Virus record (IMG/VR): IMGVR_UViG_3300032285_004238 | Location: 1-29,279 of that record | From: a virus | Strand: one strand, 5' to 3' | DNA: 29,279 nucleotides | In this document: piece by piece, positions 1 through 29,279 of the stretch | Layout of the letters: each line of letters opens with the position of its first letter | How positions within the stretch are numbered: the first letter of the stretch is position 1 | The notes under the pieces: model-generated | Databases searched by the model: none | What the model was told of the DNA's origin: nothing | Seen by the model: only the letters and a program-made list of their open reading frames with translations | Program-made: the position numbers and the translations under genes

Positions 1-63
1 AATTGCAAGTGTCTACATTTTTAGCATGATAGCCAGGTATTAAGTCCATGTGTATCTTTTTGT

Positions 64-139
64 TGGCAGGGGATGATGGACTCGAACCACCGTATGGTGG
101 AATCAAAATCCACAGCCTTACCAACTTGGCGAATCCCCT
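64..139 (-). tRNA. tRNA-Gln (anticodon TTG)
   Basis: Read on the minus strand, this folds as a full cloverleaf. The acceptor AGGGGAT pairs with ATCCCCT, followed by discriminator G and an encoded CCA. The anticodon stem GTGGA/TCCAC holds loop TTTTGAT, giving anticodon TTG. The T arm has a normal TTCGAGT loop. It is the last tRNA of the minus-strand cluster in this window. Such tRNAs usually supplement host tRNAs for phage codons. Confidence 0.95.
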
Positions 140-146
140 AAAATTT

Positions 147-222
147 TGGCTCCCCAAGGTGGGCTCGAACCACCGACCTGCGGATTAACAGTCCGTCGCT
201 CTACCGACTGAGCTATCAGGGA
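147..222 (-). tRNA. tRNA-Asn (anticodon GTT)
   Basis: On the minus strand the acceptor TCCCTGA pairs with TTGGGGA, allowing G-U pairs. The D arm has the classic AGCTCAGTCGGTAGAGC form. The anticodon loop is CTGTTAA (GTT), the T loop is TTCGAGC, and CCA is encoded. It lies 7 nt upstream of tRNA-Gln in the same orientation, so the two are probably processed from one transcript. Confidence 0.96.
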
Positions 223-236
223 ATATGCTGGTTACT

Positions 237-383
237 TTATCCAGCGCCAATTACGAATGGCAGTTCAATTGCTCGGACACTAATTACCGCTAGCATCAAC
301 GGACCTAAGGCAGGTTCTGGCGGTCTTATGGGGTAACGATCCCCATCTACAGCAGTGACAGTGCTGTGTGCGTCCGTGAACAC
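237..383 (-). CDS. possible 48-aa ORF overlapping tRNA-Asp (uncertain)
   Basis: A GTG-started frame begins 1 nt after the stop of the 31-aa membrane peptide and has AAGG at a plausible Shine-Dalgarno distance. It reads right through the tRNA-Asp gene and on through the otherwise unexplained spacer at 223-317, ending at a TAA. The C-terminal half (LMLAVISVRAIELPFVIGAG) is hydrophobic. Because most of its first half is also a convincing tRNA, the protein-like look could be chance. I give it as a possibility only. The spacer also holds a hairpin with stem GCTGG/CCAGC at 227-245. Confidence 0.22.
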   Translation of the reverse strand: MFTDAHSTVTAVDGDRYPIRPPEPALGPLMLAVISVRAIELPFVIGAG

Positions 384-392
384 TTTAAGACC
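318..392 (-). tRNA. tRNA-Asp (anticodon GTC), divergent T loop
   Basis: The acceptor stem GGTCTTA/TAAGACC is a perfect 7 bp, followed by G73 and CCA, as in bacterial tRNA-Asp. The D stem is GTGT/GCAC with a GG in the loop. The anticodon stem CAGCA/TGCTG carries loop CTGTCAC, the usual Asp loop. The T stem TGGGG/CCCCA is intact, but the T loop reads ATCGTTA instead of TTCGANT. The first 8 nt overlap the end of a small membrane-protein gene. Confidence 0.85.
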
Positions 393-480
393 TTATAACT
401 AAAAGATAATATGCTACAAAAATTACTGCTAAGATGATAACTATACCACATATGGTATCATATATTTTTTCACCTGACAT
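385..480 (-). CDS. 31-aa single-pass membrane peptide
   Basis: On the minus strand, AAGGAGATAAT sits directly before an ATG that opens a 31-codon frame: a polar start (MSGEKIYDT) and then one long hydrophobic stretch (about residues 10-28, IVIILAVIFVAYYLLV) ending in IRS. This fits a single transmembrane helix. It lies between tRNA-His and tRNA-Asp, and its last codons and TAA stop are inside the 5' end of tRNA-Asp. The strong ribosome-binding site is the main evidence that it is translated. Phages carry many such micro-membrane proteins (holin-like, lysis-inhibition or superinfection-exclusion proteins), but no family is recognised here. Confidence 0.65.
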   Translation of the reverse strand: MSGEKIYDTICGIVIILAVIFVAYYLLVIRS

Positions 481-490
481 ATTATCTCCT

Positions 491-565
491 TGGGCAGACG
501 TTATGGTTTCGATCCATATCTACGAATTTCACAGATTCGGGTGCTCCCAGTACACTAAACGCTGC
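491..565 (-). tRNA. tRNA-His (anticodon GTG), bulged acceptor
   Basis: The minus strand shows D stem GTGT/GCAC with GGG in the loop, anticodon stem CGAAT/ATTCG with loop CTGTGAA (GTG), T stem TATGG/CCATA and an encoded 3' CCCA. C73 before CCA and a 5' G that can act as G-1 are tRNA-His hallmarks. The acceptor GCAGCGT pairs with ACGTCTGC only if one T is bulged, and the T loop is ATCGAAA. It is therefore a real but divergent tRNA, similar in style to the neighbouring tRNA-Asp. Confidence 0.8.
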
Positions 566-566
566 A

Positions 567-672
567 TACCATTTTTAGTAGCGCCTGGTCGCCATATCCA
601 GGTTGCCTCAGCGTCAGGGAGGAGAATAACGCTTACATGCAATAGCCAATGAATTCGCTACTAAAAATGGTA
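567..672 (-). repeat. 17-bp inverted repeat enclosing a tRNA-like cloverleaf
   Basis: Positions 567-583 and 656-672 are exact 17-bp reverse complements (core CGCTACTAAAAATGG). On the minus strand the inner 7 bp AGTAGCG/CGCTACT stand where an acceptor stem would be. They enclose a short D-like stem (CAT/ATG with GG in the loop), a 5-bp stem AGCGT/ACGCT with a 14-nt loop, and CCTGG/CCAGG immediately before the 3' acceptor strand, as a T arm would be. The loops are the wrong size for a working tRNA and no CCA follows. It lies between tRNA-Glu and tRNA-His. It could be a decayed class II tRNA, a tRNA mimic or a processing signal. A start-less ORF also crosses it. Confidence 0.6.
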
Positions 673-743
673 CTCGGTACGAGATTCGAACTCGTGTGCT
701 CGCCGTGAAAGGGCGGTATCCTAGGCCTCTAGATGAACCGAGT
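668..743 (-). tRNA. tRNA-Glu (anticodon TTC)
   Basis: The acceptor ACTCGGT/ACCGAGT is followed by A and CCA. The anticodon stem CCGCC carries loop CTTTCAC, giving TTC. The T arm ACGAG-TTCGAAT-CTCGT is perfect. It is a well-formed bacterial-type tRNA. Its 3' end overlaps the right arm of the neighbouring inverted repeat. Confidence 0.95.
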
Positions 744-748
744 GTTTT

Positions 749-832
749 TGGTACGAGTAATCGGAGTCGAACCGATACGCTACAAGCGGGAGATTTTAAG
801 TCTCCTGGGTCTACCAATTCCCCCATACTCGC
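749..832 (-). tRNA. tRNA-Leu (anticodon TAA)
   Basis: This is a class II tRNA with a long variable arm. The acceptor GCGAGTA/TACTCGT is closed by a G-U pair and followed by ACCA. The anticodon stem GGAGA/TCTCC holds loop CTTAAAA, giving TAA. The T loop TTCGACT is normal. It lies 5 nt upstream of tRNA-Glu on the same strand. Confidence 0.95.
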
Positions 833-844
833 CTTAAAGAATAA

Positions 845-1027
845 TTATAACAAACTTTTACTAGAATTGTCAACTTTGAAATTCTGTGTGTCTTGAGTTT
901 CTTGATTATTACGAGTAGGTTTATCGGTTTCGCTATCACGATTAAAAATAGCATCCCAACGGGCTGCATATTCTTCATTAGCTACGCTATAAGGTCTAGG
1001 CTTTGAGCCTTTGCCTCCATCTGACAT
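845..1027 (-). CDS. small conserved phage protein (MSDGGKGS... type)
   Basis: This 60-residue acidic, polar protein has a Gly-rich start (MSDGGKGSKPRPYSV), an aromatic centre (EEYAARWDAIF) and a disordered Asn/Gln/Thr tail. Short proteins starting with a GGKGS/RP segment followed by a WDxIF-like motif are common among phages and usually unannotated. GGAGAAACAAA before the ATG is a good ribosome-binding site. It stands alone between tRNA-Leu and a Met-like tRNA and has a strong double hairpin in its leader. No function can be assigned. Confidence 0.85.
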   Translation of the reverse strand: MSDGGKGSKPRPYSVANEEYAARWDAIFNRDSETDKPTRNNQETQDTQNFKVDNSSKSLL

Positions 1028-1046
1028 TTTGTTTCTCCAATTAAAT

Positions 1047-1094
1047 AAGGTTTAGGTTTACCTTGGTTTTGGCAAACCTAAACCTTAGTTTAGG
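1047..1094 (-). promoter_or_regulatory. alternative leader hairpins upstream of the 845-1027 gene
   Basis: Two mutually exclusive stems share one strand. Hairpin A pairs 1077-1083 with 1088-1094 (CCTAAAC/GTTTAGG, 4-nt loop). Hairpin B pairs 1047-1059 with 1074-1086, a perfect 13-bp stem with a 14-nt loop. B ends about 12 nt before the GGAG of the downstream gene. The arrangement resembles an attenuator or an RBS-access switch, or hairpin B may simply be a terminator or RNase site between tRNA-Met-like and the gene. The regulatory role is inference. Confidence 0.5.
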
Positions 1095-1115
1095 ACAGGC
1101 ACATAGCCTGTAAAT

Positions 1116-1186
1116 TGGTTGCGGCGGAAGGACTCGAACCTTCTAAGCGGAGCTTATGAGACTTGCTTCTACCCTGACTCACCGCG
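1116..1186 (-). tRNA. divergent tRNA-Met-like (CAT)
   Basis: The 3' half is canonical: T arm GAAGG-TTCGAGT-CCTTC, then CGCCGCA, A and CCA. The 5' strand CGCGGTG pairs with it except for a C1-A72 mismatch, the hallmark of initiator tRNA. The loop CTCATAA gives anticodon CAT. However, the total is only 71 nt, the anticodon stem has about three good pairs and the D stem is poor. It may be a decaying or unusual Met-type tRNA, and its isotype should be treated as provisional. Confidence 0.6.
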
Positions 1187-1191
1187 GTATT

Positions 1192-1353
1192 TTAATAACA
1201 GCTATTGAAAAACTTGCGTTCGCGATAGTTATTCCACTGCTCTTCTAATCGCTGAATATCTTTGTAATCTTTTGGATCTGAATCTTCAATAAAGTCTTCT
1301 AGCGTATAAGGTTTGAGTATATCCTGTAAACGCTGCATTAAGTTACTTAACAT
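1192..1353 (-). CDS. small acidic protein, unknown function
   Basis: This 53-codon frame reads MLSNLMQRLQDILKPYTLED, then a charged segment with DPKDYKDIQRLEEQWNNYRERKF. A second in-frame ATG gives a 48-residue form starting at 1338. The first ATG overlaps the 3' end of the preceding gene by 11 nt, typical of coupled phage genes, but neither start has a strong ribosome-binding site. It is probably helical. No family recognised. Confidence 0.7.
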   Translation of the reverse strand: MLSNLMQRLQDILKPYTLEDFIEDSDPKDYKDIQRLEEQWNNYRERKFFNSCY

Positions 1354-1570
1354 CTTTGACAAACCCATATAACTTATTTGCTTCTTTTAAAACTTCATCA
1401 AAAGTATACATTTTAGGAGCATACTCTTTCCAGTCTTCAGCTACTTTTTTACCTTCTTTTACAAGTTGTTCAAAAGTCTGTTGAGCAAAATCTAAGTTAA
1501 TTTCTTGTTGTTTTGTTAAGTATTCTTGAGCCATTCTTAACATTTCTGCACGAATTTCAAAAGGATTCAT
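1343..1570 (-). CDS. small helical phage protein (MNPFEIRAEML family)
   Basis: This 75-residue, almost entirely helical protein begins MNPFEIRAEMLRMAQEYL and continues with an amphipathic QQEINLDFAQQTFEQLVKEGKK segment. The heptad-like spacing suggests a coiled coil or helical bundle, faintly like phasins. Similar MNPFEIR proteins recur in marine and freshwater myoviruses as hypothetical proteins. Its ATG overlaps the TGA of the upstream gene (ATGA), so the two are translationally coupled. Confidence 0.85.
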   Translation of the reverse strand: MNPFEIRAEMLRMAQEYLTKQQEINLDFAQQTFEQLVKEGKKVAEDWKEYAPKMYTFDEVLKEANKLYGFVKDVK

Positions 1571-1785
1571 CTTGAGTCCTTTTGAAGAAAAAATACTTTG
1601 CTCATTGTATCCACACTGTATGTGGACAAGTCAATGTAATTTTTAGCCATCATTTTAGCAAACGTTGTTTGAGCATCAATAAACGCATTGCAGGCTTTGT
1701 TAAGTGTTTCGTCTTTGTAAACTTGGTTAGTAAACTGACGCTTTGAGGATTGAATTAAATCAATATAAAAATCGGGTGTAAACAT
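1567..1785 (-). CDS. small helical protein, possibly phasin-like
   Basis: The start chosen is MFTPDFYIDLIQSSKRQF because AAGGA stands before it; an upstream ATG at 1854 lacks such a site. The 72 residues are mostly helical (KDETLNKACNAFIDAQTTFAKMMAKNYIDL), resembling the helical hairpin of phasin-like proteins, but this is a weak likeness. It is coupled by ATGA to the following MNPFEIR gene, and the pair may form one complex. Confidence 0.8.
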   Translation of the reverse strand: MFTPDFYIDLIQSSKRQFTNQVYKDETLNKACNAFIDAQTTFAKMMAKNYIDLSTYSVDTMSKVFFLQKDSR

Positions 1786-1857
1786 AAAATTCCTTGTGTT
1801 GTGTGTGATATAAAGGTCGCTTCTTTTTGGCACATAAACGACTATGAGGTGCAATAA

Positions 1858-2181
1858 TTATAATGCGGAAATTTTTGTTAGTGTACTTGTTTTATGTCCA
1901 ACAATAGTATCTGTTGGTTTGTACTTGCCGTCTGCATCAGGGCGGTATACTCTGATAAGTGCGCCTGGGTCTTCAGATGTGCCAGTAATTTTAAAACTAC
2001 TACCAGGTACTTGTTCACTACCACTTGTAATAATTTTTGTTACTTTGCCACGGGCGTTACCGCCACTGCTGCCCCAACTAACTGAATCTCCAGTTTTGAT
2101 TTGTTTGGCTTTTTGTTGTAGGTTATCTAAGTATGTGTCAAATAATTTAATAAATCGGTTATTAAACTCTGTGTTGTCCAT
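1858..2181 (-). CDS. HVA1/DUF2945-like TUDOR-fold protein
   Basis: The 107-residue product has a helical N-terminus (residues 1-28) followed by GDSVSWGSSGGNARGKVTKI and, later, DPGALIRVYRPDADGKY and a VGHKTSTLTKI end. This is the pattern of the hypervirulence-associated TUDOR (DUF2945) family, a small beta-barrel domain with an SxGGxxxGKV core, found in many phages and bacteria. The molecular role is unknown. It is followed by the phasin-like pair. Confidence 0.75.
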   Translation of the reverse strand: MDNTEFNNRFIKLFDTYLDNLQQKAKQIKTGDSVSWGSSGGNARGKVTKIITSGSEQVPGSSFKITGTSEDPGALIRVYRPDADGKYKPTDTIVGHKTSTLTKISAL

Positions 2182-2188
2182 AACTAGA

Positions 2189-2404
2189 TTACTCTGACTT
2201 GCCTAGGCGACCCATGTCACCATCGTGTGTAACATTAGTGCTACGATCAACAACATTAACTGGCATTAATTCAATGCTTCCAGGCAGAATATCGCCTATG
2301 TCTTGACCTGTTTTAGGGTCAAGTTGCTCTGCGTAGCCTTCATCATAAGGCTTACCAATAGCAGTTAATTGTGGTTCTTTTGGTTTTTCTGGATTAATTT
2401 TCAT
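2189..2404 (-). CDS. hypothetical acidic phage protein
   Basis: This 71-residue, proline- and glycine-rich protein (MKINPEKPKEPQLTAIGKP ... GDMGRLGKSE) is probably largely disordered. AAGGAATACC prec the ATG as ribosome-binding site. It sits in the minus operon between a Cys-rich protein and the TUDOR-like protein. No motif recognised. Confidence 0.75.
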   Translation of the reverse strand: MKINPEKPKEPQLTAIGKPYDEGYAEQLDPKTGQDIGDILPGSIELMPVNVVDRSTNVTHDGDMGRLGKSE

Positions 2405-2416
2405 GGTATTCCTTAA

Positions 2417-2716
2417 TTAGTATTTAGGATACATACCTTTGCAACCAGCACACTGACACGTTGGGTCATGGTGTGGGTTTGTAGGTTGCATAGGCATCAT
2501 ATCTTTTGCTTCTGGCATTGGACCATGTGGTCCAGGCTCAGGCTTAATAGCCGCAAGTGGGGGTTTCTTTTTTGGTTTCATAGACTCATCTTTCGCATTA
2601 GGGTCATTGATGTGGATAGCTGCAGCTGCAGCATGACAAGCCGCTAAGGTGTCGAATTGGCAATTACCATGCGCACCATACTTATACTTGCCATTTGAGC
2701 ACTTCATACACGGCAT
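2417..2716 (-). CDS. Cys-rich small phage protein, probable zinc binder
   Basis: The N-terminal 35 residues (MPCMKCSNGKYKYGAHGNCQ ... CHAAAAAIH) carry CxxC and further Cys/His, a pattern repeatedly seen in phage proteins starting MPCxKCxNGKYK. A Pro/Lys/Met-rich linker follows, then a second cluster HHDPTCQCAGCKGMYP. The two clusters suggest two small metal sites joined by a flexible spacer. GAGGGTTAAT precedes the ATG. Specific role unknown. Confidence 0.8.
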   Translation of the reverse strand: MPCMKCSNGKYKYGAHGNCQFDTLAACHAAAAAIHINDPNAKDESMKPKKKPPLAAIKPEPGPHGPMPEAKDMMPMQPTNPHHDPTCQCAGCKGMYPKY

Positions 2717-2717
2717 A

Positions 2718-2846
2718 TTAACCCTCTAGTTTGCGGTTTAATACACCACGAAGTTGTTTGTGAGTCTTGGTATGCGTCCCACATTTACGCTTAATCATAT
2801 GCACAACCATAAGGTTACGCATTTTTGGTAACTTTTTCTTTTTCAT
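2718..2846 (-). CDS. 42-aa very basic protein
   Basis: A complete short ORF starts MKKKKLPKMRNLMVVHMIKR, continues KCGTHTKTHKQLRGVLNRKLEG, and is rich in Lys, Arg and His. The charge suggests nucleic-acid binding. It ends 1 nt before the Cys-rich gene's ATG, so the two are coupled. GGATTATT before the ATG is only a weak ribosome-binding site. Its start region forms one arm of a long inverted repeat. Confidence 0.7.
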   Translation of the reverse strand: MKKKKLPKMRNLMVVHMIKRKCGTHTKTHKQLRGVLNRKLEG

Positions 2847-2849
2847 AAT

Positions 2850-3037
2850 AATCCATTGTTGTGTTTATTGTTTACTGCAACCCCCGCTAAGAGGCAAGGT
2901 CTAATTTATATAGTTAATTACGCTATCCTATATAGACACAGGAGTATAGCATAAGCTTATCTAGAAAACTTATACACTTTGTTCCCCAAGGTACCAAACG
3001 TGAAGCTGGTAACGAGCAATAAACACAGCAATGGATT
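2850..3037. repeat. long-spaced inverted repeat flanking a leader region
   Basis: The sequence at 2850-2870 (AATCCATTG-TTGTGTTTATTG) recurs as its reverse complement at 3017-3037 with one mismatch. The spacer of about 146 nt has no gene. It contains TATACT with an upstream TG (minus strand, 2943-2948), a possible extended -10 for the 2718-2846 gene, and a TATATAG/CTATATA inverted pair near 2917-2944. The left arm touches the start of one gene and the right arm contains the stop of another. Confidence 0.55.
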
Positions 3038-3266
3038 ATGATATAAGCACTGCTTGTGTTTTAGTGTAGTCTTTGAGTTCTTGTTTTTGCAAGTCATGTA
3101 TGACAAGTTCGTGTGTACCATACCACCATTCTGTGTTAACATCTAGTGCTACTTCATAACATTGAAGTCGGCTAACAAACTCTACTCCGCCTTCGTAACC
3201 GCTACGAACAACTTGCATTTCGGGATCGTATTGTTTTAATTCTTTGATTAAGTCTTTTATTTTCAT
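3036..3266 (-). CDS. conserved small phage protein (MKIKDLIKELKQYDPE type)
   Basis: This 76-residue protein opens MKIKDLIKELKQYDPEMQVV and has a GYEGGVE segment. This domain is frequent in phage genomes, with a typical helix, then a D-P-E turn and beta strands carrying a YEGG motif. Function is not established. Its ATG overlaps the upstream TGA (ATGA), so it is the third gene of a coupled trio reading from 3648. Confidence 0.85.
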   Translation of the reverse strand: MKIKDLIKELKQYDPEMQVVRSGYEGGVEFVSRLQCYEVALDVNTEWWYGTHELVIHDLQKQELKDYTKTQAVLIS

Positions 3267-3454
3267 GCTGTTTTATCAATAAAATCGCCAAGATGATTAC
3301 TAGAAGTAACTTCACCTACTCTGTTATACACATAGTAGACTAAGTGTTCTTCTTCTGTTTTGTTTGTAATAGGGTTAATTATATGTTTTGTAACAAGAGT
3401 TCGGTCTAGTGAGTAGTATCTTTCAATATTAGTTGATACACTACTTACTATCAT
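3263..3454 (-). CDS. hypothetical 63-aa protein
   Basis: This small mixed alpha/beta protein (MIVSSVSTNIERYYSLDRTL ... VYYVYNRVGEVTSSNHLGDF) has no recognised motif. Both ends overlap neighbours by 4 nt with ATGA junctions, strong evidence that it is translated as part of the trio driven by the promoter at 3670-3698. Confidence 0.8.
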   Translation of the reverse strand: MIVSSVSTNIERYYSLDRTLVTKHIINPITNKTEEEHLVYYVYNRVGEVTSSNHLGDFIDKTA

Positions 3455-3648
3455 TGTGTTGCCTTATATTCACGAATTGCTTCTGCATCTAGGCAGGCGT
3501 ATACACGGAATGAATCACGACCAACTCGATCATAAAGATCAAGAGCCATTTTTTCTAATCGTTCTAATTGCTCAATAGGAATCGTGTCGCAATTAACATA
3601 GCGACTCATAAAAGCATCAATTAAAAACTCTTTTGTATACCCAGCCAT
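3451..3648 (-). CDS. hypothetical 65-aa helical protein
   Basis: The product MAGYTKEFLIDAFMSRYVNC ... EQLERLEKMALDLYDRVGRD is mainly helical, and similar short proteins occur in other phages. GGAGGAAAT directly before the ATG is a near-ideal Shine-Dalgarno site, and a consensus promoter lies just upstream, making this the first gene of its operon. Confidence 0.85.
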   Translation of the reverse strand: MAGYTKEFLIDAFMSRYVNCDTIPIEQLERLEKMALDLYDRVGRDSFRVYACLDAEAIREYKATQ

Positions 3649-3669
3649 ATTTCCTCCAAAGTAGTCTAT

Positions 3670-3698
3670 ATTATACTACAAAAAGCAATATAAATCAA
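3670..3698 (-). promoter_or_regulatory. sigma70 promoter
   Basis: Minus strand: TTGATT, 17-nt spacer, perfect TATAAT. Transcription would start about 10 nt before the GGAGG of the 3451-3648 gene, so it should drive the trio 3648-3036. Confidence 0.85.
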
Positions 3699-3705
3699 GT
3701 CTAAA

Positions 3706-4158
3706 TTAATAAGTGGTTTTACCACCAACTGCGCGAACCCAGTCAATTTGCTTTTCAAATTCTATGACAAGTTCAGGATCATTGTAGTTGTATATATCAG
3801 GTATATTTAATACTAGTGATCTCATTGTTAACAAATTGTGCAGCATTTCATGATCTTTAAATAGTTCTAGTGATTCGTGATAGTTTTCTTCACTAACAAA
3901 AATAATTTTTCTTGCCCACATAACTAAATTAGCGCTAATAGGAATTAGTGCGTAATCTACTGCACTACCACAACTGCGAGCATTTAAACCTTTACGAACG
4001 GCTAGTGCAGCACCTGTTGGGCTACGCAATAACCCAGCACTACACACAAAAAGCCAGCGAGGATCGCTGCCTTGACTAAAATTATCATAAGGAGCTGTTG
4101 TTTTAAAAATCTCAGCATTTTTAGTGCCTGACTCAAATGGATTGCTGACTGAGATCAT
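3706..4158 (-). CDS. low-molecular-weight tyrosine-phosphatase-like protein
   Basis: Residues 35-50 (WLFVCSAGLLRSPTGA) match the CX5R(S/T) P-loop of the LMW protein-tyrosine-phosphatase fold, with Cys39 nucleophile and Arg45. A later IPDIYNYNDPELV segment matches the acidic 'DPY' loop position. The 150 residues suit that family. The substrate in a phage is unknown. It could instead be an arsenate-reductase-like relative. Its start overlaps the end of uvsE by 26 nt, so it is translated after the UV endonuclease. Confidence 0.75.
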   Translation of the reverse strand: MISVSNPFESGTKNAEIFKTTAPYDNFSQGSDPRWLFVCSAGLLRSPTGAALAVRKGLNARSCGSAVDYALIPISANLVMWARKIIFVSEENYHESLELFKDHEMLHNLLTMRSLVLNIPDIYNYNDPELVIEFEKQIDWVRAVGGKTTY

Positions 4159-5143
4159 ATAATTGTTGTGAAGCTAGATTTTTTTGTTTTGACTCGCACA
4201 TAATATCTGCGTGTGGCAAGAATGTTACTGCCCAGTCGTTTACTGCACGATTCCAGTAGTAGTCACTATGAGCACGCAGTTTAGCACTAGTAAAACCCAT
4301 GGATTTCAATTGTTGTAAATCTGGTCGAACATAAGGATCATGTTCTACGATCACATCTTCGCGTGATACTGAGTAGTGAATTGTAGGTCTAACACCACGC
4401 CACGAATCTACAACACGCTGAAACTTAGGATCACAGGGTGTAATATACTCACCACTATGAATCCAGTGATGATGTATGTCAAGCACTAGTGCACAGTTAT
4501 CTACTAATTCTAGACTGGCATCAAGACCCCAGGTGAACTCTGCATTTTCAATGGTTAGAGTGTTGCGTGCTTCGGGACTCAATCGTTTGAGTGCACGTTT
4601 AATACCTTGTGGACCTTGCTTACCGCCAATGTGTACATTGCATTTGAAATCTTGAAACTCACGACCATAACCCATGTAACGGATTAAGTCAGCATGATAC
4701 TCGAATTCTGTAATTGAGTTTTCAATTACTTGTTCTTGCTCACTAGCCAACACACAAAATTGACCTGGGTGAAAGCTGAGTTTAATATCGTGTTCACGAG
4801 CAAAGTCGCCACACATTGATAAGTGCGCTTCAATTTTAGCTACAACATCGGGTTGAAAGTAAAACGGCATATAGTCATCATGAGTATATGCTGGTAGTAA
4901 ATCCGATGTAATACGAAACATACGTTGACCCGCAGGCTGTTTGGCTACCCACTTGAGCTGACGATAAAATGCATTAAGATTATGGTCAACCAAACCCCAC
5001 AATTTACTACGAGCAGCGTCCTCCGTTTGACGAGCAAGATAGCTGATCGTGGTGGATTTTGTGTTTAGTGTGGGGTCAGCTTTGTCGTGTTCTGTTTGAA
5101 TTTTGCAAGCAAAGCCAATGCGTTGAATATTTTGATTGAACAT
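4133..5143 (-). CDS. uvsE: UV damage endonuclease UvsE/UVDE
   Basis: The 336-residue protein has the full set of UVDE (Pfam UvdE) signatures on a TIM barrel: RIGFACKI near residue 8, SFHPGQF at 123-129, HIGGK at 171-175, IEN at 198-200 and the metal-binding DIHHHWIHSG at 222-231. The enzyme nicks DNA 5' of cyclobutane dimers and 6-4 photoproducts and starts alternative excision repair. Length fits the family. A phage of sunlit water would gain photolesion repair. A strong promoter sits just upstream (5173-5201), but the ribosome-binding site is weak. Confidence 0.95.
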   Translation of the reverse strand: MFNQNIQRIGFACKIQTEHDKADPTLNTKSTTISYLARQTEDAARSKLWGLVDHNLNAFYRQLKWVAKQPAGQRMFRITSDLLPAYTHDDYMPFYFQPDVVAKIEAHLSMCGDFAREHDIKLSFHPGQFCVLASEQEQVIENSITEFEYHADLIRYMGYGREFQDFKCNVHIGGKQGPQGIKRALKRLSPEARNTLTIENAEFTWGLDASLELVDNCALVLDIHHHWIHSGEYITPCDPKFQRVVDSWRGVRPTIHYSVSREDVIVEHDPYVRPDLQQLKSMGFTSAKLRAHSDYYWNRAVNDWAVTFLPHADIMCESKQKNLASQQLYDLSQQSI

Positions 5144-5172
5144 AATTGTGTGTATTTTGTGCGTAATTGATT

Positions 5173-5201
5173 ATTATATGTTATTTAAGCTGTTATGTCA
5201 A
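5173..5201 (-). promoter_or_regulatory. strong sigma70 promoter for uvsE
   Basis: Minus strand: consensus TTGACA, 17-nt spacer, consensus TATAAT, with about 25 nt of leader before the uvsE ATG. Confidence 0.9.
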
Positions 5202-5203
5202 GA

Positions 5204-5437
5204 CTATAATCCAGTTAGCCGAACGCATGTAGGGCATACAGGATTTTGGTCTAAGTCTAAGACTAGTTGTTGAGACCATATATTACAATGTGAGCATTGA
5301 TCAATTACTTCTACAAGTATGTGGTCTTCAATATCGTCAACGTCTATTCCTAGTTCGTGACAAGTTTGGGTAAGGGACTTGCGGGTTTTATTTAATATTT
5401 TAGCAAGTCTCTTATAATTAGGGCTTATATCTATCAT
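5204..5437 (-). CDS. small protein with zinc-ribbon-like C-terminus
   Basis: The 77 residues start with a helical, basic segment (MIDISPNYKRLAKILNKTRK) that could be HTH-like. They end with two CxxC knuckles, CSHC around residue 48 and CPTC near residue 69, 20 residues apart, as in a zinc ribbon. A DNA- or protein-binding adaptor is plausible but unproven. It overlaps the 3' end of the MazZ-like gene by 20 nt. Confidence 0.75.
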   Translation of the reverse strand: MIDISPNYKRLAKILNKTRKSLTQTCHELGIDVDDIEDHILVEVIDQCSHCNIWSQQLVLDLDQNPVCPTCVRLTGL

Positions 5438-5828
5438 CTAGCTCTTTATGAGTCTTTTCAAATTCCAGCAAGAACATAATGCAACAAGCTGCGTGAGCTA
5501 AGTGCGATAGTCCAGACTCAGGATCTTTGTCTTCACCAGCGTTAAACGCTGTAATATGACGCATTGCTGCGGCTAAGGGTCGGCTCCACACAAAACCTTT
5601 ACGCCAGTTGTGTGCAGCATATTTATCTGCTCCAAACTGTAATACGGCGGCAGTTTGATTCATTGCTTCTGTACTAAGCAAGTGTAGTGGCAATTTGCCA
5701 TCATCAAATTTAAGTGCACTACCTGTAGGCATTTCTCCTACAATTGTTTTTAATTCAATTTGTCGTAGAAGTGCTTCACCCGTATCAGGGTCAAATAAAT
5801 TCATTGTATCAGGGTCGTATTTTGCCAT
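5418..5828 (-). CDS. dATP/dGTP diphosphohydrolase-like (MazZ/DUF5664)
   Basis: Residues 40-125 (KFDDGKLPLHLLSTEAMNQT ... FGADKYAAHNWRKGF ... AAAMRHITAF) match the phage dATP/dGTP diphosphohydrolase family, helical all-alpha NTP pyrophosphatases that trim purine dNTPs to dNMPs. In Z-genome phages the enzyme (MazZ) helps replace A with 2-aminoadenine, but most phages with this gene lack that pathway and no PurZ is in this window. The start given is the internal ATG (MAKYDPD...). A TTG start at 5885 would add 19 residues. No strong RBS is seen. Confidence 0.85.
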   Translation of the reverse strand: MAKYDPDTMNLFDPDTGEALLRQIELKTIVGEMPTGSALKFDDGKLPLHLLSTEAMNQTAAVLQFGADKYAAHNWRKGFVWSRPLAAAMRHITAFNAGEDKDPESGLSHLAHAACCIMFLLEFEKTHKELDDRYKP

Positions 5829-5877
5829 AGTGTTTATATTAGTTGTTGATGGAGGGGAATTCGTTGAAATGTCATAA

Positions 5878-6069
5878 TTAATCAAGTATTTTAGGCATGA
5901 ATAATCTCGGAACTGTCTTTTTCTTTTTCAATTGTTTAAGCAGTTCTGGGTTTACTTCGCTTCGTAATGACGCAATACCTCGTTCACGGCAGTGTTGTTC
6001 ATATACTGGTAGTAGCACATCTAAGATAAGTGCTTCTAGTTCTGCTGTATAATTTGGTTGAGTTGACAT
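5878..6069 (-). CDS. small basic helical protein, unknown
   Basis: This 63-residue protein (MSTQPNYTAELEALILDVLL ... KQLKKKKTVPRLFMPKILD) has an N-terminal helix and a Lys-rich C-terminal stretch. GGAGAAATTTA before the ATG is a good ribosome-binding site, and a promoter lies 20 nt further up. It is the first gene of the minus-strand group leading into the MazZ-like gene. Confidence 0.8.
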   Translation of the reverse strand: MSTQPNYTAELEALILDVLLPVYEQHCRERGIASLRSEVNPELLKQLKKKKTVPRLFMPKILD

Positions 6070-6090
6070 TAAATTTCTCCGAGTGACTCT

Positions 6091-6119
6091 ATTATATCAT
6101 TGCGGCAAATATTTTTCAA
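6091..6119 (-). promoter_or_regulatory. sigma70 promoter at strand switch (leftward)
   Basis: Minus strand: TTGAAA, 17-nt spacer, TATAAT, with an extended -10 TGA just before it. Drives 6069-5204. Confidence 0.85.
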
Positions 6120-6161
6120 GACAATTTCATTTTGTGCTTGGCACAGACCTTAAAAACACAC

Positions 6162-6190
6162 TTGCTTGATTGTTGGTCTTGTGTTATAAT
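6162..6190 (+). promoter_or_regulatory. sigma70 promoter at strand switch (rightward)
   Basis: TTGCTT, 17-nt spacer, TATAAT. It starts the plus-strand lysis genes and is divergent from the promoter at 6091-6119, the -35 boxes being 42 nt apart. Confidence 0.85.
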
Positions 6191-6218
6191 TGAAAATTCA
6201 TTCACACAAACTACAAGC

Positions 6219-6533
6219 ATGAGCTACGATATATTAATTAATAGTTTAGTTAATGGTGAGTCAGTTACAATAACTAAACCTGATGGTACTACTTATAGTG
6301 AGCCGCGTCCTCCAAACCGCACAGCATTATCAGCTGCTAAAGCCATTCAAAATTTGCAAAATCAACTTAACTTTGGTACTAGTGCTATTCAGCAACTTAC
6401 CAATGAACGAAATGAGTTATGGAATTCTGTAAATCAACTGCAAGAACAACTTAAAAGGCTGCAAGATGAAATTAACATTAAAACAAACACTAATGTCAAT
6501 GATAATCGGAACCCTAATAACTCTGCCCCTTAG
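6219..6533 (+). CDS. coiled-coil protein upstream of the lysin
   Basis: The start MSYDILINSLVNGESVTITK (104 residues) was chosen because it follows the mapped -10 by about 29 nt; the longer frame would begin before the promoter. Residues 40-90 (ALSAAKAIQNLQNQLNFGTS ... NQLQEQLKRLQDEINIK) are a heptad-rich coiled coil and the tail is Asn-rich. It overlaps the cell-wall hydrolase gene by 68 nt. It has no membrane segment, so it is not a standard i-spanin. A lysis accessory or tail-fibre-like role is guesswork. Confidence 0.75.
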   Translation: MSYDILINSLVNGESVTITKPDGTTYSEPRPPNRTALSAAKAIQNLQNQLNFGTSAIQQLTNERNELWNSVNQLQEQLKRLQDEINIKTNTNVNDNRNPNNSAP

Positions 6534-6945
6534 CAAAGCAGAAAGAACGATTAATACTGCGTATCAAACAGTAAAAGCTACTAATGCAGAAATGCTTTGT
6601 TTAGCCAAAAATATTTATTACGAGGCTCGTGGTGAGCCAATGCATGGTAAAATAGCCGTTGCGCAGGTTACACTAAATCGCGTAACACATCGCACACAAT
6701 TTCAATCAAGTATTTGTAAGGTTGTATATGCAAAACATCAATTTTCGTGGACTCGTGAACGCCATAAACCTCCTAGCGGAACAGCTTGGCATGAAGCTCA
6801 AGCGCTTGCTAAAGCGGTAATTCAAGGCACAGCACACCTACCAGATTTTCGTGCACTATACTTTCATAATTTAACAGTAAAACCGCAATGGAACCGTACT
6901 CGAGAATTAGTTGCCAGAATAGGTAATCATATCTTTTATGCTTAA
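6466..6945 (+). CDS. SleB-type cell-wall hydrolase, probable endolysin
   Basis: Residues 40-159 match Hydrolase_2/SleB: LAKNIYYEARGEPMHGKIAV with the catalytic Glu in YYEARGE (about E53), then QVTLNRV, SSICKVVYAKHQFSWT and AQALAKAVIQG. Such enzymes cut peptidoglycan glycan strands (lytic transglycosylase-like). Residues 8-22 are hydrophobic with few charges, consistent with a signal-anchor-release or signal peptide, so export could be holin-independent. It overlaps the coiled-coil gene and is followed by a strong terminator. Confidence 0.92.
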   Translation: MKLTLKQTLMSMIIGTLITLPLSKAERTINTAYQTVKATNAEMLCLAKNIYYEARGEPMHGKIAVAQVTLNRVTHRTQFQSSICKVVYAKHQFSWTRERHKPPSGTAWHEAQALAKAVIQGTAHLPDFRALYFHNLTVKPQWNRTRELVARIGNHIFYA

Positions 6946-6947
6946 CC

Positions 6948-6990
6948 AAAAGGGCAGACAGGCTAAATATTTTTGGCTTGCTGCCCTTTT
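6948..6990. terminator. bidirectional rho-independent terminator
   Basis: AAAAGGGCAG (6948-6957) pairs with CTGCCCTTTT (6981-6990). The stem continues inward with 9 more pairs (CAGGCTAAA/TTTGGCTTG, two wobbles) to a TATT loop, and a T run follows. It ends the lysin transcript 2 nt after its stop. Confidence 0.9.
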
Positions 6991-7006
6991 TGTTTTCTGT
7001 TATAAT
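6978..7006 (+). promoter_or_regulatory. sigma70 promoter fused to terminator
   Basis: TTGCTG (6978-6983) lies inside the 3' arm of the preceding terminator; a 17-nt spacer leads to TATAAT at 7001-7006. Start about 7013, just before the 7029 gene. Confidence 0.85.
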
Positions 7007-7028
7007 ATAGGCTTAACAGAGAAATTTT

Positions 7029-7196
7029 ATGGATGACAAATATTTAAATATGCTTTTACTAACTTTATTAGGTAATCAAGATCTTGTGAATCTTTGGTGG
7101 TTTGGACCTAATAAAGCATTTGATGGTAAATGTCCTAAAGATGTACCTGACGAAGAAGTAAGAAAGTACTTAGAAAGATATTACTATGGGCCCTAA
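7029..7196 (+). CDS. stand-alone DUF2384-like (MbcA/ParS/Xre C-terminal) domain
   Basis: The 55-residue protein contains LLGNQDLVNLWWFGPNKAFDG followed by KCPKDVPDEEVRKYLERYYYG. This fits the Xre/MbcA/ParS toxin-binding domain pattern WL..PN.AL.G..P......G...V...L....YG. In toxin-antitoxin systems this domain binds RES-type toxins. Here it has no N-terminal HTH and no toxin beside it, so it may be an antitoxin mimic or a structural reuse. GAGAAATTTT precedes the ATG. First gene after the 6978-7006 promoter. Confidence 0.7.
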   Translation: MDDKYLNMLLLTLLGNQDLVNLWWFGPNKAFDGKCPKDVPDEEVRKYLERYYYGP

Positions 7197-7401
7197 AACA
7201 AAATACTTAGAAATACGTGAAAGCTGTAAGCTAATTGACTATAGTTTAAAACTTGCTGGTTCTGGCAAACTTTGGGTCGAAGTTTACAGAGATGACCAAT
7301 ACGAATATCGCGCACTGTTTCCAGATGTTGCAGACTGGTCTCAAGTGCCAATGACAATTTTAACACACAAATTACATGAAACACAAACTAATAACAGCTA
7401 A
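7186..7401 (+). CDS. hypothetical 71-aa protein before thyX
   Basis: This small protein (MGPKTKYLEIRESCKLIDYS ... ILTHKLHETQTNNS) looks mixed alpha/beta, with a WVEVYRDDQYEYRALFPDVA strand region. It overlaps the DUF2384-like gene by 11 nt and thyX by 26 nt, so all three are coupled. GAAAGAT stands at a suitable distance. No family recognised. Confidence 0.8.
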   Translation: MGPKTKYLEIRESCKLIDYSLKLAGSGKLWVEVYRDDQYEYRALFPDVADWSQVPMTILTHKLHETQTNNS

Positions 7402-8299
7402 AATTATTGCCGATTCAATATGTCCACAAGGTGTACGCATGACTACTATGGAGATTGAGTATCCTCGCTTTATCCTAGCAGAGCTCAACACACATCGTAT
7501 GTTGTCCAAGAATTCAGCAAGTTCACGAGCTATTCCTGTTAAGTCAATGCACGACTTTATTCGTGAAAATCCTGCAACTCCAGTAAATTGGGGCAAAAAT
7601 CAACCAGGTATGAAAGCCGCCGAAGAACTTACAGGCCCTGAGTCTAAAAATGCTGTTTTTATTTGGAATCAAGCCAAGGACGATGCACTACATTGGGCAG
7701 ATGCTTTAGCACATAAAGTTGGAGTACACAAACAAATTGCCAACCGTATCACAGAACCTTGGATGACTATGAAAACAGTTATTAGTGGAACTGAATGGGC
7801 AAACTTTTTTCACTTACGCAATCATGCAGATGCACAGCCTGAAATTAAGGCCTTAGCTGAAGCAATGATTGTGGCTTATACAACACACTTGCCAGTAAAC
7901 CTTAAACCAGGTGAGTGGCATTTACCTTATATTACAACAGCTACTTATGTACCCACTGGTGAACTACAGTATTTTGATGAAAATTTTAACAGACTTGATC
8001 TTGAAGATGCTAAGATCATTAGCGCTAGTTGTTGCGCTCAAGTTAGTTATCGTAAAAACGATCCTGGATTTTCCAAAGCATTTAAAATCTGGGAACAATT
8101 GATTGAAAACAATCCTGTACACGCCAGTCCAATTGAACATCAGGCTACTCCAATGAACATTGATAGTATGTGCCGTTTTGAGCCTGAAACATGGCAACAT
8201 GGCGTTACTCACGTCAGTGCTAATAGTGATTTATGGTCAGGCAACTTACGTGGTTGGATTCAGCATCGCAAACTTATTGGAAATGAGGCAGTATGGTAA
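7376..8299 (+). CDS. thyX: FAD-dependent thymidylate synthase ThyX
   Basis: Makes dTMP from dUMP using methylene-tetrahydrofolate and FADH2. The ThyX signature RHRxxSxNxxSxR appears as THRMLSKNSASSRAIP at residues 39-54. Further conserved parts are the MTTMEIEYPRFILAELNTHR lead-in, the SCCAQVSYRK segment near 220 and SPIEHQATPM near 257. At 307 residues it is longer than typical bacterial ThyX (about 220-250), as in several phage forms. It sits in a run of overlapping genes and would supply thymidine for an AT-rich phage genome. Confidence 0.95.
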   Translation: MKHKLITAKIIADSICPQGVRMTTMEIEYPRFILAELNTHRMLSKNSASSRAIPVKSMHDFIRENPATPVNWGKNQPGMKAAEELTGPESKNAVFIWNQAKDDALHWADALAHKVGVHKQIANRITEPWMTMKTVISGTEWANFFHLRNHADAQPEIKALAEAMIVAYTTHLPVNLKPGEWHLPYITTATYVPTGELQYFDENFNRLDLEDAKIISASCCAQVSYRKNDPGFSKAFKIWEQLIENNPVHASPIEHQATPMNIDSMCRFEPETWQHGVTHVSANSDLWSGNLRGWIQHRKLIGNEAVW

Positions 8300-8481
8300 G
8301 CTATCATTATGATTCTTTTGAAGATTGGTTTGATGAGACCGAAAACTACAGTTTTAGGTCAGAGCGATTTTTTCAACACTTAGAGTTATTAACAAACGAG
8401 CCTGAGCGTACTGAGTTTATTGAAAATTGGATGCGTGCAGCGTTTGATTGTGGAAGGCTTGAAAAAGGCAAATACATATGA
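8293..8481 (+). CDS. small acidic phage protein (WMRAAFDCG motif)
   Basis: The 62 residues (MVSYHYDSFEDWFDETENYS ... IENWMRAAFDCGRLEKGKYI) end in a W-M-R-x-A-F-x-x-G motif shared with the protein at 9469-9648, suggesting a common small helical domain. GAGGCAGT precedes the ATG and the gene overlaps thyX by 7 nt. Function unknown. Confidence 0.8.
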   Translation: MVSYHYDSFEDWFDETENYSFRSERFFQHLELLTNEPERTEFIENWMRAAFDCGRLEKGKYI

Positions 8482-8666
8482 CTGAATTTTCTAACAAAAA
8501 ACAAATGGCTAATGATCGTTGGGTGGTTCAATTAATAGAAGATGGTGAAGATTTAATACTACCATTTAATAATGAAATGATTGAAACCACTGGTTGGCAA
8601 GTTGGTGATACACTCCTTTGGGAGAAAGCGGCAGGATCTGCTTGGATTTTAAGGAAAAAACCATGA
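8478..8666 (+). CDS. AbrB/MazE-like swapped-hairpin phage protein
   Basis: The segment WVVQLIEDGEDLILPFNNEM followed by GWQVGDTLLWEKAAGSAWIL resembles the SpoVT/AbrB fold: a beta strand, 'DLILPLP', then W-x-x-G-D-x-L-x-W. Many phages carry such 60-residue proteins, possibly as transcription regulators. It overlaps both neighbours by 4 nt. Confidence 0.8.
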   Translation: MTEFSNKKQMANDRWVVQLIEDGEDLILPFNNEMIETTGWQVGDTLLWEKAAGSAWILRKKP

Positions 8667-9034
8667 TAGTTATACTCTACACAGAAGACTTTGAGCCAAT
8701 AATTCCTATAGACCTTCCATTATGGTTATTGGACCGATTAGAAAAAGAAGGAGCCGTCCGTGTAGCTGTAAATAAGCCAAAAGGGTTTACGCACGAACAA
8801 ATTCCTGTTGGCAATTTAAACTGTGAAACTCCCACAGTTCGTATTCGTTACGAAAAACTTCGTTGGCACGATGGTACACTAAAAACTATTTTAGTTACTC
8901 CTGATGAAGAACTTGCACTTTCACTTAATCCTGAGTGGTTACCTGGTCAACGCGCCCCTATTCAAATGTACATGGGCACTATGCGTAAGATGCATGAAGA
9001 ACTAATCAAACAGATTAGAAAAAATAATAATTGA
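8663..9034 (+). CDS. hypothetical 123-aa protein
   Basis: The start MIVILYTEDFEPIIPIDLPL was chosen for its AAGGA and its ATGA overlap with the previous gene. Beta-rich, with VRIRYEKLRWHDGTLKTILV, and a helical C-terminus (MRKMHEELIKQIRKNNN). Similar proteins occur in other phages without a known role. Its TGA stop is part of the -35 box of the next promoter. Confidence 0.8.
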   Translation: MIVILYTEDFEPIIPIDLPLWLLDRLEKEGAVRVAVNKPKGFTHEQIPVGNLNCETPTVRIRYEKLRWHDGTLKTILVTPDEELALSLNPEWLPGQRAPIQMYMGTMRKMHEELIKQIRKNNN

Positions 9035-9059
9035 CTCATATCTTAATCTTTAGTATAAT
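9031..9059 (+). promoter_or_regulatory. strong sigma70 promoter
   Basis: TTGACT, 17-nt spacer, TATAAT. The -35 overlaps the stop codon of the upstream gene. An AGGAG site follows before the 9085 ATG. Confidence 0.9.
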
Positions 9060-9084
9060 ATATATTATTGATTAGGAGAAAACT

Positions 9085-9285
9085 ATGTTTTATTGCGTGT
9101 GTTGTTCAGATACTGTTAACCCTCAACGCTGGCGTTTGGGCAGGCATACCTGCTTGCCGTGCGGTGAACGTGTAGCCAAACAACACAAGCACACAATTGT
9201 ACCCATGCCTAAATCAAATTATATTGTAGTTACTGATAAAAGTTTACTACTTAACCTAAACTCAAGTCACAAAGGCGGCAGATAA
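9085..9285 (+). CDS. small zinc-finger phage protein
   Basis: The 66 residues carry FYCVCCSD at the N-terminus and HTCLPCGERVA near residue 22, a CxxC-x14-CxxC arrangement typical of a zinc ribbon. They are followed by a conserved HTIVPMPKSNYIVVTDKSLL tail and an SHKGG end. The same layout recurs in many phages as a hypothetical. AGGAGAAAACT precedes the ATG. Confidence 0.85.
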   Translation: MFYCVCCSDTVNPQRWRLGRHTCLPCGERVAKQHKHTIVPMPKSNYIVVTDKSLLLNLNSSHKGGR

Positions 9286-9286
9286 T

Positions 9287-9472
9287 ATGAACACACGATA
9301 TCAAGAACTTGCCCGTGAAGCTGGGTTATTAGTACACAATCCACAAAATATGCCTACTAAGTTGGGTAAATTTGCAGAATTACTTGTTCAAGATTGCATA
9401 AATAATTTATATCTAAACGGGTATGATGATGCGATGATGCAAATTAAACAACATTTTGGAGTTGAACAATGA
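9287..9472 (+). CDS. small conserved phage protein (MNTRYQELAREAG type)
   Basis: A 61-residue helical protein of a type common in phages: an N-terminal RxxELAxxAG helix, then a K-F-A-E-L-(L/I)-V segment (LGKFAELLVQDCI) and a basic C-terminus. Role unknown. AAAGGCGGCAG serves as RBS. Stop overlaps the next ATG (ATGA). Confidence 0.85.
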   Translation: MNTRYQELAREAGLLVHNPQNMPTKLGKFAELLVQDCINNLYLNGYDDAMMQIKQHFGVEQ

Positions 9473-9648
9473 ACATAGATCGCGAATTTATCAAGTGGTT
9501 TTACGAAGAACAATATCCTGAACAGGGATCAAATCGTCGTCAGTGTTATGGCATGACTGCAGGTACAACAAACATTGATGTAATCGACTATTGGATGCGT
9601 GAAGCATTTAAAGCAGGATTTGAAGCAGCTCAAAAGGAACAAAAATGA
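9469..9648 (+). CDS. 59-aa small protein with WMREAFKAG motif
   Basis: Complete ORF (MNIDREFIKWFYEEQYPEQG ... DYWMREAFKAGFEAAQKEQK) tied to both neighbours by ATGA overlaps. The C-terminal helix matches that of the 8293-8481 protein, and small phage proteins ending in 'W..AF..G' are widespread. Function unknown. Confidence 0.85.
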   Translation: MNIDREFIKWFYEEQYPEQGSNRRQCYGMTAGTTNIDVIDYWMREAFKAGFEAAQKEQK

Positions 9649-10295
9649 AAGTTGTAATCGGACCTTATCGTAGTTGGATTGGACCTTATCAAATTGCTGA
9701 GGCACTTTGCTGGTGGGCACCAAAAGTCAAAGCTACTGACGATATTGTTGCACGTAAACCTGATTGGGTTCATGACTTTGGCACTTGGTTAGCAGAAGAT
9801 AAGTCGGGCAATGACAGTTGGCTAACAAAAGTTTGTCAGTGGATAGAATCTAAAAAATCACGTCAAGTCTATATTCGTGTGGACAAGTATGATAGTTGGA
9901 GTGCAGACCATACACTTGCACTAATTGCAGTTCCACTACTCAAGCAGTTACAAATTTCAAAGCACGGAGCTCCCAACGTTGATGATGAAGATGTGCCAGA
10001 AGATTTGCGTAGTACTAATGCTCCTGCCAAAGAGCATGAACACGATTGTGATGCCAATCACTTTCGTCGTTGGGACTGGGTGTTATCAGAAATTATTTGG
10101 GCACTAGAACAAAAAATTAGCGACACAGCAGAAGACGAGTTTTATTCAAAAGTTGATGCAACAATGAAATCCAAAAATATCAATGATGTAATGGAAAACA
10201 TTGTTATTGACTGGACAGGTATGCAAAAATGGCAAGAACGCAAGAATCGCGGTTACAAGCTGTTTGGCAAGTATTTTGAAAATTTATGGGATTAA
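9645..10295 (+). CDS. conserved phage protein, 216 aa, unknown function
   Basis: Opens MKVVIGPYRSWIGPYQIAEA and is Trp-rich (over a dozen Trp). It has a YIRVDKYDSWSADHTLALIA strand-turn segment, an acidic HEHDCDANHFRRWDWVLSEI middle and an ENIVIDWTGMQKWQERKNRG end. Proteins with this 'GPYRxW..PY' start and D-x-W-S-x-D-x-T-L-A core are found in many myoviruses without an assigned role. Overlaps the preceding gene by 4 nt. Confidence 0.8.
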   Translation: MKVVIGPYRSWIGPYQIAEALCWWAPKVKATDDIVARKPDWVHDFGTWLAEDKSGNDSWLTKVCQWIESKKSRQVYIRVDKYDSWSADHTLALIAVPLLKQLQISKHGAPNVDDEDVPEDLRSTNAPAKEHEHDCDANHFRRWDWVLSEIIWALEQKISDTAEDEFYSKVDATMKSKNINDVMENIVIDWTGMQKWQERKNRGYKLFGKYFENLWD

Positions 10296-10297
10296 TT

Positions 10298-10525
10298 ATG
10301 ACCATTGAAGTATTAATTTTTATTATTGCGCTTTGCTTATTTTGTATTTATTTTGTGTTTGAGTATCAACATGCAGCAATTCCTCCGTATCAAGAACCAG
10401 TTGGGTACGAGCAAGACGACGGGGCACTAACTGCTGCTCAATTAAACCAGATTAAAGATACTGTAGAGCCAACTGCAATCAATCCCAAAGCAGCTTGGCC
10501 TTTTCCACACGGAGACAAACCATAA
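10298..10525 (+). CDS. small membrane protein
   Basis: Starting at MTIEV, residues 3-22 (EVLIFIIALCLFCIYFVFEY) form one transmembrane helix, followed by a soluble Pro/Gln-rich tail of about 50 residues. Probably inner-membrane with a cytoplasmic or periplasmic tail. An upstream in-frame ATG adds four residues but is inside the previous gene. Unknown role. Confidence 0.75.
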   Translation: MTIEVLIFIIALCLFCIYFVFEYQHAAIPPYQEPVGYEQDDGALTAAQLNQIKDTVEPTAINPKAAWPFPHGDKP

Positions 10526-10692
10526 TGGCAAAGAAACCTGATCCTAATAAACCAATTACACATATCAATCCACCTACAGTAGTGCCAGATCGATTACCGC
10601 CAAACAAACCAGGGTATGCAGACACAGTTGTAGTGCCTGAAACAGAAGCTAATCCTGATAAAAAACCCAAACCAAAAAAACCGCGTAAATAA
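10525..10692 (+). CDS. proline/lysine-rich disordered protein
   Basis: The 55 residues (MAKKPDPNKPITHINPPTVV ... PETEANPDKKPKPKKPRK) are nearly all Pro, Lys, Asp and Asn, so unfolded. GGAG lies 10 nt before the ATG, and the start overlaps the preceding stop (TAATG). It is the last gene before a strong terminator. Confidence 0.7.
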   Translation: MAKKPDPNKPITHINPPTVVPDRLPPNKPGYADTVVVPETEANPDKKPKPKKPRK

Positions 10693-10698
10693 ACCTCA

Positions 10699-10740
10699 AG
10701 GGGACTCAACTGAAAAATAATTCAGTTGAGTCCCTTTTTG
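10699..10740 (+). terminator. rho-independent terminator
   Basis: Perfect 14-bp stem GGGACTCAACTGAA/TTCAGTTGAGTCCC at 10701-10714 and 10721-10734 with loop AAATAA, followed by TTTTT. Confidence 0.95.
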
Positions 10741-10755
10741 TTTTTGTGTTATAAT
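10726..10755 (+). promoter_or_regulatory. sigma70 promoter fused to terminator
   Basis: TTGAGT (10726-10731) is inside the 3' arm of the terminator; an 18-nt spacer leads to TATAAT at 10750-10755. Drives 10777 onward. Confidence 0.8.
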
Positions 10756-10776
10756 ATACAATTAGAAAGGAATAGT

Positions 10777-11016
10777 ATGAAAAAAGTAAAACAACAAGAC
10801 AGTTGGATTAAGGTAGGCAAAGTTGTAAATGGAAAAATTGTTCCGCCTGAACCAGTACAAGAAGAGTTTTCTATTGATTTATCACCAGAAGATCAAGAAC
10901 TACTTTTTAGTTTAGCCGAAAGCCGTAATCAAACATTTAATCAGTTTATTGAAGCAGTATTAAAAGAATACTTAGATGTTTATAAAGCTGCCCAAACAGG
11001 ATTACAAAATGATTAA
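10777..11016 (+). CDS. RHH-like small protein, copy 1
   Basis: From the start MKKVKQQDSWIKVGKVVNGK (AGAAAGGAATAGT as RBS) the 79 residues contain FSIDLSPEDQELLFSLAESR, then NQTFNQFIEAVLKEYLD. The beta strand followed by two helices with a T/N-F-NxFIE turn resembles ribbon-helix-helix or Arc-like DNA binders. Its partner at 11009-11230 has the same layout, so the two probably arose by tandem duplication and may form a heterodimer. Confidence 0.75.
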   Translation: MKKVKQQDSWIKVGKVVNGKIVPPEPVQEEFSIDLSPEDQELLFSLAESRNQTFNQFIEAVLKEYLDVYKAAQTGLQND

Positions 11017-11230
11017 ATTAGCGGATAACAGAGTAGAGATTCCACTAGACTTCTCAGATGAAGAACTTTTAGTACTTTTTAAACAAGCACACGAAGCAGA
11101 CTTAACGTTTAATGAATTCATTGAACAATCACTAATAAGATTTTTAAAACAACATGATAACTTACTCAACAAACTGGATGGGACCAGTATCGATGAACTG
11201 GTACCGAGACCGTGGCCTTACCCGAACTGA
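11009..11230 (+). CDS. RHH-like small protein, copy 2
   Basis: The 73 residues (MIKLADNRVEIPLDFSDEEL ... EADLTFNEFIEQSLIRFLKQ) align with copy 1: an I-x-L/I-x-x-S-x-E-(D/E) strand and helix, then TFN(Q/E)FIE and a terminal helix. It overlaps copy 1 by 8 nt, and the next gene begins within it by 77 nt. Paired small RHH-like genes of this kind occur in many phages. Confidence 0.75.
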   Translation: MIKLADNRVEIPLDFSDEELLVLFKQAHEADLTFNEFIEQSLIRFLKQHDNLLNKLDGTSIDELVPRPWPYPN

Positions 11231-11516
11231 AACTAAAGTTGGTGAGCACGACTGTATGCTGTACAACGCTGGTGAAGCTTTTACTTCAGAAACAATTATT
11301 ATGCAATATAGTTGTGGCAGGATCGACGTACGTGGTATACCTGGCGAGCCTTATGGTGACGAGATCGGTGTGCCACCAATGTTGTCAACAGACTGGGCTA
11401 TGTTTGGCCGTTGGCTAGATAGTGTACAAACAGTTTCAGTATGGACTCTTCAAGACTTGGTTACAGCATACGAACATCAAACAAATTGTAAAATAACCTG
11501 GGACACACATGACTAA
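11154..11516 (+). CDS. conserved phage protein (NWMGPVSMNWYRDRG type)
   Basis: This 120-residue protein starts MITYSTNWMGPVSMNWYRDR and has IDVRGIPGEPYGDEIGVPPM and a SVWTLQDLVTAYEHQTNCKI end. Homologues with the same N-xxN-W-M-G-P-x-x-x-x-W-Y-R motif are common across tailed phages and unassigned. It overlaps the RHH gene upstream and the zinc protein downstream. Confidence 0.85.
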   Translation: MITYSTNWMGPVSMNWYRDRGLTRTETKVGEHDCMLYNAGEAFTSETIIMQYSCGRIDVRGIPGEPYGDEIGVPPMLSTDWAMFGRWLDSVQTVSVWTLQDLVTAYEHQTNCKITWDTHD

Positions 11517-11754
11517 TGAACACGGATATTGCCCTAACTGCAATTTAAACCTAGATGGTGGATTGATTTGGGAATTCTTTTATAAAGATTGTGGCATAGC
11601 TGCCCGTGCAGATGAGATTGCTGCCATGTATGGAGCTACACGCACAAGTGGCCGCTGGGGTTTGGCAACTGGCCAGTATGATGTACAACTAGATCGTACT
11701 GTGGGTCAAACCTGCCCACAATGCAATCATTACTGGGGAAAACCACTAACATGA
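11509..11754 (+). CDS. zinc-ribbon phage protein
   Basis: An N-terminal CPNCNLNLDGG and a C-terminal CPQCNHYWGKP give two CxxC knuckles about 60 residues apart, embracing a helix with EIAAMYGATRTSGRWGLATG. The family CPxC-x-x-x-LDGGLI is common in phages near the NWMGP protein, as here. Role unknown. ATGA overlap with the next gene. Confidence 0.85.
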   Translation: MTNEHGYCPNCNLNLDGGLIWEFFYKDCGIAARADEIAAMYGATRTSGRWGLATGQYDVQLDRTVGQTCPQCNHYWGKPLT

Positions 11755-12008
11755 TTAAACCAAACACACTTTGCATGATTCGAGGCATATTGCCCACATC
11801 ACGAGGCTATAACTGTAATGGAATGATTGTTACTGCTACTGCTATGATACCCGAAACTGTAGCTGGTAAACAAGCATGGTACATTGAACCAGTTATACAC
11901 TTCAAAGATGAACTCTTTTTAGGAGCCTTGGCCGAAACTCTTTTTCCACTAGACAATCCACATGATGATGAGGTGGATACACATTCAACTATAAAGGAAA
12001 CTATATGA
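11751..12008 (+). CDS. conserved phage protein (beta-barrel-like)
   Basis: The start MIKPNTLCMIRGILPTSRGY overlaps the previous stop (ATGA). The 85 residues are beta-rich with NCNGMIVTATAMIPETVAGK and WYIEPVIHFKDELFLGALAE, an arrangement seen in other phage proteins next to the zinc-ribbon gene (opening CMIxGxxxxxRGxxVTV). No function known. Confidence 0.75.
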   Translation: MIKPNTLCMIRGILPTSRGYNCNGMIVTATAMIPETVAGKQAWYIEPVIHFKDELFLGALAETLFPLDNPHDDEVDTHSTIKETI

Positions 12009-12166
12009 TTAAAAAGATTTTGCCTTGGTTATCAGGCGGTTGTGTATTACTTTACGCATATGGTTGGTATGAAGGTTTGCAGTATCCAGCTTATGTGCCA
12101 CTGGTATGGTGTTTAGCTTGTTTTATCAACGACTTATACAACTACTTGGAGTCTAAGTATGATTGA
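12005..12166 (+). CDS. 53-aa membrane protein
   Basis: A complete ORF with AAAGGAAACTAT before the ATG: MIKKILPWLSGGCVLLYAYG, then WYEGLQYPAYVPLVWCLACF and INDLYNYLESKYD. Two hydrophobic stretches (about 5-20 and 28-42) suggest two short transmembrane helices. A holin-like size, but without the usual charged tail, so no function is claimed. Overlaps the next ATG by 8 nt. Confidence 0.7.
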   Translation: MIKKILPWLSGGCVLLYAYGWYEGLQYPAYVPLVWCLACFINDLYNYLESKYD

Positions 12167-12380
12167 TCCACTTAATGAAATGTTGCTGGTAGTAACCATT
12201 CCAGTTACAATTGTATTAATAGTTGCTATCTATGCAATTGCTAAAGCCTTCTTAGAAACACGAGATGATTGTTCTCATACTTGGTCACGCTGGTCAGACC
12301 CACAAAAAGGTGATGCACATCCTTATCAAACACGCAGTTGTAATCGTTGCAACATGCATCAATCGAGGCTAGTACAATGA
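12159..12380 (+). CDS. membrane protein with C-terminal Cys/His motif
   Basis: Residues 6-30 (NEMLLVVTIPVTIVLIVAIY AIAKAF) form one transmembrane helix. The soluble tail holds CSHTW ... SCNRCNMH, a possible zinc site. Ends in an ATGA junction. Function unknown. Confidence 0.75.
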   Translation: MIDPLNEMLLVVTIPVTIVLIVAIYAIAKAFLETRDDCSHTWSRWSDPQKGDAHPYQTRSCNRCNMHQSRLVQ

Positions 12381-12613
12381 CAAATTTACCAAACCCACAA
12401 GAAGTCTTAGACAAGTTCTTAGAACGCGATCGCAAAGCTATTGAAGAACTACAATGGTCTCGCCTAGGCAATAGCATAGAAGGCAGAATAGGTTTTACTG
12501 AAGCACGCTGTGAAGACACTGCCGCCATGGTTGTTTACATTTTGCGTTACCTAGCCAAACACCACAAATACCAACATGAACATCCAAACCCTCCTCAAAC
12601 AAGCCACCCGTGA
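12377..12613 (+). CDS. hypothetical helical protein
   Basis: From MTNLPNPQEVLDKFLERDRK (ATGA overlap with the previous stop) the 78 residues are mostly helical with AMVVYILRYLAKHHKYQHEH near the end. No motif recognised. The following gene starts 38 nt before its stop. Confidence 0.75.
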   Translation: MTNLPNPQEVLDKFLERDRKAIEELQWSRLGNSIEGRIGFTEARCEDTAAMVVYILRYLAKHHKYQHEHPNPPQTSHP

Positions 12614-12806
12614 AGACGGCAACATTGACCTAAACCACTATACAAATTTAGTCTTACAAGAAGCTTGCCGACTAATCAAACAAACACCTATCACAGGTGC
12701 ATACACCTCATTTGACGAACAAGTAGCAATCACACAACGAACAGATTGCTTTCGTCAAGTTTATAACCAAATCGTAGAAAATATCAAAAATGTCAACAAT
12801 ACCTGA
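12576..12806 (+). CDS. hypothetical 76-aa helical protein
   Basis: The product MNIQTLLKQATREDGNIDLN ... FRQVYNQIVENIKNVNNT is helical and slightly acidic. It overlaps both neighbours (38 nt and 17 nt), typical of this compact operon. No ribosome-binding site of note and no family recognised. Confidence 0.7.
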   Translation: MNIQTLLKQATREDGNIDLNHYTNLVLQEACRLIKQTPITGAYTSFDEQVAITQRTDCFRQVYNQIVENIKNVNNT

Positions 12807-13155
12807 TTATACACAACACCAACTGCCACAGTATGCAGCACTTAAATCGCCTACACAAGAAGTGCAAGCAACACCCAAAGAACTACCGCCAACAAGTTTA
12901 CGTCAAGCACAAACCAACTTTTTGCTAGACAAACTGCAAGAAGAAGCAGCTGAGGTAATTCAAGCAGTTAACAAAATTCGCAGATTTGGTGAATCAAACA
13001 AACATCCTGACAGAACCACAACCAACAAACAAGACTTGGAAAACGAATTGGAAGATTTTCTTGCAATTCTCGCTGCCTTAGAATACTGCAAGTACCTTGA
13101 CTTAACACCACACCAACAAAATATCCTCCACAAAACACACAAGCTTGTTGTTTAA
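12790..13155 (+). CDS. MazG-like nucleotide pyrophosphohydrolase
   Basis: Residues 45-100 carry LLDKLQEEAAEVIQAVNKIR followed by LENELEDFLAILAALEYC. This is the EExxE ... ExxD all-alpha NTP pyrophosphatase signature (MazG/PRA-PH-like): E51, E52, E55, then E85 and D89. Such enzymes hydrolyse NTPs or (p)ppGpp-related nucleotides, and phage forms help keep host metabolism active. The N-terminal 40 residues are Pro/Thr/Gln-rich and probably disordered. Last gene of the plus operon; its stop is 1 nt from a TGACCCTAAAC repeat. Confidence 0.85.
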   Translation: MSTIPDYTQHQLPQYAALKSPTQEVQATPKELPPTSLRQAQTNFLLDKLQEEAAEVIQAVNKIRRFGESNKHPDRTTTNKQDLENELEDFLAILAALEYCKYLDLTPHQQNILHKTHKLVV

Positions 13156-13266
13156 CTGACCCTAAACTGCAACAATATGACAGTTTTATGAATTTTTGCT
13201 GCTGGAACCAATAACACAAAGCAAAATTACAGTTCATTCATGTATCGGGCAACCTATACAAAAAAC

Positions 13267-13295
13267 TTGTCAAACTATCGTGTAAGTGTTATAAT
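13267..13295 (+). promoter_or_regulatory. sigma70 promoter P1
   Basis: TTGTCA, 17-nt spacer, TATAAT. The region 13170-13390 shows no convincing gene; a hairpin TTTACA/TGTAAA near the start point and P2 follow. Confidence 0.75.
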
Positions 13296-13393
13296 AATCT
13301 ATATTTACAAAAACTGTAAAATGTATTTACAAATTCTCAAACTAAAACAAAATCACATACTAACACAAACTACCACATCGCTAAAAAATTGAC

Positions 13394-13423
13394 TTGTCAT
13401 CCATCATCCAAATATGCTATAAT
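13394..13423 (+). promoter_or_regulatory. sigma70 promoter P2 (extended -10)
   Basis: TTGTCA, 18-nt spacer, TGCTATAAT (extended -10). Transcription from about 13430 makes a leader of about 190 nt for the 13619 gene. Confidence 0.85.
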
Positions 13424-13447
13424 TTAGTATAACTTGTAGAGTTAGAG

Positions 13448-13574
13448 ACTAGGTGATAATTTTATCGTTCGCTAGAACAGATATGGTTAGAGAATATGGG
13501 GACGTCCAGCGAGGGGCCCTGTATTATCGTTAACTATCCAGTTTAGGGTCAATGATAAAATTATCACAACTAGT
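13448..13574 (+). ncRNA. highly structured leader RNA (riboswitch-like or new)
   Basis: P1: GTGATAATTTTATC (13453-13466) is a perfect 14-bp complement of 13554-13567, extended by ACTAG/CTAGT over a 2-nt bulge. It closes a three-way junction. P2 is GTTC-GCTA-GAAC (13467-13478). P3 pairs GATA and GTTA with TAAC and TATC around a TG bulge. P4 pairs AATATGGGG with CCCTGTATT (nine pairs, two wobbles), with a small apical TCC-AGCGA-GGG. The strand between P3 and P1 exposes the repeat CAGTTTAGGGTCA. It lies between promoter P2 and the 13619 gene. It matches no RNA class I can name. Confidence 0.75.
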
Positions 13575-13618
13575 CGCAAGCTTATCGACCACAACTCTGT
13601 TCTAAAACAAACTAAAAA

Positions 13619-14413
13619 ATGAAGATTACCAAACAAGATATTTATGAATTGGACTTAAAAGCGATAAATTCCATGACGGATCTGGAACTTGAAGAATTTT
13701 GCACATCCAATAAGCTGTCCCACTTTTACACCTGGTTGCTGCCACAAATGGTGGCACACTTTGGTTCATGGACACTAGCATACACAGCTGAGGGTCAAAT
13801 CGATGTTTTAGCAACTCTTAAACACAATGTTGGTACTGATCCTAGTAAACAGGCAATTTGGAAGCTTAGTAGGGTAAAACGCAGCTTGCTAATTCCCATC
13901 ATGTCGAAAGCACCAGAATACGGTACACTTACTCCATTAATCTTAATGGGATTGAAAAGAATGCAAGGAGTTACTTATAATAGTTGGAGAGCCTTAAACA
14001 ACTTGGAGTATATTTTAGAGCCACAACTATATGCTGCACTTAACCTTAATCATGACGACTTACAAGTTTGTGGCAGTTTAGGGTCGGATAGACTCTTAGA
14101 ACTACGAGAACAAGGATTAATGCAACGAACTGGAGCCAAGGCAGGTCAAATGAAAAAACCTGAGTCTACTTGGAGTTTAACAGGTATGCAAGGCACTGAG
14201 ATTGCACATCTTCCAAAACTCACACAAACAATGCTAACCCAAATATGGTTGGCACATCCTAGTCTAAGAACACCTTATATGATCTTAGACCCAAACAACT
14301 GGGATAATCTTCCCAATCCTTTAGTAACCCCTGATATTTTTAAGGCTCCTGAGCCTGAAGTAGTTCGTAAACCCAAACCAGAGCCAGTAGTAGATAAGCT
14401 ACCTTGGATGTAA
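13619..14413 (+). CDS. unknown 264-aa protein behind structured leader
   Basis: The product starts MKITKQDIYELDLKAINSMT and has a helical acidic N-terminus, a middle with KQAIWKLSRVKRSLLIPIMS and MGLKRMQGVTYNSWRALNNL, and a Pro-rich tail (PEPEVVRKPKPEPVVDKLPWM). The basic 80-130 region could contact nucleic acid. A copy of the repeat motif is inside the gene (GSLGSD). There is no strong RBS. It is followed by an HTH gene 2 nt after its stop. A replication or regulatory role is only suggested by context. Confidence 0.75.
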   Translation: MKITKQDIYELDLKAINSMTDLELEEFCTSNKLSHFYTWLLPQMVAHFGSWTLAYTAEGQIDVLATLKHNVGTDPSKQAIWKLSRVKRSLLIPIMSKAPEYGTLTPLILMGLKRMQGVTYNSWRALNNLEYILEPQLYAALNLNHDDLQVCGSLGSDRLLELREQGLMQRTGAKAGQMKKPESTWSLTGMQGTEIAHLPKLTQTMLTQIWLAHPSLRTPYMILDPNNWDNLPNPLVTPDIFKAPEPEVVRKPKPEPVVDKLPWM

Positions 14414-14415
14414 AA

Positions 14416-14769
14416 ATGAAATATACAAAAGAAATCACAGATAAATTAATTGCAGACTACAAGGCAGGTATTGCCGTTGCTACAATTGCAACGGACTTAG
14501 ATGTACCTGAACGGTCTGTGATTGCTAAATTAAGCTCTCTGGGCGTGTACACCAAGAAAAGCTATGTCAACAAGCGTGGTGAGGTACCAGTTAAAAAATC
14601 GGAGCACATCGAGCGTATTGCTGAGCTGCTCAACGTGGATGAAGAATTGTTAGAATCACTGGAAAAGGTAAACAAAACGGTTCTCAAGCTAATTGAAGCA
14701 AAATTGGCTCAGGTTGACCCTAAACTGCACCAAGTTACCACTAATTCGGAGTTATTTGCACTTAATTGA
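14416..14769 (+). CDS. HTH DNA-binding protein, paralogue A
   Basis: Residues 1-45 (MKYTKEITDKLIADYKAGIA ... VPERSVIAKLSSLGVYTKK) form a homeodomain/Myb-like helix-turn-helix: helix, G-(I/V)-xVxxIAxxL, then RSV(I/V)AKLS as recognition helix. A linker with VKK-S-E-H and a helical C-terminal LLNVDEELLESLEKVNKTVL segment follow. Three more copies of the family occur at 16079, 17054 and 20617. An upstream ATG at 14404 would add four residues. Its TGA stop is part of a TGACCCTAAAC repeat, and another copy lies inside its 3' end, so autoregulation is an attractive guess. Confidence 0.85.
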   Translation: MKYTKEITDKLIADYKAGIAVATIATDLDVPERSVIAKLSSLGVYTKKSYVNKRGEVPVKKSEHIERIAELLNVDEELLESLEKVNKTVLKLIEAKLAQVDPKLHQVTTNSELFALN

Positions 14770-14801
14770 CCCTAAACTGAGCAAATCAGCCTTATAAACA
14801 C

Positions 14802-14837
14802 AAAAGCCCACTTAAATTGCTTTAAGTGGGCTTTTTT
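14802..14837. terminator. rho-independent terminator
   Basis: GCCCACTTAAA/TTTAAGTGGGC (11 bp, loop TTGC) with an A run before and TTTTTT after; it can act in both directions. Confidence 0.95.
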
Positions 14838-14909
14838 GCGTGGGTTTTATTAACGTGTAAATTGTGTCGGCTTACTGCGGTTTAGGGTCAGACAGTCAAG
14901 AATATCCAC

Positions 14910-14939
14910 TTGACAAGGATTTGCACTGTGTGGTAAAAT
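14910..14939 (+). promoter_or_regulatory. promoter of the GGCGC family
   Basis: TTGACA, 18-nt spacer, TAAAAT followed at once by GGCGC. The transcript would begin near 14946 and meet the terminator at 14960-14996, giving an RNA of about 50 nt. Confidence 0.8.
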
Positions 14940-14959
14940 GGCGCAGGACCAGCCAAAAC

Positions 14960-14996
14960 AAAAGCCCCCAAGATTCGAGATCTTGAAGGGGCTTTT
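14960..14996. terminator. bidirectional terminator
   Basis: AAAAGCCCC pairs with GGGGCTTTT around an inner AAGAT/ATCTT stem. Read leftward it is followed by CTTTTGTTTT, so it fits the end of the long minus-strand RNA at least as well as the short plus RNA. Confidence 0.85.
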
Positions 14997-15841
14997 GAAA
15001 GCATTTGCTGTTGCAACAGCGTGGTCTTTTTTAACTCTAGCAGGATTTTTAAGATAATCAATCTACCTGACCCTAAACCGTGACTATTGCCACATACGAC
15101 CTTTGGTGATGAATCCATCGCGAAGTTGTTTAAGTGAGTGTTGCACGTTTCGGCTCTGTCACAGGCGATGCCTTATGCTGAGTATCCGTGACTAACTTGG
15201 TTACCGTTTTTTCAATTATTTTTACGACCCGCCACGATTTAGGGTCAGCACCATTATTTAAGCACCCGTAGCTAGGTCTTGTGCATATTAAGAAAGTATG
15301 GTTGCCACCGTACTTAATCGCCAGAGAGATTCCATACTCTCATTACAGTCACTAAAGTCTGCTCTTGGTTAGAAGATAGCTGTATTTAGTTAAGGTGTTC
15401 TTTCACCTCGAGATTCCTTTATAATGTTATCTCGAAACCAGTTTCTAGTTTTTAACTAACTCATAGCGGAGTCGGCATGGGATATAGGCGGAACATGCTG
15501 CCTAGTACTACTCATTACCTAACACCAGCAAGTGGTACACGCTAGGGGTTTCGTCCTGACCCTAAGGTACAGCAGGTTATGAGTATTGAAGTCTCAGTGA
15601 CCGTGCTGTGAAGTCTTGGGTTTCGCACAACTTTCATGTGCTCATCAGAGGGTTAGGGTGGGCTGTAACTTAACGCATTCAGTCACAATTAATAACTTAT
15701 CCAGATACGCATAGAGCTGGTGTTGGTTAACCCATATTCGTTTGGGGCTGTGGCTCAGAACTTTCCCACAATTAAGACGTATCTCCAAATGAGCTTGCTA
15801 TATGTTTTATGCTCTGAAGGCTGCTGTCACCCTATATTTCA
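14997..15841 (-). ncRNA. candidate large structured non-coding RNA
   Basis: No credible gene exists between 15081 and 16078. On the minus strand a promoter (15848-15876) and a terminator (14960-14996) bracket about 0.85 kb. Helices found by eye: 15703-15709 with 15778-15784; a long-range 9-bp helix AACACCAGC (15716-15724) with 15521-15529; hairpins at 15750-15769, 15393-15408, 15324-15341 and 15294-15315; TCGAGAT/ATCTCGA at 15408-15414 and 15429-15435; and a 13-bp helix (one wobble) of 15235-15247 with 15068-15080. A hammerhead-like core lies at 15618-15650. Size, setting and folding recall GOLLD/ROOL-type phage RNAs, but membership is not shown. Confidence 0.6.
15555..15653 (-). ncRNA. hammerhead-ribozyme-like motif
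   Basis: The minus strand reads CTGATGA, stem II GCACA-(7 nt)-TGTGC, then GAAA, exactly the catalytic half of a hammerhead. Stem III can form from ACCC(AAG) with (CTT)GGGT, extended by ACAGCA/TGCTGT. It ends in GTC, which would be cleaved between positions 15558 and 15557. Stem I has only three clear pairs next to the core (AGG/CCT), the weak point. The core is very unlikely by chance; activity is unproven. Confidence 0.55.
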
Positions 15842-15847
15842 ATAATA

Positions 15848-15876
15848 ATTATACAGTTTTTAAACTATACTTTCAA
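15848..15876 (-). promoter_or_regulatory. sigma70 promoter of the candidate ncRNA
   Basis: Minus strand: TTGAAA, 17-nt spacer, TGTATAATTAT. No gene lies downstream for more than 1 kb, so the product should be non-coding. Confidence 0.8.
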
Positions 15877-16018
15877 GTAAAAAATTAGACACTCGTTGCA
15901 ACTAGACTACTTTACTTTTGAGACTACTTTAAATTTATGAGTTTGAGTAAATGTTCATTTGCCTGCGGGCACCAATTGCTTGGTATTCATTAAGCCCTTC
16001 CCGACTGTCTAAGATATA

Positions 16019-16047
16019 ATTATACAGAATTTGGGGAAGAAGATCAA
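16019..16047 (-). promoter_or_regulatory. second leftward promoter upstream of the ncRNA
   Basis: Minus strand: TTGATC, 17-nt spacer, CTGTATAATTATATCTT. Nearly the same -10 region occurs at 16426-16454. Its transcript would cross 15880-16010, which has no gene but carries AGACTACTTT twice (15904, 15921) and an ACCAA-GCAA-TTGGT tetraloop hairpin. Confidence 0.75.
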
Positions 16048-16078
16048 GTTAAAATTTCTTGACCCTCAACCAACACAA

Positions 16079-16384
16079 TTACTGCAAGTTTTGGAGAATT
16101 GCTTCCAATACTTCGTGGTTGGCTTTTTCCAAGCTATCAAATGCTTCTGGGCTAGCTGAGCACAGCGAGGCAATGCGGTCAACCAATTCAGATTTTTTCA
16201 CACGAGTTGCACCTGTGGTCTTGGATTTAGCTGTGTAAACTCCCTCACGAGAGAGTTTTGCCACTACTGAACGAGTGGTTTTGCCGAACATTTGAGCCAA
16301 TGCTTCAACAGTAGCGCCAGCTTTATAGTTGGCAACAAGCTGAGCAGTTTGCTCAGGGGTATAGTTCACGGGTTTGTCAGTCAT
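16079..16384 (-). CDS. HTH DNA-binding protein, paralogue B
   Basis: Start MTDKPVNYTPEQTAQLVANY is preferred because AAAGGA lies 6 nt upstream; earlier ATGs at 16387 and 16399 exist. The N-terminal NYTPEQTAQLVANYKAGATV-EALA, then TTRSVVAKLSREGVYTAKS, is the HTH shared with paralogues A, C and D. The C-terminal domain (VKKSELVDRIASLCSASPEA ... SLEKANHEVLEAIL) also matches. It is probably a small dimeric regulator or nucleoid-type protein of the phage. Promoter at 16426-16454. Confidence 0.88.
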   Translation of the reverse strand: MTDKPVNYTPEQTAQLVANYKAGATVEALAQMFGKTTRSVVAKLSREGVYTAKSKTTGATRVKKSELVDRIASLCSASPEAFDSLEKANHEVLEAILQNLQ

Positions 16385-16425
16385 CATATGTCCTTTCAAA
16401 TGGTTTCTGCGCTGTTAAAGATATA

Positions 16426-16454
16426 ATTATACAGTTAAAATGGAACATCGTCAA
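16426..16454 (-). promoter_or_regulatory. sigma70 promoter of HTH paralogue B
   Basis: Minus strand: TTGACG, 17-nt spacer, TATAAT. It lies over the 3' end of the 16435-16569 gene. Confidence 0.88.
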
Positions 16455-16569
16455 ATTCAAAAAATTCGGGGTGATCATTGGTAACTATGAAAATTTCCGA
16501 TAGTTCTGAGCCAGCAAATTCTTGATAGTAATCTTCCTGAATTTGTGCATAAAATTCTTGTTCTGTCAT
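16435..16569 (-). CDS. 44-aa acidic protein
   Basis: A short complete ORF (MTEQEFYAQIQEDYYQEFAG ... NDHPEFFEFDDVPF) with AAAGG 7 nt before the ATG and its own promoter at 16599-16627. Over a quarter of its residues are Asp or Glu, so DNA mimicry or an adaptor role is possible but unproven. Its last codons contain the promoter of the HTH gene downstream. Confidence 0.7.
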   Translation of the reverse strand: MTEQEFYAQIQEDYYQEFAGSELSEIFIVTNDHPEFFEFDDVPF

Positions 16570-16598
16570 CTCAGAGCCTTTCTTGATTTCATAAAGAA

Positions 16599-16627
16599 AT
16601 TATAAAACTTTTTGAGATTTCGACCAA
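16599..16627 (-). promoter_or_regulatory. promoter of the 44-aa gene
   Basis: Minus strand: TTGGTC, 17-nt spacer, TATAAT. Confidence 0.7.
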
Positions 16628-16668
16628 GTGAAAATTTTCACACTTACGGTCCGTGGCTGAAAATACAC

Positions 16669-16698
16669 TTGACAAAACTAGTTTTCGCACTGTATAAT
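16669..16698 (+). promoter_or_regulatory. GGCGC-family promoter U1
   Basis: TTGACA, 18-nt spacer, TATAAT, then GGGCGCGC. Divergent from 16599-16627. The transcript would enter a repeat-rich region (16714-16929) that has no gene; CACGCTTAAGCGTG at about 16753 is a perfect palindrome. Confidence 0.85.
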
Positions 16699-16713
16699 GG
16701 GCGCGCGGCCAGC

Positions 16714-16929
16714 TCAAGGTTTTGCACTTGTCAAGGTTTTGCACTGGCGCAGCACGCTTAAGCGTGTGGAGCTTGTGGTCACAATTTGAACAATGCAGTC
16801 ACAATTTGAACCCTGCAGTTCAACATAATTATGCATTTTTAATTATAAGCAAGAATCGTGCCAGGTGCCGTGGCGCAAGAATCGTGCCAACTTTATAGAC
16901 CTGTGAGTAAAGCTCATGGGGCTGTGAGT
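16714..16929. repeat. four consecutive direct-repeat doublets
   Basis: TCAAGGTTTTGCACT occurs at 16714 and 16731; GTCACAATTTGAAC at 16778 and 16798; GCAAGAATCGTGCCA at 16849 and 16875; CTGTGAGT at 16901 and 16922. Each word is present exactly twice, 17-26 nt apart, and the words differ from one another. No gene is present. It could be a row of regulator sites, an origin with mixed iterons, or traces of local duplication. Confidence 0.8.
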
Positions 16930-16938
16930 TTATTTCGC

Positions 16939-16968
16939 TTGACACGGGTAAAAATTATATGTTATAAT
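16939..16968 (+). promoter_or_regulatory. GGCGC-family promoter U2 with palindromic -10
   Basis: TTGACA, 18-nt spacer, TATAAT, then TTTGGCGCC. The palindrome AAAATTATA-TGT-TATAATTTT (16951-16971) covers the -10. A perfect hairpin GCGAAGTGAG/CTCACTTCGC (16979-17000) follows immediately. Confidence 0.85.
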
Positions 16969-17011
16969 TTTGGCGCCCGCGAAGTGAGTGCTCACTTCGC
17001 TTGCTGATAAT

Positions 17012-17036
17012 AAAAAGCCGATTATAAATAATCGGC
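17012..17036 (-). terminator. terminator of the 17973-17054 operon
   Basis: On the minus strand GCCGATTAT/ATAATCGGC (9 bp, 2-nt centre) is followed by TTTTTATTAT. Confidence 0.85.
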
Positions 17037-17053
17037 ATATAATCATTATCTGA

Positions 17054-17374
17054 TTATATCGGTTTTGAATTTGCTAATGCTTCGAAAATCGCTTTTAATG
17101 CGTTTTTATTAGCTTTAGTTAATGATTCAATATCATTTTCAGGTAATCTCAAAATAGCGCCAATAGCATCGGCATGAGTATCTTTTTTAATTACCGATTC
17201 TCCGTTTTTGGTTTTATATTCTTTGCGAATATAAACCTTTTCACGCGATAATTTAGCGACAATACTGCGAACAGTTTTACCGAGATTATCTGCGATAATC
17301 TCAACGGATACTCCGTTTTGATAATCGGAAACCATTTTCATGGTTTGCTCAGGGGTATAATTAATGTTTTTCAT
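17054..17374 (-). CDS. HTH DNA-binding protein, paralogue C
   Basis: This 106-residue member of the family (MKNINYTPEQTMKMVSDYQN ... TVRSIVAKLSREKVYIRKE) is closest to paralogue D at 20617, sharing NYTPEQT, LGKTVRS(I/V)VAKLSREKVY, KKDTHAD and ESLTKAN. Its DNA is clearly more AT-rich than that of D and contains the inverted GAGATTATC/GATAATCTC at 17282-17302. Third gene of a minus operon with a membrane protein and a SprT-like protein. Confidence 0.88.
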   Translation of the reverse strand: MKNINYTPEQTMKMVSDYQNGVSVEIIADNLGKTVRSIVAKLSREKVYIRKEYKTKNGESVIKKDTHADAIGAILRLPENDIESLTKANKNALKAIFEALANSKPI

Positions 17375-17386
17375 TTATTTTCTCCT

Positions 17387-17599
17387 TTAAAATGAATTGT
17401 ATAAACCAAGGATATTAGCCAAAAAGAATGTACCATTAAGGGTAATTAATGATTTATCTTTTCGATAATATCCAACTATTAACCAAGATAATGATCCTAT
17501 AATAAAGAAACAATATCCCATAAAGAATAATTGACTGGCAACAATAAAAGCACCGATAATGCTAGATAATGTGCCAACCCAAGAAATTTTATTAATCAT
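17387..17599 (-). CDS. small polytopic membrane protein
   Basis: The 70 residues are mostly hydrophobic: MINKISWVGTLSSIIGAFIV, then LFFMGYCFFIIGSLSWLIVGYY, and a last helix with TFFLANILGLYNSF. Three transmembrane segments are likely, with the YYRKDK loop on the cytoplasmic side. It resembles small phage membrane proteins of unknown role, remotely PnuC-like in style. Its ATG overlaps the upstream stop by 4 nt. Confidence 0.75.
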   Translation of the reverse strand: MINKISWVGTLSSIIGAFIVASQLFFMGYCFFIIGSLSWLIVGYYRKDKSLITLNGTFFLANILGLYNSF

Positions 17600-17973
17600 C
17601 GTATAATTTCCATTGAATGATATTTATCGGGAGATAATCCATAGTTAATCATTATCTCGCACCAGTTTTTACCATGACCACATTTTGCTTCTGATAATCC
17701 GAAAAGATTATAATCGGCTTGGTGGATTATCTCATGTGGTAATATAACTTTAGTCATATTATGTGCATAATCAGGAGAATATATAAAGAATTTATATCCT
17801 AATTCTACAATATTAGAATCTTGATGACATAATCCTGCATTACGCCACAGATAACCATTTAATTCTATAATCGGTGGATTATAGCGAGTTAATCGGGGAT
17901 ATAATTCGCAAAGATTATCCCAAATAATCAATGTCTGATTATTTAAAATATTTAAAAGCTTTTTTCTGTCCAT
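17596..17973 (-). CDS. SprT-like zinc metalloprotease
   Basis: The 125 residues contain ILPHEIIHQADYNLFG with HExxH at 80-84, then a third ligand in CGHGKNWCEIM (about H100) and the family-typical hydrophobic Y-G-L-x-P end. This matches SprT/Spartan-like peptidases, which in eukaryotes degrade DNA-protein crosslinks. In phages the substrate is unknown. The TATAAT of its promoter ends 7 nt before the ATG, implying a nearly leaderless mRNA. Confidence 0.85.
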   Translation of the reverse strand: MDRKKLLNILNNQTLIIWDNLCELYPRLTRYNPPIIELNGYLWRNAGLCHQDSNIVELGYKFFIYSPDYAHNMTKVILPHEIIHQADYNLFGLSEAKCGHGKNWCEIMINYGLSPDKYHSMEIIR

Positions 17974-17980
17974 GTCCTAC

Positions 17981-18008
17981 ATTATACAGATTTGACCAGA
18001 CCTGACAA
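17981..18008 (-). promoter_or_regulatory. promoter giving a near-leaderless mRNA
   Basis: Minus strand: TTGTCA, 16-nt spacer, TATAAT, then only 7 nt to the ATG of the SprT-like gene. Confidence 0.8.
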
Positions 18009-18044
18009 GAGATTTTTTCTCACACCCATGTGAATTTTTTTCGC

Positions 18045-18074
18045 TTGACGCGGGCACAATTTTACTAGTAAAAT
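18045..18074 (+). promoter_or_regulatory. GGCGC-family promoter U3 with palindromic -10
   Basis: TTGACG, 18-nt spacer, TAAAAT, then TGGCGCC. The 18-bp perfect palindrome AATTTTACTAGTAAAATT (18058-18075) spans the -10. Divergent from 17981-18008. Confidence 0.85.
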
Positions 18075-18087
18075 TGGCGCCTCAAAA

Positions 18088-18131
18088 GTAATACTTTTGT
18101 TTTCAATTTTTTCTGGAAACAAAAGTATTAC
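18088..18131. terminator. bidirectional terminator / micro-RNA hairpin
   Basis: Perfect 15-bp stem GTAATACTTTTGTTT/AAACAAAAGTATTAC with a 14-nt loop. T-rich tracts follow on both sides. It ends the minus operon (stop at 18134) and also the U3 transcript, which would be about 65 nt. Confidence 0.85.
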
Positions 18132-18133
18132 AA

Positions 18134-18382
18134 TCATTTTTTGGGATTAATTTTATAATAAATAATAATTGCCAAAAATATTATATTCGCTGAATAATTA
18201 ATCAATAATGGCAAATCCATTTTAGGCAAAACGTAAGCAAATGTTAATATCTCGCCCCAAAACCATAATCCCAAAAACCCCCAAGTTAATCCCTCGGAGG
18301 ATTTTGTTTTAAATGATTCTATTGCTTGAGGTAATCCGCAGATTGCCAACATAATAGAACCAATATAACCTATAATATCCAT
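18134..18382 (-). CDS. SemiSWEET-like PQ-loop membrane protein
   Basis: The start MDIIGYIGSIMLAICGLPQA has AAGG upstream; a longer frame overlaps the exonuclease gene. The 82 residues form three transmembrane helices, with the PQ motif at residues 18-19 followed by KTKSSEGLTWGFLGLWFWGE and a last INYSANIIFLAIIIYYK helix. This is the layout of bacterial SemiSWEETs (about 85-95 residues), which work as homodimeric sugar carriers. A transporter in a phage is unusual; the substrate is unknown. It is co-transcribed with the DEDDh exonuclease. Confidence 0.85.
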   Translation of the reverse strand: MDIIGYIGSIMLAICGLPQAIESFKTKSSEGLTWGFLGLWFWGEILTFAYVLPKMDLPLLINYSANIIFLAIIIYYKINPKK

Positions 18383-18386
18383 TTTA

Positions 18387-19082
18387 TTAAGCCTTAAAAT
18401 TATCTCTGACTTGAAATTTATTCCAGTCATAAGGGATTATATTATCTTGCCAATTACGTTTTTTGAGAATATGTGAGAGAATAGGCAATTCAAAATCTCG
18501 GGCATCTTCTAATGCAGTATGTGGCTCGGTAATAAGATTATTATTAATAAAACCGCAAACCATTTCAGCATTTGTTTTGAATGTCATATTACCATGTTTT
18601 GTAACATTATTAAAACCATGATTATCTAAACAAAATTGTTTATATTTTTTGGTTTTGCAGATATTACCAATACTGGCTTGCCACAAACAAAACTTCTGAT
18701 TAAAACCTGATAAATCAATGCCAGTATTTGAGCATTTATTTAAATCAAAAGCGAGATTATATGCAGTTAATGAGGGATTATATTTGCCAATGGCTTGATT
18801 AATCCATTTATTAATTGCATTAACTGAAGCAAGCATACGAATACCATTATCTAGCATGGCAACATAACCCGCTTTGCGTTTATTCAAACCCTCATAACCC
18901 CAAATATCATTTGCTTTTTTATCATGGAATAATTCCATTGTGTTATAATGTCCAGCCACCAAAACAGCGCATTGATTATAAATGCGACCTTCACGATCAC
19001 AGATAACCATTGCAAAATCCGCCACAGTGTCAGCCATTGTGGTTTCTGTGTCCAGAATACAAAAGTATTGCTTTTTAGCCAT
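18387..19082 (-). CDS. DnaQ-like DEDDh 3'-5' exonuclease
   Basis: The 231 residues hold the exonuclease motifs: ExoI YFCILDTETT (D11, E13), ExoII in AYNLAFDLNK (D113) and ExoIII in HTALEDARDFELPIL (H188, D193). This is the RNase T/DnaQ epsilon arrangement. A free-standing enzyme of this kind may proofread, trim RNA or degrade nucleic acid. It has its own extended -10 promoter at 19109-19135 and a 20-nt leader with AAAGG. Confidence 0.88.
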   Translation of the reverse strand: MAKKQYFCILDTETTMADTVADFAMVICDREGRIYNQCAVLVAGHYNTMELFHDKKANDIWGYEGLNKRKAGYVAMLDNGIRMLASVNAINKWINQAIGKYNPSLTAYNLAFDLNKCSNTGIDLSGFNQKFCLWQASIGNICKTKKYKQFCLDNHGFNNVTKHGNMTFKTNAEMVCGFINNNLITEPHTALEDARDFELPILSHILKKRNWQDNIIPYDWNKFQVRDNFKA

Positions 19083-19108
19083 TGAGTGCCTTTAGTTGGT
19101 AAGCCTTA

Positions 19109-19135
19109 ATTATAGCAGAATTTTACCCATGTCAA
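19109..19135 (-). promoter_or_regulatory. promoter of the exonuclease-SemiSWEET operon
   Basis: Minus strand: TTGACA, a short 15-nt spacer, TGCTATAAT (extended -10). Confidence 0.75.
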
Positions 19136-19202
19136 CCAATATTATGAGAAAAAAATTCACGACCATGTGAGAAAATATCTTACAAAAATAGGGTTTACCC
19201 TA

Positions 19203-19232
19203 TTGACACGGGCTCAATTATACTAGTATAAT
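19203..19232 (+). promoter_or_regulatory. GGCGC-family promoter U4 with palindromic -10
   Basis: TTGACA, 18-nt spacer, TATAAT, then TGGCGC. The 20-bp perfect palindrome CAATTATACTAGTATAATTG (19215-19234) covers the -10. ATAGGG/CCCTAT just before the -35 forms a small hairpin, as it also does at U6. Confidence 0.88.
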
Positions 19233-19243
19233 TGGCGCAAACA

Positions 19244-19312
19244 GTGGTTTTAAAACCACAGTTATTTTGCAAACCTGAGTATTCAATTTTATTTGAATAC
19301 CCGAGTATTCAA
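19244..19312. terminator. hairpins after U4 and 3' of the HAD gene
   Basis: GTGGTTTT/AAAACCAC (19244-19259) is the first fold of the U4 transcript. GTATTCAA/TTGAATAC (19279-19300) follows, and a third GAGTATTCAA at 19303 could pair alternatively. The segment GCAAACCTGAGTATTCAA is repeated at U5. It sits just after the HAD gene stop and may end transcription in both directions. Confidence 0.65.
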
Positions 19313-19315
19313 AAA

Positions 19316-19792
19316 TTAGTGACCTTGTTTGCTTGGTACGTATACACCACGAATATTAAAACGATCACAAACCGCTTTTAAGTAATTTACATTGTCCTCA
19401 TAAAATGTAAATTCAGCATCTTTAAAAGGCTTGAGATTAAAAAACTTTGCAAGCCCATTTATTTTTAATGTACCGCCTGAGATATTGTCGCCATCATTGC
19501 GAGAAATAATGTAGTCAGGATTTCCCAATACCGAATCAATAAATGCAAGGTCAGGGGAACGCAAAACACGGGCAGTAGCAATAATGACAAAACACGATTC
19601 ATCTTTTAAGTCTCTTTTATATTGTTCAGCAAGTGGCAAAAGAGAATCATCTAATGCCCTATATTCGTTTTCTCTCCAATAGCCTAGATCAATTCGTTCG
19701 CCATTGTCATCTAAAATTGTGCGATACCTATGCAATGAACAAACGATTGTTCCATCCATATCATAAATTGAAACCTTTTTAATTTTAGACAT
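19316..19792 (-). CDS. HAD-superfamily phosphatase
   Basis: The 158-residue protein has the HAD nucleophile motif I, SIYDMDGTIV (D11, D13), motif II in VIIATARV and a C-terminal FTFYEDNVNYLKAV (motif IV-like acidic pair). Phage HAD proteins of this size resemble the phosphatase half of polynucleotide kinase 3'-phosphatase or nucleotidases. The substrate is not determined. AAGGATTAAAAA precedes the ATG. Confidence 0.85.
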   Translation of the reverse strand: MSKIKKVSIYDMDGTIVCSLHRYRTILDDNGERIDLGYWRENEYRALDDSLLPLAEQYKRDLKDESCFVIIATARVLRSPDLAFIDSVLGNPDYIISRNDGDNISGGTLKINGLAKFFNLKPFKDAEFTFYEDNVNYLKAVCDRFNIRGVYVPSKQGH

Positions 19793-19795
19793 TTT

Positions 19796-19915
19796 TTAAT
19801 CCTTGAAATATTGTGCTATTGCGCTTTTGTATTCTGTCATTGTAGCAAATTTTAGCCCATGACGCAAGCAAAATTTACGAAATTCTGCAAATTGTTTTGT
19901 TGTGTATTGTGTGTA
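19796..19915 (-). other. protein-like reading frame without a normal start
   Basis: A frame of 39 codons between stops reads TKQFAEFRKFCLRHGLKFAT, then MTEYKSAIAQYFKD, very protein-like, but the only ATG is 14 codons before its TAA. A TTG at codon 17 is possible. A TATAAT on the minus strand (19915-19920) would start transcription just ahead of it. It may be a leaderless or non-ATG gene, or the remains of one. It ends 3 nt before the HAD gene ATG. Confidence 0.35.
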
Positions 19916-19975
19916 TTATACACGAAAAAACGCCAAAAAATAATAACCCTACAAAAAATATGTTATAAAAAATCC

Positions 19976-20005
19976 TTGACACGCCCCAAAATTATATGAT
20001 ATAAT
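19976..20005 (+). promoter_or_regulatory. GGCGC-family promoter U5 with palindromic -10
   Basis: TTGACA, 18-nt spacer, TATAAT, then TTTGGCTC. A 25-bp palindrome (19986-20010, CCAAAATTATAT-G-ATATAATTTTGG in two halves) covers the -10. Confidence 0.85.
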
Positions 20006-20013
20006 TTTGGCTC

Positions 20014-20043
20014 AAAATTGAATACCTGAGTATTCAATTTTTT
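20014..20043 (+). terminator. terminator directly after U5
   Basis: AAAATTGAATAC/GTATTCAATTTT (12 bp, CTGA tetraloop) plus TTTTTT. The U5 RNA would be only about 35-40 nt, essentially one hairpin. Confidence 0.85.
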
Positions 20044-20059
20044 CTGCAAACCTGAGTAT

Positions 20060-20407
20060 TCAAAATGAAACCAAATCAACCGCATAATTCTTATTGAAAT
20101 AATCTCGCCATTGGGTGAAACCTGATTGTTTATCATGCGTTATATCTAGATCGTTTTCCATTTGCCAAGCATGGACATACTCATGCGCTAGAGTAGAAAA
20201 CAAATCAAAATCTGATTTTATTTCTGAAGTGGCAATGCGAATTTTGTGATGGCATTTTTTACCTACCTTTTCGCCCTCATACATTCCCATGCACGAATCA
20301 CCATCAAAACGCAAAACCTTGCATTTTGTAAAGTTAACCCTATGCTTCAACTTGAATTCATCTTGAAGCATAAGCTGGAACAATCTTGCTTTATCTGATT
20401 TAATCAT
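20060..20407 (-). CDS. SprT-like metallopeptidase, second copy
   Basis: The 115 residues show TLAHEYVHAWQMENDLDITH with HExxH at 75-79 and a further His at about 91, then GFTQWRDYFNKNYAVDLVSF. This is the SprT-like layout, but differs from the 17596 protein by much more than a recent duplication would give. An N-terminal CxxC-like part is absent. Its ATG overlaps the preceding TAA (TAATG). Confidence 0.85.
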   Translation of the reverse strand: MIKSDKARLFQLMLQDEFKLKHRVNFTKCKVLRFDGDSCMGMYEGEKVGKKCHHKIRIATSEIKSDFDLFSTLAHEYVHAWQMENDLDITHDKQSGFTQWRDYFNKNYAVDLVSF

Positions 20408-20568
20408 TAATCAACCTGAATATCTACAATCATATCATTGCGTACAATAAAGTACATTTCAACCAAACCCATAGAAACCCAAACACAGTCGTTACCATTA
20501 CGGATAGCATAGGGTTTATTAGGGTATTTTTTAGCTAAGTAGCTTTCAACAATTTCAAAATTTTTCAT
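20407..20568 (-). CDS. 53-aa small protein before SprT-like gene
   Basis: The product MKNFEIVESYLAKKYPNKPY ... SMGLVEMYFIVRNDMIVDIQ is a compact alpha/beta protein with no recognised motif. There is no Shine-Dalgarno site, and TATAAT ends 6 nt before the ATG, so the mRNA is probably leaderless. Confidence 0.75.
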   Translation of the reverse strand: MKNFEIVESYLAKKYPNKPYAIRNGNDCVWVSMGLVEMYFIVRNDMIVDIQVD

Positions 20569-20574
20569 ACGTTT

Positions 20575-20580
20575 ATTATA
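20575..20580 (-). promoter_or_regulatory. extended -10 promoter, leaderless
   Basis: Minus strand TGATATAAT with no good -35; transcription would start at or next to the ATG at 20568. It lies just downstream of the terminator at 20596-20612. Confidence 0.65.
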
Positions 20581-20595
20581 TCAGATAAAACAAGA

Positions 20596-20612
20596 TAGGG
20601 GCAAAGCCCCTA
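20596..20612 (-). terminator. terminator of HTH paralogue D
   Basis: TAGGGGC/GCCCCTA (loop TTT) followed by TCTTGTTTTAT on the minus strand. Confidence 0.85.
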
Positions 20613-20616
20613 TTGA

Positions 20617-20937
20617 TTACAAGGTCTTTTCAGCCTTGATAAAATCGGCAATCTTTGCCAATGCTACCTTGTTAGCCTTAGTCAGGCTTTCGGTATCAGC
20701 TTCGGTTAAGCCTAGCATCTCGCCAATAAAATCAGCGTGAGTATCTTTTTTAATCGGTGTTTCACCCGATTTTGTTTTGTATGCTTTAGCAACATAAACC
20801 TTTTCGCGCGATAGCTTCGCAACAACTGAACGCACAGTTTTACCCAATGCTTCAGCGATAGCGTCAACTGTCATACCGCCTTGGTAGTCGGCAACCATGC
20901 GAGCAGTTTGCTCAGGGGTGTAATTTACTGTTTTCAT
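20617..20937 (-). CDS. HTH DNA-binding protein, paralogue D
   Basis: The 106-residue product (MKTVNYTPEQTARMVADYQG ... TVRSVVAKLSREKVYVAKA) shares the HTH and C-terminal helical domain with paralogues A-C, closest to C. AAGGAGAG before the ATG is a good ribosome-binding site. Its promoter (20957-20985) lies over the 3' end of the upstream 31-aa gene, the same layout as paralogue B. Confidence 0.9.
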   Translation of the reverse strand: MKTVNYTPEQTARMVADYQGGMTVDAIAEALGKTVRSVVAKLSREKVYVAKAYKTKSGETPIKKDTHADFIGEMLGLTEADTESLTKANKVALAKIADFIKAEKTL

Positions 20938-20956
20938 TTTCTCTCCTTAAAAATCT

Positions 20957-20985
20957 ATTATATCACAAAGGCTTCATCATTGCAA
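20957..20985 (-). promoter_or_regulatory. promoter of HTH paralogue D
   Basis: Minus strand: TTGCAA, 17-nt spacer, TGATATAAT. Confidence 0.82.
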
Positions 20986-21058
20986 GACAAATCCACAATG
21001 GTGAAAAGGTTATTGCAACAAAGAAAATTGCTTGCAAAATTTCTATTAATAATTTCAT
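20963..21058 (-). CDS. 31-aa single-pass membrane peptide
   Basis: An AAGGAAACCAATC-ATG start opens MKLLIEILQAIFFVAITFSP LWICLAMMKPL (31 residues), one hydrophobic helix. It has its own consensus promoter (21087-21114). Same length and type as the peptide in the tRNA cluster, but no sequence similarity is obvious. Possible small membrane regulator; function unknown. Confidence 0.65.
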   Translation of the reverse strand: MKLLIEILQAIFFVAITFSPLWICLAMMKPL

Positions 21059-21086
21059 GATTGGTTTCCTTGTTATCATGTTTTCA

Positions 21087-21114
21087 ATTATAGATAAATG
21101 AAATTTTTTGTCAA
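21087..21114 (-). promoter_or_regulatory. promoter of the 31-aa peptide
   Basis: Minus strand: TTGACA, 16-nt spacer, TATAAT. Confidence 0.85.
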
Positions 21115-21151
21115 TACATTTGTTGAAATACAACATAGGGGTTTATCCCTA

Positions 21152-21179
21152 TTGACAGGGGCGGTTATTAGACTATAAT
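21152..21179 (+). promoter_or_regulatory. promoter U6 upstream of the head genes
   Basis: TTGACA, 16-nt spacer, TATAAT; preceded by an ATAGGG/CCCTAT hairpin as at U4. Divergent from 21087-21114. The leader to terS has a GGGCCCCCC tract and no gene. Confidence 0.85.
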
Positions 21180-21258
21180 ATACTACACGCCTATGGGCCC
21201 CCCGACACGGCCACTATGAGGAAATTTTCCAAATACCCTAAGGTGCCAAAATTTACGC

Positions 21259-21287
21259 TTGCTAAAATACCCCTAAACTGCTATAAT
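21259..21287 (+). promoter_or_regulatory. second promoter for terS
   Basis: TTGCTA, 17-nt spacer, TGCTATAAT (extended -10). The spacer contains CCCTAAACTG, the core of the 13-15 kb repeat. Confidence 0.8.
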
Positions 21288-21307
21288 CAACACAAAAGGA
21301 CACAATT

Positions 21308-21781
21308 ATGACAACTCACTTACCTGCCGAAACTGTACGCATAAGCCCCGAAGCACTAGAAGTTGCCAATGCCTACTTACAACTCAACGACGCACGAGCT
21401 GTGGCCCAAGAACTGGACTTAGACCCTGAAGTGGTAACCAATCTCTTAGCCCGCCGTGAAGTTAAAAGTTATATTGATAGTGTATTTTTTGATAGTGGCT
21501 ATAACAATCGCTTTTTAATGCGACGTGCCATGGATGCACTAATCAAACAAAAGTTTCAGGAACTTGAGGAATCACAAACTGGGTCAACAAAGGATATTGC
21601 TGAATTATTACAAATGTCGCATAAGATGTCAATGGACTTACTCGACCGCGAAATTGCACTAGAAAAAGCACGCACCCAAACCGCACCACAAAAGCAAGTT
21701 AATGTACAGATCAATGAGGGTTTAGACGGATCAAAATATTCACAGCTGGTGCAAAAGTTAATTACTGGAGAAGGCGTATAA
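21308..21781 (+). CDS. terS: terminase small subunit
   Basis: The 157 residues begin with an HTH-type region (ALEVANAYLQLNDARAVAQE followed by LDLDPEVVTNLL) and continue with a long helical segment around KQKFQELEESQTGSTKDIAE. They end with a beta-type KQVNVQINEGL tail typical of small terminases that recognise the packaging site and form rings. AAAAGGACACAATT precedes the ATG. It overlaps the next gene by 1 nt. TerL is three further genes along. Confidence 0.8.
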   Translation: MTTHLPAETVRISPEALEVANAYLQLNDARAVAQELDLDPEVVTNLLARREVKSYIDSVFFDSGYNNRFLMRRAMDALIKQKFQELEESQTGSTKDIAELLQMSHKMSMDLLDREIALEKARTQTAPQKQVNVQINEGLDGSKYSQLVQKLITGEGV

Positions 21782-22545
21782 TGTTGCCCAAGTACCGCTC
21801 AATATTTATTAGTGATGTACACCTGGGAACCAAAGATTCACAAGCCGATAAATTAAATGACTTTTTAAAGCACAACACTTGCGAAACTCTTTACCTAGTA
21901 GGCGATATTATTGATGCTTGGCGAATACAACAAAATAAGTGGCGTTGGAAACAGTCACATACAGCTGTGGTCAGACGAGTACTTGGACATGCCAAACGAG
22001 GTACACGAGTTGTGTATATTGCAGGCAATCATGATGAGTTTTTACGACCAATGATACCTTATGGTTTCAGTTTTGGTCTTGTTGAAATACACAATCAATG
22101 TGAACACATAGGTGTTGACGGAAAACATTATTTAGTAACACATGGTGACTTGTTTGACGGTATTACGCGTTTAGCACCTTGGATAGCATTTTTAGGAGAT
22201 CGTGCATATGACTTCATTCTTTCGCTCAATTCAAAGTTCAATTGGCTACGCCGTCGTATGGGTTTTGGGTATTTTAGTCTTAGCAAATATCTTAAACATC
22301 GAGTAAAAAGAGCCATAGATTTTATGTTCAAGTTTGAACAGAATCTAGCAGCTTACTGTAAAAAACGCGGATATGACGGAGTTATTTGTGGTCACATACA
22401 TCATGCAGAAATAAAAACCATTGATGGTGTCCAATACATGAATGATGGTGATTGGGTTGAGTCATGCACAGCACTTGTAGAACACCATAGTGGATCATGG
22501 GAAATAATAACCTGGACAAAGGAACAAAATGACCCTAAGCAGTAA
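21781..22545 (+). CDS. LpxH-like calcineurin-type phosphoesterase
   Basis: All five metallophosphoesterase motifs are present: SDVHLG (11-16), GDIID (41-45), GNHDE (82-86), HGD (121-123) and GHIHH (204-208). The length and spacing match the UDP-2,3-diacylglucosamine diphosphatase (LpxH) branch, an inner-membrane-associated enzyme of lipid A synthesis in Gram-negative bacteria. Here it lies between terS and a glycosyltransferase. The likely role is host envelope change (for example superinfection exclusion), but the substrate is inferred only from family. Confidence 0.85.
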   Translation: MLPKYRSIFISDVHLGTKDSQADKLNDFLKHNTCETLYLVGDIIDAWRIQQNKWRWKQSHTAVVRRVLGHAKRGTRVVYIAGNHDEFLRPMIPYGFSFGLVEIHNQCEHIGVDGKHYLVTHGDLFDGITRLAPWIAFLGDRAYDFILSLNSKFNWLRRRMGFGYFSLSKYLKHRVKRAIDFMFKFEQNLAAYCKKRGYDGVICGHIHHAEIKTIDGVQYMNDGDWVESCTALVEHHSGSWEIITWTKEQNDPKQ

Positions 22546-23239
22546 AATTACCATTGTTGTGCCCAGCAAAAACGAACAGAATTATATCCAACACTTACTA
22601 CAAGCCCTACGTGAGCAACAAATTGGTGGAACCAAAATCATTATTGCAGATTGTTCAACTGACTCAACACGTGAAGTTATCCGTCAAAACAGTCATGGAT
22701 TAAACATCAAAGTCATACAGGGCGGACCAGTATCACAAGCAAAAAATCGTGGTGCACGCTTAGCTAAAACTCCTTATATACTTTTTATTGATAGTGATGT
22801 ACGGTTTTTTAGCTCAACAGTTATACGTGATTGTGTTGAATTATTGGAATCACAAAACTTGGATTTGGTGGGCTTAAACGCCAAGTGCTATGATGGTGAT
22901 GTGCGTGCACAAATTGCATTTGGATTGTTTAACATAGTAAACAATGTGTTAAAATATTTTTCACCATTTGCAGTCGGTGCCTTTATGCTAACACGTCGTG
23001 ACCGTTTTGAACAGTATGGCGGGTTTCCAGAACAGTATGCTACATCAGAAGATTACTTTTTATCGCGCAAGTACAGCACCCACAAATTTAGGATCGTCAA
23101 ACATTACTTTGGACAAGATTCACGACGATTTCGCAAAATGGGATACTTTGGCATGACCAAATACTTGATCCAAAACTTTTTGAATCGCAACAACAAAGAC
23201 TACTGGAACAAATTAGATTCCAGCAAATACTGGAATTAA
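22529..23239 (+). CDS. family 2 glycosyltransferase
   Basis: The 236 residues open with KITIVVPSKNEQNYIQHLLQ, the GT-A Rossmann-like start of GT2 enzymes, and contain the metal-binding DSD in YILFIDSDVRFF (88-90) and a GAFMLTRRDRFEQYGGF acceptor-side segment, then ATSEDYFLSRK (ED motif). It probably transfers a sugar to a glycan or lipid. It overlaps the LpxH-like gene by 17 nt, so the two likely modify the same envelope component. Confidence 0.9.
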   Translation: MTLSSKITIVVPSKNEQNYIQHLLQALREQQIGGTKIIIADCSTDSTREVIRQNSHGLNIKVIQGGPVSQAKNRGARLAKTPYILFIDSDVRFFSSTVIRDCVELLESQNLDLVGLNAKCYDGDVRAQIAFGLFNIVNNVLKYFSPFAVGAFMLTRRDRFEQYGGFPEQYATSEDYFLSRKYSTHKFRIVKHYFGQDSRRFRKMGYFGMTKYLIQNFLNRNNKDYWNKLDSSKYWN

Positions 23240-23240
23240 A

Positions 23241-23528
23241 ATGAAAAAGTTCTTGCTACTATTAGCATTAGTGCCCACAATAAGCTTTGCACAACATTAT
23301 CACCCACACTATCACAACCCTAACCCATATTGGCGTTATCAGTCAGATCGTTGGTACTGGATGGTTCCCGCAGTTGTAGGTGGGCTAGTAGTTTATGAAG
23401 CTACAAAACCAGCTCCACAACCACCCATAATTATCCAACAGCCTGTAACCACTGAAACCTGTACAGCTTGGACTGAGATTCAACAACCTGACGGTAAAAT
23501 TTACCGCGAAAGAACTTGTACTCGATGA
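23241..23528 (+). CDS. secreted/membrane small protein with signal peptide
   Basis: MKKFLLLLALVPTISFA is a clear signal peptide with cleavage before Q18. The mature part is rich in His, Tyr and Pro (HYHPHYHNPNPYWRYQ), has a short hydrophobic stretch (WMVPAVVGGLVVYEA) and two Cys near the end (ETCTAW, RTCTR) that could form a disulfide. Probably periplasmic or outer-membrane. It continues the envelope-modifying set. Unknown family. Confidence 0.8.
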   Translation: MKKFLLLLALVPTISFAQHYHPHYHNPNPYWRYQSDRWYWMVPAVVGGLVVYEATKPAPQPPIIIQQPVTTETCTAWTEIQQPDGKIYRERTCTR

Positions 23529-24037
23529 ACCGCAGACCACTACACTTTGTTAGCCGTGAACGGGAATGGAAATTAATCCAAATACTTTTAACCATAGTTG
23601 ATAGCTCAGACTTCGACCCCAAAACCACAGCAGTTTTAATGGTTTCACCAGATTATTCTGCGACGGTGGCAATGCACTTAGCACACGCTTGGTCGCAACA
23701 TGGCGAGATCATACCTATTATCCCAGTTGATGTTCCTTATCCAACTGAAACAGCAGATGAGTATATCAAGAAGCTGCAAATGCAACGATCAGATATTAGA
23801 CCTTATACTAATCTTGTATTAGTAGAAGCTGGAATAATTCGTGGTGGTAACTGGGCTTGGATACTAGATCAACTACTATCATGGGGTTATACCCGTGAAA
23901 ACATTACACTGGTAGCAATGTGTGAGAATATACATTCGCGTACCAAATCAGATTATGTGGCCGAATATTACAATGACCACACACATGAATTAATGTTCTA
24001 TTTTGAACGATTCAACAAACACTGGGAGATACGTTAA
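23525..24037 (+). CDS. phosphoribosyltransferase-like protein
   Basis: From MNRRPLHFVSREREWKLIQI (ATGA overlap) the 170 residues have a Rossmann-like TTAVLMVSPDYSATVAMHLA and NLVLVEAGIIRGGNWAWILD, resembling the PRPP-binding loop of type I PRTases, though the usual acidic DD is replaced by E. It may be a non-catalytic relative, and the call is tentative. Directly abuts terL with TAATG overlap. Confidence 0.5.
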   Translation: MNRRPLHFVSREREWKLIQILLTIVDSSDFDPKTTAVLMVSPDYSATVAMHLAHAWSQHGEIIPIIPVDVPYPTETADEYIKKLQMQRSDIRPYTNLVLVEAGIIRGGNWAWILDQLLSWGYTRENITLVAMCENIHSRTKSDYVAEYYNDHTHELMFYFERFNKHWEIR

Positions 24038-25323
24038 TGCTCCTAGTTTCTCGTCCTGACGTCAACTGCGACGCTATCACCGAATTTGATCCTCAACAGC
24101 GGTTTATTAAGCTACCTATAACAAACTACTTAAAATTGCTTAATATTTGGGATACAATCAATCGTCCACAGATTGCACTAATCAATGCCATTAACGATCC
24201 CAAGTACCGATTTGTTTGTGCTGCACTAGCTCGCCGATTAGGCAAAACTTATATTGCCAATATTATTGGTCAACTGGTAACACTAGTGCCTGGATCAAAT
24301 GTACTAATCATTTCACCCAACTATAACCTAAGCTCAATATCATTTGAACTCCAACGAAAACTCATCAAGCACTTTGATCTCGAAGTTGCACGTGATAACC
24401 TCAAAGATAAAATCATTGAACTGTCCAATGGAAGTACTATTCGTATGGGCAGTCTTAGTACCGTTGATAGTACAGTGGGTCGTAGCTACGACTTGATTAT
24501 ATTTGACGAAGCTGCACTTGGTGAAGGCGGCGAAGCAGCTTTTAATGTTGCACTACGTCCTACACTGGACAAACCACAAGCCAAAGCCATATTTATTAGT
24601 ACGCCACGTGGTCGTAACAATTGGTTTAGTCAATTTTGGCAGCGTGGCTTTTCGGAGGAGTTTCCTGAATGGATTAGCCTACAAGCTGATTACACAGAGA
24701 ATACTCGCATGGCTGAGTCGGATGTTGCGGAAGCTCGCAGGTCTATGTCAAAAGCCGAGTTTGAACAAGAATACCTTGCCAGTTTTACTGTGTTTGAAGG
24801 TCAGATTTATACTTTAAAAGATGAAGATGTTTGTGAAATTCCACCAGATCTCCGCGGTGAAGCGTTTGCTGGGTGTGACCCTGGCTACCGAGATGCTACT
24901 GCTTACTGCGCTATCGTTTACGATTGGAACCGTGATTGCTTTTTTATTGTCGACGAATACTTAAAGTCCGAACAAACCACAGCTGAACACGCTGAGGCGT
25001 TTCGTGGGTACAATGAACAACACGGAGTTGAAGTGGTTTTTATTGATAGTGCAGCTGCACAGTTTGCTAGTGACCTTGCTTATTTATACAACATTTCAAC
25101 CACCAAAGCCAAAAAAGATGTGCTTCCGGGTATTGCTTATGTGCAGACACTATTACAACAAGGTCGTTTAAAGGTTGCTCCACATTGCACCAACGTACGT
25201 GCTATGTTTGACCAGTATCGTTGGGATCAACGTGAGAATCTACAGCGTGAACGACCATTACACGATCAGTACAGTCACATGGCTGATGCCGTCAGATATG
25301 CACTGTATACTTATACGGTATAA
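24037..25323 (+). CDS. terL: terminase large subunit
   Basis: The 428-residue packaging motor has all the key motifs: Walker A ALARRLGKT (63-71), Walker B DLIIFDEAA (152-160), coupling motif STPRG (188-192), then the RNase-H-like nuclease with D281 (GCDPGYRDAT), D337 (VVFIDSA) and the C-terminal HMADAVRYAL acidic residue. It cuts the concatemer and drives DNA into the prohead. Length matches TerL of HK97-type phages. Confidence 0.96.
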   Translation: MLLVSRPDVNCDAITEFDPQQRFIKLPITNYLKLLNIWDTINRPQIALINAINDPKYRFVCAALARRLGKTYIANIIGQLVTLVPGSNVLIISPNYNLSSISFELQRKLIKHFDLEVARDNLKDKIIELSNGSTIRMGSLSTVDSTVGRSYDLIIFDEAALGEGGEAAFNVALRPTLDKPQAKAIFISTPRGRNNWFSQFWQRGFSEEFPEWISLQADYTENTRMAESDVAEARRSMSKAEFEQEYLASFTVFEGQIYTLKDEDVCEIPPDLRGEAFAGCDPGYRDATAYCAIVYDWNRDCFFIVDEYLKSEQTTAEHAEAFRGYNEQHGVEVVFIDSAAAQFASDLAYLYNISTTKAKKDVLPGIAYVQTLLQQGRLKVAPHCTNVRAMFDQYRWDQRENLQRERPLHDQYSHMADAVRYALYTYTV

Positions 25324-25343
25324 TGGTACAAAAAATTTGTGCA

Positions 25344-25372
25344 TTGACTTTTTGTTGCTTTACTGCTATAAT
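25344..25372 (+). promoter_or_regulatory. strong sigma70 promoter between terL and dps
   Basis: TTGACT, 17-nt spacer, TGCTATAAT (extended -10). It can give separate, high-level expression of dps and the head genes. Confidence 0.9.
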
Positions 25373-25413
25373 ACTAGGTAATTGTGGAGTACTTTATTCC
25401 ACTTGGAGAAAAC

Positions 25414-25854
25414 ATGGACAAACAACAATACGAAGACATGCTAAAGTCGGCTTTTGCCACTGAGTTTGCCTTCTATCTAAAAACACACGGATTTCATTGG
25501 AATGTAGAAGGTTCAGACTTCTACGAATTTCACTTACTATTTGAAACTATTTATACTGAAGTTTACGAGTCAATTGACTTATTTGCTGAAGAACTTCGTG
25601 CCACACGCATTTATGCACCTGCTGCTTTTACTCAACTAGACGAACTGTCACTGGTTGAATGTCAAGAAGGCGTTCCACAACCTATGCAAATGGCTCAAGA
25701 ATTATTAGCTGATTCAGACGCTTGTGCAGAAATGTTCCGTGTTGCGTTTGATGCTGCTGAAGCTCAAGGCGATCATGGATTATCAAACTTTTTAGCAGAT
25801 CGTCAAGACGCTCACAAAAAGCATTCATGGATGTTACGTAGCTCACTAAAATAA
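25414..25854 (+). CDS. dps: Dps-like ferritin-family protein
   Basis: The start MDKQQYEDML is set by TTGGAGAAAAC. The 146 residues carry the Dps ferroxidase signature: HWNVEG (H28), FHLLFE (H40), then YESIDLFAEELR (D55, E59), in a four-helix bundle of normal Dps size. Dps dodecamers oxidise iron, protect DNA from peroxide and compact DNA. A phage copy beside the head genes under its own promoter could protect phage DNA or be packaged; that is inference. Confidence 0.88.
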   Translation: MDKQQYEDMLKSAFATEFAFYLKTHGFHWNVEGSDFYEFHLLFETIYTEVYESIDLFAEELRATRIYAPAAFTQLDELSLVECQEGVPQPMQMAQELLADSDACAEMFRVAFDAAEAQGDHGLSNFLADRQDAHKKHSWMLRSSLK

Positions 25855-26286
25855 ATGGCCGCTAATACAAACAAGCGAATTCCTGTAAAGTGGGTTCGCG
25901 ACAGGGCTAAAGCAGCCTATCAAAAACAAGATGTATGTTATATCTGTGGTACTAACGCAGATTTGGAACTGCATCACCTACACTCAGTTACTATACTCTT
26001 AGATAAATGGGCTGAAGCTTGTGGATATGATATTTCAACAGATGAAGGCATTGTAGCTGTGCGGGACGAGTTTATTGAAGCACACCGTGTTGAGTTATAT
26101 GACCAAGTTTACACCCTTTGTAATCGGCATCATGTAGCCTTACACAGTGTTTACGGTAAAGCTCCGCGCCCTGGAAGTGAACCCAAACAGGCTCACTGGA
26201 TTGAAACACAGCGTGCAAAATATTCTAATGGTGAAATAGCAGTTCCCAAAAAGAGCTTTGGTAGTTTTTTCTCAGAGTTCACTTAA
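25855..26286 (+). CDS. HNH endonuclease
   Basis: Contains CYICG (C28, C31), LELHHLHSV (HH at 40-41) and TLCNRHHVALH (C89, H92, H93), the HNH/treble-clef nuclease arrangement with four zinc ligands. HNH proteins next to terL and portal often take part in cos-type cleavage with the terminase, but a homing role is also possible. It starts directly after the dps stop, with no gap. Confidence 0.9.
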   Translation: MAANTNKRIPVKWVRDRAKAAYQKQDVCYICGTNADLELHHLHSVTILLDKWAEACGYDISTDEGIVAVRDEFIEAHRVELYDQVYTLCNRHHVALHSVYGKAPRPGSEPKQAHWIETQRAKYSNGEIAVPKKSFGSFFSEFT

Positions 26287-26297
26287 GGGAAAAAACT

Positions 26298-27482
26298 ATG
26301 TCATGGTTAGATAATACAAAAAGCTGGATTGTTGAAAAACTCAATCCAGCTCAAGCTCGTATTGCACAGCAAGCGGGCACACAAATTGGTTCTGAAAGCA
26401 AGATTACTTATCAACAAGCTTTCCAAAAGATTGAATCAGTTAATCGTTCGGTAAGCATGCTAGTTAGTGCAGTTTCCTCACTTGACTACGATATCAAAGA
26501 TAAGCTAAACGATAGCGTTGCTAATGGTGTTCGTCAAAAATCGTTGAATACACTACTTAACTTTCGACCTAATCCTTATCAAAGTGCACAAGAATTTCGA
26601 CAAGCAATTTTCACAGATTATATCTTAGAAGGTAACGTATTTATCCATTTTGATGGCGTGTTTTTGTACCACCTTCCTGCGGCTAATACTGAAATTTTAA
26701 CTGATGTTAAAACGTTTATTCGTGGATATCGGTATAATGGTATGGTTAACTTTGAAGAATCCGAAGTATTCCATTTCCGTGATATTAATAGTCATAGTAT
26801 ATATCGTGGTGCTAGTCGCTTAGAATCAGCTCAACGTTCTATTGCAACGCTTTATGCTATGCAAGATTTTCAAGAAAACTTTTTTGAAAATGGAGCTGTG
26901 TTTGGACTAGTTTTAACCAGCGATAATACACTTTCACAAATTGCAAAAGAAAAAACGATTCAGTACTGGTTACAAAAGTATTCAACTAAACAAGGCGGTA
27001 AGCGTCCTGTTATTTTGGATTCAGGTTTAAAACCTGCTCAAGTATCAAATCAAAATTTCAACGACATGAACTTCGATCAATCAATGCGAACTCATGGCGA
27101 ACGAATCATGCAAGCTATTGGTGTTCCGCCCATCTTATTACAAGGTGGTAACAATGCCAACATTAGTCCTAATTTGCGACTCTTTTACTTAGAAACAGTA
27201 CTTCCGATTACTCGCAAGTTTACTAGTAGCTTAGAGCGTTATTTTGGATATGACATTGAAGTAGTAACAGCAAATGTCAGTGCACTACAGCCAGAATTAA
27301 AAGATATTGCTGCCTACCATTCGACCTTAGTCAATGCTGGCATCATTACAGCTAATGAAGCACGTGAAGAATTACGTTATAAGCCTATGGACGGCCATAA
27401 CGAAATAAGAATACCCGCTAATATTGCGGGTTCGGCTGCTGATCCGTCGAAAGGTGGTAGGCCCACAGATAATCAGCAATAA
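26298..27482 (+). CDS. portal protein (HK97-like)
   Basis: The 394 residues show the phage portal layout: an N-terminal SVSMLVSAVSSLDYDIKDKL region, a central GNVFIHFDGVFLYHLPAAN barrel part, ESEVFHFRDINSHSIYRGAS, and an IGVPPILLQGGNNANISPNL segment typical of HK97-family portals, ending with LKDIAAYHSTLVNAGIITANEAREELRY. Twelve copies form the DNA gate at one vertex. AAGGGAAAAAACT precedes the ATG. Confidence 0.93.
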   Translation: MSWLDNTKSWIVEKLNPAQARIAQQAGTQIGSESKITYQQAFQKIESVNRSVSMLVSAVSSLDYDIKDKLNDSVANGVRQKSLNTLLNFRPNPYQSAQEFRQAIFTDYILEGNVFIHFDGVFLYHLPAANTEILTDVKTFIRGYRYNGMVNFEESEVFHFRDINSHSIYRGASRLESAQRSIATLYAMQDFQENFFENGAVFGLVLTSDNTLSQIAKEKTIQYWLQKYSTKQGGKRPVILDSGLKPAQVSNQNFNDMNFDQSMRTHGERIMQAIGVPPILLQGGNNANISPNLRLFYLETVLPITRKFTSSLERYFGYDIEVVTANVSALQPELKDIAAYHSTLVNAGIITANEAREELRYKPMDGHNEIRIPANIAGSAADPSKGGRPTDNQQ

Positions 27483-27491
27483 AGGGGTAAT

Positions 27492-29279
27492 ATGGTAGAT
27501 AAAAGTAAAGTACTGTTCTTAAACAGTTCATTTATCAAGAGTGAAACTCCAGCTACCACCGACGGAAAAATCGCAAGTATCACAATCGAAGGCTACGCAA
27601 GTACCAACGATGCTGACCGCCAAGGCGATATTGTTCCAGCTAGTGTGTGGGAAAAAGGTATTCAAAATTACTTGAAAAATCCAGTAATTTTGGCATACCA
27701 CGACCACAGCGAGCCAGTTGGTAGAATGGTAGATCACAGGATTGACGGCAAAGGATTATGGGTGAAAGCCCGTATCTCAGCGGCAGCCAGTGAAGTGTTC
27801 AACCTTGTAAAAGACGGCGTTTTAACGGCGTTTAGTATCGGATTCCGAATCGTAGATGCGGAGTACAATTCAGCTGCAGAGCTGTTTGTGGTAAAGGAAT
27901 TGGAACTACATGAAATTTCAGTAGTATCAGTACCAGCTAATCAAAATACACTATTTAGTCTTTCTAAGGCGTTTGATACAGCCGAAGAATTTAAATCTTT
28001 CAAAATGCAGTTTGCACCCAAAAGCGAGTCAGCTAAAGGGCTAGAATCCTCAACGGAAGCAAGCAGCAATGTCAAAAAGGAAATGGAAATGGATCCAAAA
28101 CAATTAGAACAAATGTTAGCTGATGCAGCTAGCAAAGCGGCTGAGCAAACTGCAAAAGCCATCGCTGAAAAGCAAGAAAAAGCTGCTGCTGAAAAAGCTG
28201 CTGCTGAAAAAGCTCAAGCTGACTTAGACGCTCGCGTTAAAGCTGCTGTTGCTTCTATTTCTACTGGTGATACAGGTGCTGAGCGCTTGTTGGCCGAAGT
28301 TGAGAAGCGTTTAGAGCAAGCTGAAGAAACAAACAAGACAGTTATTGCTGGTTTAGAGGCTTCTTTGAAAGAAAAAGCTGCTGAAATTGAAGCAATCACA
28401 AAGTCTAAAATGTCTTTTTCCGAAGCCAAAGACGGTATGCCTTATGCTGATAAAGAAAAGGCTGTTATGTTGGCTAAGATGGCTGGTAAGTCCCTCGATG
28501 GCACAAAACTTGGTCGTGACTTAGTACAAAAGTACGGTGCTCACGTGCCTTCAGCCACATGGGAATTGGAAGTTTCCTTGAACATGGAAGCTGAGGTTCG
28601 TCGTCGTTTGGTTGTTGCTCCTGTGTTCCGCAACATTGCTATGCAAACCAATGTGATGACAATTCCAGTGAACCCAGAAGCAGGTACTGCTACTTGGGTT
28701 ACCAATGCTGACTTTGGCGCCGCTCCTGCCTCATTGGGTGCAGCTGGTGCTTCTGCTGGTAACACTGCTGTTCACGCCCTCAAAGAAATCACTTTGAACG
28801 CTTATAAACTTGCTACAAACGAGTATACAGCTTACGAAGAAGAAGAAGATTCTTTGATTGCTTTAATGCCCGTGATTCGTGATGGTATGGTCCGTCGTGT
28901 TGCTCGCGCTGTTGATAAGGCCTTCTTGTTAGGTGCTGGTTCTGGTTCTGATCCTGTTAAAGGATTGACAAACTGGGCTTCTAACACCACTGCTGCAGGT
29001 AACACTGTTGCTGCTGGTATGACAGTTGCTAAAATGCGCACATTGCGTCAAGGTTTGGGTGCTTGGGGTCTCGATCCACAAGAAGTGATTTATATCGTTA
29101 ATACCGATACATATTACCAGTTGTTGGAAGATCCAGTGTTCCAAACAATGAACCAAGTTGGTACACAAGCTACATTGCTGACTGGCCAAATCGGTCAAAT
29201 CGGTGGTAGCCCCGTGTTGGTCTCTGCAGAATTCGCTTCACCAGGTACTGGTATTGCTGGCGCCGTCTGCTTGAACCCA
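27492..29279 (+). CDS. fused prohead protease - major capsid protein (partial)
   Basis: One uninterrupted frame of 596 codons runs past the window end. Residues 1-170 are an HK97-type prohead protease (U35/S78): EGYASTNDADRQGDIV, AYHDHSEPVGR with the catalytic His, and AFSIGFRIVDAEY with the Ser. Residues about 195-290 are a coiled-coil scaffold/delta region with AAAEKAAAEKA repeats. From about 305 a HK97-fold capsid follows (YGAHVPSATWELEVSLNMEA, MTIPVNPEAGTATWVTNADF, LGAGSGSDPVKGL). Codon use shifts to GCT, CGT, GTT in the capsid part. GGGGTAAT is the RBS. Confidence 0.92.
   Translation, partial: MVDKSKVLFLNSSFIKSETPATTDGKIASITIEGYASTNDADRQGDIVPASVWEKGIQNYLKNPVILAYHDHSEPVGRMVDHRIDGKGLWVKARISAAASEVFNLVKDGVLTAFSIGFRIVDAEYNSAAELFVVKELELHEISVVSVPANQNTLFSLSKAFDTAEEFKSFKMQFAPKSESAKGLESSTEASSNVKKEMEMDPKQLEQMLADAASKAAEQTAKAIAEKQEKAAAEKAAAEKAQADLDARVKAAVASISTGDTGAERLLAEVEKRLEQAEETNKTVIAGLEASLKEKAAEIEAITKSKMSFSEAKDGMPYADKEKAVMLAKMAGKSLDGTKLGRDLVQKYGAHVPSATWELEVSLNMEAEVRRRLVVAPVFRNIAMQTNVMTIPVNPEAGTATWVTNADFGAAPASLGAAGASAGNTAVHALKEITLNAYKLATNEYTAYEEEEDSLIALMPVIRDGMVRRVARAVDKAFLLGAGSGSDPVKGLTNWASNTTAAGNTVAAGMTVAKMRTLRQGLGAWGLDPQEVIYIVNTDTYYQLLEDPVFQTMNQVGTQATLLTGQIGQIGGSPVLVSAEFASPGTGIAGAVCLNP

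Follow-up and report, generated by a model that had tools for sequence, protein, structure and literature searches.

A large conserved RNA with a predicted type I hammerhead ribozyme in phages that look T5-like

Several described systems come close to the RNA considered here. Type I hammerhead ribozymes are known in phages, as the accessible parts of two reports state (PMC3088659, PMC6155905), and the consensus given in the first of these is C3 U4 G5 A6 N7 G8 A9, G12 A13 A14 A15, U16 and H17. The portions of PMC12286853 available to us describe GOLLD as a large phage RNA that sometimes holds phage tRNAs in a linker, and ROOL as a large folded phage RNA often found near tRNA islands. Theta ribozymes, according to the accessible text of PMC10879173, are self-cleaving, adjoin phage tRNAs and cut at tRNA 3' ends. 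In addition, phage T5 has RNAX (L159 22849-23567), which is 719 nt long, is annotated as a 'stable RNA with unknown functions', adjoins a tRNA-Arg and has, close to the 5' end, a fold that resembles a tRNA (38.3 bits with the Rfam tRNA model).

We analysed a stretch of 29,279 nt, referred to as a whole as the window, from the IMG/VR virus record IMGVR_UViG_3300032285_004238 (positions 1 to 29,279). An earlier reading made from the sequence alone (the sequence-only reading) had proposed a large folded phage RNA in a coding-free minus-strand unit at 14960-15876, set between a promoter and a terminator, and had asked whether it was GOLLD, ROOL or something new. Both the promoter and the terminator were found, and no ORF is kept whole in relatives (Table 1). 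As to identity, neither the GOLLD model (RF02032) nor the ROOL model (RF03087) matched any of six records at E<=10, in a scan with no positive control, the control genomes also falling below the cut-off. Rfam scans of the window together with the loci of 22 relatives gave no GOLLD or ROOL match, and no Rfam family reached its gathering score in the window (the scan at E<=10 covered the window only). GOLLD, ROOL and other Rfam families were thus rejected as its identity for want of a match.

GOLLD is similar in kind only, both being large phage RNAs able to carry a tRNA; unlike GOLLD, the present RNA holds a hammerhead, and its most conserved part is a 5' module, whereas that of GOLLD is the 3' region. 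With ROOL it shares the character of a large folded phage RNA but not a model match. Like phage and other prokaryotic type I hammerheads, the ribozyme has the core, the triplet, three stems with stem I open, and an association with phages. It differs in a stem III of 56-65 nt with a hairpin of its own, in lying inside a large conserved RNA and in its frequent position 3' of a tRNA-Glu. Like theta ribozymes, it belongs to a self-cleaving class found next to phage tRNAs (cleavage being predicted here), but theta ribozymes have an HDV-like fold and cut within 5 nt of the tRNA 3' end, whereas here a hammerhead would cut about 100 nt downstream. T5 RNAX is likewise a large phage RNA with a tRNA-like 5' fold and a tRNA neighbour; it showed no hammerhead by scan and no significant match to our module A model, hammerhead model or family profile. 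Homology to T5 RNAX or to Vibrio phage D254 was rejected, none being significant in the parts scanned (24 of 122 kb of T5 and 100 of 117 kb of D254).

So far as the search listings show, the RNA family itself and its union of hammerhead, near-invariant junction module and tRNA-Glu are new in the literature searched; no paper on such an RNA was found, with thin coverage of subscription papers, and an earlier sighting is possible. We consider it probable that the locus specifies a modular noncoding RNA, large and structured, which belongs to T5-like phages and matures through its own hammerhead. The phage looks T5-like: its terminase shares 50% identity with the terminase of Vibrio phage D254, whose 117-kb genome has a tRNA-rich region, as T5 has.

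Table 1. Features of the RNA locus and its flanks, in positions of the window
Feature	Positions	Strand	Basis or detail
D5-like DNA-binding protein gene, 106 aa, upstream of RNA	16079..16399	-	ORF and PHROG match
Upstream promoter P1, TTGATC-17-TATAAT	16019..16047	-	motif scan; recurs in relatives
Conserved leader of P1, closing helix AGACAGUC/GAGUGUCU	15887..16010	-	strands picked by eye
Promoter P2, TTGAAA-17-TATAAT	15848..15876	-	11/12 consensus positions
Large RNA from promoter P2	14960..15841	-	predicted start ~15841; length roughly 900 nt
Module A, three-way junction with 3-bp pseudoknot	15745..15832	-	hand-drawn model
Module B, second three-way junction	15660..15733	-	covariation and RNAalifold
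Site equivalent to tRNA-Glu of relatives	15651..15660	-	placed by L023, L024, L026; no tRNA in window
Type I hammerhead ribozyme (predicted)	15555..15651	-	stem I CCU 15651-15649 with AGG 15557-15555
Hammerhead core strand CUGAUGA	15642..15648	-	strict scan
Hammerhead stem II and loop, GCACA-UGAAAGU-UGUGC	15625..15641	-	covariation
Hammerhead GAAA and stem III	15559..15624	-	GAAA 15624-15621; ACCC 15621-15618 with GGGU 15562-15559
GUC triplet and predicted cut	15557..15560	-	GUC 15560-15558; predicted cut 15558/15557
3' structured domain	14998..15557	-	long-range helix 15246-15237/15078-15069
Intrinsic terminator of large RNA	14960..14997	-	scan; conserved in relatives
Terminator-like hairpin between RNA 3' end and convergent gene	14802..14835	.	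scanned on - strand
Convergent gene, 121 aa, matching same PHROG families as upstream gene	14404..14769	+	ORF and PHROG match

Homologues were fetched through the neighbouring D5-like protein, independently of the RNA sequence, which gave 35 loci in virus contigs (L017/L018, L020/L021, L026/L028 and L029/L030 being probable duplicates). Against these loci the RNA region gave long syntenic blastn matches, at about 70-89% identity in close copies and in broken blocks in others; the large RNA family is common to dozens of related virus contigs. The layout is repeated as well, with the D5-like gene, P1, P2, the RNA and its terminator in this order, to which many loci add a second terminator and a convergent gene. 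In relatives, P1 lies 53-73 nt past the stop of the D5-like gene and P2 about 170-200 nt further. We excised 26 copies from P2 onward for structural comparison; they span 644-1194 nt, some being shortened by contig ends and some having 3' ends placed by hand where a terminator was not found. One 100-kb contig (IMGVR_UViG_3300043436_004120) carries two differing copies of the RNA, L022 and L177.

The signals that bound the unit are conserved with it. A TTGA hexamer stands exactly 17 nt 5' of the P2 TATAAT in 20 of 20 aligned copies, the window counted in and the TATAAT itself having been chosen by hand as the end point, and terminator stems in relatives are altered in sequence with their pairing retained. 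Across 13000-18000 we counted 31 promoter-like sites against 16.7 by chance, above expectation throughout, and 10 terminator-like sites against 3.3; because such sites exceed chance anywhere in this region, conservation is a stronger argument than the presence of a motif. The transcription unit may extend upstream, with P1 and its conserved leader preceding the P2 unit. Over 20 sequences the helix closing this leader is paired in 143 of 160 cells, where replacements of A-U by C-G and of G-C by A-U are seen, and the segment between the two promoters looks like a further structured domain.

Conserved ORFs in homologous regions, which the sequence-only reading had named as evidence against an RNA, were looked for and not found. 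The sole ORF of at least 60 aa in the window that overlaps the unit (14888-15118, 76 aa) gave tblastn fragments in 16 loci, as expected from DNA conservation, none of which spans all 76 residues; in several loci the fragments are split over two frames or interrupted by stops. Between the window and 12 relatives, 31 of 170 indels in the 3' half are multiples of three, less than one third. With no ORF conserved in full and indels that do not come in threes, we rejected a protein-coding gene at this unit.

Among the matches listed from 50,697 records of named phages, no full relative was found, and in two of the searches those listed (20 of 105 and 20 of 228 records) are confined to the tRNA-Glu part. 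In the freshwater Limnohabitans phage DC31, an unannotated stretch (L206 3001-3122) matches the L034-type RNA over 122 nt (E 1e-6), possibly a distant relative in a cultured phage; no hammerhead was seen in it, and ARAGORN finds no tRNA there. The sole hammerhead model match in DC31 was weak (15.6 bits, E 0.003); it fell at a different place, on the opposite strand and across annotated genes, and was taken as chance. This distant match and the guess of the sequence-only reading are the sole hints that the window may come from fresh water.

The proposal of a large folded RNA was borne out by conserved structure with compensating base-pair changes. Folding energy was dropped as proof of structure, since the plus strand was equally low (z -2.5, against -2.3 for the minus strand; 20 shuffles each). 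RNAalifold drew 21 helices from the 26 copies, and in 14 of these 80% or more of the cells pair and compensation is seen in one pair or more, a count made by hand with one helix of mean probability 0.26 omitted. For a phylogeny-aware null, substitutions were replayed on the tree at random columns in 30 null alignments. Against these the 26 copies gave nine column pairs at E<=0.5, seven of them standard pairs. Absence of covariation had been named as a reason to give up the RNA; five standard pairs, located in module B and in hammerhead stem II, exceed every pair of the 30 null alignments.

Relatives did not uphold the 9-bp long-range pairing seen by eye in the sequence-only reading (15716-15724 with 15521-15529). 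Its nine pairs all form in the window, yet 13 close relatives keep 7-9 of them without a compensating double change and 12 distant ones keep 0-6. A local alternative (15720-15717/15704-15701) is paired in 101 of 104 cells, with compensations. In the 3' half, the 13 close copies show compensatory helices, for example 15341-15337/15328-15324, 15182-15180/15156-15154 and 15093-15089/15084-15080.

A short repeat, GACCCTAA, was also observed. Counting both strands it occurs 12 times in the window, nine of them within 13157-15565, and one copy is the cleavage strand of the hammerhead. Its density is 4.1 per 10 kb in the window, against 0.25 expected, and 4.4-6.4 in seven of the eight relatives tested; the T5 and D254 pieces have 0-0.4 per 10 kb. 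It could mark a site for a protein or be repeated for structural reasons.

The first ~90 nt, termed module A, form the most conserved part of the large RNA, with junction strands GGGU-GAC..GUC-UUAAUU-GUGG..CCAC-A-GCCC and a pseudoknot that is CAG/CUG in the window and CGG/CCG in most relatives. Our 14-pair model, pseudoknot included, is paired in 588 of 588 cells across 42 distinct copies, and the inner pseudoknot pairs change from G-C to A-U in three sequences and in one. Under the phylogeny-aware null none of the 14 pairs is significant, because most of them never vary; two pairs in the variable hairpin are (columns 14/50 and 16/49). Pair types are no more numerous than in shuffles (117/500), and RNAalifold draws a closing helix that differs from the hand-drawn model. 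The alignment took 42 of 49 copies, leaving out L054 and L064, which have no start motif, and L015, L172, L177, L194 and L202, which are identical to retained rows. The module A pattern was found in 60 stretches of virus contigs, and the exact pattern had no match in 84,980 bacterial and archaeal genomes.

Module B resembles module A to the eye and is possibly a diverged copy of it. It scores 16.2 bits against the module A model (E 0.07, the E-values of the models built here being rough); since a rival match of 16.1 bits falls inside a gene of the window, a shared origin is only suggested. In L027 the module A model finds a single junction (31.6 bits).

Downstream of these modules lies a segment that is, judged by its sequence, a complete type I hammerhead with cleavage predicted. 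The sequence-only reading had listed hammerheads only among the Rfam models to be scanned; the core and all stems are complete here, while the Rfam models stay below the gathering score. Indeed, the core was found through a weak match to Hammerhead_3 (15.5 bits against a gathering score of 48.5). It fits the published consensus C3UGANGA9, G12AAA15, U16 H17 (PMC3088659, in its accessible part). The three helices meet at the core, with stem I open and stems II and III closed. Stem III is unusually long, 62 nt across in the window with a further hairpin, and spans 56-65 nt in 42 aligned copies; in these, 35 have U and 7 have C at N7, and the triplet reads GUC in 38 and GUA in 4. These 42 distinct hammerheads are 50-91% identical to the window (median 64) with the core intact, many of the 47 rows collected having been retained for fitting the core. 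Those left out of the alignment were L054, which is close to L064, and L073, L111, L130 and L131, which are other-looking RNAs. As to a possible tertiary contact between stem I and loop II, loop II opens with UGNAA in all 42 copies and stem I is followed by GAAA in 29 of them, some rows having been pattern-selected for these.

Compensating changes occur in all three stems of the 42 sequences. Stem II has U-A/A-U/C-G and G-C/C-G/U-A, stem I has C-G/U-A and U-A/A-U, and stem III has several. Cells altered on both sides numbered 95 against 32.2 in shuffles, and the covariation score was 0.374 against 0.157, with 0 of 500 shuffles as high and slid controls at 0.040-0.126; the number of pair types was not above shuffles (353/500). 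Under the phylogeny-aware null, four of 17 pairs reached E<0.05, and no null pair came up to two of the stem II pairs. The strict scan found no complete hammerhead in 60 dinucleotide shuffles of the window and was positive in 27 of the 35 protein-fetched loci, the four likely duplicate pairs among them. Of the eight scan-negative loci, L007, L012, L019 and L023 end before or inside the region, L025 and L032 show a hammerhead by eye, L031 shows one by model, and L036 gave none.

Of the 46 module A copies that are long enough to judge, the strict scan gives a hammerhead in 33; in seven more, which it missed, one is seen by eye (L025, L032, L161, L165, L187, L191 and L203), and six have none. Module A is absent by pattern in the hammerhead-bearing L004, L016 and L017/L018, so neither part is indispensable. 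Stem II in L187, L191 and L203 is, by eye, swapped for a much longer domain with the core and stems I and III kept; the hammerhead model gave 53 bits for L191, a weak 20 bits for L187 and a partial 19 bits for L203. The hammerhead-free RNAs continue from module A into other 3' parts and fall by eye into two groups (L184, L193, L199 and L202; L186 and L204).

The Rfam type I hammerhead model found nothing in six records, and as a control Hammerhead_1 found one of six phage contigs with short-stem-III hammerheads, none over the cut-off. We also noted that type I hammerheads are many in phage contigs, the pattern scan having yielded at least 119 stretches. Another group of phages (L045, L047, L049-L053, L060, L062, L067-L069, L076, L077 and others) carries type I hammerheads whose stem III is short; each is set after a promoter-like sequence and before a small ORF begins, which makes it a candidate for a ribozyme in a 5' leader. 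L111, L130 and L131 hold long-stem-III hammerheads in long stretches of different sequence, and L111 has a tRNA-Glu 11 nt 5' of the hammerhead core.

Energy folding speaks against the hammerhead in the window RNA and bears on an alternative that we think unlikely, namely that the large RNA works uncut, as a scaffold, a sponge or an oligomeric particle like those of GOLLD and ROOL, with a hammerhead that is slow, blocked or secondary. In the fold of the full-length window RNA, stem II forms in full (5/5 pairs, mean probability 0.92), and stems I (0/3, 0.0) and III (0/4, 0.04) do not. The isolated segment prefers a competing fold of CCUAACCCU with AGGGUCAGG, in which the cleavage strand pairs with ACCCU, and UUAGGGUC can pair with GACCCUAA elsewhere in the RNA. 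L017 folded alone has the whole hammerhead as its lowest-energy structure, the sole complete fold among three tested; L026 alone forms stems II and III and not stem I. Stem I of the window has only 3 bp. Energy methods predict large RNAs poorly, and a short stem I is usually stabilised by tertiary contacts; for these reasons we weighed covariation above the energy fold. The six hammerhead-free copies of 46 are also in keeping with an RNA that works uncut, as are the cages that GOLLD and ROOL form according to the accessible portions of PMC12286853. Against it, the core and all stems are retained with compensating changes, and in an element that did no catalysis the core would not be expected to last.

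The tRNA found in relatives raises a second alternative, which we regard as decidedly improbable: that the hammerhead is a maturation device for tRNA-Glu and tRNA-free copies are relics. A tRNA lies downstream of module A in 18 of 49 distinct copies and is tRNA-Glu in all 18; in L023, L024 and L026, CUGAUGA begins 5 nt past its end, and the theta ribozymes found in gut phages cleave where a tRNA ends on its 3' side (PMC10879173). The predicted cut, however, lies ~100 nt 3' of the tRNA, and 22 of the 33 strictly scored hammerhead copies have no tRNA and nevertheless keep the ribozyme.

The neighbouring genes encode related small proteins. Two PHROG families are matched by the products of both the upstream and the convergent gene, one named 'transcriptional regulator, D5-like' (E 1.6e-8 for the former, 1.7e-4 for the latter) and one 'DNA binding protein'; D5 is a T5 protein. 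Four similar D5-like small proteins were seen by eye in the window, two of them profile-tested, the other two being encoded at 17054-17374 and 20617-20937. That the RNA is a cis-acting or antisense element controlling the convergent D5-like gene or the upstream one is very improbable, for although its position between two D5-like genes recurs, a second terminator-like hairpin precedes the convergent gene in the window and in ten relatives (L002, L003, L005, L006, L009, L010, L011, L013, L015 and L016), and 3-4 kb separate the hammerhead from the matched gene in L033-L035.

We return to the reading we favour, that of a modular noncoding RNA maturing through its own hammerhead. Conservation, compensated structure, the intact ribozyme consensus and the placement of the tRNA are observed; around them we infer transcription, self-cleavage, the fate of the pieces and any function. 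The transcript would begin at P2 (or P1) and stop at the terminator. Modules A and B would fold first, as three-way junctions, and the type I hammerhead next, and cleavage after GUC would then leave two pieces, a 5' one of ~284 nt that ends in a 2',3'-cyclic phosphate and a 3' one of ~600 nt that starts with a 5' hydroxyl. The former would hold modules A and B, and the latter would be a separately closed domain with the long-range helix of Table 1. In relatives the tRNA-Glu would be on the 5' piece, so that the cut would part modules and tRNA from the 3' RNA, and the tRNA would then be freed by RNase P and tRNA 3' processing. The pieces would act as stable RNAs during infection, and by analogy they are most likely stable RNAs of infection like the annotated T5 RNAX. 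Since the competing fold hides the cleavage strand, regulated cleavage is possible.

A bolder form of this reading, which we put forward tentatively and hold to be doubtful, is a new class of giant phage RNA, a self-processing machine of several pieces with near-invariant three-way junctions and a pseudoknot. In it tRNA-Glu would serve as bait or cargo, and the hammerhead would cleave the chain after folding. Its pieces would assemble or act apart, and GACCCUAA and UUAGGGUC would perhaps compete, as a switch, for the cleavage site.

In conclusion, large phage RNAs such as GOLLD and ROOL and prokaryotic hammerheads, both without a settled function, are joined here in one molecule. The hammerheads described are examples missed by the Rfam type I model in the records tested, and the patterns and models of module A and of the hammerhead can be used for finding further members. 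Self-cleavage, as predicted for this RNA, is a possible maturation mechanism for giant phage RNAs.

Follow-up and report, generated by a model that had tools for sequence, protein, structure and literature searches.

Antisense promoters at gene ends are mostly written off as noise. The OOP RNA of phage lambda (pO/tO) acts on cII, where pairing triggers cleavage. T4-type phages reportedly carry PeSL, which Arbiol et al. are said to have described in 2010 as mobile regulatory cassettes whose promoter serves the next gene. In E. coli, convergent transcripts are ended by head-on collisions between polymerases, and a hairpin in the transcript (8-bp stem) sets the place of collision (PMC13082048). 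A synthetic part made of a terminator and a following antisense promoter is known to work (PMC4731013). The phage elements analyzed here share with these last two systems a hairpin at the 3' end and a promoter firing back. Unlike them, they are natural, locked to one strand and found at almost all operon boundaries in one region; they have an 18-bp spacer, a GGCGC and a covarying repeat at the -10, and the opposing polymerase is not supplied by a second gene. With OOP they have in common an own promoter, a short (here predicted) RNA and a position opposite an operon at a gene 3' end, whereas OOP is one RNA acting on a defined target and the phage hairpins are variable in sequence and occur in many copies per genome. 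Like PeSL, they associate a repeated intergenic sigma-70 promoter and a stem-loop with modular genes, but their promoter aims at the end of the gene that it delimits.

The window, i.e. the whole stretch of 29,279 nt that was analyzed, is a fragment of a T5-like phage whose TerL is ~50% identical to that of T5-like Vibrio phages. A preliminary description had proposed a family of plus-strand promoters, placed back to back with minus promoters and reading into the neighbouring minus gene from its 3' end. This proposal was borne out, and boxes were found at 14910, 16669, 16939, 18045, 19203 and 19976. The GGCGC-bearing pattern, TTGAC-N16-19-TANAAT-N0-4-GGCGC, occurs five times in the window, always on the plus strand, for 0.00 expected (maximum 0 in 100 dinucleotide shuffles), and perfect TTGACA/TATAAT pairs number 8 for 0.08 expected. 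The sixth site, at 19976, has GGCTC instead of GGCGC; relatives have GGCGC there. From 83 IMG/VR loci, 294 non-redundant elements were gathered. The family is kept in relatives that retain the genes, so that the refuting outcome named in the preliminary description, loss of the motif from such relatives, did not arise. The phages carrying the backward promoters form a T5-related lake-phage clade. The palindromic element had no match across 84,980 bacterial and archaeal genomes, a ThyX query found no relative among bacterial genomes, and neither the region nor the non-coding stretch matched the DNA of known phages. Matches returned by blastn were short chance alignments and were discounted. Rfam at the gathering threshold identified only tRNAs; neither the elements nor the non-coding region matched an RNA family.

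The elements of the window fall into types A, B and C. The type A element (TTGACA-18-TAAAAT-GGCGC, i.e. TTGACAAGGATTTGCACT(...)TAAAAT-GGCGC; plus strand, 14910..14944) lies at the end of a minus-strand non-coding region and recurs at this position in 12 phages of the first set. The hairpin 3' of it (14959..14997, -23.1 kcal/mol, z -4.8) has a T run that is stronger in the minus direction in relatives, and is listed as a terminator for minus transcripts coming from the right. The type B element (TTGACA-18-TATAAT-G-GGCGC; plus, 16669..16704) is back to back with a minus promoter (TTGGTC-17-TATAAT, 16599..16627), and downstream of it a promoter-less GGTTTTGCACTGGCGC motif (plus, 16735..16750) is conserved in the relatives examined. 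Types A and B are two distinct sub-types, both without a palindrome and with a GGWTTTGCACT-like sequence.

Type C elements have an inverted repeat over the -10. Element 1 (TTGACA-18-TATAAT-TTT-GGCGC; plus, 16939..16976) carries the repeat AAAATTATA-tgt-TATAATTTT (16951..16971) and, past its GGCGC, the hairpin GCGAAGTGAGTGCTCACTTCGC (16979..17000, -14.2 kcal/mol). Operon 1 (minus, 17054..17973) encodes a SprT-like peptidase, a DUF6552 protein and a D5-like HTH protein, and has its promoter (TTGTCA-16-TATAAT) at 17981..18008 on the minus strand. Element 2 (TTGACG-18-TAAAAT-T-GGCGC; plus, 18045..18080) carries CAATTTTA-ctag-TAAAATTG (18057..18076) and is followed by an 18-bp hairpin, T-rich on both sides, which lies at the end of the SemiSWEET-like gene (18088..18131). 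The hairpin of this element has two alternative folds, of -3.9 and -21.3 kcal/mol (z -3.4 and -8.1). Operon 2 (minus, 18134..19082) encodes a PHROG_20187 protein and a PQ-loop (SemiSWEET-like) protein, and has a minus promoter (TTGACA-15-TATAAT) at 19109..19135. The PHROG_20187 protein is putatively exonuclease-like in appearance. Element 3 (TTGACA-18-TATAAT-T-GGCGC; plus, 19203..19238) carries CAATTATA-ctag-TATAATTG (19215..19234) and a hairpin in the GTGGTTTTAAAACCAC region (19240..19263, -8.0 kcal/mol); operon 3 (minus, 19316..19792) encodes a PHROG polynucleotide-kinase family protein. Element 4 (TTGACA-18-TATAAT-TTT-GGCTC; plus, 19976..20013) carries CCAAAATTATA-tga-TATAATTTTGG (19986..20010) and a terminator-like plus-strand hairpin, AAAATTGAATAC-CTGA-GTATTCAATTTT then T (20014..20041, -10.2 kcal/mol, z -5.5). 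Operon 4 (minus, 20060..20937), a SprT-like protein, a 53-aa protein and a D5-like HTH protein, has no internal element; a minus promoter (TTGACA-16-TATAAT) lies at 21114-21087.

The distribution of the elements relative to operons was then considered over the whole set. All 234 orientable elements lie on the terminase strand. The gaps between operons contain an element in 39/45, 29/34, 28/29, 16/16, 10/10, 9/9, 8/8 and 5/5 cases, compared to 0/38, 0/23, 0/23, 0/15 and 0/7 for gaps within operons, a contrast part of which may reflect the shorter length of the latter. Boundaries made by rearrangement also have an element, both between Pep and HAD (5/5) and between D5 and SWEET (10/10). A minus-ORF stop codon is found within 400 nt of the element in 269/294 cases (median 75 nt). 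Promoters driving plus genes were rejected as an explanation, since all counted boundaries have a minus-strand gene to the right; only 6/294 elements have, within 400 nt, a plus ORF of 60 aa or longer with no minus ORF. The promoter is not indispensable, since it is cleanly missing at one boundary in L045, L082 and L096, where the flanking hairpins are kept, and absent from a short gap in L009 and L017. The genes had been called moron-like, a label that does not suit them: they are syntenic across the clade and not scattered acquisitions, yet operons are rearranged in some members. The proposal that every minus gene or operon comes with a promoter and a terminator of its own holds only in part: a good minus promoter is present within 160 bp to the left of 78/121 elements (40/121 in shuffles), and a terminator-like hairpin on the minus strand was found at 33/86 type C elements.

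The promoters have a characteristic anatomy. The spacer is 18 bp in 188/210 elements, compared to 8/99 other promoters; the -35 and -10 are near-perfect, and an extended TGn -10 is present in 71/97. A covarying inverted repeat surrounds the -10 (139/174 cores for 61 expected): its arms change in step, the half-site spacing varies, and the loop stays within 3-5 nt (102, 30 and 7 cases). A bidirectional promoter with a symmetric -10 would account for two -10s, not for arms changing in step, and was rejected. A role of GGCGC as a start-site tag finds little support: between 0 and 3 nt separate it from the -10, and the GGCGC at 16746 is conserved although it has no promoter.

On the plus strand, a terminator-like hairpin follows 51/86 type C promoters (6% in shuffles) and is missing by our criteria in 35/86. 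In one direction or the other, most type C elements have such a hairpin between promoter and gene end. The hairpins with a T run announced after the 18045 and 19976 promoters (U3 and U5) are present. The further suggestion that micro-RNAs of 35-70 nt are the functional product agrees with the 51 hairpins, and less well with the 35 elements lacking one and with the poorly conserved hairpins: when one junction is compared between relatives, similarity is 0.67 for the hairpin and 0.79 for the promoter core, compared to 0.53 between different junctions and genomes. A trans-acting sRNA with a conserved seed was rejected, relatives differing in hairpin sequence at the same junction. An RNA less conserved than its promoter suggests that the act of transcription outweighs the product.

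These observations lead us to propose, with a probability of about 0.4, that the elements are transcription-unit boundary devices, i.e. insulators in which an antisense promoter and a hairpin help termination head-on. At the 3' end of each minus operon the phage would keep a backward-facing promoter close to the host sigma-70 consensus, with a hairpin directly after it. A polymerase loaded there would make at most a very short RNA as a by-product (~30 nt where a T run accompanies the first hairpin) and would meet the polymerases of the minus operon head on. The hairpins and the collision or roadblock would jointly end the minus transcript, so that read-through would halt short of the following minus promoter, some tens of bases away; the element thus probably keeps transcription of an operon from continuing into its neighbour. 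In the synthetic part, gene repression is lost when a bidirectional terminator is placed in between (PMC4731013), which fits insulation rather than repression. Besides the missing promoters, the missing plus-strand hairpins and the shorter gaps within operons noted above, two points count against the insulator model: it has no need of the covarying -10 repeat or of GGCGC, and some boundaries, such as 16939, already have a good minus terminator. An unlikely extension would give the repeat a role: a structured, hairpin-forming -10 could make the backward promoter switchable through supercoiling, single-stranded DNA or a phage factor, with a regulated antisense start and a roughly 30-nt hairpin RNA at every operon end of the region.

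A cis-antisense action of the OOP type, where the short plus RNA would cause cleavage of the minus mRNA by pairing with its 3' end, or where late anti-termination run-on would silence the minus genes, is possible but doubtful. The geometry (between two genes, opposite an operon, short transcript, 3' overlap) is that of OOP (PMC5869508), every orientable element is on the late strand, and run-on from many such promoters would span the entire minus region. However, in 51/86 (about 60%) of the distinct type C elements the predicted plus transcript falls short of the minus stop codon and would then pair with the 3' UTR hairpin only, the other 35/86 having no plus-strand terminator; nor is the antisense sequence well conserved, as the similarities above indicate. 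We consider it quite unlikely that the elements are PeSL-type recombination modules, cassettes of promoter and stem-loop repeated chiefly to give homology for operon shuffling. Operon order is indeed changed at element boundaries in L090/L101-type phages, hairpin sub-units (GAATACCTGAGTATTC, AAACAAAAGTATTC and GCGAAGTGAGYGCT) are mixed between junctions, and the core is cleanly present or absent; but palindromes nearly never repeat within a genome (1/87 pairs identical for 4.1 expected, P 0.03), which lowers the homology between boundaries, and the promoter leads into no gene.

The T5 single-strand nick sites (R|GCGCRGG) share with the elements a GCGC core, the terminase strand and a T5-like phage. 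RGCGC could then be the nick sequence of a nick or DNA-entry signal and the promoter-like part its recognition sequence, GGCGC being compatible with R|GCGC. Types A and B are close in sequence to the injection-stop nick site of T5, GGATTTGCACT(...)GGCGCAG recurring in the nick GGATTTGCACAAAA|GCGCAGG of that region, and the promoter-less copy at 16746 is conserved. Type C, in contrast, lacks the flanking motif and reads GGCGCAAA or GGCGCC, without RGG after GCGC, and only some type A sites read GGCGCAGG; type C has a full sigma-70 promoter, whose near-perfect boxes and extended -10 would be superfluous for a nick, and known nick sites lie both inside and outside genes (PMC3517423, PMC11780129; T5 annotation). 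The nick reading is very unlikely. It seems just as improbable that the -10 repeat is an operator controlling the backward promoters, bound by a repressor of the phage, for which its four D5-like HTH proteins would be candidates. The repeat is centred on the promoter, and the D5-like paralogues, weakly similar to GcrA, adjoin; but phages with the same D5-like genes also have non-palindromic elements. A dimeric operator was rejected: varying half-site spacing, arms in step and a 3-5 nt loop fit a hairpin better than a dimer site.

A whole phage clade retains near-consensus backward promoters at almost all operon ends of one region, on one strand only, and a base-pairing constraint overlies their -10. 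If these promoters fire, they would be a natural, repeated case of promoters used as punctuation, a ready supply of small insulators for genetic engineers, and a way to probe selection for head-on collisions as a means of ending transcription. The box at 21152 is a separate promoter, with a 16-bp spacer and without GGCGC, which faces the late genes.

Six plus-strand promoter-like sites, five of them carrying a GGCGC tag, are present where the preliminary description placed them: 14910 (type A), 16669 (type B), and 16939, 18045, 19203 and 19976 (type C). The pattern TTGAC-N-N16-19-TANAAT-N0-4-GGCGC has 5 matches in the window, all on the plus strand, and 0 in 100 shuffles; the site at 19976 reads GGCTC in the window and GGCGC at the same place in relatives. 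Perfect TTGACA/TATAAT pairs number 8 in the window, vs 0.08 expected. T5-like Vibrio phages show about 50% identity to the window TerL, and the named-phage collection contains nothing that matches the region at DNA level. IMG/VR, by contrast, contains many relatives (546 TerL stretches), which we presume to be lake phages. One exact 36-base element pattern was matched in 21 contig stretches and a second exact pattern in 71; the pattern had no match among bacterial and archaeal genomes. The search of related phages proposed earlier recovered the motif, clustered and strand-restricted: across 11 contigs of 36-100 kb, tagged promoters form a single cluster per contig, on one strand only, and a reversed control pattern gave 0 matches. 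The full set comprises 294 non-redundant elements from 83 loci of uncultivated phages, those of related contigs not being independent of each other. Where terminase genes are visible, 234/234 elements lie on the terminase strand (175/175 in the first set); in the window the terminase operon is directly to the right of the minus cassettes.

The distribution of elements relative to operons was analyzed. The minus-strand genes are grouped into operons, whose limits were drawn from gene spacing and from the elements themselves, and elements occupy the gaps between operons: Exo-HAD (39/45), peptidase-SemiSWEET (29/34), HAD-SprT (28/29, the sole exception being the GGCTC of the window), D5c-D5 (16/16), D5-SemiSWEET (10/10), HAD-g53 (9/9, g53 encoding a 53-aa protein), HAD-D5 (8/8) and peptidase-HAD (5/5). 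Gaps within operons contain none: SemiSWEET-Exo (0/38), PQ-peptidase (0/23), g53-D5 (0/23), SprT-g53 (0/15) and Exo-PQ (0/7); as these gaps are short, the contrast could partly reflect gap length. No reversed element was found in the gaps counted. Since some boundaries arise solely from operon rearrangement in a given phage, the element goes with the boundary. A minus ORF stop codon follows within 400 nt in 269/294 elements (median 75 nt), the remaining 25 being at type A and B sites or beside the non-coding region. In three loci (L045, L082, L096) the peptidase-SemiSWEET gap keeps its flanking hairpins and lacks the backward promoter, so that the core acts like a separable unit.

The spacer is 18 bp in 188/210 perfect elements vs 8/99 of the remaining perfect promoters on these contigs, an extended TGn -10 is found in 71/97 type C elements, and GGCGC lies 0 to 3 nt downstream of the -10. 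In type C the -10 is enclosed by an inverted repeat (≥8 bp, loop mostly 3 or 4 nt). Searches with palindromic patterns bias loci toward palindromes, hence we quote the share in loci found through TerL only, 24/38, vs 2/99 in other promoters. The arms co-vary: 139/174 distinct cores are palindromic vs 61 (maximum 73) if the left halves are reassigned between elements; outer bases are altered in step, e.g. CAATTATA..TATAATTG, CGATTATA..TATAATCG and CCATTATA..TATAATGG. As the loop remains short despite variable spacing of the half-sites, we read the repeat as a probable hairpin rather than a dimer site. The likeness of the arms could also be kept by mutation, through template switching within the palindrome. 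Within a genome, 1/87 pairs of palindromes are identical vs 4.1 expected (P 0.03).

The hairpins downstream of the window sites are real (folding z-scores -3.4 to -8.1). By a simple rule, a terminator-like hairpin is found on the plus strand of 51/86 type C elements vs 6% in shuffles, on the minus strand of 33/86, and on both in 19; where a T run follows the first hairpin the predicted plus transcript is about 30 nt. The proposal of 35-70 nt "micro-RNAs" is only partly borne out. Hairpin sequences at one junction diverge more among relatives than the promoter does, which makes a sequence-specific micro-RNA unlikely as the selected product. We tentatively favour operon-boundary insulators (probability about 0.4): backward promoter and hairpins would halt minus transcription through head-on collision or a roadblock, and thereby protect the next minus promoter. 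In E. coli, termination by polymerase collision, with a transcript hairpin setting its position, is established (PMC13082048). A terminator plus antisense-promoter unit has been built synthetically, and with bidirectional terminators it no longer acted on the gene, consistent with insulation (PMC4731013). This model leaves the roles of the palindrome and of GGCGC unexplained. The main rival, OOP-like antisense control (PMC5869508), seems to us rather improbable.

Type A (14910) lies at the end of a long minus stretch of non-coding sequence, and the terminator-like hairpin of that stretch comes next; type B (16669) and the next minus gene's promoter stand back to back. With few exceptions the palindrome is absent from both types, which contain a TTGACAAGGATTTGCACT-like sequence recalling GTCGGATTTGCACA, a repeat of the T5 injection-stop region; one copy there directly precedes the nick GCGCAGG. 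GGWTTTGCACT repeats near GGCGC (14917-14926 and 16718-16750) resemble the T5 GTCGGATTTGCACA repeats and nick site (T5 9745-9762); every T5 copy found of GTCGGATTTGCACA-like repeats is on the terminase strand. Tandem TCACAATTTGAAC repeats lie downstream of the type B promoter (16778-16817), with two copies in the window and more in a related locus (L011).

The minus strand of 15000-16070, about 1 kb without ORFs, is conserved in 24 relatives and has no Rfam family. Its RNAalifold consensus reaches -178 kcal/mol, vs roughly -31 to -43 after column shuffling of the alignments, with two-sided changes in 47/147 pairs at ≥85% pairing; the plus strand scores nearly as well. It is a candidate large structured RNA, to be set beside the 719-nt stable RNAX of T5, whose function is unknown. 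GACCCTAAAC / GTTTAGGGTC repeats surround it on both strands (14715-15570) and may be iterons or form helices in this putative RNA. Four D5-like HTH paralogues lie within and beside the minus cassettes (14404-14769, assigned by sequence likeness only, 16079-16399, 17054-17374 and 20617-20937); the three minus-strand copies scanned correspond to the PHROG transcriptional regulator, D5-like, and these proteins show weak similarity to GcrA and sigma-70 region 4. A phage-encoded PQ-loop (SemiSWEET-like) membrane protein is found at 18134-18430 (Pfam PF04193, E 1e-10).
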